DNA from: Shewanella sp. OMA3-2
GTDB taxonomy: Bacteria; Pseudomonadota; Gammaproteobacteria; Enterobacterales; Shewanellaceae
DNA length: 64,000 nucleotides
NCBI RefSeq assembly: GCF_021513195.1
Contig: NZ_CP090974.1
Span: 3,174,001 to 3,238,000, forward strand
Direction of reading: 5' to 3'
How positions within the stretch are numbered: position 1 is the first letter of the stretch; each line of letters starts with the position of its first letter. The translations under genes were made by a program, and so were the position numbers. This document shows, in pieces, positions 1 through 64,000 of the stretch. The notes beneath the pieces were generated by a model that saw only the letters and a list, made by a program, of their open reading frames with translations, was not told the origin of the DNA and searched no databases.

Positions 1-1073
1 TTTAAGTGCTCGGCAAGTATTTCACTCATCAACGCGACTCTGCGCACATGCGCCCTGGTCTCCTGACTCCGTTGTTCGATCGCATCACCAATAATTAAAA
101 TCAGTTCTTTTTGAGTTTGTTGGATGTTTTCTTTACCCGCTAAGTTTTCAAAAGTTAGGCTAACATTAGCGGCAAATAACTCTAAAATTCTTACCTGCAG
201 AGGTGAAAGCACTGCATTGTGTTCTAAATATAATATGCTGGTTACATGATTACCAAACTCGTAAAAACCAACATAGATGTTGTTATGTACTACAGATTTT
301 TTTAATGCTATTGCTTCGATAATGTATTCTTTAACATCCCCTGGTAATGACTCAACACTGTCTATTTCACTGTAGCTGACCAAATCACCAGTGGCCGCAA
401 GTAAGTTCATTTGGGTATCTTGATATAAGTCTTGATGATAACTGGTTAAGTACAATGCAGAACTGTCTAAGCTAAGTAACTGCAAGGTTTGCTCTAATAC
501 CGCACTGCCAAAATGATGTAAAGTATTGCTACGAAGTACTGAAGAAGATGCTGAAATAACTTTTTCCATTCCACGTTGGCTTTGCTCAATAATTTTAATA
601 TCTCGATATGAACGTAAAGAGGTATACACACAGGATTTTAATTTTGCAGCGGTTAACTCAGTTTTCGCTTTATAATCATTAATATCAAAATCTCGAATCA
701 CCCTTTCTTCAGGAGCGCTTCCTGGTTGACCCGTTCTTAAAATAATACGAACTGAGTGATTATTTAATTCACCACGAATACGTTGAATTAAATCAAGCCC
801 TGCATGATCATTTTCCATTACCACGTCGACAAAAGCTAACGCAATATCGTGTTCATCACGCAGTAAATTAAACCCTTCTTCGGCGCTAAAACAAGAATAA
901 AAAACCAAACTTCGCCCATCAAGGTTAAATTGGCTCAATGCTAATTTTGTTACATCATGAATGCCTGGCTCGTCATCGATAATAACGACTTTCCATGGTG
1001 ACAACTGGACTTTAGGTTTGAAAACCATATTATCGCCTTTTGGCATATCAGCAGATTTTTTAAACAGAGCCAA
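1..1073 (-). CDS. Response regulator with DUF3369 and HD-GYP domains (3' part off window)
   Basis: The reading frame enters from the left edge, so the C-terminus is missing; about 357 residues are visible. An N-terminal receiver domain has the acidic cluster IIDDEPG and a phospho-acceptor Asp in AFVDVVM. A GAF-like DUF3369 segment follows, and the visible end (GDAIEQRSQETRAHVRR) is the beginning of an HD-GYP domain. Families with this order are probable c-di-GMP phosphodiesterases controlled by phosphorelay. I chose the TTG start at 1073 because AAGGGAG lies about 7 nt upstream; the ATGs at 1046 and 1028 are in frame but have weaker ribosome sites. No cognate kinase is visible in the window. 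Domain assignment is by motif; activity is inferred. Confidence 0.8.
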   Translation of the reverse strand, partial: MALFKKSADMPKGDNMVFKPKVQLSPWKVVIIDDEPGIHDVTKLALSQFNLDGRSLVFYSCFSAEEGFNLLRDEHDIALAFVDVVMENDHAGLDLIQRIRGELNNHSVRIILRTGQPGSAPEERVIRDFDINDYKAKTELTAAKLKSCVYTSLRSYRDIKIIEQSQRGMEKVISASSSVLRSNTLHHFGSAVLEQTLQLLSLDSSALYLTSYHQDLYQDTQMNLLAATGDLVSYSEIDSVESLPGDVKEYIIEAIALKKSVVHNNIYVGFYEFGNHVTSILYLEHNAVLSPLQVRILELFAANVSLTFENLAGKENIQQTQKELILIIGDAIEQRSQETRAHVRRVALMSEILAEHL

Positions 1074-1321
1074 ATGGTGTCTCCCTTAACTTTTTTCTAA
1101 TTGTGTGTCAAAAACACGAAAAAAGTGCGTTTTTATTTTTATTATCCATTAAGTTAATAGCCGATTAAACGCCATTTTGTCAAAGAAAAGTTACCGAATA
1201 GTTAAATATTGCTTAGGCAAGCAGACTTTAAAATCAGTCAAGAAAACTTATCCGACTAGTGTGAGAAGTTAAAACAAGACATACTCTTTATCAGTCGTTT
1301 TAATCTAGGTGTAGTAATTAA

Positions 1322-2443
1322 GTGTCAATTGGACTTGTACTTGGTGGTGGTGGTGCCCGCGCGGCATATCAAATTGGCGTGTTAAAAGCCTTGGTGCAAT
1401 TTTACCCAAGGAATAGCCATATTCCATTCGATATAATTTGTGGCACGTCTGCAGGGGCTATCAATGCCACATCTTTAGCAACTCACGCAGCTTGCTTTCA
1501 TTTAGGGGTAAAGAAATTAGATTGGGTATGGCGTCACTTTAAAACACAACAAGTTTATGAGTCTTCGTTAAGCGGTGTAGCCAAGCACTTATTCAAGATG
1601 GCGATTAAAGGTTTGCAACATGGCAAGGTGAATACTGACGCCGGCAGCTTGCTAAATAATCAGCCTTTGCGTGAATTATTAAATAAACTAATAGACTTTG
1701 ATCGCATTGAGAGAAATATACATTTAGGTGCATTAAAAGCAATCAGTGTGGATGCATCCTGTTATAACAACTCACTTTCTTATAGCTTTTATCACGGTCA
1801 CCATTCGATAGAAAATTGGCAACGTGCTCGAAGACAAGGAAAACGTAGCCAACTCAATACCAATCATTTGCTTGCTAGCTCTGCTATTCCGATGGTATTT
1901 CCATCTATTAAATTAAACAGAGCCTTTTTTGGCGACGGTTCTGTCCACCAACTCTCACCTTTATCAAGCCCTATCCATCTTGGGGCAACCAAATTATTTG
2001 TGATTAATCTAGATAGCCCACATAAGCAAAATGATATTCAGCTTAATCACCACCCCAAAGCGGCCACAATAGCAGGTCATTTACTGGACACTATATTTTC
2101 AGATACGCTAAATAGCGATCTTGAACGTCTACAAAGAGTTAATCACACCCTAGCTCTTATTTCTGATGAAGATAAAAGTAAGTTAAATTTGCGACAAATT
2201 GACACATTAGTCATCAAACCAAGTGAAGACCTAGGGGTTATTGCTGCCAAGTATTACCTAGAAATACCTATCGCAATCCGTTATTTACTAAAACTGTTTG
2301 GCATCCATCAACAATCAGACTCGAGTATTGTTTCTTACCTATTATTTGAGAAGGCTTATACAACGGCTCTTATTGATTTAGGTTACCAAGATGCTATGGA
2401 TAAAATAGATGACATCAAAGCATTTTTCGATATACCCGCATAA
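1322..2443 (+). CDS. Patatin-like phospholipase family protein
   Basis: A 373-residue protein with the hallmarks of the patatin fold: a glycine-rich oxyanion loop GGGGARAA at residues 8-15, the nucleophile elbow GTSAG with Ser43, and the catalytic Asp205 in FGDG. Together these form a Ser-Asp dyad typical of bacterial lipid acyl hydrolases. No signal peptide is seen, so it is probably cytoplasmic or membrane-associated. The start is GTG, preceded by AGGTG at suitable spacing. It stands alone, divergent from the response regulator gene on the left. Substrate cannot be predicted; a glycerophospholipid or lysophospholipid is likely from the family. Confidence 0.85.
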   Translation: MSIGLVLGGGGARAAYQIGVLKALVQFYPRNSHIPFDIICGTSAGAINATSLATHAACFHLGVKKLDWVWRHFKTQQVYESSLSGVAKHLFKMAIKGLQHGKVNTDAGSLLNNQPLRELLNKLIDFDRIERNIHLGALKAISVDASCYNNSLSYSFYHGHHSIENWQRARRQGKRSQLNTNHLLASSAIPMVFPSIKLNRAFFGDGSVHQLSPLSSPIHLGATKLFVINLDSPHKQNDIQLNHHPKAATIAGHLLDTIFSDTLNSDLERLQRVNHTLALISDEDKSKLNLRQIDTLVIKPSEDLGVIAAKYYLEIPIAIRYLLKLFGIHQQSDSSIVSYLLFEKAYTTALIDLGYQDAMDKIDDIKAFFDIPA

Positions 2444-2666
2444 TGAATAAGCATTCGCATTGAGGTGGCTAATTTACTGCATTAGCTATTGTCATCTTTT
2501 ATTCATCTTAAGCTGGTAATATTTTTTCGATTAGCTTTATAAGCTTAATATCGTCATGCAAAATATTTCACGGGTTGAACTAAAGATTTCGCTTTAGCTT
2601 TTAACAGACTTTAGGTAAAAGAGAGGCTGTACTAATAGCAGTATAGTTTTATTGGATAGTTGAGAA

Positions 2667-2825
2667 ATGGCACACACATTTGAATTTGATGAAGATGATG
2701 CACCATGGGGTGACAACATCAAGGGAAAACAAAAATCTAAAAAGGTAAAGCAACGACGAAGAGATGCTAAGCGTGGCTACTTTGATGATACTGCAATGGA
2801 GTTTGCACCTGCTAAATTAAAGTAA
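2667..2825 (+). CDS. Small hypothetical protein, 52 residues
   Basis: An ATG-initiated frame encoding a highly charged 52-residue protein: an acidic N-terminus (FEFDEDDAPWGD), a basic middle (KGKQKSKKVKQRRRDAKR) and a FAPAKLK tail. A strong intrinsic terminator follows 27 bp after the stop codon, which supports a real monocistronic gene. The ribosome site is only moderate (TGAGA a few bases before ATG). I do not recognise the family. The acidic-basic architecture could suit nucleic-acid or ribosome association, but this is speculation. Confidence 0.6.
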   Translation: MAHTFEFDEDDAPWGDNIKGKQKSKKVKQRRRDAKRGYFDDTAMEFAPAKLK

Positions 2826-2851
2826 TTTAACAGAAATAAACCATCAAGTTT

Positions 2852-2884
2852 AAAAAGCAAGTTGCTATCAACTTGCTTTTTTAT
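2852..2884 (+). terminator. Intrinsic terminator after the small hypothetical gene
   Basis: Stem GCAAGTTG / CAACTTGC (2857-2864 and 2869-2876) with a 4-nt loop, flanked by an A run on the left and six T residues on the right. Confidence 0.85.
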
Positions 2885-2985
2885 TTATCTCATATAATTA
2901 AATAACGCCCCCCTATAATACTATCATCCAGAATGCTTGATGCTCAAAATTCAATTTCGATACTTTGAGGGTAAATCTAACAAAC

Positions 2986-3012
2986 ATAAAAAAGGAGCAC
3001 TTAGCTCCTTTA
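2986..3012 (-). terminator. Intrinsic terminator of mgtE
   Basis: Read on the minus strand, AAAGGAGC and GCTCCTTT form an 8-bp stem followed by a T run. It begins about 34 bp after the mgtE stop codon. Confidence 0.8.
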
Positions 3013-3045
3013 ATAAATCTTCATAGATAAATGATAATAGTCATT

Positions 3046-4440
3046 TTAAAGATACAGAATTGTCGCTAAACCTAAAAAAGTAAAAAAACCTACAACGTCT
3101 GTCACTGTGGTTAGAATTACTGAGCCTGATAATGCCGCATCTTGATTAAACCTTTGTAAAATCATTGGTACCATAACGCCAGCAATTGCAGCCATAGCCA
3201 TATTGATTAAAATAGCGCAGCCTATGATAACGCCCATCATAGGGTCATCAAACCACCAACCAGCAATCAAGCCAATAACAATGGCCCATAACACACCATT
3301 CAAAGCACCAATGCCTAACTCGTTCTTTAGCAGTGACATCACGTTCCCCGCGGAGATTTGCCCCATTGCCATGCCACGGATCATTAATGTTAATGACTGA
3401 CTACCAGCTATGCCCCCCATAGAGGCGACAATAGGCATCAACACAGCTAAAGCCACCACTTGTGATAGTACATTCTCAAACAGACCAATTGTTGCTGATG
3501 CCAAAAAAGCCGTTAATAAATTAATACCAAGCCATACGGCACGACGCCTAGCACCTACAGTAATAGGCGCGAACAAATCGTCATCATCATCCATACCGGC
3601 TGTAGCCATTAATTGTGACTCATAGTGTTCACGCACTAAGGCTGTTGCCGTTCGTAATGTCATACGACCAATTAAAATACCTTCATCATCAACTACAGGC
3701 AATTCTAACTCTCGACTGTGCTCAATTGTCTCAGCCGCTTCTAGTAAAGAAGAATCTGCTGGTATCACTCGACTATCTTGCCATAGCAAACTCGAAAGCA
3801 AAGCATCTACATCAGCTTTAAACACATCATAACGCCGAACGGTTCCTAGATACTTATCATTGATATCAACTAAAAACAGATGATCGTTACAATCTAAATC
3901 AATACGACGAAAAAATCGTTGGCCTTGGGCCACTGTTGAGTCAAGATTTAGTACCAACATTTGGTGATCGGCATAACGGCCAATTTCATTTTCATCATAT
4001 TGGTCATAAAGTTCAAAGTGCTTACGCTGGCGCTCACCCATTTGCGCTAATGCGCGATCAGTTATGCTGTCAGGTAATGAGTCACTCCAATCAATCAAAT
4101 CTTCTGGACTAAGCTGCGAAAAGATCAAATCCAGCTCTTCGTCTGGCATTTTCTTCAAAATGCCCAGACGTGGATCGGCACGCATTAAGTTTAGAACATC
4201 AACGCGCTCTTCTGGCTCAACTTGTTGCCAACGATCATAACGTTCATCTAAAGGTAAAGATTCGAGTAAAATAGCAATAGTGCCAGCTTCTGCACCATTG
4301 AGTATTTCACTAAAAACTTCGGCTTGCTCTTCCCCTTCAGCTTCTGTCAATTTTTGCACAGCTTGACTAACTTCAATTTGTAACTGTGTTGTAATTTCTT
4401 GCTCTGCTTCAGATATAAGTTCGTTCTTTAATTCTTCCAT
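3046..4440 (-). CDS. mgtE: Magnesium transporter MgtE
   Basis: A 464-residue Mg2+ channel of normal family length. The N-terminal helical MgtE_N domain covers roughly residues 45-145, a CBS pair roughly 150-270 (with VLNLDSTVAQGQ and LPVVDDEGILIGRM), and five membrane helices from about 300 to the C-terminus. The membrane part has the conserved MGGIAGSQ and a membrane Asp in TTVTDVVGFF that fits the family's pore Asp. The ATG has AAAGGG upstream. The family opens at low cytoplasmic Mg2+ and closes when Mg2+ fills the N and CBS domains. It is monocistronic with its own terminator. I saw no convincing Mg2+ riboswitch upstream. Confidence 0.95.
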   Translation of the reverse strand: MEELKNELISEAEQEITTQLQIEVSQAVQKLTEAEGEEQAEVFSEILNGAEAGTIAILLESLPLDERYDRWQQVEPEERVDVLNLMRADPRLGILKKMPDEELDLIFSQLSPEDLIDWSDSLPDSITDRALAQMGERQRKHFELYDQYDENEIGRYADHQMLVLNLDSTVAQGQRFFRRIDLDCNDHLFLVDINDKYLGTVRRYDVFKADVDALLSSLLWQDSRVIPADSSLLEAAETIEHSRELELPVVDDEGILIGRMTLRTATALVREHYESQLMATAGMDDDDDLFAPITVGARRRAVWLGINLLTAFLASATIGLFENVLSQVVALAVLMPIVASMGGIAGSQSLTLMIRGMAMGQISAGNVMSLLKNELGIGALNGVLWAIVIGLIAGWWFDDPMMGVIIGCAILINMAMAAIAGVMVPMILQRFNQDAALSGSVILTTVTDVVGFFTFLGLATILYL

Positions 4441-4668
4441 TAGCCCGCCCTTTATCTTGTTCAGGTAATAATGCGCTGACTATATTCATATTTATCGCTA
4501 TAAGCAAATAGATAAATTAAGTTGCACGCAACATAATTGACCACACTTGAATAAATCTTTATAGTACTGATTAATCAGCAAGGTTTAGCGGTTATTCCTC
4601 CCAGTTTACCCCGTTCCCTTACCTAATTATTTTCATTATATTTTAAAAACGATTAAATGGAGCAAGAT

Positions 4669-5154
4669 ATGAGTAAGGCAATTTATCAATTTGATGTCAA
4701 AGATATTCAAGGAAATAACATCAGTATGGGGACTTTTAAAAATAAAGTGCTACTGATTGTCAATACCGCGAGTAAATGTGGTTTTACCCCTCAATATAAA
4801 GCTTTGGAACAATTATACCAGCAATACAAAGATCAAGGTTTGATTGTTATGGGGTTTCCGTGTAATCAATTTGGTAAGCAAGAGCAAGGAACTGAGACAG
4901 AAATAAGCCAATTTTGCGAACTTAATTTTGGGGTGACTTTTCCATTATTTAGTAAAATAGACGTAAATGGTGATGACACTCCTCCGCTATATCAATACTT
5001 AAAACAGTCTGCAAAAGGTTTGTTAGGAAGCCAGTCGATTAAGTGGAATTTCACCAAGTTTTTAGTCGATACACAGGGAAATGTGATCGAGCGTTATGCG
5101 CCGACAACAAAACCCGAAGATTTATTACCAGTAATAGAAAAACTTTTAAAATAA
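4669..5154 (+). CDS. Glutathione peroxidase family protein
   Basis: A 161-residue thioredoxin-fold peroxidase. The peroxidatic residue is Cys37 in TASKCGFTPQY, a cysteine rather than selenocysteine. The conserved Gln partner lies in FPCNQFG and the Trp in IKWNFTKF. The frame could start 12 nt earlier, but GGAG lies 6 nt before the ATG at 4669, which decides the start. There is no signal peptide, so it is cytoplasmic. Bacterial Cys-type members usually reduce lipid or alkyl hydroperoxides with thioredoxin (the BtuE type in E. coli). Its last codons run into a 12-bp tandem repeat. Confidence 0.9.
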   Translation: MSKAIYQFDVKDIQGNNISMGTFKNKVLLIVNTASKCGFTPQYKALEQLYQQYKDQGLIVMGFPCNQFGKQEQGTETEISQFCELNFGVTFPLFSKIDVNGDDTPPLYQYLKQSAKGLLGSQSIKWNFTKFLVDTQGNVIERYAPTTKPEDLLPVIEKLLK

Positions 5155-5179
5155 CTTTTAAAATAACTTTTAAAATAAC
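5141..5179 (+). repeat. Three tandem 12-bp repeats across the stop codon
   Basis: The unit AACTTTTAAAAT occurs three times in a row, followed by AAC. The peroxidase stop codon (5152-5154) falls at the junction of the first two units, so two further in-phase copies lie after the gene. Probably replication slippage. Confidence 0.9.
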
Positions 5180-5253
5180 ACTATAAATTTCAAGTAAATA
5201 GATAGTTTTTTATAGATCTTTTTATTTTTTAACAATAATTTATATATTATTTT

Positions 5254-5280
5254 GAACTTTTACATAGATGATGACTCAAA
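5254..5280 (+). promoter_or_regulatory. Predicted sigma-E (RpoE) promoter of the single-copy small RNA
   Basis: GAACTT (5254-5259) and TCAAA (5276-5280) are separated by 16 bp. This matches the known sigma-E consensus (GGAACTT, about 16 bp, TCAAA or TCTGA). The same element with the same spacing precedes all four copies of the tandem small RNA at 43-44 kb. Confidence 0.6.
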
Positions 5281-5286
5281 CTTAGT

Positions 5287-5387
5287 AACAGTGATATTCA
5301 CTTTGTTCATCATCTCCCTGGGACTTCTAGCGCGGTCCCCTTGATCTCTAAGTAGATCGATAGGCAATCATTTGATTGCCTTTTTTT
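5287..5387 (+). ncRNA. Predicted sigma-E-dependent small RNA, single copy (about 101 nt)
   Basis: Transcription is predicted to begin about 7 nt after the promoter's TCAAA. The RNA would fold as a small 5' hairpin (GTGATATTCAC), an open segment TTGTTCATCATCTCCC (5303-5318), a GGGAC...GTCCC hairpin, a GATC...GATC hairpin, and an intrinsic terminator GGCAATCA TT TGATTGCC (5363-5380) with seven T residues. It contains no credible reading frame. The open segment is nearly identical to that of the tandem RNAs at 43-44 kb, although the rest differs. The layout resembles MicA of enterobacteria (known sigma-E RNA with a UCAUCAUCCC region). Hfq dependence and porin repression are inferred. Confidence 0.62.
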
Positions 5388-5437
5388 ATATCTATCATTC
5401 CAAAAACTAACTATAAACTTTAAGCCTGAATTTTCAG

Positions 5438-5464
5438 TATAAAAAAACCACCTTTCGGTGGTTT
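5438..5464 (-). terminator. Terminator of the Ala/Glu tRNA operon
   Basis: On the minus strand AAACCACC and GGTGGTTT form a stem with a GAAA tetraloop and a following T run, directly after the last tRNA-Glu. Confidence 0.85.
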
Positions 5465-5468
5465 AGTG

Positions 5469-5544
5469 TGGTATCCCATAGGGGATTCGAACCCCTGTTA
5501 CCGCCGTGAAAGGGCGGTGTCCTAGGCCTCTAGACGAATGGGAC
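5469..5544 (-). tRNA. tRNA-Glu (TTC), copy 1
   Basis: A 76-nt cloverleaf: acceptor GTCCCAT with ATGGGAT, anticodon loop CTTTCAC (anticodon TTC), T loop GTTCGAAT, and an encoded CCA end. Promoter-distal gene of the operon. Confidence 0.97.
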
Positions 5545-5636
5545 GCCGAGATTTACTTATACTCAGTAAATAGAGTGAATACTCACTAATGTCTGTAGGC
5601 AAAACATTAATGCTATTTGTTGTTTCCAACAAAACT

Positions 5637-5712
5637 TGGTGGAGCTACACGGGATCGAACCGTGGACCTCTTCACTGCCAGCGAAGCGCTCTCCCAGCTG
5701 AGCTATAGCCCC
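5637..5712 (-). tRNA. tRNA-Ala (GGC), copy 1
   Basis: A 76-nt cloverleaf beginning GGGGCTATAGCTCAGCTGGG, anticodon GGC in TTCGCTGGCAGTGAA, CCA encoded. Confidence 0.97.
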
Positions 5713-5747
5713 AAATTTTAGTTACTAGACACCAAAATTTGAAAATA

Positions 5748-5823
5748 TGGTATCCCATAGGGGATTCGAACCCCTGTTACCGCCGTGAAAGGGCGGTGTC
5801 CTAGGCCTCTAGACGAATGGGAC
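5748..5823 (-). tRNA. tRNA-Glu (TTC), copy 2
   Basis: Same 76-nt sequence as copy 1, with CCA encoded and anticodon TTC. Confidence 0.97.
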
Positions 5824-5913
5824 ACTGTTGATACTTTATACTCTGTATCGAGTGAATACTCATTGGTGCCTGTAGGCTAAACACCAGTGCTAGTTACCTA
5901 TAATGAAGCACAA

Positions 5914-6002
5914 AACCTTAAGGATTCGAACTCCTGTTACCGCCGACTCTTTATAAACCAAAGTGGGCGATGTCCTAAGCGCTATTGCTAGACGAATGGG
6001 AC
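5914..6002 (-). pseudogene. Degenerate tRNA-Glu-like copy 1
   Basis: Starts like tRNA-Glu (GTCCCATTCGTCTAG) and keeps the TTCGAA T loop, but has an enlarged D loop, about 14 extra bases in the anticodon loop (no TTC anticodon), and no 3' acceptor strand or CCA. About 89 nt. Confidence 0.8.
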
Positions 6003-6136
6003 ACTGTTGATACCTTATACTCTGTATCGAGTGAATACTCATCGATGTCTGTAGGCTAAACATCGGTGCTATTTTAGATTTTCAAACGTTTTTTCAAAAA
6101 CAACTGCTTCGAATTATGTTCAACCATCTTAAAAAG

Positions 6137-6212
6137 TGGTATCCCATAGGGGATTCGAACCCCTGTTACCGCCGTGAAAGGGCGGTGTCCTAGGCCTCTA
6201 GACGAATGGGAC
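6137..6212 (-). tRNA. tRNA-Glu (TTC), copy 3
   Basis: Intact 76-nt tRNA-Glu, anticodon TTC, CCA encoded; 389 bp after copy 2. Confidence 0.97.
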
Positions 6213-6302
6213 ACTGTTGATACTTTATACTCTGTATCGAGTGAATACTCATTGGTGCCTGTAGGCTAAACACCAGTGCTATTTACCTATAATGAAGCAC
6301 AA

Positions 6303-6391
6303 AACCTTAAGGATTCGAACTCCTGTTACCGCCGACTCTTTATAAACCAAAGTGGGCGATGTCCTAAGCGCTATTGCTAGACGAATGGGAC
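6303..6391 (-). pseudogene. Degenerate tRNA-Glu-like copy 2
   Basis: Matches degenerate copy 1 over its 89 nt, with the same enlarged anticodon loop and lost acceptor pairing. Confidence 0.8.
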
Positions 6392-6524
6392 ACTGTTGAT
6401 ACTTTATACTCTGTATCGAGTGAATACTCATCGATGTCTGTAGGCTAAACATCGGTGCTACTTTAGATTTTCAAACGTTTTTCAAAAAAAACTGCTTCGA
6501 ATTATGTTCGACCATCTTAAAAAG

Positions 6525-6600
6525 TGGTATCCCATAGGGGATTCGAACCCCTGTTACCGCCGTGAAAGGGCGGTGTCCTAGGCCTCTAGACGAATGGGAC
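6525..6600 (-). tRNA. tRNA-Glu (TTC), copy 4
   Basis: Intact 76-nt tRNA-Glu, anticodon TTC, CCA encoded; 388 bp after copy 3. Confidence 0.97.
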
Positions 6601-6690
6601 ACTGTTGATACTTTATACTCTGTATCGAGTGAATACTCATTGGTGCCTGTAGGCTAAACACCAGTGCTATTTACCTATAATGAAGCACAA

Positions 6691-6778
6691 AACCTTAAGG
6701 ATTCGAACTCCTGTTACCGCCGACTCTTTATAAACCAAAGTGGGCATGTCCTAAGCGCTATTTCTAGACGAATGGGAC
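6691..6778 (-). pseudogene. Degenerate tRNA-Glu-like copy 3
   Basis: Same degenerate form, one base shorter in the anticodon arm (GGGCATG instead of GGGCGATG on the plus strand). Confidence 0.8.
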
Positions 6779-6911
6779 ATATTTGATACCTTATACTCTG
6801 TATCGAGTGAATACTCATCGATGTCTGTAGGCTAAACATCGGTGCTATTTTAGATTTTCAAACGTTTTTCAAAAACAACTGCTTCGAATTATGTTCAACC
6901 ATCTTAAAAAG

Positions 6912-6987
6912 TGGTATCCCATAGGGGATTCGAACCCCTGTTACCGCCGTGAAAGGGCGGTGTCCTAGGCCTCTAGACGAATGGGAC
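6912..6987 (-). tRNA. tRNA-Glu (TTC), copy 5
   Basis: Intact 76-nt tRNA-Glu, anticodon TTC, CCA encoded; 387 bp after copy 4. Confidence 0.97.
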
Positions 6988-7077
6988 ACTGTTGATACTT
7001 TATACTCTGTATCGAGTGAATACTCATTGGTGTCTGTAGGCTAAACACCAGTGCTATTTACCTATAATGAAGCACAA

Positions 7078-7166
7078 AACCTTAAGGATTCGAACTCCTG
7101 TTACCGCCGACTCTTTATAAACCAAAGTGGGCGATGTCCTAAGCGCTATTTCTAGACGAATGGGAC
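7078..7166 (-). pseudogene. Degenerate tRNA-Glu-like copy 4
   Basis: Same degenerate form. Here two degenerate copies stand next to each other between intact Glu copies 5 and 6. Confidence 0.8.
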
Positions 7167-7256
7167 ACTGTTGATACTTTATACTCTGTATCGAGTGAAT
7201 ACTCATTGGTGTCTGTAGGCTAAACACCAGTGCTAGTTACCTATAATGAAGCACAA

Positions 7257-7343
7257 AACCTTAAGGATTCGAACTCCTGTTACCGCCGACTCTTTATACC
7301 AAAGTGGGCGATGTCCTAAGCGCTATTTCTAGACGAATGGGAC
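7257..7343 (-). pseudogene. Degenerate tRNA-Glu-like copy 5
   Basis: Same degenerate form, two bases shorter in the enlarged anticodon loop (TTTATACC instead of TTTATAAACC on the plus strand). Confidence 0.8.
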
Positions 7344-7476
7344 ACTGTTGATACCTTATACTCTGTATCGAGTGAATACTCATCGATGTCTGTAGGCTAA
7401 ACATCGGTGCTATTTTAGATTTTCAAACGTTTTTCAAAAACAACTGCTTCGAATTATGTTCAACCATCTTAAAAAG

Positions 7477-7552
7477 TGGTATCCCATAGGGGATTCGAAC
7501 CCCTGTTACCGCCGTGAAAGGGCGGTGTCCTAGGCCTCTAGACGAATGGGAC
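7477..7552 (-). tRNA. tRNA-Glu (TTC), copy 6
   Basis: Intact 76-nt tRNA-Glu, anticodon TTC, CCA encoded. Confidence 0.97.
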
Positions 7553-7642
7553 ACTGTTGATACTTTATACTCTGTATCGAGTGAATACTCATTGGTGTCT
7601 GTAGGCTAAACACCAGTGCTAGTTACCTATAATGAAGCACAA

Positions 7643-7731
7643 AACCTTAAGGATTCGAACTCCTGTTACCGCCGACTCTTTATAAACCAAAGTGGGCGAT
7701 GTCCTAAGCGCTATTTCTAGACGAATGGGAC
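7643..7731 (-). pseudogene. Degenerate tRNA-Glu-like copy 6
   Basis: Same 89-nt degenerate form; promoter-proximal member of the series. Confidence 0.8.
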
Positions 7732-7838
7732 ACTGTTGATACCTTATACTCTGTATCGAGTGAATACACATCGGTGTCTACAGGCTAAACATCAACGCTA
7801 ACAGTGACAGGCTATCTTCTGCTCTAATAATAAGTAAG

Positions 7839-7914
7839 TGGTGGAGCTACACGGGATCGAACCGTGGACCTCTTCACTGCCAGCGAAGCGCTCTCCCAGC
7901 TGAGCTATAACCCC
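7839..7914 (-). tRNA. tRNA-Ala (GGC), copy 2
   Basis: A 76-nt cloverleaf identical to copy 1 except that acceptor position 5 is T rather than C, leaving a G-U pair. First gene of the minus-strand operon. Confidence 0.96.
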
Positions 7915-7977
7915 TTCTTACTTACACTATTCGATATGCTGCCAGAATTACTGACCTCAGTCTCAACTGCGAGGCGC

Positions 7978-8006
7978 ATTCTATGCAGCATACCTTAATG
8001 TGTCAA
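7978..8006 (-). promoter_or_regulatory. Promoter of the Ala/Glu tRNA operon
   Basis: On the minus strand a perfect -35 TTGACA (8001-8006) and a -10 TAGAAT (7978-7983) are 17 bp apart, followed by a G+C-rich discriminator GCGCC. That pattern is typical of growth-rate and stringently controlled stable-RNA promoters. Confidence 0.8.
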
Positions 8007-8014
8007 CTCGTTTT

Positions 8015-9424
8015 TTAGGAATTTATTCTATCTGCTACAAAAACAATCGCTTTGGATATTCTTTCAACAGATCTGTCTTTTCCAATCAAAAACAAGGTCA
8101 AGTCTAGCGCAGGTGACTGCCCTGCCCCAGTTACAGCTACACGAAGCGGCATACCAACTTTGCCCATACCGACATCTAATTCAGCTGCTGTAGCTTCAAT
8201 CACTGCGTGCAATGACTCTACAGACCAATCAGACAGAGCTTCTAATTTTGATTTAACAAGAGTAAGTGGCTCCAATGCAACACCACGAAGATGTTTCTTC
8301 GCTTGTGTTTCATCAAAATCAGTAAAATCTTCATAGAAATAGCGACTAGATGCTGCAAGTTCTTTTAACGTTTTAGCACGTTCAGATAGTGCAGTAACCA
8401 ATTCCGCTAACGCTGGCCCATTGCTAGTATCAATTTTTTGGTCTGCCATATGCCACTCTAAATGAGATGCGACATAATCAGGTGCTAATGATTTAATATA
8501 ATGCTGATTTAACCAGTTTAGCTTATCTGTATTAAACGCTGATGCCGCTTTATTAATATCATCTAACTTAAAGAAGCTAATCATCTCTTCCATAGAGAAC
8601 ACTTCTTGATCACCGTGTGACCAGCCTAAACGAACTAAATAGTTAAGTAACGCTTCAGGTAAGTAACCATCATCACGATATTGCATGACACCTACCGCAC
8701 CATGACGTTTAGATAATTTAGCTCCGTCATCACCTAAAATCATCGATACATGGGCATATTCTGGGATAGGTGCACCAAGCGCTTTTAAGATATTAATTTG
8801 GCGAGGGGTATTATTAATGTGATCCTCACCGCGCACGACACAAGTGATCCCCATATCCCAATCGTCAACAACAACGCAGAAATTATAGGTTGGTACACCG
8901 TCAGTACGTTTAATAATTAAATCATCAAGCAGGCTATTTGATATTTCAATACGACCACGAACATGATCATCAAAAATGACACTGCCTTCGATTGGATTTT
9001 TAAAGCGAACAACAAAAGGCTCATCTGTATCACGCGGCGCTAGAGCACGACAACAACCATCATATTTCTGTTGCTCACCATTTGCAGCTTGTTCTTCACG
9101 TAATGACTCAATTCTTTCTCTAGAACAATAGCACTTGTAAGCGGTACCACTTTCTAACATTTGCCCGATAATTTCGTTATAACGATCAAAACGCTTAGTT
9201 TGGTAATATGGGCCTTCATTCCAATTCAATCCCAACCAGTTCATACCATCTAAGATGGCATCGCATGCTTCTTGGGTAGAACGTTCAATATCAGTGTCTT
9301 CTATACGTAAAACAAATTCACCGTTATTCGCTTTAGCATGTAACCATGAATAAAGTGCAGTACGTGCACCACCAACGTGTAAGAAACCTGTAGGACTTGG
9401 AGCAAAGCGAGTCTTAGTTGTCAT
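8015..9424 (-). CDS. gltX: Glutamate--tRNA ligase
   Basis: A 469-residue class I aminoacyl-tRNA synthetase that charges tRNA-Glu. The HIGH-type signature is in [11 protein letters not shown] (residues 9-19) and the KMSKS-type signature is KLSKRHG near residue 235. A zinc-knuckle-like cluster CYCSRER...GCCR lies near 98-130. Length is normal for the bacterial discriminating enzyme. It sits between the tRNA-Glu/Ala operon and the tRNA-Val operon; the same neighbours (alaXW-gltX-valUXY) are known in E. coli. The six tRNA-Glu genes next door are substrates of this enzyme. Confidence 0.97.
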
Positions 9425-9644
9425 AATCGGACACTAACCTATATAAAGAAGTCTGTATAAACTATACCCTGCTAAAAATCAGAGCATAAAATTGTGGCAA
9501 ACATTCTAACAGCCTACGCGCTAGGTTGAAATGCCCGAGTATCGAACAAGATACAATTTTACTTAAAAGCCCAAATCTGCTTGTTTAACAAAACATCAAA
9601 TGGCACAAAAATAGCTCTATCGTGATATTTTTATCGAAAAATCG

Positions 9645-9672
9645 TTGACAGCTAATCCTTGCTCCCTATAAT
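9645..9672 (+). promoter_or_regulatory. Promoter of the tRNA-Val operon
   Basis: Consensus -35 TTGACA (9645-9650) and -10 TATAAT (9667-9672) with a 16-bp spacer, followed by a C-rich discriminator ACCGTCCC. It lies about 20 bp before the first tRNA-Val. Confidence 0.88.
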
Positions 9673-9691
9673 ACCGTCCCACACAGCATGA

Positions 9692-9767
9692 GGTCGCTTA
9701 GCTCAGCTGGGAGAGCACCTCCCTTACAAGGAGGGGGTCACTGGTTCGAGCCCAGTAGCGACCACCA
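9692..9767 (+). tRNA. tRNA-Val (TAC), copy 1
   Basis: A 76-nt cloverleaf: acceptor GGTCGCT with AGCGACC, anticodon loop CTTACAA (TAC), CCA encoded. Confidence 0.97.
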
Positions 9768-9813
9768 TACTTTCATTGATGAAATTATGTTTGTGTAATT
9801 AGTTATATTCCCG

Positions 9814-9889
9814 GGTCGCTTAGCTCAGCTGGGAGAGCACCTCCCTTACAAGGAGGGGGTCACTGGTTCGAGCCCAGTAGCGACCACCA
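9814..9889 (+). tRNA. tRNA-Val (TAC), copy 2
   Basis: Same sequence as copy 1. The short AT-rich spacer ends in CCCG just before the gene, as for copies 3-5. Confidence 0.97.
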
Positions 9890-9916
9890 TATAACTAAAA
9901 TTGTGTAGAGTTCCCG

Positions 9917-9992
9917 GGTCGCTTAGCTCAGCTGGGAGAGCACCTCCCTTACAAGGAGGGGGTCACTGGTTCGAGCCCAGTAGCGACCACCA
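9917..9992 (+). tRNA. tRNA-Val (TAC), copy 3
   Basis: Same sequence as copy 1, with a 27-bp spacer before it. Confidence 0.97.
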
Positions 9993-10031
9993 TTAATTTG
10001 AACTCATAGCTGTAAATTAGATACATTCCCG

Positions 10032-10107
10032 GGTCGCTTAGCTCAGCTGGGAGAGCACCTCCCTTACAAGGAGGGGGTCACTGGTTCGAGCCCAGTAGCG
10101 ACCACCA
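10032..10107 (+). tRNA. tRNA-Val (TAC), copy 4
   Basis: Same sequence as copy 1. Confidence 0.97.
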
Positions 10108-10134
10108 AATGTATTAATATTGTAAGATATCCCG

Positions 10135-10210
10135 GGTCGCTTAGCTCAGCTGGGAGAGCACCTCCCTTACAAGGAGGGGGTCACTGGTTCGAGCCCAGTA
10201 GCGACCACCA
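10135..10210 (+). tRNA. tRNA-Val (TAC), copy 5
   Basis: Same sequence as copy 1. Confidence 0.97.
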
Positions 10211-10239
10211 TTATCTTACAGATATTTTGATTTATCCCA

Positions 10240-10315
10240 GGTCGCTTAGCTCAGCTGGGAGAGCACCTCCCTTACAAGGAGGGGGTCACTGGTTCGAGCC
10301 CAGTAGCGACCACCA
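10240..10315 (+). tRNA. tRNA-Val (TAC), copy 6
   Basis: Same sequence as copy 1; last of the operon. I found no classic hairpin-plus-T terminator directly after it. Confidence 0.97.
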
Positions 10316-10754
10316 TAAATCTGCTACAAAAAACTAATCAAAAAGCCATTTCTAAATCAAATCCTGCTTACAAAATAACTGTAAAAATGTAACAAACATT
10401 ACCCTCAGTAAAAATTATTCTTTTTATAAAATTATTTTAATCTCACTGATGACCTAATTAGTGCTTGGCAAGGCTGTCGTGCGCGCTTTAATTCTAGGTT
10501 TTAGGGTTCCAAGACCCATGTGGTTGCTTTGTACTTTTTGAGGATGTCTTATGGCATAAAGCTAGTCGCGCGATTGAGTATTCATAGTGCGACGTTTACT
10601 ACGGATTTTTATCAAAGGCAGCATTTTATTCACTCTCGAACGACTTGAGTTGTTCCGTCAAATCTTATCCTGCAAATGAAAAGTTCAGCATTGGCCATAA
10701 ACAATTCACCGATAACGAGTAACCTAGCCATAACTTATCTGATAGTCATTTACC
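10316..10754. other. 439-bp intergenic region, function unknown
   Basis: It lies between the 3' end of the tRNA-Val operon and the 3' end of the MFS gene, so no promoter for either is expected. The left third is AT-rich. From about 10460 it becomes more G+C-rich (GGCTGTCGTGCGCGC; GGGTTCCAAGACCC at about 10503-10516). A 34-codon frame at about 10543 has its GAGG too close to the ATG to be credible. An unannotated RNA or a decayed gene is possible. Confidence 0.3.
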
Positions 10755-12017
10755 TTAGACTGGCTTATCTAGCGCCCCTCGACTCAATAATAATATGGCC
10801 AGCAGCAACATAGCTAATAAGGTTAACGAGCCAACCACAACCCCTTGCCACTCTGAGTGCTGCCAAAATATCATCAAATAAGGCCCACCCAACGCGGCCC
10901 CCAAATAATAACAACATAAATACAACGACGTCGCTTTCGCCCTGTGACTCGTTGCACGAATAGCCACAAATGAATTACAACAACTGTGGGTTAAGAAAAA
11001 GCCACTCGCAGTGATCAAAAAGCCCAATATAATCGCCCATAGGGTATCGACTAAGGTTAATAGGGTTCCTAATACCATGAGTAAAAAGGCTGCTTTAAAT
11101 AATATTACCGACCCAAACCGGACAATCCACTTAGCCGATAAATATGAAGCAAAAGTACCACTGAGGTAGCATAAAAAAATTAACGTGGCATTGAAGCGAC
11201 TCAGCTCATAAGGTACTGCCATTAAATGCAACTGAATAAAACTAAATTGATTGACCATCATCATAAAAGCAAGACCGCCAATAATGAATACCAAACTCAT
11301 TTTACGGTCGGTGATGTGCCCCCAAAAACCTTGCAAATCCTGTTGTAACTTTACCCGTTTCGCTTGTTTAATTAGTGAATGAATAACCTGGGGTTTAATT
11401 TCACGTCGAGGCAATAACAAAGTGACGATTACCACCCCAATTAAGGTCACAACAAACACCAACCCCATTGATTGCTGCCAAGATAAATGTTGTGACATTA
11501 AGCCACCAAATAAGCGTCCCAAAATACCGCCTATACTATTCGCGGTAATATAAATTGCCGCGGCTTTTAACATAAACTCAGGTGCAAGTTGCTCTTTAAA
11601 ATAGGCCATTGCAATCGCAGGAACCGCTGCCAGTAAAATTCCTTGTAATAATCTCACCCATACCAGCGAGTCAAAGTCAGTGGCAAAAATGAGTAAAATA
11701 TTTGAGCAAGCCAATAACCATAAACTGATCACAATTGGTTTTAACCGTCCGACACGATCTGAAATCATCGCATAAAACAGTAATGAAAAAGCCAGGGTAA
11801 AACTGGTAACAGATAACACTAAAGTGGAATGTGCGCCGGTGACATCAAAGTGTTCTGCAATTAGCGGTAACATGCCCTGAACAGTATAAAGATTGATATA
11901 TATAACTACAGACGCAAGACAAAGCGCCCAGATTAGTCGGCGTTGTGTACCTTGCTCATGTGCTGATGAGTGGATTAAAATATTAGCAGATACTGGTTGG
12001 TGAGTCACACTAGCCAC
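10755..12017 (-). CDS. MFS transporter (YnfM-like)
   Basis: A 420-residue, twelve-helix major facilitator. The family loop motif between helices 2 and 3 is present as SDRVGRLKP (near residue 88). A long cytoplasmic loop near residues 203-238 separates the two halves. The N-terminal soluble stretch of about 25 residues and the overall pattern fit the YnfM subgroup of putative drug or metabolite exporters. The start is GTG. It ends toward the tRNA-Val operon and lies downstream of the ybaY-like gene with a gap of about 100 bp. Substrate unknown. Confidence 0.85.
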   Translation of the reverse strand: MASVTHQPVSANILIHSSAHEQGTQRRLIWALCLASVVIYINLYTVQGMLPLIAEHFDVTGAHSTLVLSVTSFTLAFSLLFYAMISDRVGRLKPIVISLWLLACSNILLIFATDFDSLVWVRLLQGILLAAVPAIAMAYFKEQLAPEFMLKAAAIYITANSIGGILGRLFGGLMSQHLSWQQSMGLVFVVTLIGVVIVTLLLPRREIKPQVIHSLIKQAKRVKLQQDLQGFWGHITDRKMSLVFIIGGLAFMMMVNQFSFIQLHLMAVPYELSRFNATLIFLCYLSGTFASYLSAKWIVRFGSVILFKAAFLLMVLGTLLTLVDTLWAIILGFLITASGFFLTHSCCNSFVAIRATSHRAKATSLYLCCYYLGAALGGPYLMIFWQHSEWQGVVVGSLTLLAMLLLAILLLSRGALDKPV

Positions 12018-12120
12018 AGATTAATGACGATGAAATAACATTATCGTCCGCCACTATGATTAATCAATGGCGAACACGGTAAAATGTGAACTTGATAGCG
12101 TTAAAAGGCCTGCTCCCCCT

Positions 12121-12516
12121 TTACTTAACTTTTCTCATCAACACTTCTGTGGTGAACTTATTATTATTAATCACTTGAAATTTTTCATAGGTTTGAAAAA
12201 TCGCTTTTCCCTGATAAGTGATCATCGCCACCACGCCATAATCAATTTTTTTATCGATTGTTTCAGCAGGAAATATAAACTTAAACGGCACAGGCGCCCG
12301 CGCTATATCAAAGTTTTTTTGCGAAATAATCGATCCAGGAGTATTAAAATCAATCACTGCAATATTAATTTTGCAGCCTTGAGGTAATTTTATTTTCTCC
12401 AGATAACCAGCATAACCATTAACCACAACAGGCTCTGTTGGAGTCACGGCCACGCAACCAGTCAACATCAATAATCCACCAATAAGACTCACTAAAACCA
12501 ATTTAAACTTACTCAT
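12121..12516 (-). CDS. YbaY-family lipoprotein
   Basis: A 131-residue lipoprotein precursor. The signal peptide ends in the lipobox LTGC with Cys21. The mature part has the YbaY/YscW-like beta-sandwich pattern (LEKIKLPQGCKINIAVIDF, VPFKFIFPAETIDKKIDYGV). I chose the ATG at 12516 because it gives a normal signal peptide. An in-frame GTG at 12552 would add 12 residues before it and has no ribosome site. In E. coli ybaY lies next to tesB, and here the gene follows tesB on the same strand with a gap of about 50 bp, supporting the call. Role unknown; probably anchored in the outer membrane. Confidence 0.8.
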   Translation of the reverse strand: MSKFKLVLVSLIGGLLMLTGCVAVTPTEPVVVNGYAGYLEKIKLPQGCKINIAVIDFNTPGSIISQKNFDIARAPVPFKFIFPAETIDKKIDYGVVAMITYQGKAIFQTYEKFQVINNNKFTTEVLMRKVK

Positions 12517-12565
12517 ACCACTCAACCTATATCCATTATTGTTGATATTCACATCTAAAGAAACA

Positions 12566-13429
12566 TTACGGCTTAGTCATTCTCAACAAACCTTCTTGGG
12601 TTGCTGAAGCGACTAGACGTCCTTGTTGGTCAAAAAACTGGCCTTTTACAAACCCGCGACCGCCACCAGCATTAGGACTTTCAATACTATATAAAATCCA
12701 CTCGCCCATATTAAATGGACGATGAAACCACATAGAGTGATCAATCGTTGCCATACGAATACCTGGCGTTAAAAATGACACGCCATGGGGCTGAGCTGCT
12801 GTGACTAAAAAGTTAAAGTCCGAGGCGTATGCAAGTAGGTATTCTTGAATACTGTGGTCATTGGGAATAATCCCATTTGCTCTAAGCCACACGTAGCGAA
12901 CTGGTTCACTGGTTGAAGGTGCGAGTGGATTACCTGGGTTAACTAACCGCATTTCAATTGGCGAGTCAGCCATGAACTTTTCAAGCATCTTTGCAGGCAC
13001 TTTATCACGCATCGTCATGGCCAGTTCTTGTTGATTCATCAATCCTTCAGGTCCAGGAACATCAGGCATAACCGCTTGATGCTCATATCCTTCCTCGATC
13101 GTTTGAAATGAACAGGTCATATAAAAAATTGGTCGGCCTTTTTGAATGGCTTTCACTCTGCGGGCACTAAAACTGCCGCCATCACGCATAATTTCAACAT
13201 CATAGACAATAGGTTGCTTTTCATCACCCGCACGTAAAAAATAAGAATGCAAAGAATGCGCATAGCGGTCTGCACTCACAGTCTGTTTTGCTGCGCTTAA
13301 TGCTTGTCCCATGACCTGACCGCCAAAGACATGGCCGAAGCCTAAATCCTGACTTTGGCCACGAAATAAACCTAATTCAATTTGTTCAAGGGACAATAAT
13401 GATAGTAAATCGTTTAAAACCTGACTCAT
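12566..13429 (-). CDS. tesB: Acyl-CoA thioesterase II
   Basis: A 287-residue double-hotdog thioesterase hydrolysing acyl-CoA to free fatty acid and CoA. The first half contains [17 protein letters not shown] (near residue 32) and [12 protein letters not shown]. The second half contains the catalytic-type Asp in [11 protein letters not shown] and the segment [13 protein letters not shown]. Length matches E. coli TesB (286). GAGAGAG lies 4 nt before the ATG. It is followed by the ybaY-like gene as in E. coli. Confidence 0.94.
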
Positions 13430-13630
13430 TTAACTCTCTCACAAACCACATAATTATAGATAAGCCTACCTTAAACTCTTTAGTAAGAGCTAGTGACTTT
13501 TGATTACCATTTTAAATCGACATAATTTTAGACTGTCAAATTCAAAATTAGTGATTTATCGCAAACAATATCAACAGCAGTCGTTAACAAAATTTGTTAA
13601 GCTATTAGGCATTACTAATCTAGTTATTTG

Positions 13631-14521
13631 ATGTTTATGCAACCTTGGATTTTGGCTATTCGCCCAAGAACATTGCCCGCGGCAATCGGACCTTTACTTA
13701 TCGGCAATATGTTAGCACTTCAACTAGCACAATTTAGTTGGTCTATTGCCGTAACTTCAATGTTATGCGCCGTATTACTGCAAATATCAGTCAATTTAGC
13801 CAATGACTATTTTGACTTTAAAAATGGCATAGACACCGCAGAAAGACTTGGACCAGTGCGTGTGACCCAAAGCGGTATGATAGCGCCTAAAACGGTACGT
13901 AATGCGATGATATTGTGTTTATTAATGGCGTTATTAGTCGGTTCATACCTTATTTGGCACGGTGGTTGGCCTATTGCCATATTAGCAGCAGCGTCAATTT
14001 TAGCGGCGCTTTGTTACAGTGGCGGCCCGTATCCATTAGCTTCCCATGGATTAGGTGAGGTAGCGGCATTTATCTTTTTTGGCTTAGTCGCTGTAGTCGG
14101 TAGTTATTATTTACAGGCTGGCAATACCACATTAACCGCTTGGCTGTTAGGCAGTGCAATCGGATTTTTTAACGCTGCTATTATGCTAGTCAATAATACC
14201 CGCGATATCACAACCGACACGAAAGCGGGCAAAAACACCCTTGCGGTTCGCATTGGTGAGGCTCAAGCAAAAGTGCTATACCAAAGCTTGTTATATTTAC
14301 CTTTTGGGATAATCATTGCAGGCTTCCTATTGGGTGCCCTTGAAGGTTGGCCAGTATTATTGGCTGGTATATCATTAGTCTTAGCTAGAAACTTGAGTAA
14401 AGATTTTAGAGATAGCTCAGGAGAAGCATTAAACCCTATTCTGGGAAAAACAGCTAAGCTGACGATGATTTTTAGCGTTCTTTTCAGCGCAGGGTTAATG
14501 ATCAATTTTAGCTCAATCTAG
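13631..14521 (+). CDS. menA: 1,4-dihydroxy-2-naphthoate polyprenyltransferase
   Basis: A UbiA-superfamily integral membrane prenyltransferase of about 296 residues that makes demethylmenaquinone. The first Asp-rich site is NDYFDFKNGID (near residue 60) and the second is NNTRDITTDTKAGK (near residue 188), both expected for binding Mg-polyprenyl diphosphate. It has about eight or nine hydrophobic helices. No ribosome site is strong: ATG at 13631 or 13637 are both possible, and the TTG at 13628 is less likely. Menaquinone is central to anaerobic respiration in Shewanella-type organisms. It stands alone, with a terminator shared with gnd. Confidence 0.93.
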   Translation: MFMQPWILAIRPRTLPAAIGPLLIGNMLALQLAQFSWSIAVTSMLCAVLLQISVNLANDYFDFKNGIDTAERLGPVRVTQSGMIAPKTVRNAMILCLLMALLVGSYLIWHGGWPIAILAAASILAALCYSGGPYPLASHGLGEVAAFIFFGLVAVVGSYYLQAGNTTLTAWLLGSAIGFFNAAIMLVNNTRDITTDTKAGKNTLAVRIGEAQAKVLYQSLLYLPFGIIIAGFLLGALEGWPVLLAGISLVLARNLSKDFRDSSGEALNPILGKTAKLTMIFSVLFSAGLMINFSSI

Positions 14522-14565
14522 GCACTTAAATATAAGCATTTAAATCTAAAAGCTCAGTTTAAAGA

Positions 14566-14597
14566 TCAAAAAAGGCTTCATTAAGAAGCCTTTTTTA
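14566..14597. terminator. Bidirectional terminator between menA and gnd
   Basis: AAAAAAGGCTTC, loop ATTAA, then GAAGCCTTTTTT. The A run and T run make it usable on both strands for these convergent genes. Confidence 0.9.
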
Positions 14598-14618
14598 TTG
14601 AGTAACAAAAACCACACT

Positions 14619-16148
14619 TTACACCTTAGATAAGGTGCGCTCTTTGGCACTCCAATCTAAGTGGTACTTTTCGCCAGCGGGTTTATCCGTTCGCTCAAAG
14701 GTGTGTGCGCCAAAAAAGTCGCGCTGACCTTGCAGTAAGTTAGCGGGTAATGTTTCACAACGATAACTGTCATAATATGCCACAGAAGAACTAATACACG
14801 GCGCCGGAATGCCTTGCATAACTGATGCAGCAACTGTTTTACGCCAGTTTAATTGCTTGGTTGCTAAGGTACTGCTAAAGCTTTCTGCCATTAACAGATT
14901 TGGCAACGCAGGATCTTGCTCATAAGCTTGGGTAATAGACTGTAAAAAAGTGGCTCTAATAATACAACCAGCACGCCATATTTTGGCTATTTCAGCAAAA
15001 TTAAGTGGCCAGTTTTGCTCTTTAGCCGCCATCGCCATCAACTGAAAACCTTGCGCATAACAACATACTTTAGCGCAATATAACGCATCTTCTAATGCAT
15101 CAACAAAGGCTGTTTTTTCAGTATTGGATAAAGTTGTTTTTGCTGGACCCGCTAGGGTTTGACTTAACGACACTCGTAATGTTTTTTGAGTGCTTACTGC
15201 ACGAGCATATACAGCTTCAGCTATTGTGGGCGCTGGGCAGCCAATTTGTAAACTACTGACCGCAGTCCACAAACCCGTACCTTTTTGGCCGGCTTTATCT
15301 AAAATCATCTCAACAAGCGGCTTACCCGTTAACGGGTCATCTTGTTGTAATACTTCGGCACTGATTTCCATTAAGTAGCTATTCAAACTACCTTGATTCC
15401 AACGCTTAAAAATATCACCAATCTCGTGGGTAGATAAATCTAAACCATCATGCAGTAATTGATAGGCTTCACAAATTAACTGCATGTCAGCATATTCAAT
15501 ACCATTGTGGACCATTTTCACGTAATGGCCTGAACCTGCAGGGCCAATATAAGTGGTACAAGGTTCGCCTTCAGTGACCGGATTACCCGGCTCAAAACGC
15601 TCAATAGGTAAACCGGTTTTACTGTCAACTTTAGCCGCGATTGCATTCCATATTGGCGCAACATATTGCCATGCTGATTCATCACCGCTGGGCATTAATG
15701 AAGGACCAAAACGCGCCCCCACTTCACCACCAGAAACCGCTGAGCTAAAGAATTTAAATTGACCTTTATAATGCGCTTCACGCTCAACCGTATCAGTCCA
15801 CAAACTGTTACCAGTATCAATGACAATATCATCACTGCAAATGCCACTTTCAATCAAAGTATTGCAAATACCATCAACAATTTTACCCGCAGGCACAGAC
15901 AAGACTATGACTTTAGGGGAGGTTAATTTTTCGAGCATTTCTGAAAGATTCTTACAGGCTTGCATTCGAGGTGCTAAGCCTTCTTTACGCTCTTGGTGTT
16001 CTTGCTCAAGTGCGCCATTAACTTTAGCTTCATCGAGGTCAAAAACAGCCACGTGATAGCCATTGTCAGCAATATTTAAAGCGAGGTTTTTGCCCATAAC
16101 ACCAAGGCCGATTACGCCGATGTTTGACAATTGAGTGTGGTGAGTCAT
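14619..16148 (-). CDS. gnd: 6-phosphogluconate dehydrogenase, decarboxylating
   Basis: A 509-residue enzyme of the oxidative pentose phosphate pathway, converting 6-phosphogluconate and NADP+ to ribulose 5-phosphate, CO2 and NADPH. The N-terminal Rossmann fold has GLGVMGKNLALNI. Substrate-binding SGGEVGARFGPSLMPSG lies near 130 and the catalytic KMVHNGIEY near 195. The C-terminal all-helical domain continues to the end. I place the start at the ATG at 16148 (MTHHTQLSN); a TTG 18 nt upstream is open but has no better ribosome site. It is convergent with menA. Confidence 0.95.
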   Translation of the reverse strand: MTHHTQLSNIGVIGLGVMGKNLALNIADNGYHVAVFDLDEAKVNGALEQEHQERKEGLAPRMQACKNLSEMLEKLTSPKVIVLSVPAGKIVDGICNTLIESGICSDDIVIDTGNSLWTDTVEREAHYKGQFKFFSSAVSGGEVGARFGPSLMPSGDESAWQYVAPIWNAIAAKVDSKTGLPIERFEPGNPVTEGEPCTTYIGPAGSGHYVKMVHNGIEYADMQLICEAYQLLHDGLDLSTHEIGDIFKRWNQGSLNSYLMEISAEVLQQDDPLTGKPLVEMILDKAGQKGTGLWTAVSSLQIGCPAPTIAEAVYARAVSTQKTLRVSLSQTLAGPAKTTLSNTEKTAFVDALEDALYCAKVCCYAQGFQLMAMAAKEQNWPLNFAEIAKIWRAGCIIRATFLQSITQAYEQDPALPNLLMAESFSSTLATKQLNWRKTVAASVMQGIPAPCISSSVAYYDSYRCETLPANLLQGQRDFFGAHTFERTDKPAGEKYHLDWSAKERTLSKV

Positions 16149-16325
16149 TAGATTTATATTCCACAAGGTCTACAGAGATTTATCGCGATTCGCGAACCCA
16201 TATGGACAAATATTATAGCGATTTTTGTAACTAAATTACCAGTTAAAACCTAGTGAGAGTGAATTATTGTCTCCACTCGCGTCATTGATCTTGCTTTGGA
16301 TGACCGATTTAAAACCATTTAGTAA

Positions 16326-16380
16326 TAAAAACGTCAATGTAATCAAGTATAAAATAGATGCCCTGACTCACATTGACGAT
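16326..16380 (-). terminator. Possible terminator of prpE
   Basis: A 9-bp inverted repeat CGTCAATGT / ACATTGACG with a 29-nt intervening sequence. On the minus strand it is followed by TTTTTATT, immediately after the prpE stop codon. The long loop lowers confidence. Confidence 0.5.
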
Positions 16381-16394
16381 TAATCTACTAAAAA

Positions 16395-18314
16395 CTATGC
16401 ACCTAATGCTTTAGTTAATGCATCGGCATATCCCATCCGCGTTAGGGTATTACGCACAATGTCCAGCGTTTGCGGGTCTTCTATGGTTGCAGGCATAGTG
16501 TATTCTTGATTATCAGCAATTTTACGCATGGTGGCGCGCAAAATTTTACCTGAACGTGTTTTAGGCAGTTTGGATACCGCACTGACTAACCTAAACGATG
16601 CCACTGGGCCTATTTCTTGTCGCACTAACGCTAACAATTGTCGATGAAGTTCATCATCGGGTAAGTTAACCCCATTTTTAAGTACCACCATGCCAAGTGG
16701 CACCTGGCCTTTCAACTTATCCTGCACGCCAATAACCGCCGCTTCTGCAACAGCGGGATGTTGACACAAGACTTCTTCAAAGCGACCTGTTGATAAACGA
16801 TGGCCAGCAACATTAATAATATCGTCGATGCGGCTCATAATATACAGATAACCATCTTCATCAATATAACCGGCATCACCGGTTAAATAATATCCAGGGT
16901 ACATAGATAAATAGCTATCAACATAGCGATCATCATTTTGCCATAACGTGGTTAATGTCCCTGGTGGTAAAGGTTGCTTAATTACCACATTGCCACTTTC
17001 ATTGGCGGGCACTTGCTCTCCCATGGCATCAAGCACTTCCACTTGATAACCTGGCACAGGTCTTGCTGGCGATCCTGGTTTAATGGCTATTGGTTCAAGC
17101 CCCATTAAATTTGACGCCACAGGCCAACCCGTTTCAGTTTGCCACCAATGGTCAATAACCGGTTTACCCAGCATGGCTTGGCTCCAGTTTAATGTCTCTG
17201 GATCACAACGCTCACCGGCTAAAAACATGTGTTTTAAACAACTCAAATCAAACTGCTTTATTAACTCACCTTCAGGATCTTCGCGTTTAATGGCTCTAAT
17301 CGCCGTTGGTGCGGTAAAAAAGCTTTTCACTTTATTAGCGGCAATGATGCGCCAAAATGCCGCTGCATCGGGGGTACCAATTGGCTTACCCTCATACATT
17401 ATAGTGCTAGCACCGACTAATAACGGTCCATAAACAATATAAGAATGCCCCACCACCCAACCGACATCAGATGCGGCCCAAAAAACGTCATCTTGTCTAA
17501 TATCGTAAATATTTGTCATCGACCAACATAACGCGACAGCATGGCCACCATTATCACGCACAACACCTTTAGGATTACCGGTTGTGCCTGAGGTATAAAG
17601 CACGTATAGCGGATCGGTTGCATTAAGTGAGACACAATCGGCACTGGGTGCATTTTGCAGAGCATGCTGCCAATCAACATCTCTTGGCTCGGTTAACTCG
17701 GCTTGATATTGGTGTCTGGCTAAAATCAGGCAATGGTCGACTTTATGGCTAGCCTGATCAAGTGCTGCGTCTAATAAGGGTTTATAAGGCACAACGCCTG
17801 AGGGTTCAATGCCGCAAGATGCTGATAGTACAAGTTTAGGCTTGGCATCATTAATACGGGTTGCTAACTCATTAGCAGCAAAACCACCAAATACCACCGA
17901 ATGAATAGCGCCTATACGGGCACACGCTAACATGGCAAAAGCGGTCTCGGGGACCATTGGCATATAAATCACGACTCTATCGCCTTGTTCAATACCGATA
18001 GATTGCATATAGCCTGCTAAGCGGCTGACCTGTGCTAATAATTCGTTGTAGGTGATAGTGTATTGATTTTGTGTAACCGGACTAATGTAATTAATGGCGA
18101 CATTGTTACCTAGACCATTAGCCACGTGGCGATCAACGGCGTTATAGCAGGTATTCATTTTGCCATCGGCAAACCATTGATAAAAAGGTTTATTTGAATC
18201 ATCTAAAATGTTCTTAGGCTCTTTGTCCCAAGTAATCATCTTTGCAGCATCAGCCCAAAAGGTTGTTGGATCTTCAATTGATTGCTCATGTAATGACTTT
18301 CCTACATCAGTCAT
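16395..18314 (-). CDS. prpE: Propionate--CoA ligase (PrpE-type acyl-CoA synthetase)
   Basis: A 639-residue AMP-forming acyl-CoA synthetase. The phosphate-binding loop is YTSGTTGNPKGVV (near residue 240), followed by WWQTETG near 395. The hinge region is TGDAGYIDEDGYLYIMSR, and the C-terminal lysine is in KLPKTRSGKILR. The N-terminal ACAS-type domain and GGFAANELATRI match PrpE/ACSS3 rather than Acs. GGAG lies 7 nt before the ATG. It is divergent from liuR and the liu operon, so it may feed propionyl-CoA or other short acyl-CoA into branched-chain catabolism. Propionate is the most likely substrate, but acetate is not excluded. Confidence 0.88.
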   Translation of the reverse strand: MTDVGKSLHEQSIEDPTTFWADAAKMITWDKEPKNILDDSNKPFYQWFADGKMNTCYNAVDRHVANGLGNNVAINYISPVTQNQYTITYNELLAQVSRLAGYMQSIGIEQGDRVVIYMPMVPETAFAMLACARIGAIHSVVFGGFAANELATRINDAKPKLVLSASCGIEPSGVVPYKPLLDAALDQASHKVDHCLILARHQYQAELTEPRDVDWQHALQNAPSADCVSLNATDPLYVLYTSGTTGNPKGVVRDNGGHAVALCWSMTNIYDIRQDDVFWAASDVGWVVGHSYIVYGPLLVGASTIMYEGKPIGTPDAAAFWRIIAANKVKSFFTAPTAIRAIKREDPEGELIKQFDLSCLKHMFLAGERCDPETLNWSQAMLGKPVIDHWWQTETGWPVASNLMGLEPIAIKPGSPARPVPGYQVEVLDAMGEQVPANESGNVVIKQPLPPGTLTTLWQNDDRYVDSYLSMYPGYYLTGDAGYIDEDGYLYIMSRIDDIINVAGHRLSTGRFEEVLCQHPAVAEAAVIGVQDKLKGQVPLGMVVLKNGVNLPDDELHRQLLALVRQEIGPVASFRLVSAVSKLPKTRSGKILRATMRKIADNQEYTMPATIEDPQTLDIVRNTLTRMGYADALTKALGA

Positions 18315-18545
18315 GTTGGTTCTCCGTTAGCTCTCCCAAAGCTGATTATGAGCAGAATTAAACCAATATCCCTATTAGACCAATGGATAAGTATTGAGAG
18401 TTATAAGCGCTGTGGCAATTACATAAACATGTAATTGCCACACACCGACAAAAAAATAAAACTATATAATTAAATAACTTAAACAACTAACACAATCATA
18501 ATGGCAAGATGAATTAACAGCTGTAAAATAGATTTTTTACCACAA

Positions 18546-18565
18546 ACTTTACCTTTACGTAAACT
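18546..18565. promoter_or_regulatory. Probable LiuR operator
   Basis: An inverted repeat TTTAC-N6-GTAAA (18548-18552 and 18559-18563) with matching flanks, about 40 bp before the liuR start codon. MerR-family regulators bind such dyads in promoters with long spacers. It lies in the shared prpE-liuR region and may also affect prpE. Confidence 0.55.
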
Positions 18566-18602
18566 TCATATATCGTGCATCAAAAGAAACCTATTTGGTG
18601 AG

Positions 18603-19013
18603 ATGATGAACGCTACAGTCAGCACCCAATCTACATACTCTATCAGTGATTTATCAAAAGAATTTGATATCACCACGCGCAGCATCCGTTTTTATGAGGA
18701 TCAGGGCTTAATCAAGCCTAAACGCCGTGGCCAAACACGTATATACACCTTAAAAGATCGCGTCAGACTAAAACTGATTTTACGCGGTAAACGTTTAGGT
18801 TTTTCATTGGCAGAAACCCGCCGCTTATTTGAACTTTACGATGCAGACAAATCAAGTACATCACAGCTTAATACTATGCTGGACTTAGTTAATGACAAAA
18901 AAGCCGCCCTGCAGCAACAAATGGATGACATTAAAGTGGTGCTGATGGAACTCAACTCAGCCGAGCAGCAATGTAAATCTGCCTTAGAAACCAATAAGGC
19001 ATCAAAAACATAA
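18603..19013 (+). CDS. liuR: MerR-family regulator of branched-chain amino acid catabolism, LiuR
   Basis: A 136-residue regulator with an N-terminal MerR winged helix (ISDLSKEFDITTRSIRFYEDQGLI, residues about 12-35, then RVRLKLILRGKRLGFSLAETRRL) and a C-terminal coiled coil. It is the first gene before liuA in the same direction, the usual place of LiuR in Shewanella and relatives. The start is ATGATG: the first ATG directly abuts GGTGAG, and the second (18606) is only 3 nt further, so the start is uncertain by one codon. The segment 18600-18611, covering ribosome site and start, is perfectly complementary over 12 bases to the predicted small RNA at 5287-5387. Confidence 0.88.
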   Translation: MMNATVSTQSTYSISDLSKEFDITTRSIRFYEDQGLIKPKRRGQTRIYTLKDRVRLKLILRGKRLGFSLAETRRLFELYDADKSSTSQLNTMLDLVNDKKAALQQQMDDIKVVLMELNSAEQQCKSALETNKASKT

Positions 19014-19264
19014 ACGCAATTTATTGACTATGATTGCAACGATTGTCATGCCCAAGTTAGCGAGTACTGTGAGACAAGTGGCATTAGTTAATAACTATGC
19101 CATGAATAAATAAAAGTGCCACTAGTCAGTAAAAGAACCGAATAATCGGTCATTAGGCACAAAATAGCATTTAGCTGTTCAATGCAGCTTTTAAAAGACA
19201 AGCAAATGACGCAAAACGCAATATAGCGTGGCGTCTCAAATAATAATTCAACAGGACATAAGCC

Positions 19265-20434
19265 ATGAGCGATTTATACAGCAGCCTTAATTTTGGTTTG
19301 GGCGAAGATATTGATATGTTGCGCGACGCTGTTCGCAGTTTTGCCAGCAACGAAATTGCCCCCATTGCCGCACAAGTAGACCAGGATAACGAGTTTCCTA
19401 ATCACATGTGGACTCAGTTGGGTGATATGGGCTTGCTTGGCGTCACTGTGCCAGAGGAATTTGGTGGTGCCAACATGGGGTACTTAGCCCATGTTGTAGC
19501 CATGGAAGAAGTTTCCCGCGCATCAGCCTCTATAGGCTTAAGCTATGGCGCCCACTCAAACTTATGTGTCAATCAAATTAATCGTAACGGTAATGACGCG
19601 CAACGCGCTAAATACCTACCAAAACTCGTTAGCGGCGAACATATAGGTGCGCTAGCAATGAGTGAACCTAATGCTGGCTCTGATGTTGTGTCAATGAAGC
19701 TTAGCGCCCGTAAAGAAGGCGACCGTTATATTCTTAATGGCAACAAAATGTGGATCACCAATGGTCCAGATGCGCACACTTATGTGATTTATGCCAAAAC
19801 TGATTTAGAAAAAGGTGCCCATGGCATTACCGCCTTTATCGTAGAACGCGGCTCTAAAGGTTTCAGCCAAGCGCAAAAACTGGATAAATTAGGTATGCGC
19901 GGTTCAAACACCTGTGAATTAGTGTTTGAAGATTGTGAAGTCCCAGAAGAGAATATTTTAGGTGGATTAAACAATGGCGTAAAAGTACTTATGAGCGGCC
20001 TAGATTATGAACGCGTAGTCTTATCAGGTGGCCCACTTGGTATAATGGCAGCCTGTATGGATATCGTTGTGCCTTACATTCACGAGCGTGTCCAGTTTGG
20101 TAAATCTATCGGTGAATTCCAGCTTATCCAGGGTAAAATTGCCGATATGTATACCGGTATGAATGCCGCCAGATCCTATGTTTACAACGTGGCAAAATCT
20201 TGTGACCGTGGTGAAACCACGCGCAAAGATGCTGCTGGCGCGATTCTTTATAGTGCCGAGCTCGCCACAAAAATGGCATTAGACGCCATTCAACTGCTTG
20301 GCGGCAACGGCTATGTAAATGAATTTGCCGCAGGTCGCTTACTGCGCGATGCCAAGCTATATGAAATTGGCGCAGGCACCTCAGAAATTCGCCGCATGTT
20401 AATTGGCCGCGAACTGTTTAACGAATCTAAATAA
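19265..20434 (+). CDS. liuA: Isovaleryl-CoA dehydrogenase
   Basis: A 389-residue FAD acyl-CoA dehydrogenase converting isovaleryl-CoA to 3-methylcrotonyl-CoA in leucine degradation. The FAD-binding signature is [14 protein letters not shown] (near residue 130), and MWITNGPDA follows. The catalytic glutamate is in [13 protein letters not shown], the position specific to isovaleryl-CoA dehydrogenases (most other family members carry the base nearer the C-terminus). [11 protein letters not shown] lies near the end. AGGA lies 8 nt before the ATG. It is the first structural gene of the liu operon. Electrons would go to ETF. Confidence 0.95.
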
Positions 20435-20500
20435 TGGTTAATGCGTTAGCCTTACTGCAACTTGTTATCAAGTGAATAAGTCAGGCTAACCCTTTTCCAC

Positions 20501-20540
20501 TTGAGGGGTAAGTTAATCGGCGTAAACGCCCTCCCCTCAA
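20501..20540 (+). promoter_or_regulatory. Intercistronic hairpin between liuA and liuB
   Basis: TTGAGGGG (20501-20508) pairs with CCCCTCAA (20533-20540), and the interior holds a second stem GGCG-TAAA-CGCC. No T run follows, so it is more likely an mRNA-stability or processing element than a terminator. Confidence 0.55.
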
Positions 20541-20573
20541 TACCTTAATTTGTGCTCAATAAAGGATATTGAC

Positions 20574-22181
20574 ATGACGCACCTGAGCAGCAAGATAAAT
20601 CCTCGTAGTGATGAATTCAAAGCTAAATATGATGATATGGCTTTGCTAGTCGAAGATCTGCAGCAAAAACTGGCAACAATTGAACAAGGCGGTGGCCCTG
20701 TGGCGTGTGAACGCCATTTGTCCCGTGGAAAATTATTACCCCGCCACCGAGTCGAAAAACTGCTCGACCCAGGTTCTCCTTTTCTAGAGATCGCCCAGTT
20801 TGCCGCATTTGAAGTGTATGACGAAGATGTCCCTGCCGCAGGTGTAATTGCCGGTATAGGCCGTGTAAGCGGCGTTGAGTGTATGATTATTGCTAATGAT
20901 GCCACCGTAAAAGGTGGCACTTACTACCCTATTACAGTGAAAAAGCATTTACGCGCACAGGACATTGCTAAACGTTGTCATTTACCGTGTATTTATTTGG
21001 TCGATTCTGGTGGGGCAAACTTACCACGCCAAGACGAAGTGTTTCCAGACCGCGATCATTTCGGCCGTATCTTTTACAATCAAGCTCAAATGTCAGCCCT
21101 AGGTATTCCGCAAATAGCTGTGGTAATGGGCCTATGTACTGCCAGGGGCGCTTACGTACCCGCAATGGCTGACGAATCGATTATTGTTAAAGATCAAGGC
21201 ACCATCTTTTTAGCCGGTCCACCATTAGTTAAAGCCGCCACGGGCGAAGAAGTGTCAGCGGAAGAACTTGGCGGCGCAGAAGTACATACCAAAATCTCAG
21301 GTGTTGCCGATCATTTAGCTCAAAATGATGATCATGCATTAGAACTGGCTCGCCGTGCCGTATCACGCTTAAACCATCAAAAAACTATCGCGAGTATGCT
21401 CAGTCCGGTCAAACCGCCTAAGTATGACATTCATGAGCTTTACGGCATTGTTGGCACCGACCTTAAAAAGCCCTTTGATGTTAAAGAAGTCATTGGCCGT
21501 ATCGTTGATGACTCAGACTTTGACGAATTTAAAGCCAATTATGGCGCAACATTAGTGTGTGGCTTTGCCCGCATTCATGGTTACCCTGTGGGTATTGTGG
21601 CGAATAATGGCATTTTGTTCTCTGAGTCAGCGCAAAAAGGCGCTCACTTTATTGAGCTATGTTGCCAACGTAAAATCCCCTTACTGTTTTTACAAAATAT
21701 TACCGGCTTCATGGTGGGTAAAAAGTATGAACACGAAGGTATTGCCAAACACGGTGCCAAAATGGTTACCGCGGTATCATGTGCCAATGTGCCTAAATTT
21801 ACCGTGATTATTGGCGGCAGTTATGGCGCAGGTAACTACGGCATGTGTGGCCGCGCGTTCGAGCCCACCATGATGTGGATGTGGCCAAATGCACGTATTT
21901 CAGTGATGGGCGGTGAGCAAGCCGCTGGCGTACTTGCCACCGTTCGCCGTGACGGTTTAGCCCGTAAAGGGGTTGAATGGACCAGCGAAGAAGAACAAGC
22001 ATTTAGAAAGCCGATTGTTGACCAATATGACAAAGAAGGTCATCCATACCATGCCAGTGCCCGCCTGTGGGACGATGGTATTATTGATCCGGCGCAGACC
22101 CGTGATGTAGTTGGTCTAGCGTTATCTGCGGCATTAAACGCCCCTATTGAAGACACCAAATTTGGTGTGTTCCGCATGTAA
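20574..22181 (+). CDS. liuB: Methylcrotonyl-CoA carboxylase, carboxyltransferase subunit
   Basis: A 535-residue crotonase-fold carboxyltransferase that moves CO2 from biotin on LiuD to 3-methylcrotonyl-CoA. Signatures include [35 protein letters not shown] and, in the C-terminal half, [15 protein letters not shown] and [10 protein letters not shown]. Length matches family members (about 535). An upstream in-frame ATG at 20550 exists, but AAAGGA lies 7 nt before the ATG at 20574, which decides the start. It lies between liuA and liuC. Confidence 0.95.
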
Positions 22182-22207
22182 TTGCGTTGTATCAATAGGA
22201 GCTTAAT

Positions 22208-23026
22208 ATGACCATACAAGATGATTTTCAATTTATCCAATGCCAGCTAAACGAAGGTGTCGGTGAATTAATATTAAATCGCGCAGAAAAACATAATGCC
22301 TTCGATGAAGTGATGATTAATGAAATGATTACCGCCATCGAACAATTTGCCAATTCATCAAAATGCCAAATACTGTTACTGCGCGCCAACGGCAAAAACT
22401 TCAGTGCAGGGGCAGATCTTAATTGGATGCGCAAGCAAGCCAAAATGGATTTTGACCAGAACCTCACTGATGCCCACGAACTTGCCAAACTGATGCATGT
22501 ACTGGATAAGTTCCCAAAGCCGACTATCGCACTGGTTAATGGTGCCGCCTTTGGTGGCGCATTAGGATTAATTTGCTGCTGCGATATTGCGATCGCCAAT
22601 GAACGAGCCAGTTTCTGCCTAAGTGAAGTGAAGTTAGGCTTAATTCCTGCGGTAATTAGCCCGTATGTCGTGCGGGCAATGGGTAATCGTCAGGCTAGGC
22701 GTTACATGTTAACCGCTGAGCGCTTTAGTGCAGAAGAAGCGCTTAAACAGCAAGTTATTCATGCCATTAATGATGATTTAGATGCCGCCGCAGCACCTTT
22801 TATTGCCGCCTTTAAAGCGAACAGCCCGCAAGGTATGGCATGGGTTAAAACCTTAGTGTCTCGATTAGAAGATGGCGTAATTGACGATGAGACACTGAGC
22901 TACACCAGTGAACAAATCGCCCGCATTCGAGTATCTGATGAAGGCCAAGAAGGGCTAAATGCCTTTTTCGAAAAACGCTCTCCGGCCTGGCAAGATGCCG
23001 CCGTCCCTCTAGTAGGAGCTAAATAA
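22208..23026 (+). CDS. liuC: Methylglutaconyl-CoA hydratase
   Basis: A 272-residue enoyl-CoA hydratase/isomerase family protein, converting 3-methylglutaconyl-CoA to HMG-CoA in leucine degradation. The oxyanion-hole segments are RANGKNFSAGADLNWM (near residue 62) and GAAFGGALGLICCCDIAI (near 117). The catalytic-type Glu is in SEVKLGLIPAVISPYV (near 139). AGGAG precedes the ATG by about 7 nt. The stop codon shares one base with the liuD start (TAATG), showing translational coupling. The specific substrate is inferred from the operon. Confidence 0.92.
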   Translation: MTIQDDFQFIQCQLNEGVGELILNRAEKHNAFDEVMINEMITAIEQFANSSKCQILLLRANGKNFSAGADLNWMRKQAKMDFDQNLTDAHELAKLMHVLDKFPKPTIALVNGAAFGGALGLICCCDIAIANERASFCLSEVKLGLIPAVISPYVVRAMGNRQARRYMLTAERFSAEEALKQQVIHAINDDLDAAAAPFIAAFKANSPQGMAWVKTLVSRLEDGVIDDETLSYTSEQIARIRVSDEGQEGLNAFFEKRSPAWQDAAVPLVGAK

Positions 23027-25050
23027 TGATTACTAAATTACTGATAGCCAACCGTGGTGAAATTGCCTGCCGTATTATTAAAACGGCTAAAGCCATGGGC
23101 GTACGTACCATAGCCTTATATTCTGATGCCGATAAAGATGCCCTTCATGTTGCCATGGCGGATGAGTCTTATCATTTAGGTGGCAGTGCACCAGCGGACT
23201 CATATTTAAAAGCTAATTTGATTATTGATATTGCCAAACGTTCTGGCGCAGAAGCGATTCACCCTGGTTATGGTTTCCTGTCTGAAAATGCCGCCTTTGC
23301 CCGCAAGTGTGAGCAAAATGGTATTGCCTTTGTCGGGCCTGGCAGTGATGCCATTGATGCTATGGGCAGCAAAAGCGCAGCAAAAGAAATTATGGGTAAA
23401 GCTAATGTGCCATTAGTGCCTGGTTATCATGGTGATGATCAAACTGATGACAACTTAGTGTATCAAGCCACACAAGTCGGCTTTCCGCTATTGATAAAAG
23501 CGGCATATGGCGGTGGCGGTAAAGGCATGCGCATCGTTGAAAATGACACTGAAACCCTTGAAGCTATCCGCTCAGCCCGTCGTGAAGCAACCTCATCCTT
23601 TGGCAATGATAAATTACTAATGGAGCGTTATTTACGTCAACCTCGCCATGTAGAAGTGCAGGTTTTTGCCGACAGTAAAGGCAATGCCATCTATTTATCA
23701 GACCGTGATTGCTCTATTCAACGTCGTCACCAAAAAGTAGTTGAGGAAGCGCCGGCACCTGGATTGTCTGACGAGCTACGCATTCAAATGGGTGAAGCTG
23801 CGGTTGCCGCCGCTAAAGCCATTGATTATGTGGGCGCGGGCACGGTAGAGTTTCTACTGGATACCGACAACAGCTTCTACTTCATGGAAATGAATACTCG
23901 TCTGCAAGTAGAGCATCCAGTGACCGAAATGGTCACGGGCCAAGACTTAGTCAAATGGCAACTTCTGGTCGCAAGTGGTGGTGAACTGCCGTTAAAACAG
24001 GATGAAGTGCGTATTCATGGTCACTCATTTGAAGTACGTATTTACGCTGAAGACCCCCAGAATGAATTTTTACCTGCTAGCGGTAAGCTAAACTTTTTAC
24101 GAGAGCCAGAACAAAATCGCCATGTGCGTATTGACTCGGGCATCCGTGAAAACGATGTGATCAGTAACTTCTATGACCCGATGATCGCTAAACTGATTGT
24201 CTGGGATGAAACCCGTCCACGCGCCTTACACCGCTTAGTCAATGCGCTCGAGTCTTATCAAATTAGTGGCCTAAAACATAACATTGAGTTTTTAGCTAAC
24301 ATTGCCGAACACCCAGCCTTTGCGAAAGCTGATTTTTGTACCGACTTTATCGAACGCTATGGCAACACCTTAATTGGTGATGCCAGCAGTGAATCTGATA
24401 CCGCTATTGCCCTAGCAGGTTTATATCAAGTACTACTACGTCAGCAACAAGCAAAAGTGAATGCGGTTAATAGTAATGATCCCTATTCACCTTGGGGACA
24501 AGTCAGCGGTTTTAGATTAAACAGTGCCAGCATTCATCATGTTGCCTTACTTGATGAAAAACACGAACTGCAAAACTTACTGATGACAGACTTAGGCAGT
24601 GCATTGCACCTAGGCTTAAATGGCCAAGCACTAAAACTGGCCGGTCAAATTAAAGATGATGTGTTATTTGCTGAAATTAATGGCCATAAAAGTAAAGTGC
24701 CTGTCAGCTGTGATGGCGACGACTTCACCCTATTTCTATCCAGCGGCAGTTACCACTTTACCGCAGTACTTGCACAAGTGGCCGACGAAACCATTAACAG
24801 CGCAGACAAGTTAAAAGCACCCATGAATGGCACAGTGGTCACTCACCTTGTTGAAGTGGGCGCAACCGTTAAAGCTGGCCAAGGCTTACTAGTGATGGAA
24901 GCCATGAAAATGGAATACACCATCGAAGCCCCATTTGATGGCGTAGTCACCGAGTTTTATTTCCAAAGCGGTGAGCTAGTAAGCGATGGCGTACAGCTAT
25001 TACATGTTGAAGAATCAGTCGTGGAAACTGACAAGGAAGCTAAAGCATGA
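23026..25050 (+). CDS. liuD: Methylcrotonyl-CoA carboxylase, biotin-carrying subunit
   Basis: A 674-residue protein joining biotin carboxylase and biotin carrier. The N-terminal carboxylase begins [17 protein letters not shown], the ATP-grasp loop is [14 protein letters not shown] (near 165), and [14 protein letters not shown] lies near 290. The C-terminal lipoyl/biotinyl domain has MEAMKME with the biotinylated Lys628. It pairs with LiuB in a hetero-oligomer. It overlaps liuC by one base and liuE by four (ATGA), so the three are translationally coupled. Confidence 0.96.
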
Positions 25051-25934
25051 TGCCATCAAAGGTGAGCATTTTTGAAGTTGGCGCCCGCGACGGTTTACAA
25101 AATGAAGTTCCGGTACCCACAGCCGCTAAACTGCAATTGATTGCAGACTTAGCGGCAGCGGGTCTTACTCGTATTGAAGCGGGCAGTTTTGTATCGCCTA
25201 AATGGGTGCCACAAATGGCAGACTCTGGTGATATTTTCAGCCAAATGCCTCGGGTTAAAGGTGTGACGTATAGTGCGTTAACCCCTAATTTGAAAGGTTT
25301 TGAGCTGGCACTAGCCTCTGGCGCAGATGAAGTGGCAATATTTGGCGCCGCTTCAGAAAGCTTCAGCCAGAAAAATATTAATTGTTCAATTGATGAATCA
25401 ATTGAACGCTTCATGCCATTGATGCAACAAGCAAAACAGCACAATATTGCAGTACGTGGCTATGTATCGTGCGTGCTTGGCTGCCCTTATGAAGGTCGTA
25501 TCGATGTCAATGAAGTCGCCCGTGTGTCTGAAATTCTTTACAAAATGGGCTGTTACGAGATTTCATTGGGTGACACCATAGGTATTGGCACGCCATCAGA
25601 TGCCCGTAAAATGGTAGAAGCCGTGGCAAATGTGGTGCCGGTCAGTAAACTAGCGCTGCACTTTCACGATACTTACGGGCAAGCATTAGCCAATATTTTA
25701 GCTTGTTTAGATATGGGCGTAACTAGCTTTGATGCATCTGTGGCGGGATTGGGCGGATGTCCTTATGCTAAAGGCGCCTCAGGAAACTTAGCAACTGAAG
25801 ACTTAGTTTATATGCTGCATGGAATGGGGATTGAGACTGGTATTGATCTCAATAAACTTGCCCATGCAGGTAATAATATTAGCCAAATTATTGGCCGAAA
25901 AAGTGCTTCAAAAGTTGCTAATGCATTAGCCTAG
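25047..25934 (+). CDS. liuE: Hydroxymethylglutaryl-CoA lyase
   Basis: A 295-residue TIM-barrel lyase cleaving HMG-CoA to acetoacetate and acetyl-CoA. It starts with the DRE-TIM motif ([10 protein letters not shown], residues about 12-21), has the metal ligands in [10 protein letters not shown] (near 207), and the family active-site signature [17 protein letters not shown] (near 230-250) with its catalytic Cys. It overlaps liuD by four bases. Confidence 0.96.
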
Positions 25935-26023
25935 TTTAGATTGGCAACGAACTAATTTTTAAGCTGCTGACTCAAATAAAAATCAGCATCTATCAAACAT
26001 AATAACGAGAAAAGGACAGCACA

Positions 26024-26734
26024 ATGGCAGGTTTTAATAAAGTCGTTCACAGCTATGATGAAGCGCTCGCTGGTCTGACAGATAACATGACCTTAATGGT
26101 CGGCGGGTTTGGTTTATGTGGTATTCCTGAAGGTTTAATCAACCATATGGTTAAATTAGGCGTAACCGGACTAACCGCTATTTCAAACAATGCTGGGGTA
26201 GATGATTTCGGTTTAGGCTTGTTACTTAAACAACGTCAAATTGCCACTATGATCGCCTCTTACGTGGGCGAAAATGCCACTTTTGAACAGCAAATGCTGT
26301 CAGGTGAATTAAACGTTATTTTAACCCCGCAGGGTACTTTAGCTGAAAAAATTCGCGCAGGTGGTGCTGGTATTCCCGCTTTTTTCACCGCAACGGGTTA
26401 CGGCACACCTATTGCTGATGGCAAAGAAACCCGCGAAATCAAAGGACGTCATTATGTGTTAGAGGAGTCTCTTACTGCAGATTTCGCGTTAGTTCGAGCA
26501 TGGAAAGCTGACACTATGGGTAATTTAGTGTTCCGTAAAACTGCCGCTAACTTTAACCCTATGATGGCCACCGCCGGTAAAATTACTGTCGTAGAAGCTG
26601 AAGAAATTGTTCAGCCAGGAGAGCTTGACCCTAATCATATACATACCCCTGGCATTTATGTGGATCGCGTCATCAAAGCCAGCTTTGAAAAACGCATTGA
26701 ACAACGTACTGTCACCCAAGCTACGGCTAAATAA
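26024..26734 (+). CDS. liuF: 3-oxoacid CoA-transferase, subunit A
   Basis: A 236-residue CoA-transferase family I alpha subunit, with the CoA-binding loop [14 protein letters not shown] (near residue 26) and the family pattern of the ScoA/AtoD type. Together with the next gene it would activate acetoacetate from LiuE with CoA from succinyl-CoA or acetyl-CoA. AAAGGA lies 7 nt before the ATG. It follows liuE by about 90 bp and is probably in the same transcript. The liuF name follows common usage for this operon; scoA would be equivalent. Confidence 0.9.
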
Positions 26735-26746
26735 AGGAGCAAGCAC

Positions 26747-27403
26747 ATGGCTTTATCAAGAGAACAACTTGCTCAACGCGTAGCAAAAGAAATGCAAGAT
26801 GGTTTTTACGTTAATTTAGGTATCGGCATTCCTACCCTAGTAGCCAACTATATTCCACAAGGCATGCAGGTTATGCTGCAATCTGAAAACGGTTTATTAG
26901 GCATGGGGCCGTTTCCAACTGAAGATGCTATCGATGCTGATTTAATTAACGCCGGTAAACAAACTGTTACCGCGGTTGATGGCGCGTCATTTTTCTCATC
27001 AGCAGAAAGTTTTGCCATGATCCGCGGTGGACATGTCGATTTAACCGTATTGGGTGCATTTGAAGTTGATGTGAATGGCTCAATCGCCTCTTGGATGATC
27101 CCAGGTAAGTTAATTAAAGGCATGGGCGGCGCAATGGACTTGGTTGCCGGCGCAGAGAATATTATCGTCACTATGATGCATGCCGACAAACACGGTAACT
27201 CTAAGTTACTTCCGTTATGTGAGCTGCCGTTAACCGGGTATGGCTGCATCAAACGCGTGATGACTGATCTAGCCTTTATCGAAATAAAAGACGGCGCATT
27301 CCACTTACTTGAACGCGCACCAGGTGTATCGGTTGAAGAAATTATTGCCAAAACGGCCGGTAAATTAATCGTGCCAGAACATGTACCAGAAATGGTGTTC
27401 TAA
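26747..27403 (+). CDS. liuG: 3-oxoacid CoA-transferase, subunit B
   Basis: A 218-residue beta subunit. The catalytic glutamate that forms the thioester is in QSENGLLGMGP (near residue 47). Further signatures are GGHVDLTVLGAFEVD and GAMDLVAGA. AAGGAG lies 7 nt before the ATG and the gap to subunit A is 12 bp. It is the last gene of the liu operon and is followed by a terminator. Confidence 0.92.
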   Translation: MALSREQLAQRVAKEMQDGFYVNLGIGIPTLVANYIPQGMQVMLQSENGLLGMGPFPTEDAIDADLINAGKQTVTAVDGASFFSSAESFAMIRGGHVDLTVLGAFEVDVNGSIASWMIPGKLIKGMGGAMDLVAGAENIIVTMMHADKHGNSKLLPLCELPLTGYGCIKRVMTDLAFIEIKDGAFHLLERAPGVSVEEIIAKTAGKLIVPEHVPEMVF

Positions 27404-27430
27404 ACGCTGATTTATACCTTTGAATGATTT

Positions 27431-27462
27431 TAAAAGCGTACTTTATTAAAGTGCGCTTTTTT
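27431..27462 (+). terminator. Terminator of the liu operon
   Basis: AAAAGCGTACTTT, a 3-nt loop, then AAAGTGCGCTTTTTT: an imperfect long stem with a T run, about 30 bp after liuG. Confidence 0.85.
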
Positions 27463-27500
27463 ATTACAGATATTTGGATGACCTTTTTATACTGCCACCT

Positions 27501-27538
27501 ATAAAAAAGCCCATCTGGCTTTAAAACTAGATAGGCTT
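27501..27538 (-). terminator. Terminator of the DUF1097 gene
   Basis: On the minus strand AAGCCTATCT and AGATGGGCTT pair (one G-U) and are followed by a T run, 26 bp after the stop codon. Confidence 0.75.
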
Positions 27539-27563
27539 CAATTAATCATCAATAAAAAGGCTA

Positions 27564-28067
27564 TCACTCTTTGGCGGGATCTTTTGATAAAGCGTTGTTC
27601 ACTAAGCTAGTTTGATATCTCTGCGTTAAACTGATCAATTGTTCGGTCAGTAAACTCATGCTGTAACCCAGCATAGCGCCAATCATTAACGGGGGAACAA
27701 TAGCCGCGATATCAGCATTCATTGCAAAGGTAATACAACAGCCGATAAATGTGCCTGGAATAAATGCCAATCGTTTATGGCTGGCTTGTAAACACATCAA
27801 ACTAGTGACAATCCCAGTGAGTGCGTAACTGATAATCGGTGAAACAAAAAAAGTACTGCCAGCGATAATAAGCCAGCCCCAGAAAACACCAGACAAGTTA
27901 GTGGCCATTGCCATTAACATGCCTTTAAAGCCACTGTCAGTTTGGGCAAAGAAGGTACTACAACCTAAAAAGCCAATCCAGGTCAGTAGCTGAAATACAT
28001 CTGCAACACCTGCCCATAAAGCAGCTAATAAACCTGCAGAAAGTGCAATTTGCCAACGATACGGCAT
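27564..28067 (-). CDS. DUF1097 family membrane protein
   Basis: A 167-residue protein with four to five hydrophobic helices: residues about 8-30 (LSAGLLAALWAGVADVFQLLTWIGF), 48-70, 74-90, 100-113 and 118-140. The general pattern matches DUF1097 (the YcdZ family of E. coli), of unknown function. AGGGG lies before the ATG. It is a single gene, convergent with the liu operon. Confidence 0.75.
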   Translation of the reverse strand: MPYRWQIALSAGLLAALWAGVADVFQLLTWIGFLGCSTFFAQTDSGFKGMLMAMATNLSGVFWGWLIIAGSTFFVSPIISYALTGIVTSLMCLQASHKRLAFIPGTFIGCCITFAMNADIAAIVPPLMIGAMLGYSMSLLTEQLISLTQRYQTSLVNNALSKDPAKE

Positions 28068-28287
28068 AAACGCCCCTAGATTTAGTCATTTTTAAGAATT
28101 TATAATCCTTAATTTAACACAATTATATTGGTAAATTGTATTTTTAATGCCAAAAATCAACCTTAGTCGTAATAAATCATGAAATCCAAAGCAAAGCCAA
28201 CAAGCCGTTGAACGATAATGAATTGAACAGTAATGAAGCGGTCAAGGGTCCTTATTGTTAATTCAGTGCCCCTTTCACCATTTTTGA

Positions 28288-28812
28288 TTATTGAATAAGT
28301 AACCCTACCGCTTTCACTAAATTAGGATCATCTGGATTGGAGGTGCGTGTAACCCACACCACATCGCCTTTTCTATCTATAAATATTGTTGTTGGGGTGC
28401 CTGTAACATCGTATTGTTTTGCAACAGCATCCCCTAAAATAAGTGTTGGCATACCTATGCCACGGTCAGTTAACGATTGCGCGGGGGTTGCACCGTCATC
28501 CTCATTAAAGCTTATCGCCATCATGACCAGATCAGTTTGTTTATTTTCCAGCCTTAAACGTTCTAGTCCGGGTTGTAATTTTTTACAATAAGGACACCAA
28601 GTGGCCCAAAAATGTAGCACTATCGGTTTACCTTTATGCTCGCTTAAAGTAAATACCTGCCCTTTTGCATCTTGTAGACTAAAATCATTAGCGGGAGTAG
28701 ATCCAACCGCCGCCGACATCAGTATCAGAGGTAAAACAATGAATAATTTACCACGCCTTAACCAATTAGAAATCACCGGGATTGGCAAGAATGATCGAAC
28801 GAATATATTCAT
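28288..28812 (-). CDS. Periplasmic TlpA/ResA-like thioredoxin
   Basis: A 174-residue thiol-disulfide protein. An N-terminal signal anchor (residues about 22-38, KLFIVLPLILMSAAVG) precedes a thioredoxin fold with the active site WCPYC (Cys73, Cys76) and a cis-Pro in TGTPTTIFID. AhpC-TSA/redoxin features suggest the ResA/TlpA subgroup, which usually reduces cytochrome c apoprotein or other periplasmic thiols. AAGG lies about 8 nt before the ATG. There is no cytochrome biogenesis gene next door, so the partner is unknown. Confidence 0.85.
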   Translation of the reverse strand: MNIFVRSFLPIPVISNWLRRGKLFIVLPLILMSAAVGSTPANDFSLQDAKGQVFTLSEHKGKPIVLHFWATWCPYCKKLQPGLERLRLENKQTDLVMMAISFNEDDGATPAQSLTDRGIGMPTLILGDAVAKQYDVTGTPTTIFIDRKGDVVWVTRTSNPDDPNLVKAVGLLIQ

Positions 28813-29059
28813 AATAATGGCCTTTTCAAAAATAATGCATTTATAAAATCTTGACTGTCACGCTGGGTATATAAAGCATATTAAAAGTGTTTAATACTAG
28901 ACCGCCAATCTAGTAATTTGTATTCAAGCTATAGCAGCCAATTCTCAACCAAAAAAGAATCAGCGATGGTTTACCACTAATGATTTACTATTAGAATAGC
29001 TTAAATTTGCTGAGATGATTTCGGGTATGTTTGCCTGACTTGATTAAGGCCTGTCAGCC

Positions 29060-30001
29060 ATGAAGGAAGTTATGCTTAACCACTATATAGAAGAACTCAA
29101 TACCCAAAGTCAATGGCCGACACAATGGCATCAAACAGGCTTTTTTTATCAATTTGTCGATACCAAAGGTATTCAAAGACAGATTTATATTAATCAAGCT
29201 AAAAGTGATAAACCTTGCCTGTTGTTGATCCATGGGTTTCCGACTAGCAGTTATGACTGGCATGCTCTTTGGCCTAGTTTAACCCAACACTTTAATCTGT
29301 TGACGTTAGATTTGATAGGTTATGGTTTATCAGATAAACCCAGCGATATTGATTACTCTTTTGCTTTACAAGCAGACATTATTGAAGCGGTATTGGATTA
29401 TCTTGGCATTCAACACTTTCACATTCTGGCCCATGATTACGGCGACACAGTCGCACAAGAGTTATTAGCCCGCCATGGGGACACCGGCCTTGATAGCGGT
29501 TTCTCAATCGACAGTACGATATTGTTAAATGGCGGGTTATTTCCTGAAACGACTCAGCCTATTTTGATCCAACGTTTATTAATGGGCTCATTTGGATTTG
29601 TTATCGCTAAGCTGTTTTCATTTAAAAAGTTTACGCAAAACTTTGCTTATATTTGCTATCAACCGATACCTGAAGCAGAACTGGCAATTCATTGGCAATT
29701 GATAACAAAAAATCAGGGTATTAAAGTGATACATAAGATTATTCAATATATTCGCGAACGCAAACTACATCGAGAGCGTTGGGTAAGTGCATTACAGCAA
29801 TATGAAATGCCGCTGCGGTTTATCAATGGGATTTGTGACCCAATATCAGGTCAAGATACCCTTATTCGTTTTGAACAACTGATTGAGCAAGCAGACACTA
29901 TAGCATTAGTCGAAACAGGTCATTACCCTCAATTAGAAAAACCGCAAGCCGTTTTGCAGCACTGTACCCATTTTTGGCTACAGCATAAAATCATTGCTTA
30001 A
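29060..30001 (+). CDS. Alpha/beta hydrolase (epoxide hydrolase or haloalkane dehalogenase type)
   Basis: A 313-residue alpha/beta hydrolase. The oxyanion motif is HGFPTSSYDW (residues 59-68). The nucleophile is Asp126 in AHDYGDT, as in epoxide hydrolases and haloalkane dehalogenases rather than serine esterases. The catalytic His is in ETGHYPQLEKP near the C-terminus. A cap domain occupies about residues 150-240. Two starts are possible, 29060 and 29072; AAGGA lies just before the second, at short spacing. Substrate cannot be deduced. Confidence 0.82.
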   Translation: MKEVMLNHYIEELNTQSQWPTQWHQTGFFYQFVDTKGIQRQIYINQAKSDKPCLLLIHGFPTSSYDWHALWPSLTQHFNLLTLDLIGYGLSDKPSDIDYSFALQADIIEAVLDYLGIQHFHILAHDYGDTVAQELLARHGDTGLDSGFSIDSTILLNGGLFPETTQPILIQRLLMGSFGFVIAKLFSFKKFTQNFAYICYQPIPEAELAIHWQLITKNQGIKVIHKIIQYIRERKLHRERWVSALQQYEMPLRFINGICDPISGQDTLIRFEQLIEQADTIALVETGHYPQLEKPQAVLQHCTHFWLQHKIIA

Positions 30002-30235
30002 CACAGCGATAAACTTCCCAGTTAGCATCTGATTTTAAAGCGTTAAATTGATTGTTAAATAATGATGCTTGGTGACACACAAAGCGATTAAATAATTACT
30101 GAGTTTTTACTCAAATTAGGTTAATGTAGAAAATATCACCATTAAAAATCAGTTAGCATTAGCTTTTTCTGTTGTATTTATGCAATACGCTAAAGACTAA
30201 TTGAGTCATAATAAGCACTGACAAGGAACGACCTC

Positions 30236-32026
30236 ATGCCAATTTATCAAGCCCCTATTCGTGACTATCAATTCATTCTTTCTGAGCTACTGAATATTTA
30301 TCAATATCAAGATTTAACTGGTTTTGATGAAATAGACCCAGAGTTAGTTGATGCTATCTTACAAGGCGTAGCTGACTTCGCTACCGACATAATGTTGCCG
30401 TTAAATGCCGTGGGTGATCACCAAGGTTGTAAACTCATTGATGGTAAAGTCACTACACCAGATGGATTTAAAGATGCCTACAAGCAGTATGTTGAGAATG
30501 GCTGGGCAACATTAACCTGCGACCCTAAATATGGTGGACAAGGTTTACCTGAGGTGGTTGGCACCTTTGCTACCGAGATGAAAACCGCAACCAATATGGC
30601 ATTTGCTATGTACCCTGGTCTGACCCATGGTGCATATTCGGCTATTCACGTGCATGGGAGTGAGGCATTAAAGCAAAAATATTTAGCTAAACTCGTTAGC
30701 GGTGAGTGGACTGGTACCATGAACCTCACAGAGTCTCATGCGGGTACCGATTTAGCATTACTGCGCACTAAAGCCAAACCATTAGGCAATGACACTTTTG
30801 CGATTAGCGGCGAGAAAATCTTTATTTCATCGGGCGATCATGATTTAGCAGAAAACATTGTTCATCTGGTGCTGGCTCGTTTACCCGATGCACCAGAAGG
30901 TGTTAAAGGTATTTCACTTTTTGCTGTGCCTAAATTTTTAGTCAATGCTGATGGTAGTTTAGGTAAAGCAAATACCTTAGCGGCGACCGGACTTGAACAT
31001 AAAATGGGTATTCATGGCAACTCAACTTGTGTGATGCTATTTGATAATGCTGTGGGCGAACTTGTCGGCGCTGCGCATCAAGGTTTACGCGCCATGTTCA
31101 CCATGATGAACCAAGCCCGTTTAGGGGTGGGAATTCAAGGTTTAGGCGTATCAGACATTGCCTATCAAAATGCCCTAGTGTATGCCAAAGACCGCATTCA
31201 AGGCCGTGCTTTAAGTGGGGTAAAACATGCCGATAAAGCTGCCGACTCTATTTTGGTGCATGGTGATGTGCGTCGTATGCTGTTGTCACAAAAATCATTT
31301 AATGAAGGCACACGTGCTTTAATGGGCCAGCAAGCGCTTTGGCTTGACCAAGCTGAACGTGAAACCGATCCTGCAAAAGCAAAACAAGCGTCAGCTTTAG
31401 CGGCATTATTCACACCTGTAGTGAAAGGTTTTGTTACTGATCAAGGTTTTAAAGCCTGTGTTGATGCACAGCAAGTCTATGGCGGACACGGTTATATTAA
31501 TGAATGGGGCATGGAGCAATTTGTTCGTGATATTCGTATTGCGATGCTTTATGAAGGAACCAATGGCGTGCAAGCATTAGATTTAGTCGGGCGTAAATTA
31601 CTCGCAGATAAAGGCGCCACCTTAAACCTTTGGTCTGATATGGTGAAGCAGTTTATTGGTCAACACAGTAGCAATGAGCAAATGAAACCTTTCATTGCTG
31701 GATTGATGGATGCAGCTAGCGATCTTGAACGTGCCACTGGCTACATTGCTAAAAGCGCTGCAACCAACCCTGACCTTATTGGTGCAGCCTCTATGGCATA
31801 TATGCAGTTATTCGGCATCAGTGCATTAGCGTGGATGTGGGCTCGAATTGCAGCAACCTCTTTAGCTGCATTAGAAAAAGGCACCGATGAGGCTAGTTTC
31901 TATCAAGCTAAACTGAAAACAGGTGCATTTTATATGGGGTACTGGGTAAGTCAAACCCGCAGTTTACGTAAGCAGATTGAGGCCAGCAGTGAACAAATTG
32001 TCGATTTTGATGAAGCTGACTTTTAA
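30236..32026 (+). CDS. Acyl-CoA dehydrogenase, long form with C-terminal extension
   Basis: A 596-residue acyl-CoA dehydrogenase with the N-terminal extension and the C-terminal Acyl-CoA_dh_C domain seen in the DmdC/FadE-like group. The FAD signature is MNLTESHAGTDLALLRTKA (near residue 162), followed by FISSGDHDL. The catalytic base is in MLYEGTNGVQALDLVGRK (near residue 440). AAGGAA lies before the ATG. Substrate probably a medium or long acyl-CoA; a 3-methylmercaptopropionyl-CoA role is known for some relatives but no dmd genes are nearby. Confidence 0.88.
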   Translation: MPIYQAPIRDYQFILSELLNIYQYQDLTGFDEIDPELVDAILQGVADFATDIMLPLNAVGDHQGCKLIDGKVTTPDGFKDAYKQYVENGWATLTCDPKYGGQGLPEVVGTFATEMKTATNMAFAMYPGLTHGAYSAIHVHGSEALKQKYLAKLVSGEWTGTMNLTESHAGTDLALLRTKAKPLGNDTFAISGEKIFISSGDHDLAENIVHLVLARLPDAPEGVKGISLFAVPKFLVNADGSLGKANTLAATGLEHKMGIHGNSTCVMLFDNAVGELVGAAHQGLRAMFTMMNQARLGVGIQGLGVSDIAYQNALVYAKDRIQGRALSGVKHADKAADSILVHGDVRRMLLSQKSFNEGTRALMGQQALWLDQAERETDPAKAKQASALAALFTPVVKGFVTDQGFKACVDAQQVYGGHGYINEWGMEQFVRDIRIAMLYEGTNGVQALDLVGRKLLADKGATLNLWSDMVKQFIGQHSSNEQMKPFIAGLMDAASDLERATGYIAKSAATNPDLIGAASMAYMQLFGISALAWMWARIAATSLAALEKGTDEASFYQAKLKTGAFYMGYWVSQTRSLRKQIEASSEQIVDFDEADF

Positions 32027-32130
32027 TCTTAAATGACTCGATAAAAATGACTGAGTTAATTATCTTAGCCAGTTTATTCTAGTAAAATTGACTTAGTACA
32101 ACATTAATTGAATACACATTGACTAGATAC

Positions 32131-32161
32131 AAAAATGCCGCTGAATTCAGCGGCATTTTTA
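32131..32161. terminator. Bidirectional terminator
   Basis: A perfect palindromic stem GCCGCTGAATTCAGCGGC flanked by AAAAAT and ATTTTT, between convergent genes. Confidence 0.9.
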
Positions 32162-32180
32162 ATGTTAGCACTCGAGCATG

Positions 32181-33194
32181 TTAAGCATATTCAGCCATAA
32201 AATCATCTAAACTGTCATTAACAATTTCAATCTCATCGCCTTCAAATTGGGCAATATGAAATAGCGCTTCACCTTCATTGGTCACAGGTATATTACTGTT
32301 ACCAATAATAATACCATCGGTCGGAGCACGCAGCGCATAAGGCTCACCACCGTGGGGGTTAACAATATAAGCCAAGATATTGCCTTTATTAACCCGCTCG
32401 CCTAATTTCAGTTTAATGTTAATCAAACCATCGGCTTCACTTCTGACCCAATAACTGCGACTAGCATTAACACTGTTACCTTTGATGCGAATACGGCCTT
32501 TAATCATTTCTAAGTGACGCATGACATTTAACACGCCATTAAGACCTGATCTAATCGACATTTCGCTAAAGCGTAATGCTTCACCTGCCTCGTATAAAAT
32601 ACAAGGAATACCTTTACCGTTAGCATAACCACGCATCGAACCGGTAACATTTTTTGAGGTCATAATGACAGGTGCACCAAATGCGTTCGCCATGCCAAAC
32701 ATCACTTCATCATCGGTATCGCAACGAATTTGCGGTAAATTATCACGGTGCACTGCACCTGTATGCAAATCAATAATATGTGTTGCTCGGTCAACTAAGG
32801 TATGTGACACCAAATGCGCTAAACGACTCGCTAATGCACCTTTTGATGACCCAGGAAAACATCGGTTCAAATCACGACGATCCGGCAAATAACGTGATTG
32901 CTGAATAAAACCAAACACGTTAACAATAGGCACAACAAGTATGGTGCCAGTTAACGACTTAGCATTTATTTTGCTGAGCAAACGTCGACAAATTTCAATG
33001 CCATTTAGCTCATCACCATGAATAGCTGCACACACAAGTAAAGTCGGGCCCGCTTTTATCCCATGGAAAACCTCAACATGCAACTCCATAGGTGTGTCGT
33101 TATAAAGTCTTGCCGCAGGTAGCTTAACGCTCTCTTGCGTGCCAGCTTTAACGCTCACTTCACCTAAAGTGAAAGCTTCGCGTTTTTTTACCAT
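32181..33194 (-). CDS. AstE/AspA-like zinc deacylase (M14-type)
   Basis: A 337-residue protein of the succinylglutamate desuccinylase/aspartoacylase family. Zinc ligands are His59 and Glu62 in AAIHGDELNGIEI and a second His in IIDLHTGAVHRDNLPQI (near residue 150). The catalytic Glu is probably in CILYEAGEALRF. The C-terminal part is a beta-rich barrel domain, as in AstE. It directly abuts rimK (TAA followed by ATG, no gap), with rimB beyond, so it belongs to a three-gene operon. There is no ast arginine pathway nearby, so a role in trimming glutamate residues added by RimK is plausible but unproven. Confidence 0.85.
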   Translation of the reverse strand: MVKKREAFTLGEVSVKAGTQESVKLPAARLYNDTPMELHVEVFHGIKAGPTLLVCAAIHGDELNGIEICRRLLSKINAKSLTGTILVVPIVNVFGFIQQSRYLPDRRDLNRCFPGSSKGALASRLAHLVSHTLVDRATHIIDLHTGAVHRDNLPQIRCDTDDEVMFGMANAFGAPVIMTSKNVTGSMRGYANGKGIPCILYEAGEALRFSEMSIRSGLNGVLNVMRHLEMIKGRIRIKGNSVNASRSYWVRSEADGLINIKLKLGERVNKGNILAYIVNPHGGEPYALRAPTDGIIIGNSNIPVTNEGEALFHIAQFEGDEIEIVNDSLDDFMAEYA

Positions 33195-34100
33195 TTAGCC
33201 TGTTCCTTTGGTTTTTGCACTGCTTTTTGTCGAGTTCTTTTCAATAAACTGGATAATCTTATCGGCAACATCAATACCCGTGGCTTTTTCAATGCCCTCT
33301 AAACCTGGTGAAGAGTTAACTTCCATCACGAGTGGACCATGTTTTGAGCGTAAAATATCAACACCTGCAACATTCAACCCCATGGTTTTAGCAGCTCGAA
33401 TCGCGGTAGAACGCTCTTCTGGCGTTAACTTAACTACCGTTGCCGTACCACCACGGTGTAAATTAGAACGGAACTCTCCAGCCAATGCTTGACGTTTCAT
33501 TGCCGCTATCACTTTATCGCCAATCACGAAACAGCGAATATCTGCGCCACCCGCTTCAGCGATATATTCTTGCACCATGATGTTAGCTTTAAGACCCATA
33601 AAGGCTTCAATAACGGATTCAGCTGCCTTACGCGTCTCAGCAAGAACAACACCAATACCTTGGGTGCCTTCTAGTAATTTAATCACACACGGCGCGCCGC
33701 CAACCATGTCTAATAAATCAGGTACATCCGCTGGCTTATTTGCAAAACCAGTAACAGGTAAGCCAATGTTTTTACGAGACAATAACTGCAAAGAACGCAA
33801 TTTATCGCGTGAACGACTAATCGCCACTGACTCGTTTAAAGGATGTGTTCCCATCATTTCAAATTGACGTAAAACCGCTGTGCCGTAAAAGGTTACTGAA
33901 GCACCAATACGAGGAATAACGGCATCAAATCTTGGCAATTCAACACCGCGGGCATGAATACTCGGTGAATTCATATTGATGTTCATATAACACTTTAATG
34001 GGTCGATAACTTTAACTTCATGCCCACGGGCTTCTGCAGCTTCTTTTAAACGGTTGGTGGAATAAAGGTTCTTATTCCGTGACATAATTGCAATGTGCAT
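33195..34100 (-). CDS. rimK: RimK-type ATP-grasp ligase (ribosomal protein S6 glutamate ligase)
   Basis: A 301-residue ATP-grasp enzyme of the RimK family, about the length of E. coli RimK (300). The N-terminal domain begins [25 protein letters not shown]-grasp signatures are [18 protein letters not shown] (near residue 138), MVQEYI, the metal-binding segment [28 protein letters not shown] (near 246-273). RimK adds glutamates to the C-terminus of ribosomal protein S6 in E. coli. It sits one base after rimB and abuts the AstE-like gene. Confidence 0.92.
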
Positions 34101-34101
34101 T

Positions 34102-34533
34102 TTACTCTCCAGTTATATAAGATGCTGCTGAATCCACTAAAAAACGCCCTTCCAGTGCTCTGCGACCTAACAACATACGAAATTTCATGTTATCTCTATT
34201 GGTTAAAGTGAGTTCTATATCGAACTGCTTCCCCCCCATAATAATAGGGGTTTTAATTACATATCGTTTGGTAATATGTCCACCAGAATCACTAACATTA
34301 CGGCGATCAAAAATGGGGAATTCACATACAACTTCACGATCAGAGTCTTGTTCAGGATGCAACCATACCCGCACCCATTTTTCTTTTTCTTTTTGGAACG
34401 GTTTAATTTTAAAAGCATGTAGACATGAGGTTTTAGCCCCCGTATCCACCTTAATTTTGACTTTTTCATTGCCAATTTCAGGAAATGTGCCCCATTCTCG
34501 CCAGCCCACAATATCGAGGGTTTGTTTAGTCAT
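34102..34533 (-). CDS. rimB: RimB-like retropepsin-fold protease (ATP-dependent zinc protease family)
   Basis: A 143-residue protein of the former DUF785 family. It has a retropepsin-like active-site motif [13 protein letters not shown] with Asp30, and [17 protein letters not shown] near the C-terminus. In Pseudomonas a homologue (RimB) works with RimK in ribosome modification. Here it is the first gene of a rimB-rimK-AstE-like operon with one- and zero-base gaps, strongly implying a joint role. The family label 'ATP-dependent zinc protease' is historical; no zinc site is obvious. Confidence 0.85.
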
Positions 34534-34821
34534 GGTCAGTCCTTACGTTTAAAGGAAATAAGTCTTTCTCTAATAAACTTGTCCGATGCTAGTGTTCAAA
34601 TATTTTATCATCTACTGCATACTCAAGCAGTGAGAAAGTCATTTAAGCATAGCTAATATCAATCAATTTCGGCGCAATATACACTGCATTTTTAATAAAA
34701 CAAATTTTTTTAACTAGAATTTTTACGTTAGAATGACTAACCATAACACTTTACCAATACGCCCCCTATACACTGATACTAACTCATTAATAATAAAAGA
34801 GTTAATTATTAAGGCACAATA

Positions 34822-35493
34822 ATGTTCACAGCGAATAGTTTCCAATTTTTAACCGAACTAAATCAGCATAATAACCGTGATTGGTTTAAAGCGAATCAAG
34901 CTCGTTATGAAGCTCAAGTCCGCACGCCTGCATTACAATTTATTGAGGCCATGCAAGGACCTATTCTAGCCTTGTCGCCGCGTTTTAATGCGGTGCCCAA
35001 AAAAGTAGGCGGCAGCCTAATGCGCCCCCAAAGAGACAGTCGTTTTAGTAAAAACAAAAGCCCTTATAAAACTAACGTTGGGATTCAATTTAAACATTTT
35101 CAGGCTAAAGATGTCCATTCTCCAGGGTTTTATGTGCATTTAGCTAATAACGAATGTTTTATCGCTGCGGGTATTTGGCATCCAGAATCCACAGCCTTAA
35201 ACGCCATCAGACACTGTATTGATGAAAATCCTAATGGCTATAAAAAAGCATTACAAGCCGTCACAAAAGCAGGTTTTGCTATGACAGGTGACAGCTTAAT
35301 TAGACCACCTAGAGGATTCGAAAAAGACCACCCGTTACTTGATGAACTTAAAAGAAAAGACTTTATCGCGATCAAAACGCTAACAGAAGAACAAGTTTGC
35401 CAAGGTGATTTTGTCAAATACTGCCAAAAGGAGTTTCAACACACTGCACAATTAATGGCCTACTTGTGCTTTGCACTGGAGTTAGATTATTAA
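34822..35493 (+). CDS. DUF2461 (TIGR02453) family protein
   Basis: A 223-residue cytoplasmic protein with the family's N-terminal signature FLTELNQHNNRDWFKANQARYE (residues about 8-29), then the basic stretch RPQRDSRFSKNKSPYKTNVGIQF, and PPRGFEKDHP (near 173). AAGG lies 7 nt before the ATG. Single gene between the rimB promoter side and ltaE. Function unknown. Confidence 0.85.
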   Translation: MFTANSFQFLTELNQHNNRDWFKANQARYEAQVRTPALQFIEAMQGPILALSPRFNAVPKKVGGSLMRPQRDSRFSKNKSPYKTNVGIQFKHFQAKDVHSPGFYVHLANNECFIAAGIWHPESTALNAIRHCIDENPNGYKKALQAVTKAGFAMTGDSLIRPPRGFEKDHPLLDELKRKDFIAIKTLTEEQVCQGDFVKYCQKEFQHTAQLMAYLCFALELDY

Positions 35494-35621
35494 GTGACAA
35501 TGTGTCAAAAAATGGCTATAGAAGTTGTTTAACTGTTTTGCAGCTTTAACGTGTAGAGCCAGATGTATTGATTTGTTGACTTTTAAATAGCTGAAAATTT
35601 ATCTCAAAAATTCAACAGCAC

Positions 35622-36632
35622 CTATATTAACACTTGTTTCAATGCGGCGATAAAAGTATCAATATCATGGCGTGAAATATCAGCATGGGTGACTAAGCGC
35701 CATTTCTTGCTGGGACTCACTTTTATCCCTTTATGCAGTAATGCATGGCTTAGTTGATGTGGGTCAATATGATCCGCTAACGTGGCAAATACCATATTGG
35801 TTTGCACTGCTGAAGTATCCACTTCAAATTCGCTTAGTTTGGATAACGCTTCAGCTAAAACTTTAGCATTGTGATGGTCTTCAACTAATCGCTCAACTTG
35901 ATCGGTTAAAGCCAATTTGGCCGCTGCAGCAATAATACCCGCTTGACGCATTCCACCGCCTAACATTTTACGCCAGCGAGTAGCTTTACCAATAAGCCGC
36001 TCATCGCCCAACAAAATAGAGCCTATAGGCGCACACAAACCTTTTGATAAGCAAATAGAAACCGAATCGAAATACTGGGTAATGTCTGCAATGCCAATAT
36101 TTTGAGCAACCGCAGCATTAGCGACTCTTGCGCCGTCTAAATGAATTTTTAAACCACGATTAAAAGCCAAAGTTTGTGCTTGGGCTAAATACGCTTGCGG
36201 TAAGACTTTGCCACCAATAGTATTTTCTAAACTCAACAAGCGGGTTCTAGCAAAATGAACGTCATCAGGTTTAATTGCGGCGTCGATATCAGACAATAAA
36301 ATACTGCCATCATGTTGATTATTTAAAGGTTGTGGCTGAATACTGCCGAGCACCGCAGCCCCGCCACCTTCAAATTTATAATTGTGCGCTTGTTGACCGC
36401 ATAAATACTCGTCTCCACGCTCACAATGCGACATTAATGCCAATAAATTCGCTTGAGTACCTGAGCTAACAAATAAGGCCGCATCAAAGCCATACATTTC
36501 AGCAGCCATATCTTGTAAGTTGTTGACTGTCGGGTCATCACCATAAACATCATCACCCACAACGGCATTAGCCATTGCTTGACGCATTGCTGTTGTAGGT
36601 TGAGTAACAGTATCGCTTCTAAAATCAATCAT
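35622..36632 (-). CDS. ltaE: Low-specificity L-threonine aldolase
   Basis: A 336-residue PLP fold-type I enzyme cleaving L-threonine or allo-threonine to glycine and acetaldehyde. It begins MIDFRSDTVTQPT, as family members do. The PLP lysine is in SVSICLSKGLCAPIGSIL (near residue 199), and the Asp that contacts the pyridine nitrogen is in HLDGARVANAA. Length matches E. coli LtaE (333). It is monocistronic; 44 bp separate it from tpx downstream. Confidence 0.93.
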   Translation of the reverse strand: MIDFRSDTVTQPTTAMRQAMANAVVGDDVYGDDPTVNNLQDMAAEMYGFDAALFVSSGTQANLLALMSHCERGDEYLCGQQAHNYKFEGGGAAVLGSIQPQPLNNQHDGSILLSDIDAAIKPDDVHFARTRLLSLENTIGGKVLPQAYLAQAQTLAFNRGLKIHLDGARVANAAVAQNIGIADITQYFDSVSICLSKGLCAPIGSILLGDERLIGKATRWRKMLGGGMRQAGIIAAAAKLALTDQVERLVEDHHNAKVLAEALSKLSEFEVDTSAVQTNMVFATLADHIDPHQLSHALLHKGIKVSPSKKWRLVTHADISRHDIDTFIAALKQVLI

Positions 36633-36676
36633 AATAAATCGTCATTTATCCAAACCATGGCCGACAGTGTAACGGA

Positions 36677-37273
36677 TTAAGATTTAGCTGCAGCAATTTT
36701 TGTTAATGCTGCTATCGCCGCATCATAATCAGGGTGGCTACCGACTTCTTTAACAAGCTCTTGGTACTGTAACAGACCATCCGCATCGATAATAAATATC
36801 GCCCGCGCCAGTAAGCCACGGTTTTCAATCAATAATCCATATTGGTCAGCAAAGTTACGCCACACTGAGTCAGACAATACTTTAATTTTATCAACGCTTT
36901 CAGTTTGACAAAAACGCTTTTGAGCAAAAGGTAAATCTGTGCTGATGGTCAACATAACAACGTCGGCATCAAAGTGAGCAAATTCACTGTTAAAACGTTT
37001 TGTTTGCAATGCACATACACCGGTATCTAAGCTTGGTACGGCACTGATTAATACTGTTTTGCCTTTGAAATCACTTAAATTAACCGGATTAAATTTATCA
37101 TCAACCACTTTAAACTCAGGTGCTGGCATATTATTAGCGGGTAAATCACCTTTTAATGTTACTGGATGCCCACCCATGGTGACTTCAGCAGCTTCTGTAA
37201 AGTTAATAAATGCTGGACTGGCAATTAACACCAAGGATAACCCTATATTTAGTAAAGGTTGTTGAAATTTCAT
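36677..37273 (-). CDS. Exported thiol peroxidase (Tpx-like)
   Basis: A 198-residue peroxiredoxin of the Tpx type. The peroxidatic Cys87 is in PSLDTGVCALQTKRFN and the resolving Cys122 in AQKRFCQTES, as in E. coli Tpx. Unlike that 168-residue cytoplasmic enzyme, it has an N-terminal signal peptide (residues 1 to about 29, hydrophobic core IGLSLVLIASPAF, cleavage near TEAAE), so it is probably periplasmic. AGGAG lies 6 nt before the ATG. It removes hydroperoxides with an unknown periplasmic thiol donor; the TlpA-like protein at 28.3 kb is a conceivable but unproven one. Confidence 0.88.
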   Translation of the reverse strand: MKFQQPLLNIGLSLVLIASPAFINFTEAAEVTMGGHPVTLKGDLPANNMPAPEFKVVDDKFNPVNLSDFKGKTVLISAVPSLDTGVCALQTKRFNSEFAHFDADVVMLTISTDLPFAQKRFCQTESVDKIKVLSDSVWRNFADQYGLLIENRGLLARAIFIIDADGLLQYQELVKEVGSHPDYDAAIAALTKIAAAKS

Positions 37274-37293
37274 TATATTCTCCTGATTAATAA

Positions 37294-37322
37294 TAAAAAA
37301 CCAGCCTTGTGGCTGGTTTTTG
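37294..37322 (-). terminator. Terminator of mscS
   Basis: AAAAACCAGCC, loop ACAA, GGCTGGTTTTTT on the minus strand, 27 bp after the mscS stop codon and just before tpx. Confidence 0.9.
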
Positions 37323-37348
37323 CTATATGCAGTTAATCAAATAATTGA

Positions 37349-38182
37349 TTAACTTGCTGCTAATTCTTTAACATGTAAATCCATTTGTGGAAATGGTATT
37401 TCAATCTCAGCGGCATCAAGTGCATTTTTGATTTGCTCTAAAATTTGAAAACGCGCTGGCCAGTAATCACCTGTGCTAACCCATGGGCGAACGACAAAGT
37501 TAATTGATGAATCAGCGAGCTCAGCTAAACCAATGGTATAACTTGGATCTTTTAAAACAAGCGGATGGTTATCTAATACTTCAGCTAATACTTTTTTGGT
37601 TTTAGCGATATCAGAGGTATAACCCACACCTATTATTAAGTCGATACGACGCTTTTCAAGTGCTGAATAATTGGTAATAGTGCCGTTCATAATCGCTGAA
37701 TTTGGTGCGGTAATCATTTTATTATCACCCGTACGCAGTTTAGTAGAGAAAATTGTAATTTCATCAACAACACCTGCAACGCCTGCGGCTTCAATATAAT
37801 CACCAACACGACATGGACGGAATAACACCATTAATACGCCTGATGCAAAATTTGACAGTGAACCTTGTAGCGCCAAACCAACAGCAAGACCTGCAGCACC
37901 AATTACAGCGACCAGTGACGCTGTTTGTACACCTATCTGACCTAGTGTCGCCACAATAGTAAATACAAATACAATTGACCACGCCAAGTTTGCCACAAAC
38001 GACACAACCGTTTGATCAACTTTACGGCTAGTTAATACTTTATCAGTAACGCGTTTTGCCACACCCGCAAAATACTTACCAATAAAAAACATCGCCAAAG
38101 CAGCTAATGTTTTAAGCCCATAAGCCATAACAAACTCAGGTGCTTGCTTTATTAACTCTTCTAAACCGTCAAGGTTTTCCAT
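37349..38182 (-). CDS. mscS: Small-conductance mechanosensitive channel MscS
   Basis: A 277-residue inner-membrane channel with three membrane helices: about residues 20-42, 63-85 and the pore helix 92-125. The pore helix has the Gly/Ala pattern AVIGAAGLAVGLALQGSLSNFASGVL, which matches E. coli MscS closely. The soluble beta domain starts FRPCRVGDYIEAAGVAG. GGGAG lies 7 nt before the ATG. Role: release of solutes on hypo-osmotic shock. It lies between the ompA-like gene and tpx on the same strand. Confidence 0.94.
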   Translation of the reverse strand: MENLDGLEELIKQAPEFVMAYGLKTLAALAMFFIGKYFAGVAKRVTDKVLTSRKVDQTVVSFVANLAWSIVFVFTIVATLGQIGVQTASLVAVIGAAGLAVGLALQGSLSNFASGVLMVLFRPCRVGDYIEAAGVAGVVDEITIFSTKLRTGDNKMITAPNSAIMNGTITNYSALEKRRIDLIIGVGYTSDIAKTKKVLAEVLDNHPLVLKDPSYTIGLAELADSSINFVVRPWVSTGDYWPARFQILEQIKNALDAAEIEIPFPQMDLHVKELAAS

Positions 38183-38206
38183 TGTTTTACTCCCTAAAGT
38201 GGCAGG

Positions 38207-38854
38207 TTATTCTGCCGAAATGATAAATTCTACCCGTCGATTGCGTTGACGTCCTTCAGATGTGGCGTTATCCGCAGCAGGTTGTGTGTTACTCATCCCT
38301 TTTACAAAGATGTTGTCAGGATTAAAGTTAAAATCGGTGACTAAAATGGCTTTTACGCTGTTTGCCCTTGCTAATGAGAGCGCTTGATTTAACGCATCGC
38401 TTCCCAACAAGTCGGCATGTCCAACTAGCTGTAAGGTCACATTATTATTTTGAGCTATTATGTTGTGAATACTATCTAACACAGGTCTTTGCGATAGCAT
38501 CACCTCTGCTTTGGCAAACTCAAAATAAATAGGTTGTATTACTTGCTGTAAACAATTTACTACGTCATTAGTGCCCAACTGCTCGCAACGGTTAACATAT
38601 TCTATCGTGTTAATGAGTTCATCAGCAACTGCGGTTGTAGGCGCTTCAATAGTAGGGGCTTCATCAGAATTGAGTTCGGTTAAAACCAAGGCGGGATCTT
38701 TACAACCATTAGCCATAACCTCCACACCTTTAGGTGTATCAGCACAGGCATCTTTTTTATCTGGCACACCATCCATGTCGGTATCAACCCATGCCAAGGC
38801 AGGGGAACTCAGCAAAAAAAAACATAATATTTGTATCGTAATGAATAAACGCAT
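38207..38854 (-). CDS. OmpA-family outer-membrane protein with thrombospondin type 3 repeat
   Basis: A 215-residue exported protein: signal peptide (MRLFITIQILCFFLLSSPALAW), a calcium-binding-type repeat DTDMDGVPDKKDACADTPKGV directly after it, and a C-terminal OmpA/MotB peptidoglycan-binding domain (PIYFEFAKAEV, LVGHADLLGSDALNQALSLARANSV, EGRQRNRRVEFII). It lacks the N-terminal OmpA barrel. The ATG at 38854 is chosen because GGAG lies 6 nt upstream; an ATG at 38869 is in frame. It is 24 bp before mscS on the same strand, probably co-transcribed. Confidence 0.86.
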   Translation of the reverse strand: MRLFITIQILCFFLLSSPALAWVDTDMDGVPDKKDACADTPKGVEVMANGCKDPALVLTELNSDEAPTIEAPTTAVADELINTIEYVNRCEQLGTNDVVNCLQQVIQPIYFEFAKAEVMLSQRPVLDSIHNIIAQNNNVTLQLVGHADLLGSDALNQALSLARANSVKAILVTDFNFNPDNIFVKGMSNTQPAADNATSEGRQRNRRVEFIISAE

Positions 38855-39464
38855 GTTATCTCCAATCATGTTGTTTTAATGCAGTCAGGCAACACTGTTG
38901 AGATTAACACTCGTTCCAGCAACTTTAACTTACACACATTTTAACTTTTAGCGCCAGATTTGCAATCAAGCAAACCTATATTGCTACAAACAAGTTAATG
39001 CTTTATGTATTATCGCTCAAAATAGCATCATCTAACACTGTTCAAATCCATCAATATTTATCGGCAATAACCCGACAAACTTAATAGCAGCAACCACAAT
39101 CCACATATCGCCATTAAAGAAAGGCTTGCCAGCATAATAAACAGGCAAGCCGACTTAATCGATGAGATATGTTTACAAATTAGCAACTAGCAAAGTGCAC
39201 CTGACACCCGCATAAACATTGACTTAAGCGTTCAGAAAAAGGTATATAAGATGGGATTTTTGATGTTTTAAACAAATTAAACATCAAGTAAATAATATTT
39301 ATTATAAGAAATGAACAATAAATCGGCCAAGATTGCACAGAAAAAAAGCACAACATCGTATTGATGCAATGCCTAATCGCAATACTCGGCCTAAATTTGC
39401 AAACAATTATTCTGTGGTACAACTTGTGCCGCAGCCAATCACAAGCTTTAAGGTGGAAAACTTA
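38855..39464. other. 610-bp regulatory region between ompA-like and peptide transporter genes
   Basis: Divergent promoters for both genes must lie here. I see no clear consensus promoter. The main structure is a perfect inverted repeat GGCTTGCC / GGCAAGCC (39123-39130 and 39144-39151) with a 13-nt loop, followed on the minus strand by a T-rich stretch. No credible short gene was found; in-frame codons before 39465 look non-coding. Confidence 0.4.
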
Positions 39465-40970
39465 ATGAGTGAAGCAAAAGCACCAGGAACGATGCTTGGG
39501 CATCCGAAAGGATTGTTCCTTCTCTTTACAACTGAATTGTGGGAACGATTCAGTTATTACGCAATGCGTGCCATATTGGTCCTTTATTTGGTTGATAAAG
39601 TTCAATCAGATGGCGGCAGTGGTTTAGGTTGGACTCAGGCAGATGCGTTATCTTTGTACGGAACCTTTACCGGTTTAGTTTATTTAACCCCACTAATTGG
39701 TGGTTGGTTAGCAGATAATTATCTTGGCCAACGTAAGTCGATTTACATTGGTGGTGCATTAATGGCAATAGGGCAATTTACCCTTGCTGCGCCGCATAGC
39801 TGGTTTCCTGGCTTAGAAACCACACTGTTTTATATTGGTTTAGGTACCTTGATATTTGGTAATGGACTGTTTAAACCTAACATCTCTACCATGGTAGGTG
39901 ACTTATACGAAGAAGGTGATCACCGTCGTGATGGTGCATTTACTATTTTCTATATGGGTATCAACGTTGGTGCTGCACTATCGGGTATTATTGTAGCTTG
40001 GGCTTACACCGCTTTTGGTCATAGTGAAGTGGTTGCTGGACAAGAAGTCTTTGTTAATAACTGGCAGGCTGGTTTCTTCTGTGCTGGTGTTGGTATGGTT
40101 GCATCGTTAATCATTCAATTCTTTTTTGCTCAAAGATTACTTGGTGATATTGGTACTATCCCTGCTGCACGACTTGAAAAAGAAAGAAATGCACTTAAAG
40201 GACAAGTGCGTAGTGAGCCTCTTACTAAAATAGAACGTGATCGCATTAAAGTGATCATGATTATGGGTTTATTTACCATTATTTTCTGGGCTGGTTTTGA
40301 GCAAGCCGGTGGATTAATGAATTTATTCACCAATAACTTTACCGACCGTATGATTGGTAGCTGGGAAGTACCAACAACTTATTTCCAATCATTAAATGCT
40401 ATTTTCATTGTTGTTTTTGCGCCTGTGATAGCGTCAATTTGGATACGTTTAGGTAAAAATGAACCTAACTCACCGGTTAAGTTTGCCCTTGGCTTAGTGT
40501 TACTTGGTATCGGCTTCTTATTCATGATTGGTGCTGTGTTACAGATGGATGGTGATGCTTCACTTAAATCAAGCATGTGGTGGTTAGTCGGCGCGTATTT
40601 TTTCCATACTATGGGTGAATTATGTTTATCACCTATTGGCTTATCAATGGTCACTAAACTGGCTCCGCTGCGCATTGCATCATTAATGATGGGCGCATGG
40701 TTCCTATTTATCGCAATCGCTAACAAAGTAGGTGGTCTTGTTGGCTCACTTATTGGCCATGGCGGCAGCGTTGAAGATCAACTAGCAAATGCAATGTCTA
40801 TCTTCGCAGGTATCGCTATTACTGCGGCGGCTTCAGGTATTATTCTATACTTCATGGCTGATAAATTAGTAGATTGGATGCACGGTGCTGAAGGCCATAA
40901 TGATTCTGAAGAAGAAGCATTAGCTGAAGAAATTGCTGTGACAGCTGAACATGAAGCGATTAAGCGTTAA
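39465..40970 (+). CDS. POT-family proton-dependent oligopeptide transporter
   Basis: A 501-residue major facilitator importing di- and tripeptides with protons. The family motif is FTTELWERFSYYAMRAILVLYLVD (near residue 21), with ExxERF in helix 1; GGWLADNYLGQRK lies in the loop after helix 2 and NGLFKPNISTMVG near 128. The frame is open for 44 more codons upstream, but those look non-coding, and the ATG at 39465 with GGTGG upstream gives the normal N-terminus. A charged C-terminal tail follows the last helix. Monocistronic. Confidence 0.92.
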   Translation: MSEAKAPGTMLGHPKGLFLLFTTELWERFSYYAMRAILVLYLVDKVQSDGGSGLGWTQADALSLYGTFTGLVYLTPLIGGWLADNYLGQRKSIYIGGALMAIGQFTLAAPHSWFPGLETTLFYIGLGTLIFGNGLFKPNISTMVGDLYEEGDHRRDGAFTIFYMGINVGAALSGIIVAWAYTAFGHSEVVAGQEVFVNNWQAGFFCAGVGMVASLIIQFFFAQRLLGDIGTIPAARLEKERNALKGQVRSEPLTKIERDRIKVIMIMGLFTIIFWAGFEQAGGLMNLFTNNFTDRMIGSWEVPTTYFQSLNAIFIVVFAPVIASIWIRLGKNEPNSPVKFALGLVLLGIGFLFMIGAVLQMDGDASLKSSMWWLVGAYFFHTMGELCLSPIGLSMVTKLAPLRIASLMMGAWFLFIAIANKVGGLVGSLIGHGGSVEDQLANAMSIFAGIAITAAASGIILYFMADKLVDWMHGAEGHNDSEEEALAEEIAVTAEHEAIKR

Positions 40971-41042
40971 TCGCTTGTTTATTATTGAAGTTATCAAGAT
41001 AACGTCATAAATAAGCTATTTATCATTATGTAGATGATATGA

Positions 41043-41078
41043 AAATGGGCCTTAGGTGAAAATCTAAGGCCCATTTTG
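41043..41078. terminator. Terminator after the peptide transporter gene
   Basis: AAATGGGCCTTAG and CTAAGGCCCATTTT form a 13-bp stem with an 8-nt loop. It lies between convergent genes and could serve both. Confidence 0.85.
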
Positions 41079-41142
41079 TATATACAATGTTGATTAAATA
41101 ATCAGTGCGATATGGCCACTAACTAAAATTTATTCGTGTTTC

Positions 41143-42969
41143 CTAACCATGGTTAACTGATACTTGCCAACCCACTAACTTATCTAATTGCACTTGCAGC
41201 GATGGGTGATAGCCAGCCCTTGCTTTAGCATATATCTGTTCGACTTCTTGTTTATATCCAGCGACTAATAACTCGCTATAAAGTGGTTTAACAAACTTAG
41301 CTCGTCCGACTGAAGTTAAAAATACCGATAATGGTGCTAGCACTGGGTCATAATGATTGCGAATAGCGACCCTAAACCAATCACAAACAATTTCTGAATT
41401 TTTGCTTTGACTAAATAAAAACGTGTCATCTAAATCAAGTAACAGCTGTTGGCTAACAACTTGAGGTAATTGATTTAAAAAATACTGCCAATGATGCACC
41501 CGCCAACCACTCACCTTTAACTCGCTCGGCGGTTTTTTATGTTCAATGTGGACAAGCGCCAAATGCACTTTGTCTAGGCTGCGTGACGCTGGAGGCACAA
41601 ACCAATGGGGCAATCCTTCACCATATACCCACTCTGTTAATTCAACTTCAGTTAACTTATCCGGAAAGTGGGGTAATACATGTTGCAGCATATAAGCCAT
41701 AAATACTTCGGTAGTAATGGCTTTGAAAGCAAAGTGAGTCACATATTCAAATAGAAAAGCGTCGAAGGCTTCACGGCCAAAGCGGTGTTCTAGCTCATGA
41801 ACAAACATTGATGCTTTATCATAGGTGAAACGATTAAATGCCAAATTTGGATCTCGTGTTTGTACATTGGCTGGTAAGGTTTGATCTATCAAATCAGTAG
41901 ACAGCATTTCAGCTTCTAAACGTGTATATTCATTGACCCACTCTAAATCAGCTTGTTCTTTACCGTATATCGCTTCAACGATACGATTCGTAAAGTAAGT
42001 GGTAAACCCTTCATTAAGCCATAGATCACGCCATGTCGCATTACTGACCAAGTTTCCGGTCCAAGAATGTGCTAGTTCATGCGCTACCGTAGACACTAAA
42101 CTTTTATCACCTGCTATTAAGGTTGGTGTCATAAATGCCAGCATAGGGTTTTCCATGCCGCCAAATGGAAAACTGGGTGGCAATACAATCATATCGTACC
42201 TCTGCCATGCATAAGGGCCAAGTAATGACTCTGCAACCTTAATCATCGCTTCCGTATCTTCAAACTCTTTAACCGCACTGGCTAACATTGCCGGTTCGGT
42301 ATAAATGCCACTTCTAGGTCCTGTGGCTTCAAACGCTAAGTCGCCCACTGCCAAAGCCAGTAAATGAGTCGGTATAGGCTTATCCATCACAAAATGAAAA
42401 ATGCCATCTGGAGGCATCTGCGGATCATTAATCGCGCTCATGACAGCACGCAAACCATTATTGACTTTTATGGTGGCATCAAATGTCACCCGCGCTTTAG
42501 GCGTGTCCTGCAAGGGGATCCAGCTTCTAGCGTTAATCGGTTGTGACTGACTGAATAGATAGGGTTGTTGCTTACCTAAAGTTTGTTCGGGGGTTAACCA
42601 TTGTAGACCTTGTGCCTGTGGTGATGTGGCATAATGAATGGTGACAGCACTAATTGATTGATCAATTTGTATCACCAATTTTTGCCCTAATATATCGCCT
42701 ACATCAATCAATGAAAAATCTAGTGATTGCCCTTGTAAATCGGTAACACTAAACAAGGTTAGATCTCGGCAATCTAAAATAAGTTGCCCATGGTCACGGT
42801 CTGCTCCCTTAGCTAAGGCAAAGTGTAAAGTCACCTGCCCCATTAATTTTTTAGCAATAAAATCGACTTGTAAATTAAGATCTAAATGAGAAACACAAAC
42901 AATGTCAGTATTAGCACTTGAATGATAATCATGCTGATAATCCCAAGATGAAGTTACAGTGGTAGCCAC
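41143..42969 (-). CDS. M1-family aminopeptidase (leukotriene A4 hydrolase-like)
   Basis: A 608-residue zinc metallopeptidase. The exopeptidase motif is FGGMENPM (near residue 267), and the zinc site is VAHELAHSWTGN (HExxH) with the downstream Glu in WLNEGFTTYF. The C-terminal helical domain (about 460-605) matches the bacterial leukotriene A4 hydrolase/aminopeptidase B group. No signal peptide is seen. The start is GTG with AAGGAT 6 nt upstream. It releases N-terminal residues from peptides, fitting with the neighbouring peptide importer, although the genes are convergent. Confidence 0.92.
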   Translation of the reverse strand: MATTVTSSWDYQHDYHSSANTDIVCVSHLDLNLQVDFIAKKLMGQVTLHFALAKGADRDHGQLILDCRDLTLFSVTDLQGQSLDFSLIDVGDILGQKLVIQIDQSISAVTIHYATSPQAQGLQWLTPEQTLGKQQPYLFSQSQPINARSWIPLQDTPKARVTFDATIKVNNGLRAVMSAINDPQMPPDGIFHFVMDKPIPTHLLALAVGDLAFEATGPRSGIYTEPAMLASAVKEFEDTEAMIKVAESLLGPYAWQRYDMIVLPPSFPFGGMENPMLAFMTPTLIAGDKSLVSTVAHELAHSWTGNLVSNATWRDLWLNEGFTTYFTNRIVEAIYGKEQADLEWVNEYTRLEAEMLSTDLIDQTLPANVQTRDPNLAFNRFTYDKASMFVHELEHRFGREAFDAFLFEYVTHFAFKAITTEVFMAYMLQHVLPHFPDKLTEVELTEWVYGEGLPHWFVPPASRSLDKVHLALVHIEHKKPPSELKVSGWRVHHWQYFLNQLPQVVSQQLLLDLDDTFLFSQSKNSEIVCDWFRVAIRNHYDPVLAPLSVFLTSVGRAKFVKPLYSELLVAGYKQEVEQIYAKARAGYHPSLQVQLDKLVGWQVSVNHG

Positions 42970-43129
42970 TTTAGTATCCTTAATTGCTGTTTTAGTTTTG
43001 ATGGTTCAGCGCGCCTAATAATTGCCCTTAAAGATAACATTTAAAAGGCTTATTTAGTATCTGCCCACCAGAACTTCATCAGGTTTGTAGCCTTGAATAA
43101 TAGAATAATAAAAATAATTAACTTTCGTT

Positions 43130-43157
43130 GGAACTTTTATAAAAAACGCCAGTCTGA
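43130..43157 (+). promoter_or_regulatory. Predicted sigma-E promoter, small-RNA copy 1
   Basis: GGAACTT (43130-43136), a 16-bp spacer, and TCTGA (43153-43157): a full match to the sigma-E consensus. Confidence 0.72.
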
Positions 43158-43163
43158 ATATAT

Positions 43164-43310
43164 GAACCGAATTTGATATAGCTACTTTTACTGAACGTTT
43201 GAGCTTGTAAATGATTTTGTTCATCATCATCTCCCCACTCGATAGTGAGTTATCCTATCAACAGAATTGCACATTGCAGTTACAGCAACCTTAATAGGTT
43301 GCTTTTTTTT
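43164..43310 (+). ncRNA. Predicted sigma-E-dependent small RNA, tandem copy 1 (about 147 nt)
   Basis: From about 7 nt after TCTGA to the end of the T run. The 5' portion (about 43 nt) differs from copies 2-4, while the remainder is identical. It contains the C-rich core TTGTTCATCATCATCTCCCC (43217-43236), a small CACT-CGAT-AGTG hairpin, and the intrinsic terminator AGCAACC TTAATA GGTTGCT with eight T residues. No ribosome site plus reading frame is seen. The core is almost the same as in the single-copy RNA at 5287. Role in envelope stress and porin control is inferred from the promoter and the core. Confidence 0.66.
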
Positions 43311-43470
43311 AGCTGTTTTTTACGACGGTTTGAGCATTAGGCCGCCACTACGTTTATAGCAATCATTGTTTAACAGTCGTTTTCTAGAAAGCACTTTCTA
43401 ATAAGCACGTCTAACAATACTAGTGAGATAAACGCTTAGAATAATTATTTTAATTTTTTTATCTTTATTT

Positions 43471-43498
43471 GGAACTTTTATCAATAAGGCCTGTCTGA
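43471..43498 (+). promoter_or_regulatory. Predicted sigma-E promoter, small-RNA copy 2
   Basis: GGAACTT (43471-43477), 16-bp spacer, TCTGA (43494-43498). Confidence 0.72.
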
Positions 43499-43504
43499 AT
43501 ATAT

Positions 43505-43651
43505 GAACCGAATTTTGTACACCCCAATTTATTGAAAGTTTGAGTCTGTAAATGATTTTGTTCATCATCATCTCCCCACTCGATAGTGAGTTATCCTATC
43601 AACAGAATTGCACATTGCAGTTACAGCAACCTTAATAGGTTGCTTTTTTTT
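43505..43651 (+). ncRNA. Predicted sigma-E-dependent small RNA, tandem copy 2
   Basis: 147 nt, same architecture as copy 1 but with a different 5' segment (GAACCGAATTTTGTACACCC). Core and terminator are identical to copy 1. Confidence 0.66.
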
Positions 43652-43811
43652 AGCTGTTTTTTACGACGGTTTGAGCATTAGGCCGCCACTACGTTTATAG
43701 CAATCATTGTTTAACAGTCGTTTTCTAGAAAGCACTTTCTAATAAGCACGTCTAACAATACTAGTGAGATAAACGCTTAGAATAATTATTTTAATTTTTT
43801 TATCTTTATTT

Positions 43812-43839
43812 GGAACTTTTATCAATAAGGCCTGTCTGA
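43812..43839 (+). promoter_or_regulatory. Predicted sigma-E promoter, small-RNA copy 3
   Basis: GGAACTT (43812-43818), 16-bp spacer, TCTGA (43835-43839). Confidence 0.72.
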
Positions 43840-43845
43840 ATATAT

Positions 43846-43992
43846 GAACCGAATTTTGTACACCCCAATTTATTGAAAGTTTGAGTCTGTAAATGATTTT
43901 GTTCATCATCATCTCCCCACTCGATAGTGAGTTATCCTATCAACAGAATTGCACATTGCAGTTACAGCAACCTTAATAGGTTGCTTTTTTTT
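43846..43992 (+). ncRNA. Predicted sigma-E-dependent small RNA, tandem copy 3
   Basis: 147 nt, identical by eye to copy 2 including promoter and terminator. Confidence 0.66.
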
Positions 43993-44152
43993 AGCTGTTT
44001 TTTACGACGGTTTGAGCATTAGGCCGCCACTACGTTTATAGCAATCATTGTTTAACAGTCGTTTTCTAGAAAGCACTTTCTAATAAGCACGTCTAACAAT
44101 ACTAGTGAGATAAACGCTTAGAATAATTATTTTAATTTTTTTATCTTTATTT

Positions 44153-44180
44153 GGAACTTTTATCAATAAGGCCTGTCTGA
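44153..44180 (+). promoter_or_regulatory. Predicted sigma-E promoter, small-RNA copy 4
   Basis: GGAACTT (44153-44159), 16-bp spacer, TCTGA (44176-44180). Confidence 0.72.
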
Positions 44181-44186
44181 ATATAT

Positions 44187-44334
44187 GAACCGAATTTTGT
44201 ACACCCCAATTTATTGAAAGTTTGAGTCTGTAAATGATTTTGTTCATCATCATCTCCCCACTCGATAGTGAGTTATCCTATCAACAGAATTGCACATTGC
44301 AGTTACAGCAACCTTAATAGGTTGCTTTTTTTTT
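44187..44334 (+). ncRNA. Predicted sigma-E-dependent small RNA, tandem copy 4
   Basis: Identical by eye to copies 2 and 3, with one more T at the terminator; the sequence after the T run is unique. It points toward the 3' end of pstS. Confidence 0.66.
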
Positions 44335-44360
44335 GCTTAAAAATTACATAACGCCAAGCA

Positions 44361-44391
44361 TAAAAAAAGACCTCTCAATGGAGGTCTTTAA
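44361..44391 (-). terminator. Terminator of pstS
   Basis: AAAGACCTC and GAGGTCTTT with a short loop, then a T run on the minus strand, 20 bp after the pstS stop codon. Confidence 0.88.
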
Positions 44392-44410
44392 TTATGCAGT
44401 CTAATTTAGG

Positions 44411-45382
44411 TTAAAGACGGATACCGGCTTTTTCTAAATCTTTGGCTATTACAGTGCGAGGTAATGGTACATAACCATCTTTTTCAACAACTTGCTGACC
44501 TTGCTTAGATAATATAAAGCGAATGAATTCACGATCCATTGGCGACAAATCTTTGTTTGGGTGCTTGTTGATGTAAACGTACAAGTAACGAGAAAGTGGG
44601 TAAGTTCCATTAGCGGCATTGGCAGCTGATGCTTCGATAAACTTATCGCCTTTCTTAGATACTGCAACCGCTTTTACACCCGCTGTTTTATAACCAATAC
44701 CTGAGTAACCAATTGCGTTAAGGCCCTGTGATACTGACTGAACAACAGATGCAGAACCTGGTTGTTCGTTCACGTTTGGACGGAAATCGCCTTTACATAA
44801 GGCTTTTTCTTTGAAGTAGCCATAGGTACCAGAGACTGAGTTACGACCGTACAATTGCACATCTTTTGCAGTCCAGTTACCGTCTAGGCCTAAGTCACCC
44901 CAACGTTCAACTTGCTTCCCGCCACACTTGTTTGTTGAAGAGAAAATACTATCGATTTGCTCGATGCTTAACCCCTTAATTGGGTTATCTTTATGAACAA
45001 ACACCGCAAGTGCATCAATTGCTACGCGGATAGCAGTTGGTTGGTAACCAAAATGCTTTTCAAATGACTCAACTTCATTAGGCTTCATTTTACGGCTCAT
45101 TGGACCGAACTGTGAAGTCCCTTCAGTTAATGCTGGTGGCGCTGTAGAAGAGCCTGCAGCTTGAATTTGGATATTAACGTTAGGATATATATGCTTAAAT
45201 TCTTCAGCCCATAGCGTCATCATATTAGCTAACGTATCAGAACCTACAGAAGACAAGTTACCAGAAACACCACTTGTTTTTTCGTACATAGGTAAGGTTT
45301 CATCAATTGCAGCCATAGATGCTGCCGAGAACACACCAGCGGCTGTTAAGGTAATTGCGCCGACAAGTTTTTTCAGTTTCAT
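44411..45382 (-). CDS. pstS: Phosphate ABC transporter substrate-binding protein PstS
   Basis: A 323-residue periplasmic binding protein with a signal peptide ([24 protein letters not shown]). It shows the PstS-type pattern: [19 protein letters not shown] at the start of the mature protein, phosphate-binding [22 protein letters not shown] (near residue 75), and [15 protein letters not shown] (near 178). GGAG lies 7 nt before the ATG and a consensus Pho box about 83 bp upstream. No pstCAB genes follow, so the permease must lie elsewhere. It sits downstream of phoB-phoR on the same strand. Confidence 0.93.
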
Positions 45383-45464
45383 TGTATTGCTCCAAATTAA
45401 GCGTGCTAAGTTTTTAAAACGCAGTCAGTATCAACTCCAATGATGACAAGTCTATGACTATAAT

Positions 45465-45482
45465 GTGACAGTTAAGTGACAG
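45465..45482 (-). promoter_or_regulatory. Pho box upstream of pstS
   Basis: On the minus strand CTGTCACTTAACTGTCAC: two CTGTCA(T/C) repeats 11 bp apart, matching the PhoB consensus CTGTCATAWAWCTGTCAY at nearly every position. A further TTGTCAT half site lies about 17 bp downstream. Confidence 0.88.
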
Positions 45483-45564
45483 GCGAAGTATATTTGATCA
45501 TTTATAACCATGACTGAATCCTCACTTAAATGCATAACCTCTATTCGGGTTAATAGATGGGATC

Positions 45565-45595
45565 AATAAGCTAAATTCAACAAATTTAGCTTATT
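45565..45595. repeat. 13-bp perfect inverted repeat in the phoR-pstS gap
   Basis: AATAAGCTAAATT (45565-45577), loop CAACA, AATTTAGCTTATT (45583-45595). AT-rich; on the plus strand it is followed by TTTCATAGC. It is not the phoR terminator, which lies nearer that gene. The 400-bp gap otherwise holds only the Pho box. Confidence 0.75.
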
Positions 45596-45744
45596 TCATA
45601 GCAAACTTGTCATTTTTTTGAAAACAAGGGGGGTTAACACGTCAATAGCTGGCCTATTGCACGTTAATGAAACGACGTTCGCAATAAAAATAGCTGTTTA
45701 GTAAGCGTTTATTATCCCGTTCTGAGGTTAATTAAGTCACAAAA

Positions 45745-45772
45745 ATGAAAATGCCGTCGATATGACGGCATG
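45745..45772 (-). terminator. Terminator of phoR
   Basis: ATGCCGTC and GACGGCAT with a 5-nt loop, followed by TTTTCATTTTT on the minus strand, 17 bp after the phoR stop codon. Confidence 0.85.
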
Positions 45773-45788
45773 TGGTATCCCCTAAAAA

Positions 45789-47084
45789 TTAATTTTTCCT
45801 ATCAATTAAATGGGTAGGAATAATAAAACTGAAAGTACTGCCTTTACCAAGCTCACTCGATACTGCTAGTTCACTGTCATGATGGCTTAATGCATGCTTC
45901 ACAATCGCCAAACCTAAACCACTGCCACCGGTTTTACTTGAGCGCGCGTTATCTACCCGGTAAAAACGCTCAGTTAAACGGTTGATATGTTGAGAAGCGA
46001 TGCCTACACCGGTATCGGTCACCGAAAATTTTGCACCACTGGCAACACTTTGCCATGTTATAGACACTTTCCCTCCTGGCGAGGTATAGCGAATCGCATT
46101 TGAGATTAAATTAGAACAGGCACTTCTAAGCTGTTGCTCTTGACCATGAATATTTAATCCTGGCTCGCACAAAAATACCAGTTCATATTGTTCAGCCGCT
46201 AATGCTTGTGCTTCAACTTTAAGCTGACTGAACATAGTATCCATATTGACAGTATGCGACAGATCAATACTGGCGCCAGCCTCAATACGCGACAATGCCA
46301 GTAACTGCTCAACCATAGATTGCATGCGGCTAGTTTGCTGCTGCATCATGTTGAGCGGTTTTTGATTCGGTGAGTTTTCATCTTCCATGGTTTGCATGAT
46401 CTCTAAATACCCTTGTAACACTGTTAACGGGGTTTTGAGCTCATGGGATACGTTAGCCACAAAGTCTTTACGCATGCTTTCTAATTGATGAATTCGGGTA
46501 ATATCACGGGCCATTAATAACAGCTGACGATCACCATAGGGCATCAGCCGAATTTCTAGCAAACGTCTTTCTGATACCGGAGATGGGATCTCTAAAGGTT
46601 CACTAAAATTATGTTTTCGCAGGTAGGCTGAAAAATCAGGGTGACGAATAAGGTTATCAATTCGCTGGCCGTTATCTTGTGGCCAGACAAAACCTAATAT
46701 TAATTGAGCCAGTTTATTACACCATAAAATATTGTGCTCTGAATCAAGCACCACCGCGGCATCAGGCAATGCTTCTGCACCCTGCCTGAAACGTCCAAGT
46801 AACGATGCTAGCTGACCCACTCGACGACGATTTTTTCCTTGAAGCCGATAAATACCATTAAAAATATCTTCCCAGCTGCCTCGCCCTTGTGGCGGTGTTA
46901 ACTTTTTATCTTTCCATAGCCAATGGCTTAATCTAGACAATTGACGGTAATGCCAAAACAGTAGTGCCGCAGATCCAAGTAATACCGTTAACATTATGTA
47001 GTCAACAATCCAGCCCACCAGCACTAATAGCAGTACCATTAATCCAAGGCGAGAAAGTAGACGAAAGCCTGAATAAGAGTTCAA
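45789..47084 (-). CDS. phoR: Phosphate-regulon sensor histidine kinase PhoR
   Basis: A 431-residue kinase. Two N-terminal membrane segments (residues about 13-45) are followed by a charged linker including PPQGRGSWEDIFNGIYRLQ, a PAS domain (about 100-195, ALPDAAVVLDSEHNILWCN), the phospho-accepting His214 in NVSHELKTPLTV, and an ATPase domain with NLISNAIRYT, DTGVGI and GGSGLGLAIV. Homologous along its length to E. coli PhoR. The start appears to be TTG. It activates PhoB at low phosphate and lies 151 bp after phoB. Confidence 0.94.
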   Translation of the reverse strand: MNSYSGFRLLSRLGLMVLLLVLVGWIVDYIMLTVLLGSAALLFWHYRQLSRLSHWLWKDKKLTPPQGRGSWEDIFNGIYRLQGKNRRRVGQLASLLGRFRQGAEALPDAAVVLDSEHNILWCNKLAQLILGFVWPQDNGQRIDNLIRHPDFSAYLRKHNFSEPLEIPSPVSERRLLEIRLMPYGDRQLLLMARDITRIHQLESMRKDFVANVSHELKTPLTVLQGYLEIMQTMEDENSPNQKPLNMMQQQTSRMQSMVEQLLALSRIEAGASIDLSHTVNMDTMFSQLKVEAQALAAEQYELVFLCEPGLNIHGQEQQLRSACSNLISNAIRYTSPGGKVSITWQSVASGAKFSVTDTGVGIASQHINRLTERFYRVDNARSSKTGGSGLGLAIVKHALSHHDSELAVSSELGKGSTFSFIIPTHLIDRKN

Positions 47085-47104
47085 TATACGTTACCTAAAT
47101 CGCA

Positions 47105-47149
47105 GTATGGCAGTTAAATTATTCACTAATGATAATTTAACTGCCATAC
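47105..47149. repeat. 18-bp perfect inverted repeat between phoB and phoR
   Basis: GTATGGCAGTTAAATTAT (47105-47122), a 9-nt loop, and ATAATTTAACTGCCATAC (47132-47149). It lies 20 bp before the phoR TTG start. No T run follows on the minus strand, so it does not look like a standard terminator. Confidence 0.85.
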
Positions 47150-47235
47150 AGTGTGACTTGACATTTGAGTCGCTAGAGTAGCACTTTTTGCCACTGCAAA
47201 CATCGTGATATGAATATTCAAACAGTGAATACCCA

Positions 47236-47925
47236 TTACATCCTTGTTGAAAATCGGTAACCCGCTCCACGAACCGTTTGGATTAGCTTATCGTGCCCAC
47301 CTTGCTCTATGGCTTTACGTAAACGTCGAATGTGTACATCGACGGTACGGTCTTCAACATAGACGTTGGTTCCCCAAACATTATCAAGTAATTGTTCACG
47401 GCTATAAACACGCTCAGGGTGCGTCATGAAAAAATGCAGCAACCTAAATTCAGTTGGCCCCATATCAAGCACCCCATCACCTGCTGAAACACGATGACTA
47501 ACAGGGTCTAATTGCAAACCTTGTACATCTATTGTTTCCTCAAGTCTTGTTGGCGCACTGCGTCTTAGTACAGCTTTAATGCGTGCAACAAGCTCTTTAG
47601 GGGAAAAGGGTTTAGTGATGTAATCATCTGCGCCCACTTCCAAGCCTTTAACCTTATCTTCCTCTTCGCCACGGGCGGTAAGCATGATAATCGGTATTTG
47701 ACGGGTAAACTCATCTTGCTTTAACCGTTTAGCTAACTGGATACCACTACCACCAGGGAACATCCAATCCAATATAATTAAGTCTGGATAAGGTTCCGCT
47801 AATAACGCAATGGCGGAATCAAAATCTTCAGCTGCAGCGGTTGTAAACCCGTGTTGGTCCATCACAAATGTCAGCATCTCACGGATGGCTGATTCATCTT
47901 CTACAATTAAAATCCTTGCTGTCAT
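47236..47925 (-). CDS. phoB: Phosphate-regulon response regulator PhoB
   Basis: A 229-residue OmpR-family regulator. The receiver domain has the phospho-acceptor Asp53 in [11 protein letters not shown] and the Lys in [13 protein letters not shown]. The C-terminal winged helix contains [41 protein letters not shown] and [15 protein letters not shown]. Length equals E. coli PhoB. The frame extends 30 codons upstream, but those are not conserved in type; the ATG at 47925 gives the normal N-terminus. It binds Pho boxes like those at 45465 and 49243. Confidence 0.96.
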
Positions 47926-48088
47926 ATTCGCTTCTATCAGTAATTTGCCACGATGACTATTATTGGTCAGTTTTGTTACAGAATTATGATCTTGAAGATA
48001 TTTAACCATATTCATTGATAAACAGCTTCAAAATGCTTGGCTTAATTGCATATAAAACCTGTTCCAATAACACTTTATAACACAAAGC

Positions 48089-48111
48089 AAAAAGGAGCCG
48101 CAGCTCCTTTT
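48089..48111 (-). terminator. Terminator of the porin gene
   Basis: AAAAGGAGC, loop TGCG, GCTCCTTTTT on the minus strand, about 20 bp after the porin stop codon. Confidence 0.88.
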
Positions 48112-48130
48112 GTGTATTTAAAGCATAAAC

Positions 48131-49060
48131 TTAAAACTTATGCTCTAAACCTAGACCCAAATATGAATCATCAACATCGCCAGAGTCATACATTGCATTA
48201 GTCGTGTAATAAGCAAACAACTTAGTTGGCTTAGCCAATGTGTAATCTGCACCCACTGACATTGAATCGCCTTTATTATCCATGTCTTGGTATTGCGCTT
48301 TTAATGTCACTGCATCTATGTCATATGCTGCGCTCAATAAGTAACCATTGTCTGTTACGTCAGAGTTAAGCTTTTCTTGCTGCTGATACATACCACCTAG
48401 TACGAAACCAGCAATTTTACCTTGCACAGTTGCACGTGCAGTATCATAACCTTTAACTTCAGAGTCATAAGCAATTGCAGCATAAAATGGCGTTGTCTTT
48501 AAGCCTGAGTCACCATAAGTCGCGGCCATACTCACGCCTGTGTTTTCGCTTTGCTCTGAATCACCGTCAGCAACATATGTTAAACCGAACTGAAAATCAC
48601 TAAACATAGGTGTCATATACGTTGCGGTCTGTGCCATACGGTTTTCACCTTTGAACACATTTTTTACATCGCCAACTAAGTCATTAAATTGATCAACTTT
48701 ACCTTGCGATATCTTTAAAACCGTATCGTTACGACCCACAGACACAAGACCGAAATTGCCCTGCAAACCCACAAACTGGTTACGCGCTTTAAAGTTCTCT
48801 TTTACATCATCACCCGTGTCAACTTCATATTCGATAGTATAAAAAGCTTCAAGATCATTACCTAATTCAAAATTACCTTTCACGCCAAAACGTGAAGCAT
48901 TACTTTGAATCGTTGTTTCAGTTTCACCGGCTACATCGTTAGATTGCGCTGATACATTTAACTTACCATAAACTTGTAATGGGTCAGCGGCGTAGGCTGT
49001 TGATATTGTTGCAGCTGTTACAGCGCAAGCCAGTAGAGTTTTAGCAAATAAGTTCATCAT
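48131..49060 (-). CDS. Gram-negative porin, probably phosphate-regulated
   Basis: A 309-residue outer-membrane beta-barrel porin. The signal peptide is NLFAKTLLACAVTAATISTAYA, and the mature part starts ADPLQVYGKLNVSAQS. The alternating strands (FGVKGNFELGNDLEAFYTIEYE, NQFVGLQGNFGLVSVGRNDT) and the C-terminal Phe (GLEHKF) are typical of 16-strand porins. It is the gene before phoB on the same strand, and a Pho box lies about 180 bp upstream, so it may be a PhoE-like porin induced by phosphate limitation. The start is ATGATGAAC; AAAGGA fits the second ATG (49057) slightly better. That sequence is complementary to the predicted small RNAs. Confidence 0.9.
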   Translation of the reverse strand: MMNLFAKTLLACAVTAATISTAYAADPLQVYGKLNVSAQSNDVAGETETTIQSNASRFGVKGNFELGNDLEAFYTIEYEVDTGDDVKENFKARNQFVGLQGNFGLVSVGRNDTVLKISQGKVDQFNDLVGDVKNVFKGENRMAQTATYMTPMFSDFQFGLTYVADGDSEQSENTGVSMAATYGDSGLKTTPFYAAIAYDSEVKGYDTARATVQGKIAGFVLGGMYQQQEKLNSDVTDNGYLLSAAYDIDAVTLKAQYQDMDNKGDSMSVGADYTLAKPTKLFAYYTTNAMYDSGDVDDSYLGLGLEHKF

Positions 49061-49242
49061 TTCATCCTTTCAACGTTTCTAATCATCATGTGTTTACTGC
49101 TTGGGAACGAGCCGAAGTTTGCCTTGCTAATGTTTCAGAAATATTTCAGTGATTCAGTAAAAACAAAAACACAAGATTAAGTCACAAGCCAATCAAGAGT
49201 TAGCCATTGAATTAAAGCAATAAAGTGAAATTAGATTACTTT

Positions 49243-49260
49243 ATGACAGTTTTGTGAAAC
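49243..49260 (-). promoter_or_regulatory. Probable Pho box between the porin gene and rdgC
   Basis: On the minus strand GTTTCACAAAACTGTCAT matches the PhoB consensus CTGTCATAWAWCTGTCAT at about 15 of 18 positions, with a perfect second half site. It is oriented toward the porin gene, at about 183 bp from its start codon. Confidence 0.6.
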
Positions 49261-49364
49261 CTGTCATGGCAATCAATTGGTCGATTAAAAAGGCCTGTTT
49301 ACCCAATCAATCAGATGCCGTAAACTGCTTGACCAACTATTTATTCAATAATGAGTGTCTCTTT

Positions 49365-50276
49365 ATGTGGTTTAAAAATCTCACCTTGTACCGTTTCAAT
49401 AAACCGTTTTCCACCGACACAGAAACGTTAGAACAAGCCTTAGCTGATTTCACCTTTTCTCCTTGTGGTAGCCAAGACATCAGTAAATTTGGTTTTTCAA
49501 ATGCACTAGGCAAAAAAGGCCAAGCTTTAGTTCATAGTGCCGAAAATCGTCATCTTATTTGCGTCACTAAAGAAGATAAAATATTACCTGGACAGGTTAT
49601 TAAAGAAGCACTTGATGAAAAAGTGGCGTTAATTGAAGACGCAGAAAACCGCACGGTGACGAAGAAAGAAAAAGACGCCATGAAAGATGACATCACCACC
49701 ACATTACTGCCAAGAGCCTTCACTCGTCGCAGTCAAACTCGGGCGCTAATTTTGCCAGAGTTAGAAATGATGCTAGTTGACAGTTCAAGTGCCACTAAAG
49801 CAGAAGAAATGTTAGCCTTATTGCGTAAAGCTTTAGGCAGTTTACCGGTTATTCCACTGAGTTATACTAAGCCTATTGAGCAAACCTTAACTGAATGGCT
49901 GCAAGCGGGTGAAGCACCACAACCTTTTGTAATGCAAGATGAAGCAGAATTAAAGTCTGAGTCGGATGAAGGTGGCATTGTGCGCTTTAAGCAGCAGGTA
50001 CTTCAAGAAGATGAAGTACTGGCACATTTAGCTACTGGTAAACAGGTACATAAACTCGCACTGCATTTTGCTCAGTCTGTCGCATTTGTGATGCAGTCTG
50101 ATGCGAGCGTAAAACGGATTAAATTCTCTGAAGAATTTAGAGCGGGTAATGACGAAGTTGGCAATGAAGATCCTATGGCGCGTTTAGATGCTGATTTTGC
50201 CTTAATGGGCAGTGAGCTTATCGCCTTTGTGCAAGCCTTGCATGGTGCATTTGGCCCAATGGAACAAAGTATTTAA
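49365..50276 (+). CDS. rdgC: Recombination-associated protein RdgC
   Basis: A 303-residue protein, exactly the length of E. coli RdgC. It starts [15 protein letters not shown] and has FVFSPCG-like and [19 protein letters not shown] segments of the family (here [15 protein letters not shown] near residue 35 and [21 protein letters not shown] near 65), and the C-terminal [18 protein letters not shown]. RdgC forms rings on duplex DNA and inhibits RecA. The open frame extends 37 codons upstream to 49254 but overlaps the Pho box region and is not conserved in type, so I chose 49365. No close partner gene. Confidence 0.94.
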
Positions 50277-50357
50277 GCTGAAAAATCTATTTAACCTCTA
50301 GTTCATTAGTCGAACTGAGGTGATTAAATATCTTTTTAATAAAGAGAAGGATTGAAA

Positions 50358-50915
50358 ATGAAGCTATATGGAAGTTATACCTCACCGTTTGTGCGCCATT
50401 GTAGAATAGCATTGATGGAGTCTGGTCAAGATTTCGAGTTTATCGAAACCGATCATGCCAGTAGTGCCCTGCAATCTCCAACCAAACGAGTGCCATTTCT
50501 GCAGCATGGTGAGACTTTTTTAACCGACTCAAGTGCAATCTTGTTTTATATTCGCCAGCAGGCTGGACAGCCGTATTTAAGCACACCAGCTGAGCTGGAT
50601 ATGTTTTGTATGGTAAATACTGCTTTAGACAGCACTATTAATCTATTTTTTTTAGAAAAAGATGGCGTTGATCTTAACGCAGTAACTTACACCCAACGTC
50701 AAGCGGCTAGAATCAACTCAAGTATTGCGCAATTTGAGCAACTCACTTTGCGTGATAGCGCTCCCTACAGTGACTCTGAGCTACGTTTAGCGTGCTACTT
50801 AGATTGGGGGCTATTCCGTAACCGTATCAATATAGACCAGTGCGCTAATTTGAAAAGTTTTCTCAGTGGTATAGCAAAATATGCGCCTTTTGCTAGCACC
50901 AAACCACCGCAGTAA
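50358..50915 (+). CDS. Glutathione S-transferase family protein
   Basis: A 185-residue protein. The N-terminal thioredoxin-like domain (MKLYGSYTSPFVRHCRIALMESG, then RVPFLQHGETFLTDSSAILFYI with the cis-Pro and the Ser-Ser glutathione-binding turn) is followed by a short helical domain. AAGGA lies before the ATG at 50358; a TTG 6 nt earlier is less likely. Length is a little below the usual 200 residues, mostly in the C-terminal domain. Substrate unknown. Confidence 0.82.
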   Translation: MKLYGSYTSPFVRHCRIALMESGQDFEFIETDHASSALQSPTKRVPFLQHGETFLTDSSAILFYIRQQAGQPYLSTPAELDMFCMVNTALDSTINLFFLEKDGVDLNAVTYTQRQAARINSSIAQFEQLTLRDSAPYSDSELRLACYLDWGLFRNRINIDQCANLKSFLSGIAKYAPFASTKPPQ

Positions 50916-50922
50916 AGATTAA

Positions 50923-50953
50923 TAAAATGCCCATCAAGTTGATGGGCATTTTA
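50923..50953. terminator. Bidirectional terminator
   Basis: AAAATGCCCATCAA, loop GT, TTGATGGGCATTTT-type perfect stem between the convergent GST and M61 peptidase genes. Confidence 0.88.
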
Positions 50954-50982
50954 TGTCTTATTAAGCGACGTCTCTGCTTAAG

Positions 50983-52809
50983 CTACTTCTCAGCCTTTAT
51001 ATATTGACCTTTTGTATCAAAAGGCCAATCGATACCTAACCATGCTTTTAAGAATGCTTTATGCTCAGCAGTCACCTTTTTAACAGGGGATATCGTTAGC
51101 TCACCTTTTGGTTGCTCAGCTAAAGTAAGGCTTCGCTTAACTAGCTGATCATTATTAAATACGGTCAACTCAATAGTGTCACCAGGGTTAAAGTCCGCTA
51201 ACCGTTTATCCCAACTTGCGGCACTCACTTTAAGCCCGTTTACCGCAACAATTTCATCCCCCGCATTAATGCCCGCTTGCCATGCTGGGCCTTCACGAGT
51301 GACAAATAAAATCGTTAAATCATCAAACAGTCCTGTTAATGTTAAACCTGCTGCGACTTGTGTTTTGGCGTCTTTGCCGTACCCCAGTTTTAAACCCGCT
51401 TGTAATAACATGGCGTCAAAGTCTAAGGTGACTGGTGAAGTCACATTTTTAGTCCACCACGCTTGATAATCTGTTCCTGATAAACCTTTTAAAATATTTT
51501 TAATGTCGCTGACGTTATAGCCCATCGGCACTTTAAAATCTTGATAAAGCTTTCTGTGCACATCACGGAAGGAATGCTTCAACTTAGTTTGTGCAAGTAA
51601 ATCAAAATCTAATGATAGTGATGTCATATAGCCTTCAGCATAAATGTTCACACTGTGATTAACGGCATAATCTCCCCAGGTACTACTCCACTGCCCTAAA
51701 CTGGCTTCAGCAATGGATTGAATTTCACGGCCTGGATTATGTTGATTACTGCTAATACGTTTGCTCAGATCATCAAAAAACTCTTCGGCTGTAATAATAC
51801 CAGCCCGTAATAACAGTTGGTGCTGAAAATAACTGGTTGAACCTTCTGCAATCCACAACAATTCAGTCATATTTTCTGACTGGTAATCATAAGGCACTAA
51901 ACCTTGTGGACGATATGCTTTAACGTTCCAACTATGGATAAACTCATGTGAAGCGGTGCTGATAAAACGTAGGTAATCACTGCGTTCTCGAAAACTAAAA
52001 CGCGGTAGTTGGATAACGGTTGAGTTTAAATGCTCTGTTGCACCACTTACACCACTGGTGGCATGTACCATATAAACATAGCGTTCAAATGGATAGTCAT
52101 CCCAAATAACACTCGCTTGATGACTGATTTTTTCTAAATCGGTAATAATTTGTTTCGTGTCATAATTACCCTCGCCCCAGAATACAACCTCATATTCCCG
52201 ACCATCCGCATTAAAACTAAAATGCTGATTAATACCGGTTTCTATTGGTGAATCAACTAACACATCATAATTGTCAGCCACAAAGGAATGCGCTTTTTGA
52301 CCACTGTGCATACCTGAGTAACTGTTCCACTCTTTAGGCACAGACAGATTAACTTTCACAGCTTCATCACGAAATGCTGGGCTATACATAAAGATACCAC
52401 TGGCATCTAAATAAGCATGACTGCGATCAATATGGCGTAAACGATCGCCAAGCTCATTAGCATAAATTTGATATTCAACGGTAACACTTGAAGGTTTATC
52501 TAGCTTAACCTGCCATTCACCACTGGCGGTGCGATGCCAATCTAATATTTTTCCTAGGCTATCTGTTGCTTTAAATAATCTCACCCCATCGGCAACAGGC
52601 AAAACTTGATATCGACCAGTGCGCCACACGGGCATATTAACAGTCAAATAACTTGCATCTGTCTGTGGAAAAGTCACCGCCACTTTGGCTAAATGATGCT
52701 GTGGCTGCGTTAAATCTATTTGATATTCTACATCGGCTAACGCAGGCGTCGCCCAACTGGCGACAAAAATAGCACTAGTTAACATTATTGCTAAAGAGGT
52801 AGGTTTCAC
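50983..52809 (-). CDS. M61-family metallopeptidase with PDZ domain
   Basis: A 608-residue exported peptidase. A signal peptide (SLAIMLTSAIFVASWATPALA) precedes the N-terminal beta domain. The zinc motif is STASHEFIHSWNVKAYRP (HExxH, near residue 288) and the third ligand is probably in LLWIAEGSTSYFQHQLL. A PDZ domain follows at about 480-570 (FVTREGPAWQAGINAGDEIVAVNGLKV). Characterised M61 enzymes are glycyl aminopeptidases. It is probably periplasmic. The start is GTG with AAGGA 7 nt upstream. Single gene, divergent from the TPR gene. Confidence 0.9.
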   Translation of the reverse strand: MKPTSLAIMLTSAIFVASWATPALADVEYQIDLTQPQHHLAKVAVTFPQTDASYLTVNMPVWRTGRYQVLPVADGVRLFKATDSLGKILDWHRTASGEWQVKLDKPSSVTVEYQIYANELGDRLRHIDRSHAYLDASGIFMYSPAFRDEAVKVNLSVPKEWNSYSGMHSGQKAHSFVADNYDVLVDSPIETGINQHFSFNADGREYEVVFWGEGNYDTKQIITDLEKISHQASVIWDDYPFERYVYMVHATSGVSGATEHLNSTVIQLPRFSFRERSDYLRFISTASHEFIHSWNVKAYRPQGLVPYDYQSENMTELLWIAEGSTSYFQHQLLLRAGIITAEEFFDDLSKRISSNQHNPGREIQSIAEASLGQWSSTWGDYAVNHSVNIYAEGYMTSLSLDFDLLAQTKLKHSFRDVHRKLYQDFKVPMGYNVSDIKNILKGLSGTDYQAWWTKNVTSPVTLDFDAMLLQAGLKLGYGKDAKTQVAAGLTLTGLFDDLTILFVTREGPAWQAGINAGDEIVAVNGLKVSAASWDKRLADFNPGDTIELTVFNNDQLVKRSLTLAEQPKGELTISPVKKVTAEHKAFLKAWLGIDWPFDTKGQYIKAEK

Positions 52810-52987
52810 TGTGGCATCCTTCTGGTATGATTCTATTATTGTTTTTATCTTGATTTAGTTTTGCTTTATCTGAAAAATTATAACAACCTATTGCCAGAGT
52901 CTCAGCAATAAACAACATATGTTTACATATTATTACTCATCATGTTTTTCCGGCGGTTGTCGGCTTATCAAGGAAGGTCTAGCTTTT

Positions 52988-55138
52988 ATGCGACATATTA
53001 TCGCTTGGTGTTTACTGGTTGTTATTATTTTTTCTGTATCGGCAAATGCTGAAGATCTTGAATTACAGGAAATTACTTTCCGCGAAACCCCACAAGAACT
53101 GTACCTTGAACTTAAATCTAGTACTAAATTTCCATTAGTATTTAGCAATAAAAGTCAATTTGATCTAATTGCTAAAAACCTTGACCTGTCACCCGATGAC
53201 TTGATCCAAAAATTAATATTGCTGACAAGGCTTAACCTTGAATCGAATGTGAATTCAGACACTAAAAATGATGATGCGCTAACGCTCATTAATCAATTAA
53301 AAATAGTGGCCAGCACACAGTTAGATAGAGCGGTCATCATTATGCTAGACGGACGCTTAAACGCTCGAAAAACCCAAGATTATAACTATGCTATAACCCA
53401 GTATAACGATGCATTAAATAAAATCAGCTCTGACTTATCGCTGCAAGCCACCTTATGTCGATTTTCAATTCATGAGCACTTAAGTGGCTTATATCAAATG
53501 GTTTTACAACCATCAGCCAACCTTACTCACTTAAATCGTTATCGTGAAATAGCTTATCAATTGCGTAATGACTATTTCATCGCATTAGCAGAGTTGGAGT
53601 TGGGTCGTTATTACAATAGAAGAAATGAACCTGCAAAGTCATTGCAATATTATACTGAAGCATTTCGGGTTGGTAACCGTATTAACTACCCAGGAATTAA
53701 AGCACATGCCCAACTTAATTTAGCTCGCACCTATCGCGATTTGGAACAGTGGGATGAAGCACTTAAACACGCCCATGATGCCACAACAAGCTTTCAAACC
53801 TTTGATCAAGGTTCATATACAGCTGAAGCCTTGACCGTTATTGCAATGATTTATGCCGCTCAGAAAGAGTGGAATAAAGCCATTGACTATTATCTCAATG
53901 CGCTACAAGTGAATGAACGTCTTGATAATGAAATAGGTCAAGGTTTAAACAATCATAATATTGCAGAGGCCTACTTAAACCTTAACAATGGCCCCGCTGC
54001 ATTGAGTGCGATAATGAGAGCCAACAGTATTTTTACTGCTAAAAATATCACTCATTACTTAGTTTATAACGAAGCCTTGTACACTGAGATCCTTATTAAA
54101 CAAGCAATGTGGCCAGAAGCCATTGAACATGCTAAAAAGTCACTCGCTCTGGCAACAGAAAAAAACTTAACAGACCAAAAGTTAGAAGCATTAAAATATC
54201 TCTCAATAGCTTACCGAAAAGTGGGCGATTTAAATGCTGCCATTGAGGTTGTTGATGAGATTATTGAATTATCCAATATCATCAACACGGTAGAACAAGA
54301 TAATTCTGATAATTCAGGGCTCACTGAACAAAAATTAAAGTTCGATTTAAGCTTACTGCAAACAAAAGTAAACGAGCAAAAGACAGCGCTTAACGACAAT
54401 CAGTTGATAACTATTTTATTACTATGCTGTGCGATTCTGATTGTTATTGTATTGCTAGTAACCATCAGTCGTTCTCAGAAAATCATTCGAGCACAACGAG
54501 AGTACAAACAACAGTACCTATTAGAACCTATAAGCCAACTGAATGGATTTAGAGCCTGCATACAGCGTTTACAAAATGACACATCATCTGAGATATCAAC
54601 TTTTGCATTACTTAAAATAGAAGCGCTGACTCATAGCGACACCCAAATGGGTTTAACTGAATCAGCTAAAATTATTCAGGCATTTATTAATGAATTAAGC
54701 CAATTGTTAACTGCGGATATCTACGTTATTAAACCGGGACAATTTGCTTGTTGTTTTAATCATACGATTAACCCGCAAGATCTATTATCGACAATAGAAG
54801 ATTATGTCGCTAAAACAAGATTATTTAATCCCGTAATACCCAGCTTTAATAGAGAAAAAAGATTATCACGTATTTATATCGGTCATATTCATATGCCACT
54901 GCTGGCCAATCCTGATGTATCTGTATCTGCAGAACTGCATTTCGAGACCGCGCAATATGCTATTGCAGCCGCCATGACTCAAGCTCAAAATACCTATGTT
55001 TCAATCAAAACCCTTAACTTTGCGCCAGCCACTATTTTTAGCAAGCCACTCTATCTTAACCTCACCCAAGCATTGAAAAGGGGCATAATTAAGGCCGACA
55101 GTAATCAAATTATTACTGAAGAGTCTTGGCCAAGTTAA
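52988..55138 (+). CDS. TPR-repeat membrane protein with degenerate GGDEF domain
   Basis: A 716-residue protein: signal peptide (IIAWCLLVVIIFSVSANA), periplasmic TPR repeats (roughly residues 150-430, for example AKSLQYYTEAFRVGNRINYPG and WNKAIDYYLNALQVNERLDN), one membrane helix (about 475-495, ITILLLCCAILIVIVLLV), and a cytoplasmic C-terminal domain. That last domain has the layout of GGDEF proteins but the motif position reads IKPGQFACCF, so it should not make c-di-GMP. It lies just before a diguanylate cyclase gene on the same strand (about 230 bp). The start ATG at 52988 gives the signal peptide; the frame is open 23 codons more. Confidence 0.78.
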   Translation: MRHIIAWCLLVVIIFSVSANAEDLELQEITFRETPQELYLELKSSTKFPLVFSNKSQFDLIAKNLDLSPDDLIQKLILLTRLNLESNVNSDTKNDDALTLINQLKIVASTQLDRAVIIMLDGRLNARKTQDYNYAITQYNDALNKISSDLSLQATLCRFSIHEHLSGLYQMVLQPSANLTHLNRYREIAYQLRNDYFIALAELELGRYYNRRNEPAKSLQYYTEAFRVGNRINYPGIKAHAQLNLARTYRDLEQWDEALKHAHDATTSFQTFDQGSYTAEALTVIAMIYAAQKEWNKAIDYYLNALQVNERLDNEIGQGLNNHNIAEAYLNLNNGPAALSAIMRANSIFTAKNITHYLVYNEALYTEILIKQAMWPEAIEHAKKSLALATEKNLTDQKLEALKYLSIAYRKVGDLNAAIEVVDEIIELSNIINTVEQDNSDNSGLTEQKLKFDLSLLQTKVNEQKTALNDNQLITILLLCCAILIVIVLLVTISRSQKIIRAQREYKQQYLLEPISQLNGFRACIQRLQNDTSSEISTFALLKIEALTHSDTQMGLTESAKIIQAFINELSQLLTADIYVIKPGQFACCFNHTINPQDLLSTIEDYVAKTRLFNPVIPSFNREKRLSRIYIGHIHMPLLANPDVSVSAELHFETAQYAIAAAMTQAQNTYVSIKTLNFAPATIFSKPLYLNLTQALKRGIIKADSNQIITEESWPS

Positions 55139-55367
55139 ATCTTGTACAATTATTCAGCTAACATCTAAAATCAACACTTTTTATGCAGATTTTAGATACC
55201 CGTCTACAACGCTTTGTTATAACATTGCTACACTGTAGATATAGTCATGTGTCGTTATAGTTAGCTATTATCCATTTAATCTAAACTTTAGTGACCTGTG
55301 TTAATTGGCAATATATAATCATTCTCTTTTTTATTGGTTGAATTTAGCGGAAGCAACAAGGCATTTT

Positions 55368-56924
55368 ATGAACGATTCTGAAATAGCGGTATCACAAATA
55401 GCGCTAATGAAACAAAAGCTTCATGCTGCCCGCACTGCTTTAGAGGATATCAATAAAGATCGTAATGATAAGCTTAAAACCTTGATTCAGTTTATTGGCC
55501 ATTTAAGCTTGGCCTGTAAAGGACAAAACCTGGAACTGGATAATAAATTAGCCAAATTACGTCATCAACTGCATGATTATGAGCAAATTGACGAAGCACT
55601 GCCTGAATTAGTGGATATTGAAAGAATTTTGAAAGGTCAGTATCACCACACTATGACTCAGCTTGAAGAAAGCAGACTAGGCCTTGCTAGAGTAATAAGA
55701 CAGATTCAACGGGTCAATTCAGCACCCGATAAAGTCAAAAAAGAAATCAACTATTTCAAGCAAGATCTCAACAAACCTTTTCACACTGTATGGGAATACA
55801 TACCTAAAGTTGAAAAGCTTATTGGTTTTTACGAAGAGATTTTACAACAACAATTTACCGATGTAGACAATTACGACATATTACCCCAGCATATTCAACT
55901 TGCGCGAGAGCTAGCAATAAAAATATCTGAAATAGAGTTTCGTAAAGATCAACGCGATCAAATTTTGGTCATGAAAGAAGTATTACTAGGTGATATTACC
56001 TTAAATACCTTACTTGAATCGTATCAAACTATTTTAAGCTTATTATTAGATAATATTGCCAGAGAGAAATCAGCCTCCCAGGATTTTCTATACGCGCTAA
56101 ATGATGCTTTAACCGTTGTCCGTGATGTCGTTAATAATTCGTATAATAACAACGAGCGAAGCCATCAACTGAAACAACAGTTAAATAAAGAAATTAACTT
56201 AAGAGTGGATAATGCCGGTGGCATTATCACCAAAGTTGACGACCTAAATGATTTAAAAACGCAGCTAACAGTGCAGTTATCCTCTCTTCGTGATGTGTTA
56301 TCCCGTAAAGAAGCACTGGAACAACGTGAACAAACGATATTACGTAAGTCTATTGACGCTATGCGTAAAGAGCTTAACAGTATTACTCAAGAAGCAAACT
56401 GTTATAAAGAGAAACTGTTTGAACACCAAAAGCTTAATCTACTAGACCCTCTGACTCAATTGGCAAATAGAACCGCTCTTGAGGACAGAATGGATCAAGA
56501 GTACCGTAATCATATTCGATTTAAGACGCCTTTATGGATTGCAATAACCGATATTGACCATTTTAAATCAGTTAATGATAATTTCGGCCACAGTACAGGT
56601 GATAAAACACTGCAAGTTATTGCCATGGCACTTAAAAACTCATTACGCGACAGTGAATTTGTGGCAAGGTATGGTGGAGAAGAGTTTGTGCTGTTACTGC
56701 CTGACGTCACCGAAGAGCATATTGCAGCACTACTTAACCGTGTAAGAGAAAAAGTAAAAAACATTCCGTTTAAGTTTAAAAATCAGAGAATTACAGTTAC
56801 ATTATCTATTGGCGCTGCGCAAGTGATGGACAATGAGACCATCGAAGAAGCTTTTGAAAGAGCAGATACTGCACTCTATAAAGCAAAAAATAATGGCAGA
56901 GACAGAGTCGTAATAGACATATAA
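55368..56924 (+). CDS. Diguanylate cyclase (GGDEF) with long coiled-coil N-terminus
   Basis: A 518-residue soluble protein. Residues 1-350 are helical and rich in heptads, ending in a coiled coil (DLKTQLTVQLSSLRDVLSRKEALEQREQ). The C-terminal GGDEF domain begins DPLTQLANRTALEDRM, has the metal-binding Asp in ITDIDHFKSVNDNFGH, and the active-site RYGGEEF (near residue 445), so it should make c-di-GMP. The inhibitory-site position reads RDSE instead of RxxD, so feedback inhibition may be weak. A TTG at 55305 is in frame, but AAGG lies 6 nt before the ATG at 55368. It precedes ppnN by 50 bp. Confidence 0.9.
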   Translation: MNDSEIAVSQIALMKQKLHAARTALEDINKDRNDKLKTLIQFIGHLSLACKGQNLELDNKLAKLRHQLHDYEQIDEALPELVDIERILKGQYHHTMTQLEESRLGLARVIRQIQRVNSAPDKVKKEINYFKQDLNKPFHTVWEYIPKVEKLIGFYEEILQQQFTDVDNYDILPQHIQLARELAIKISEIEFRKDQRDQILVMKEVLLGDITLNTLLESYQTILSLLLDNIAREKSASQDFLYALNDALTVVRDVVNNSYNNNERSHQLKQQLNKEINLRVDNAGGIITKVDDLNDLKTQLTVQLSSLRDVLSRKEALEQREQTILRKSIDAMRKELNSITQEANCYKEKLFEHQKLNLLDPLTQLANRTALEDRMDQEYRNHIRFKTPLWIAITDIDHFKSVNDNFGHSTGDKTLQVIAMALKNSLRDSEFVARYGGEEFVLLLPDVTEEHIAALLNRVREKVKNIPFKFKNQRITVTLSIGAAQVMDNETIEEAFERADTALYKAKNNGRDRVVIDI

Positions 56925-56974
56925 GCAGCACCGCCGCTTAAGTGTCTACACACTTAGGTCTACAGGAGTTGCTT

Positions 56975-58329
56975 ATGATTATACGGATTAGCCCTCGAGG
57001 CAGTTTAGATCAACTTTCACAACTGGAAGTCGATCGTTTAAAGCAAGGCGCCAAAAGCGACCTTTATCAATTGTACCGCAGTTGTTCGCTGGCGGTGTTA
57101 TCCTCAGGCCTTGTCAGTGACGATGCCGAAGCACTCTTCGATAGATTTGATACCTTTAATATCAATGTACTTCAACGTGAACGTGGGATTAAGCTTGAAC
57201 TGATTAACCCTCCCGAACAAGCCTTTGTCGACGGTGAAATCATTACCGGTATTCAAGAGCATTTATTTGCTGTTTTACGTGACATCATTTATATCACCAA
57301 TAAATACGATAATCTTAAACACATCAACTTAACAAATGCGAGCCACATTACTAATGTGGTTTTCGATATATTACGAAATGCCCGCGCTATCTCACCGATG
57401 AAAGACCCTAATGTCATTGTATGCTGGGGTGGACACAGTATTAATGCCATCGAATACCAATATACTCGAGACGTAGGATACCAGCTAGGCCTTAGGCAAC
57501 TTGATATTTGCACTGGCTGTGGGCGGGTGCAATGGAAGGCCCAATGAAAGGCGCGGCTATTGGCCACGCAAAACAAAGGGTTAAAAATGCTCGATATATT
57601 GGTTTAACAGAACCCAGTATTATTGCCGCTGAGCCTCCAAATCAAATCGTCAATGAACTGGTCATTTTACCCGACATCGAAAAACGGCTAGAAGCCTTTG
57701 TTCGTATAGGTCACGGAATTATTATCTTCCCTGGCGGTGCGGGTACTGCTGAAGAGCTATTGTACTTTTTGGGTATTTTATTAAATATAGAAAACGCAGA
57801 CACCCCTTTTCCATTAGTGCTTACAGGTCCTAAGGAAAGTGCAGAATACTTTGAAGAAATTGATAAGTTTATTGGTGCTACCCTTGGCGAGGAAGCACAA
57901 AATAAGTATCAAATTATTATTGATAATCCCGTCAAAGTGGCTCAAATAATGAAGCAAGGTATGGCGGAAGTAAAAACCTACCGCAAAACAAAAGGCGATG
58001 CTTATCAATATCAATGGTCGTTAAAAATTGAACCTGAATTTCAATTACCCTTTGATCCCAGCCATGAAGTTATGGCAAATTTAAATCTCTACTTTCAAAA
58101 TAATAAAGCTGAGCTTGCGGCTAATTTACGTAAAGCCTTTTCTGGCATAGTGGCAGGCAATGTCAAAGGTGAAACCATCAAACGCATTAAAGAACATGGT
58201 AAATTTCACATTAAAGGCGACCCCAAGCTAATGAAAATGATGGATAAGCTACTTGATGCATTTGTAAAACAGCAGCGAATGAAACTTCCTGGCAGCGCTT
58301 ACGAGCCTTGCTATAAAATCATAAAATAA
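56975..58329 (+). pseudogene. ppnN: Nucleotide 5'-monophosphate nucleosidase (PpnN/YgdH), broken by a 1-base deletion
   Basis: In two pieces, this encodes a full-length PpnN (451 residues if repaired; E. coli 454). The first part starts [17 protein letters not shown], with AGGAG upstream, and runs to ICTGCG at about 57522. The reading frame then shifts and resumes with [54 protein letters not shown] and a normal C-terminus. The conserved motif GCGPGAM requires GGGCCGGGT but the sequence has GGGCGGGT (57521-57528), so one C is missing. PpnN cleaves nucleoside monophosphates to base and ribose 5-phosphate and is known to respond to (p)ppGpp. Apart from the missing base nothing looks decayed. 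Confidence 0.88.
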
Positions 58330-58338
58330 AATAACAAT

Positions 58339-59141
58339 ATGAATAAATTACTTATTATTGATGGTCTCAATCTAGTTCGCCGTATACATGCGGTATTACC
58401 CGATGAGACTGATATTGACAGCGTTAAGGTTCGCTCTTTAGCCGCTTGTCATAAAATGTTGCAATACCACCAACCTTCCCATGTCATTGTCGTCTGGGAC
58501 GGCGAGCAAGAGTCTTGGCGTAAGAAGCTTTATGCTGATTATAAAAAAGGTCGCAAACCAATGCCTGAGGCCTTACATAAAGGACTAAAGGGGATTAAAT
58601 CAGCACTGGCTGCAGAGCATATTCATTCGCTAGATGCCGCATCAGAAGCCGATGATGTCATCGCGACACTCGCGCTTAAAATTACCGACAATAACGGTGA
58701 AGCAATTATAGCTTCTACCGATAAGGGGTTTAGTCAATTGCCCCAAAACCAACTTATTTTGTGGGATCATTTTAATCAAAAAGCATTTGATTTAATTGAA
58801 CATGAACGCAAACTAGGCATAGTGCACAGCCAGTTTTTAGACTTTATTGCCCTAGCTGGTGACAGTGGCAACAAAATACCGGCATAGCAGGCATTGGGCC
58901 AAAATCAGCGGCCGATTTACTGAATAAGTTTCGCACATTAGCTAACATATACCGTTCACTTGAAAACCTTGGTCCCAAACAAGCACAAAAATTAGCTGAA
59001 GGAAAAGACATTGCGCGAATTAGCTACAAATTGGCTCAGCTACAATGTGACATACCACTCAATATCAACTTAAAACAATTTCGATATCAAGCTGAACTTT
59101 CGACACCACAAATGACGAAGTTAGCCGTTAAAAAACCATAA
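58339..59141 (+). pseudogene. xni: Flap endonuclease Xni (ExoIX), broken by a 1-base deletion
   Basis: Residues 1-181 (MNKLLIIDGLNLVRRIHAVL to ALAGDSGNKIP) match the 5'-3' exonuclease family, with conserved acidic sites in VVWDGEQ, EADDVIATLA and STDKGFSQL. A stop codon follows at 58885. In the next frame the protein continues normally: IAGIGPKSAADLLNKFRTL (the helix-hairpin-helix), ending at 59141. The junction CCGGCATAGCAGGC should be CCGGGCATAGCAGGC, so one G is missing near 58881. Repaired length is 267 residues (E. coli Xni 251). It lies 9 bp after ppnN. Confidence 0.87.
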
Positions 59142-59199
59142 AAATCCATCAAGTTGAAAAATATTATAACTTAACACTACAACATATTCGGGTCTTTAA

Positions 59200-59613
59200 A
59201 TGAAAGCTAAAGCAACTTACGTTATCGGTGGGGTTTTTATCGCATACCTCTTTTTTGTGGCTGTAGTGATGTTTGTTTACGAACCGCGACCAGAAGATAG
59301 AGAGTGGGATGACAGGCAAGCTTATAATAATCAAAAAATGAGTGAGCTCAGCTTTGGACAACCACGAGAAGCAATTTTAAAGCTATTTGGCAGCGCAGAT
59401 TTTGTTGAGGCAAAAACAGCTATTGATGGTCAATACCAACTGTTATTTTATCGAACCCATCATGTCTCATCAGATGGGATTACAACTCGCGATGAATGTA
59501 CGCCATTATTATTTAAAAATAATATCTTAATTGCCTGGGGCGCCGAAACCCTCCAACAATATTTAGCCAGCACTATTTGGGCGAGTAGCTCATCTCAAAC
59601 TCAACAAGATTAA
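59200..59613 (+). CDS. DUF3192 domain membrane protein
   Basis: A 137-residue protein with one N-terminal membrane segment (residues about 7-28, YVIGGVFIAYLFFVAVVMFVY) and an extracytoplasmic domain (MSELSFGQPREAILKLFGSADFVEA, YQLLFYRTHHVSSDGITTRDECTPLLFKNNILIAWG) of the BamE/SmpA-like DUF3192 pattern. Function unknown. It lies about 60 bp after xni on the same strand. Confidence 0.8.
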   Translation: MKAKATYVIGGVFIAYLFFVAVVMFVYEPRPEDREWDDRQAYNNQKMSELSFGQPREAILKLFGSADFVEAKTAIDGQYQLLFYRTHHVSSDGITTRDECTPLLFKNNILIAWGAETLQQYLASTIWASSSSQTQQD

Positions 59614-59709
59614 TTCAACTCTTTAATCTGCGACTCATCGATATTAAATCGTTAGCCGCAAATAATGTCAACATTGGCCACATATATCCCATTTATCTAA
59701 TATGTAATA

Positions 59710-59736
59710 AAAATGCAGGCCCTTGAGCCTGCATAT
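59710..59736 (-). terminator. Terminator of the S9 peptidase gene
   Basis: TGCAGGC, loop TCAAGG, GCCTGCATTTTT on the minus strand, 21 bp after the stop codon. Confidence 0.88.
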
Positions 59737-59756
59737 TTGGGTTAACCTAATATGTA

Positions 59757-62539
59757 TTAGTCAGCTGAATACTCTTGATAAGCTTCACCTTTTTTAAGCC
59801 ACAATGGCGCTGATTTACCTTGCAAGTAATGATCAAAGTATTCACGCATTTTTATGGTGTAATCCAATTTGTTTGGGTATTTTTTCAAATGATGTGGTTC
59901 GCCTTCATACTGAAGAAATACCACATCCTTACCGGCACGGCGCATGGCCAAATACATTTCAATACCTTGCTCCCAAGGTACCGCATCATCAATATCACCA
60001 AACATAATCATCATAGGCGTTTGTATACGTTCAACATAAAAAATCGGTGAGTTTTCAATGTATTTCTGTGGTGCTTTGTACAAGCTTTCAGCCATTCTAC
60101 TTTGGCCCATTTCATACTGAAATTGACGTGCAAGGCCGCTACCATGACGAATGCCGCTATAAGCGCTGGTCATATTAGAAACTGGCGCGCCCGCTACTGC
60201 TGCAGCAAACATATTGGTTTGAGTCACAGCATAAGCCGTTTGATAACCGCTCCATGAATGTCCATGCAGACCTATTTTATTAGGATCTGCTATGCCCATT
60301 TCAACTATTTTTTGCACACCAGAGGTTAATGCTTTTACCGCAGATATGCCGGGTAGCCAATTTCAAAACGAATATCCGGTAAGAAAATCGCATAACCATT
60401 ATCGGTATACCAAGCAAAATTAGGTCTGTGGTTAATTTTCATATCTGGAAAAGCATGCAAACGATCGCTCATAAAGCGATAGTAGTACACCATAACAGGA
60501 TAAGTTTTCCCCTCTTGATAATTGCTTGGTTTAATCAACACACCATCTATAGACTCACCATCAGCGCCGGTCCATTGCACTAGCTCTGCATTGCCCCAAG
60601 ACAATCCTTGGCGCTGCTTATCAAGTTGCGTTAGCGCTTTAGCACTGCTTAGGGTGTCTAGCGTTGCAGTATAAATATCAGGATATAAGTCAAAACGCTG
60701 AGTTGAAAATAATAGCTGTTCACTTTGCTTAGCTCTGGCTAACACAGTTAATTTGCTTTTACTGTTAGTTAGCTTTTTTACCCCAGCAATACCGACCTTT
60801 GCTTGGTAAAACTCATCCTCTTTAGTGCGATGACTATAACCTTGTAATAACACCATTTGATCTTGCTTAAGCGTGGCAGGCTGTTTATCTTCAATTAACC
60901 CTTTAACGCGAAACTCAATACCTTGTTTACGCCCTTCACCATTAGATAACATGAAGCCGTTATGTGACTTGGTATTAAACTGCCAAGCATCATACTTATC
61001 ATAAGCAATAAAACCTGAACCATCCGCTAACCATGGACCAAAACCATAACCAGGTGCTTGGCTTGGGTAATCATGATCTTCATCAGAAAATGGCACATCG
61101 TATTGACCACTTAAGTTGTAACTGATCGCTTGAGCAATATCATAAATATAAATATTTCCCTGCTGATAGTAACGAAGGTACTGGGCATTAGGTGATAAAG
61201 TCGCAACAGCGTCACTAGGTTGCTGTGCTACTACTAAAATTTTTCGCCCAGTGTTCACATCCACCAAATACACATCTTGATAAAAACCTGCCCAGGTAAT
61301 CATTTTTTGGTAAGGCACATCTGATGTGGCTACCAAATAACGCTTCTGCTCGCCATAATTTACCGTTGGCACAGCTTTATCGGCTAATTGAACCATATGA
61401 TCAGCTTCAATATGATAAACCGCTAAATAAGTACGCTTTAGCTCGTCTTGATATTCTTTCACTTCATGGGGTTTAATTTTAGGGTCATCACCATGCCAAA
61501 CCCGTAGGTTTTTATTGTCAGTAATCACACCTTGATCAAATAGTGACTGTTCATCGGTATATTTAGATCGCGTTTGGGGTGCCGTAACTTGCGGTACTCT
61601 ACCGACAAATAACCGCTCATTATCACGGGAAAACATCACGCTAGCATGTTGATTTAACGTCCATCCATTACTACTCGGTTGACGTTTTTTACCTGACTTA
61701 ATATCAATAAGGTGTAATTTATATTGACGACTATCGCGCTTACTGGCCAAATTTCCCGTTGTAAATCCAATAAAACGACCATTATTACTTAAAGCCAGTT
61801 CGCCGATTTGCTCGTTTATCGCGCTATATATATTACGTTGCGCTTGATCTTTTAAATGAACTAAAGTGACATGGTGTTGATTGTTATCATGATCATTAAC
61901 CGCAGCAACGAAGTGAATTCCTGACTCATCAAATGCATATTGGGTCACATTCGTCAGTTGGATTGTTTTTTGAGTGGCTAAATGGATTAATGTTAACGAA
62001 GTACCTTTATCTGCTTCATCAAGTTTGGGCTTTTTCTCCGAATCAGATTGCTCAGTATTATCTTCTGCTGGCTTACTGTCTGTCGCAGATTTATCTTCTT
62101 CAAACCAAATAGCTAAATACTGACCATTATCATTAAAACCAGCAGACTTAACATTTTCAAATGTTTGTTGTGTATTCGTACTCGTGTTAAGCAGTACTAA
62201 ATTTTGGGTTAATTCGGCCTTCTTTTTAGTTTCTTTATCTAGCAAACTTGCTGGAACAGTGGCTATAACAAATTGGCCATTGGGTGTCACTTCAGGTTGG
62301 GTACCATGAGTGATTTCAAAACTTTTACTGCCATCGATTGATTTAACAATAACATCACTCTCACCTCTGTCAGGCTGAGCTTCAACAGCCATCATGCTAC
62401 CATTATCTGCTAAAACCGGTTGTTGTAAGGTTTTAAAATGCATAATATCGGTCAGGGTTAATGGTTCTGCTGATATCAAGCTCGATGAGAGCGACAGCGC
62501 CACCAACACTGAATAGGTGGACAAATAAGATAATTTCAC
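59757..62539 (-). pseudogene. Prolyl oligopeptidase-family (S9) peptidase, broken by a 1-base deletion
   Basis: Two adjacent pieces make one protein of about 927 residues if repaired. The N-terminal piece has a signal peptide (STYSVLVALSLSSSLISAEP) and a beta-propeller-like region, and ends in PDIRFEIGYP followed by a stop at about 60337. The C-terminal piece (to 59757) has the alpha/beta hydrolase core: catalytic Ser in GLHGHSWSGYQ, Asp in FGDIDDAVPW, His in YEGEPHHLKK. The junction reads ACCCGGCATATC on the minus strand where ACCCGGGCATATC (GYPGISAV) is expected. The start is GTG with GAGGAAG upstream. It is probably a periplasmic dipeptidyl-type peptidase. The sequence is otherwise intact. 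Confidence 0.87.
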
Positions 62540-63026
62540 AATCTTCCTCTTTTATAATTATAGGGTATTGTTGACAGCTAACACCCAATTTGAAGTATTT
62601 ACTTGTAATTGCTCATTTGTAATTGCTCATGAGTCTGTAGCAGCTGCATAAATATCACTATTTTCATTATGCGACTATGGTCGTCTAGTAAATAACCACA
62701 ATTAATGGACAATATATCCTGCTTTAATCATGTTAACTCTTGCTGAAAAAAGCAGCCTGACTTATCGATTTGTTAATATTGAGTCGAATCGGTCATTTAT
62801 TGAATTATTTTAATCGAAAACAAATTTAAATGACCTTTAAAAGGTCATTTGATTCACAGTTTTGTGTAAATAAAGATTTTAAATCGTTAAAATAGCATAC
62901 CGAAACATAGAGTTTCGATCTTCATGCCACCGCTTAATGTAAGCCATATTAAAATCACCTTGCATTGGCGGTCAATATTAATCCGCTGTATTCATTGCAG
63001 TCACATCTCAGGTGTAAGGACTTTTC
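62540..63026. other. 487-bp divergent promoter region
   Basis: It holds promoters for the S9 peptidase (minus) and isocitrate dehydrogenase (plus). A perfect inverted repeat AAATGACCTTT / AAGGTCATTT lies at 62828-62850, about 180 bp before the dehydrogenase start. A direct repeat TTGTAATTGCTCAT occurs twice at about 62605-62630. No clear -35/-10 pair was recognised. Confidence 0.45.
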
Positions 63027-64000
63027 ATGTCAAAACGTACAATAACTGTAATTCCAGGTGATGGAATTGGCCCAAGTATTATTGATTCTGCATTAAAAAT
63101 TCTCGACAAGGCTGGTTGTAATTTTGAATATGAATTTGCCGATGCGGGTCTAACGGCGTTAGAAAAACACGGTGAGTTAATACCACAACGCACCTTAGAC
63201 CTAATTGAAAAAAACCGCATTACCCTAAAGGGCCCATTAACCACGCCTGTGGGTGAAGGCTTTACTTCAATTAATGTTAGCTTGCGTAAAAAGTTCAGCT
63301 TGTATGCCAATGTTCGTCCAGTCAATTCATTCAAGGGCACGCAGGCCCGTTATGAAAACATTGATATTATTACGGTGCGAGAAAACACTGAAGGCATGTA
63401 CTCTGGTTTGGGCCAAAAAATATCAGATGACGGTGAAACAGCTGAAGCGACCAGTATTATTACCCGCAAAGGCGCTGAGCAAATTGTGACCTTTGCCTAT
63501 GAATTAGCCCGTAAAGAAAACCGCAAAAAAGTCACCATTGTGCATAAAGCGAATATTATGAAATCGACCTCAGGTTTGTTTTTGAAAGTCGCTCGTGAAG
63601 TCAGCTTACGTTATCCCGATCTGATTACGGAAGAAATGATTGTTGATGCCACGTGTATGAAACTGGTCATGAACCCTGAAAACTTTGATGTAATAGTCAC
63701 AACCAACTTATTTGGCGATATCTTGTCTGATTTATGTGCAGGCCTCGTAGGGGGTTTAGGTATGGCTCCCGGTGCCAATATAGGACGTGACGCGGCTATT
63801 TTTGAAGCGGTACATGGCAGTGCACCAGATATTGCAGGTAAAAACTTAGCCAACCCAACATCGGTTATTTTAGCCTCAATTCAAATGCTAGAATATTTAG
63901 GCATGTCAGATAAAGCAGTAATGATCCGCAACGCGATAGCGGCAGTGATTGAAGAAGGCGACCGTACTACCCGCGATTTAGGCGGCACTTATGGCACAAC
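63027..64000 (+). CDS. NAD-dependent isocitrate dehydrogenase (3' end off window)
   Basis: About 324 residues are visible and the frame is open at the window edge; family length suggests only about 10 residues are missing. It is a short isocitrate/isopropylmalate dehydrogenase-family enzyme: VIPGDGIGPSII near the start, substrate site VSLRKKFSLYANVRPV (near residue 88), ITVRENTEGMYSGL, metal Asp in LFGDILSDL, and coenzyme loop EAVHGSAPDIAGKN. The residues after that loop suit NAD+ rather than NADP+. AAGGA lies 6 nt before the ATG. It would act in the TCA cycle. Confidence 0.9.
   Translation, partial: MSKRTITVIPGDGIGPSIIDSALKILDKAGCNFEYEFADAGLTALEKHGELIPQRTLDLIEKNRITLKGPLTTPVGEGFTSINVSLRKKFSLYANVRPVNSFKGTQARYENIDIITVRENTEGMYSGLGQKISDDGETAEATSIITRKGAEQIVTFAYELARKENRKKVTIVHKANIMKSTSGLFLKVAREVSLRYPDLITEEMIVDATCMKLVMNPENFDVIVTTNLFGDILSDLCAGLVGGLGMAPGANIGRDAAIFEAVHGSAPDIAGKNLANPTSVILASIQMLEYLGMSDKAVMIRNAIAAVIEEGDRTTRDLGGTYGT

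Follow-up and report, generated by a model that had tools for sequence, protein, structure and literature searches.

A tandem array of four putative sigma-E-dependent small RNA genes in Shewanella sp. OMA3-2 represents a conserved, apparently undescribed RNA family

In Shewanella sp. OMA3-2, the region between a gene encoding an M1 family aminopeptidase and pstS contains a near-perfect tandem repeat, which raises the question of what the repeated unit encodes and why it is present in several copies. The repeat was analyzed within a 64-kb stretch of DNA (the window) taken from the complete 4.09-Mb genome. We consider it quite probable that this locus encodes, in four tandem copies, a single sigma-E-dependent small RNA (sRNA) of approximately 147 to 150 nt that acts in trans, belongs to a Shewanella-wide family and blocks the translation starts of envelope genes. 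The observations behind this reading are the anatomy of the units, their promoter match, conservation, covariation and multiplicity.

Tandem Repeats Finder reported a 341-bp period at positions 43128 to 44337 (3.5 copies, 98% matches), and the array proper (43130 to 44334) comprises four promoter-RNA-terminator units on the plus strand (Table 1). Every unit carried GGAACTT-N16-TCTGA, the TTCATCATCATCTCCCC core and a hairpin followed by eight or nine T residues, in the order promoter, TATATGAACCGAATTT, core TTGTTCATCATCATCTCCCC (recurring every 341 bp), two small hairpins and terminator (GCAACCTTAATAGGTTGC plus T8 or T9). Units 2 and 3 were identical across all 341 bp. Unit 1 shared 95.3% identity with them, and its 16 differences in 341 positions all fell within 43141 to 43205, that is, in the promoter spacer and the 5' part of the RNA. 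Unit 4 is incomplete (184 nt; 99.5% identity to units 2 and 3) and closes with its own terminator. The promoter pattern GAACTT-N15..17-TCTGA occurred four times in the window, always inside the array, compared to a mean of 0.08 in 100 shuffled sequences, none of which reached four. The first-pass annotation had described a 341-bp repeat with four promoter-core-terminator units, a description borne out by the repeat finder, the pattern counts and the unit alignment. The predicted 147-nt RNA of unit 2 folded at -32.1 kcal/mol (z = -3.57) and was more stable than 200 of 200 shuffled sequences. The window holds two more tandem arrays of RNA genes, one of six tRNA-Glu and two tRNA-Ala genes (5469 to 7914, partly a 387-bp repeat) and one of six tRNA-Val genes (9692 to 10315). 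Small RNA genes in this region seem to undergo tandem duplication readily.

Table 1. Features of the array, its neighbours and the type-B unit (positions in the window; R1, covariance model described in the text)
Feature	Position	Strand	Details
Unit 1 promoter	43130..43157	+	-35 GGAACTT 43130-43136; -10 TCTGA 43153-43157
Unit 1 putative sRNA	43162..43310	+	Predicted start ~43162-43165; core 43217-43236; terminator hairpin + T8 43285-43310; R1 match 43130-43311, 156.6 bits
Unit 2 promoter	43471..43498	+	Pattern match
Unit 2 putative sRNA	43503..43651	+	Core 43558-43577; terminator 43626-43651; R1 match, fold
Unit 3 promoter	43812..43839	+	Pattern match
Unit 3 putative sRNA	43844..43992	+	Core 43899-43918; terminator 43967-43992; R1 match
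Unit 4 promoter	44153..44180	+	Pattern match
Unit 4 putative sRNA	44185..44334	+	Core 44240-44259; terminator with T9 44308-44334; R1 match
Upstream neighbour, peptidase M1 family aminopeptidase	41143..42969	-	Divergent from array
Downstream neighbour, phosphate-binding protein PstS	44411..45382	-	Convergent with array; Pfam PBP_like_2, name by inspection
Type-B promoter TGAACTT...CTCAAA	5253..5280	+	1 match in window; shuffles mean 0.01
Type-B putative sRNA	5285..5387	+	Predicted start; core TTCATCATCTCC 5306-5317; GGGAC..CTAGCGC..GTCCC hairpin; terminator + T7

Small RNAs controlled by sigma-E are a textbook element of envelope protection in Gram-negative bacteria, and sigma-E promoters have a consensus of the GGAACTT...TCTGA kind. 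When one unit was compared with the whole genome, the array copies and a single additional place (77% over 55 nt; E = 7e-4) were recovered. This fifth match spans only the promoter and the 5' end of the unit, contains GAACTT-N16-TCTAC and is located 48 to 102 nt upstream of a gene encoding a 192-aa ECF sigma factor (Pfam Sigma70_r2 and r4_2), which is almost surely rpoE. It was ruled out as another sRNA, being the promoter region of that sigma factor gene. In S. oneidensis, the rpoE start site has been mapped, and the promoter elements reported for it are those of the GAACTT-N16-TCTAC place (PMC4336711). Since the fifth match corresponds to the rpoE promoter region with its published elements, the array promoters resemble the cell's own autoregulated sigma-E promoter. 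Among the family units described below, the -35 box was present in 105 aligned rows, and the -10 TC stood at one distance in 86 of these 105, equivalent to GAACTT-N16-TC. The initial proposal of sigma-E-like promoters therefore holds at the sequence level, with regard to both the consensus and the resemblance to the rpoE promoter region of this genome, and we infer that the array would be transcribed under sigma-E control. Two papers on sigma-E in S. oneidensis make no mention of small RNAs (term counts of 0 for 'sRNA' and 'small RNA' in PMC8552667 and for 'small RNA' in PMC4336711), and the literature accounts of sigma-E sRNAs, in the portions accessible, concern bacteria outside Shewanella.

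When one unit was used as the query of a DNA search, 63 of 117 Shewanella genomes matched. The covariance model R1, built from 19 units and applied with 24 candidates scored per genome under strict filters, matched 115 of the 117 at E <= 0.1, while two had no match. Conservation in related genomes had been set beforehand as a test of the proposed RNA, and this result speaks in its favour. The 115 genomes had 1 to 6 matches each; at least two were found in 102 of the 117 genomes, at least three in 70 and six in 5, counted genome-wide and not all in tandem. Six copies at exact 386-bp steps were present in one genome (G090). Among the 80 pstS loci kept of 183, R1 (E <= 0.1) found at least one place in 50 of the 61 from Shewanella or Parashewanella and in 0 of the 19 from other genera; the other 11 of the 61 had no match within the locus DNA scanned. 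PstS adjoined a unit in 28 of the 29 loci read in detail, and both the aminopeptidase and PstS were present in 22. Many species had extra copies beyond the aminopeptidase gene, on its far side, and species of the MR-1 group such as ANA-3 had a single unit of the array kind (type A) adjoining pstS.

In an order-wide sample of 295 genomes, 27 matched R1 at E <= 0.01, including six outside Shewanella, with about three chance matches expected. Four of the non-Shewanella matches, all from one family, had GAACTT, GTGAACGGATTT or GTGAACGGAATTT, and GTTCATC in common when compared by eye, and in another genome of that same family TTCATCATC and a promoter of the GAAC kind were present at two places. 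The weakly scoring places L253 to L259 (genomes G195, G210, G178, G159, G193 and G145), which combine a GAAC promoter with a GTTCATC or ATCATC core, may be single-copy relatives outside the genus. MicA, RybB and VrrA are Rfam families. At the gathering score, Rfam yielded 14 matches in the whole window, all of them tRNA, and neither the array nor the type-B unit described below matched a family; at E up to 10, 11 weak matches appeared, and MicA, RybB, VrrA and MicV were not among them. A known Rfam family was ruled out for the array, for which the best weak match was an Aggregatibacter sRNA (25.8 bits versus a cut-off of 51.4). The open-access literature contained no description of this RNA and no tandem sigma-E sRNA, with subscription papers mostly outside the search, and the terms 'sigma', 'rpoE' and 'tandem' are absent from a paper on S. 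piezotolerans sRNAs (PMC5471319). Overall, the array represents a real, conserved RNA family that is apparently undescribed.

Conservation extended to the predicted RNA structure. In a first alignment, RNAalifold paired the 5' AUGAAC with the GUUCAU of the core and left CAUCAUC-CUCC single-stranded. In the 19-unit alignment, covariation was weak, with 3 pairs and an equally high value in 5 of 500 shuffles. In the alignment of 107 units, of which 102 were distinct, two-sided changes affected 18 of 22 base pairs and 149 cells, compared to a mean of 33.1 such cells after shuffling, with none of 500 shuffles reaching 149; 95.7% of cells pair. These counts lean towards the structure because this alignment was fitted to the R1 model. 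When partners were slid by 1 to 3 columns, only 7 to 32 cells with two-sided changes were left. One position of helix 1 failed in 13 of 99 rows. The motif GTTCATCATC was at least 90% conserved at each position in the 107 units. In helix 1, the GUUCAU of the core is base-paired in 96.1% of cells. This internal pairing counts against the target-pairing reading and may be sufficient to explain the conservation of GUUCAU. These data support the view that the array unit is a conserved structured RNA.

The pattern search for core complements also matched the window at 5306 and thereby disclosed a divergent unit, type B (5253 to 5387), which had been missed at first reading. Its predicted RNA folded with z = -3.57 (0 of 200 shuffles as good), and R1 scored it weakly (33.0 bits; E = 0.0028). 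Type B is flanked by a glutathione peroxidase gene (gpx; 4657 to 5154) and the tRNA-Glu/Ala genes at 5469 to 7914; a 12-bp repeat, AACTTTTAAAAT (3.2 copies, 5141 to 5179), is present where gpx ends, a short distance upstream of type B. Six type-B units aligned well, and the type-B pattern matched in 23 of the 80 named pstS loci. In three other species, the glutathione peroxidase gene, type B and type A are adjacent, from which it follows that the two types have moved approximately 38 kb apart in this genome. At L022 (363 to 1600) and L048 (S. inventionis), other divergent units combine TTCATCATC cores with long 5' parts. The RNA family may hold more than two kinds.

Regarding possible targets, the core resembles a general antisense sequence against translation starts (its complement is GGGGAGAUGAUGAUGAAC), and starts of the AUGAUGAAC ("MMN") kind are complementary to the conserved GUUCAUCAU. 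Apart from the array and type B, most matches to longer core complements were not gene starts; nrfA, as well as type B, emerged from this search. The predicted duplex between the nrfA start GGAGTGAAGATGATGATGAAC and the core reached -29.2 kcal/mol, compared to -19.7 kcal/mol for the best of 49 window starts and -23.3 kcal/mol for the best of 1000 shuffled cores, on an energy scale that ignores accessibility and RNA structure and for a gene chosen because it matched exact or near core complements in this genome. The best-pairing window start (-19.7 kcal/mol) is that of a MerR-family regulator gene at 18603 (plus strand), which starts with ATGATGAAC. The nrfA start was readable in 12 of 15 genomes, where the best own core ranked it ahead of 47 or 48 of 48 starts; the background in this ranking was the window-genome starts, several cores were available per genome, and the species are related. 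In genome G004, the six type-A cores placed nrfA behind 5 of the 48 window starts. The ranking across species is therefore support, not proof.

The first-pass annotation had proposed that the RNA represses outer-membrane protein synthesis, for which the pairing predictions give weak support. A set of 21 outer-membrane starts (19 TonB-receptor and 2 porin) outpaired the 48 other window starts (p = 0.017), but 14% of 300 shuffled cores did equally well, and the best candidate, nrfA, encodes a periplasmic cytochrome. For the type-B core, the same comparison gave p = 0.0013, without a shuffled-core control. Genome-wide, ATGATGAAC, the complement of the conserved GTTCATCAT, occurred at 87 sites versus 21 for the reversed pattern. 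All 82 sites outside sRNA genes were examined, and 13 resembled gene starts: those of nrfA, a PAP2 protein, the MerR regulator, an MtrC-type lipoprotein with ten CXXCH motifs, Porin_4 (at 49060), CcoN, a Gcw_chp protein, chorismate mutase, a PfkB kinase, CcmB, a rhodanese, one protein without a Pfam match, and L283, which is located inside another gene and is probably false. Haem or cytochrome genes account for four of the 13 (NrfA, MtrC-type, CcoN and CcmB) and outer-membrane genes for two (Porin_4 and Gcw_chp). The Porin_4 gene (48180 to 49060, minus strand) lies just past phoB-phoR-pstS and ranked second of the 49 window starts for core pairing. In another genome (G085), two genes with signal-peptide-like ends (L166 and L176) begin near AATGATGAAAAA and AATGATGATGAAAAC, which are complementary to the core. 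Core-complement searches in two other species gave 46 matches versus 6 for controls and 37 versus 12; this enrichment was not used as evidence because Shine-Dalgarno-plus-AUG sequences and GAT-rich codons are common and partly explain it. In S. oneidensis, RyhB is reported to regulate nrfA, mtrC and the porin gene omp35 (PMC5826389), targets that overlap the candidates of the array, although RyhB is controlled by Fur and iron and is a different RNA. From the pairing predictions, nrfA would be the best-fitting target, with an mtrC-type cytochrome and a porin as weaker candidates.

A rival possibility is that the units encode a small protein, starting either at the AUG of the predicted 5' end or at an antisense AUG that lies opposite the core after GGGGAG. 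Each window copy does contain an antisense frame of 57 to 58 aa that begins MMMNK. Across the family, however, the median length of the sense frame from a 5' ATG or GTG, which 83 of 107 units have, is 13 codons. Opposite the core, the antisense frame was readable in 103 of 107 units, with a median length of 15 aa, and the reading frame of the core relative to the 5' AUG is not constant (51, 17 and 15 units in the three frames). With frames this short and differing between units, coding on either strand was ruled out and is hardly credible, and the initial remark that the repeat holds no reading frame of note stands. Very improbable, too, is a role in cis with an inert RNA, in which the repeats would act, for example, as stacked sigma-E promoters or as terminators for the aminopeptidase gene, pstS or phoB-phoR. 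The conserved position at pstS (28 of 29 loci, both neighbours in 22) would fit such a role, but the promoters face away from the aminopeptidase gene and converge on pstS, each unit is closed by its own strong terminator, and relatives also occur elsewhere (type B at gpx; places outside the genus). Furthermore, covariation of internal stems and a conserved unpaired core would be unexpected of promoter decoys.

A less remote, though still unlikely, alternative concerns the copies rather than the RNA: tandem copies could be neutral repeats maintained by recombination, with a single copy being sufficient. Units 2 to 4 differ by at most 0.6%, matches vary from 1 to 6 per genome among the 115 genomes with a match, and the MR-1-group species such as ANA-3 have a single type-A unit at pstS. 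Against this stand the 102 of 117 genomes with at least two matches and the relationships between copies: in multi-copy loci, the nearest relative lay within the same locus for only 38 of 86 units, while the remainder paired with a unit of another species, and many copies are therefore old and have been kept apart. The unit comparisons suggest that the multiplication is partly old, with separate copies, and partly recent (the window array and G090); recombination may homogenise copies. Accordingly, the earlier claim that dose was raised by tandem duplication fits the near-identical copies 2 to 4 but needs correction in that multiplicity is genus-wide and not an event of this genome alone. It is also conceivable, but again on the unlikely side, that these sRNAs mainly brake c-type cytochromes and electron transfer, pairing with AUGAUGAAC starts of nrfA, an mtrC-type decaheme gene, ccoN and ccmB, and with porin mRNAs, such that stress cuts the heavy cytochrome traffic through the envelope. 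The excess of ATGATGAAC sites over the reversed pattern and the haem, cytochrome and outer-membrane genes among the 13 start-like sites point this way, as do MtrC-family proteins, which begin MMN in 72 and MN in 28 of the 120 listed of 166 found, and the RyhB regulon offers a precedent in S. oneidensis. However, the theme was seen after the fact and without a control gene set, and the remaining seven start-like genes include metabolic and regulatory ones. The energies for ccoN, ccmB and the porin were unremarkable, and that for mtrC (-19.3 kcal/mol) was matched by 1 of the 49 window starts. Asn3 was conserved in 106 of 117 aligned MtrC N-termini, partly by construction, as M(M)N served as the anchor of the alignment, from which three sequences lacking an M(M)N, MM or MK end were excluded; positions 4 to 7 vary (1.8 to 2.2 bits), but positions 8 and 10 to 13 are similarly conserved. 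Moreover, the other species are represented by MtrC protein ends and not by mtrC DNA starts. More tentative still is the broader proposal that an expandable tandem sigma-E sRNA locus couples envelope stress to respiration, with the core acting on AUGAUGAAC starts to shut off NrfA, MtrC-type conduits, porins and cytochrome assembly, copy number setting the strength, and diverging copies gaining their own targets.

The trans-acting sRNA array thus remains the preferred reading, and it predicts transcription, sigma-E control, Hfq binding, pairing, targets and a dose effect. Envelope stress would free sigma-E, and all four promoters would fire together. Each RNA would consist of a 5' hairpin (AUGAAC/GUUCAU), the single-stranded CU-rich CAUCAUCUCCCC, two small hairpins and a strong intrinsic terminator with at least eight U residues. 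A strong terminator with a long U run is typical of Hfq-bound sRNAs, and the predicted U8 to U9 tail is compatible with Hfq binding. As the core is complementary to Shine-Dalgarno and AUG codons, the RNA most likely pairs with the starts of envelope mRNAs, where pairing would block ribosome entry. Multiple copies would give a large and fast pulse, and single copies would be free to diverge. The promoter type, the U-run terminator and the lack of a conserved open reading frame, as in sigma-E-dependent sRNAs, are all present as far as sequence can tell.

Like MicA and RybB of enterobacteria and VrrA and MicV of Vibrio, the array combines a sigma-E-type promoter, a free-standing gene and an intrinsic terminator with pairing at envelope-gene starts, which in the array is predicted. 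To our knowledge, MicA, RybB, VrrA and MicV have been described as single genes, whereas the Shewanella locus has tandem copies and a different core. VrrA and MicV have a common seed and common targets, according to a review (PMC7602753), just as the core is common to the paralogues here. A parallel in copy number is found in Listeria monocytogenes, where the near-identical 111- to 114-nt sRNAs LhrC1-5 are induced by envelope stress and block the Shine-Dalgarno sequence of an envelope-protein mRNA with CU-rich motifs (PMC4132741). LhrC and the array are alike in their multiple near-identical copies and a CU-rich motif complementary to the Shine-Dalgarno sequence, without homology or descent being implied. 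However, LhrC is under LisRK two-component control in a Gram-positive bacterium and has three redundant CUCCC motifs, whereas the array has sigma-E-type promoters, belongs to a Gram-negative bacterium and has one core per unit. Sibling sRNAs also occur as the tandem pairs OmrA/OmrB, PrrF1/PrrF2 and AbcR1/AbcR2, and csRNAs occur in 2 to 6 copies (PMC4211561, accessible portion). These resemble the array in having adjacent copies with partly common sequence but differ in size, sequence and control, and none is described as sigma-E controlled in that portion of the review.

The class of sigma-E sRNAs is already known; what appears new here is its tandem, copy-variable form. A genus-wide, copy-variable sRNA locus would represent the missing post-transcriptional arm of the sigma-E response in electroactive Shewanella and would provide a natural experiment on why sRNA genes multiply. 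If the cytochrome targets are true, envelope stress would be linked to extracellular electron transfer.
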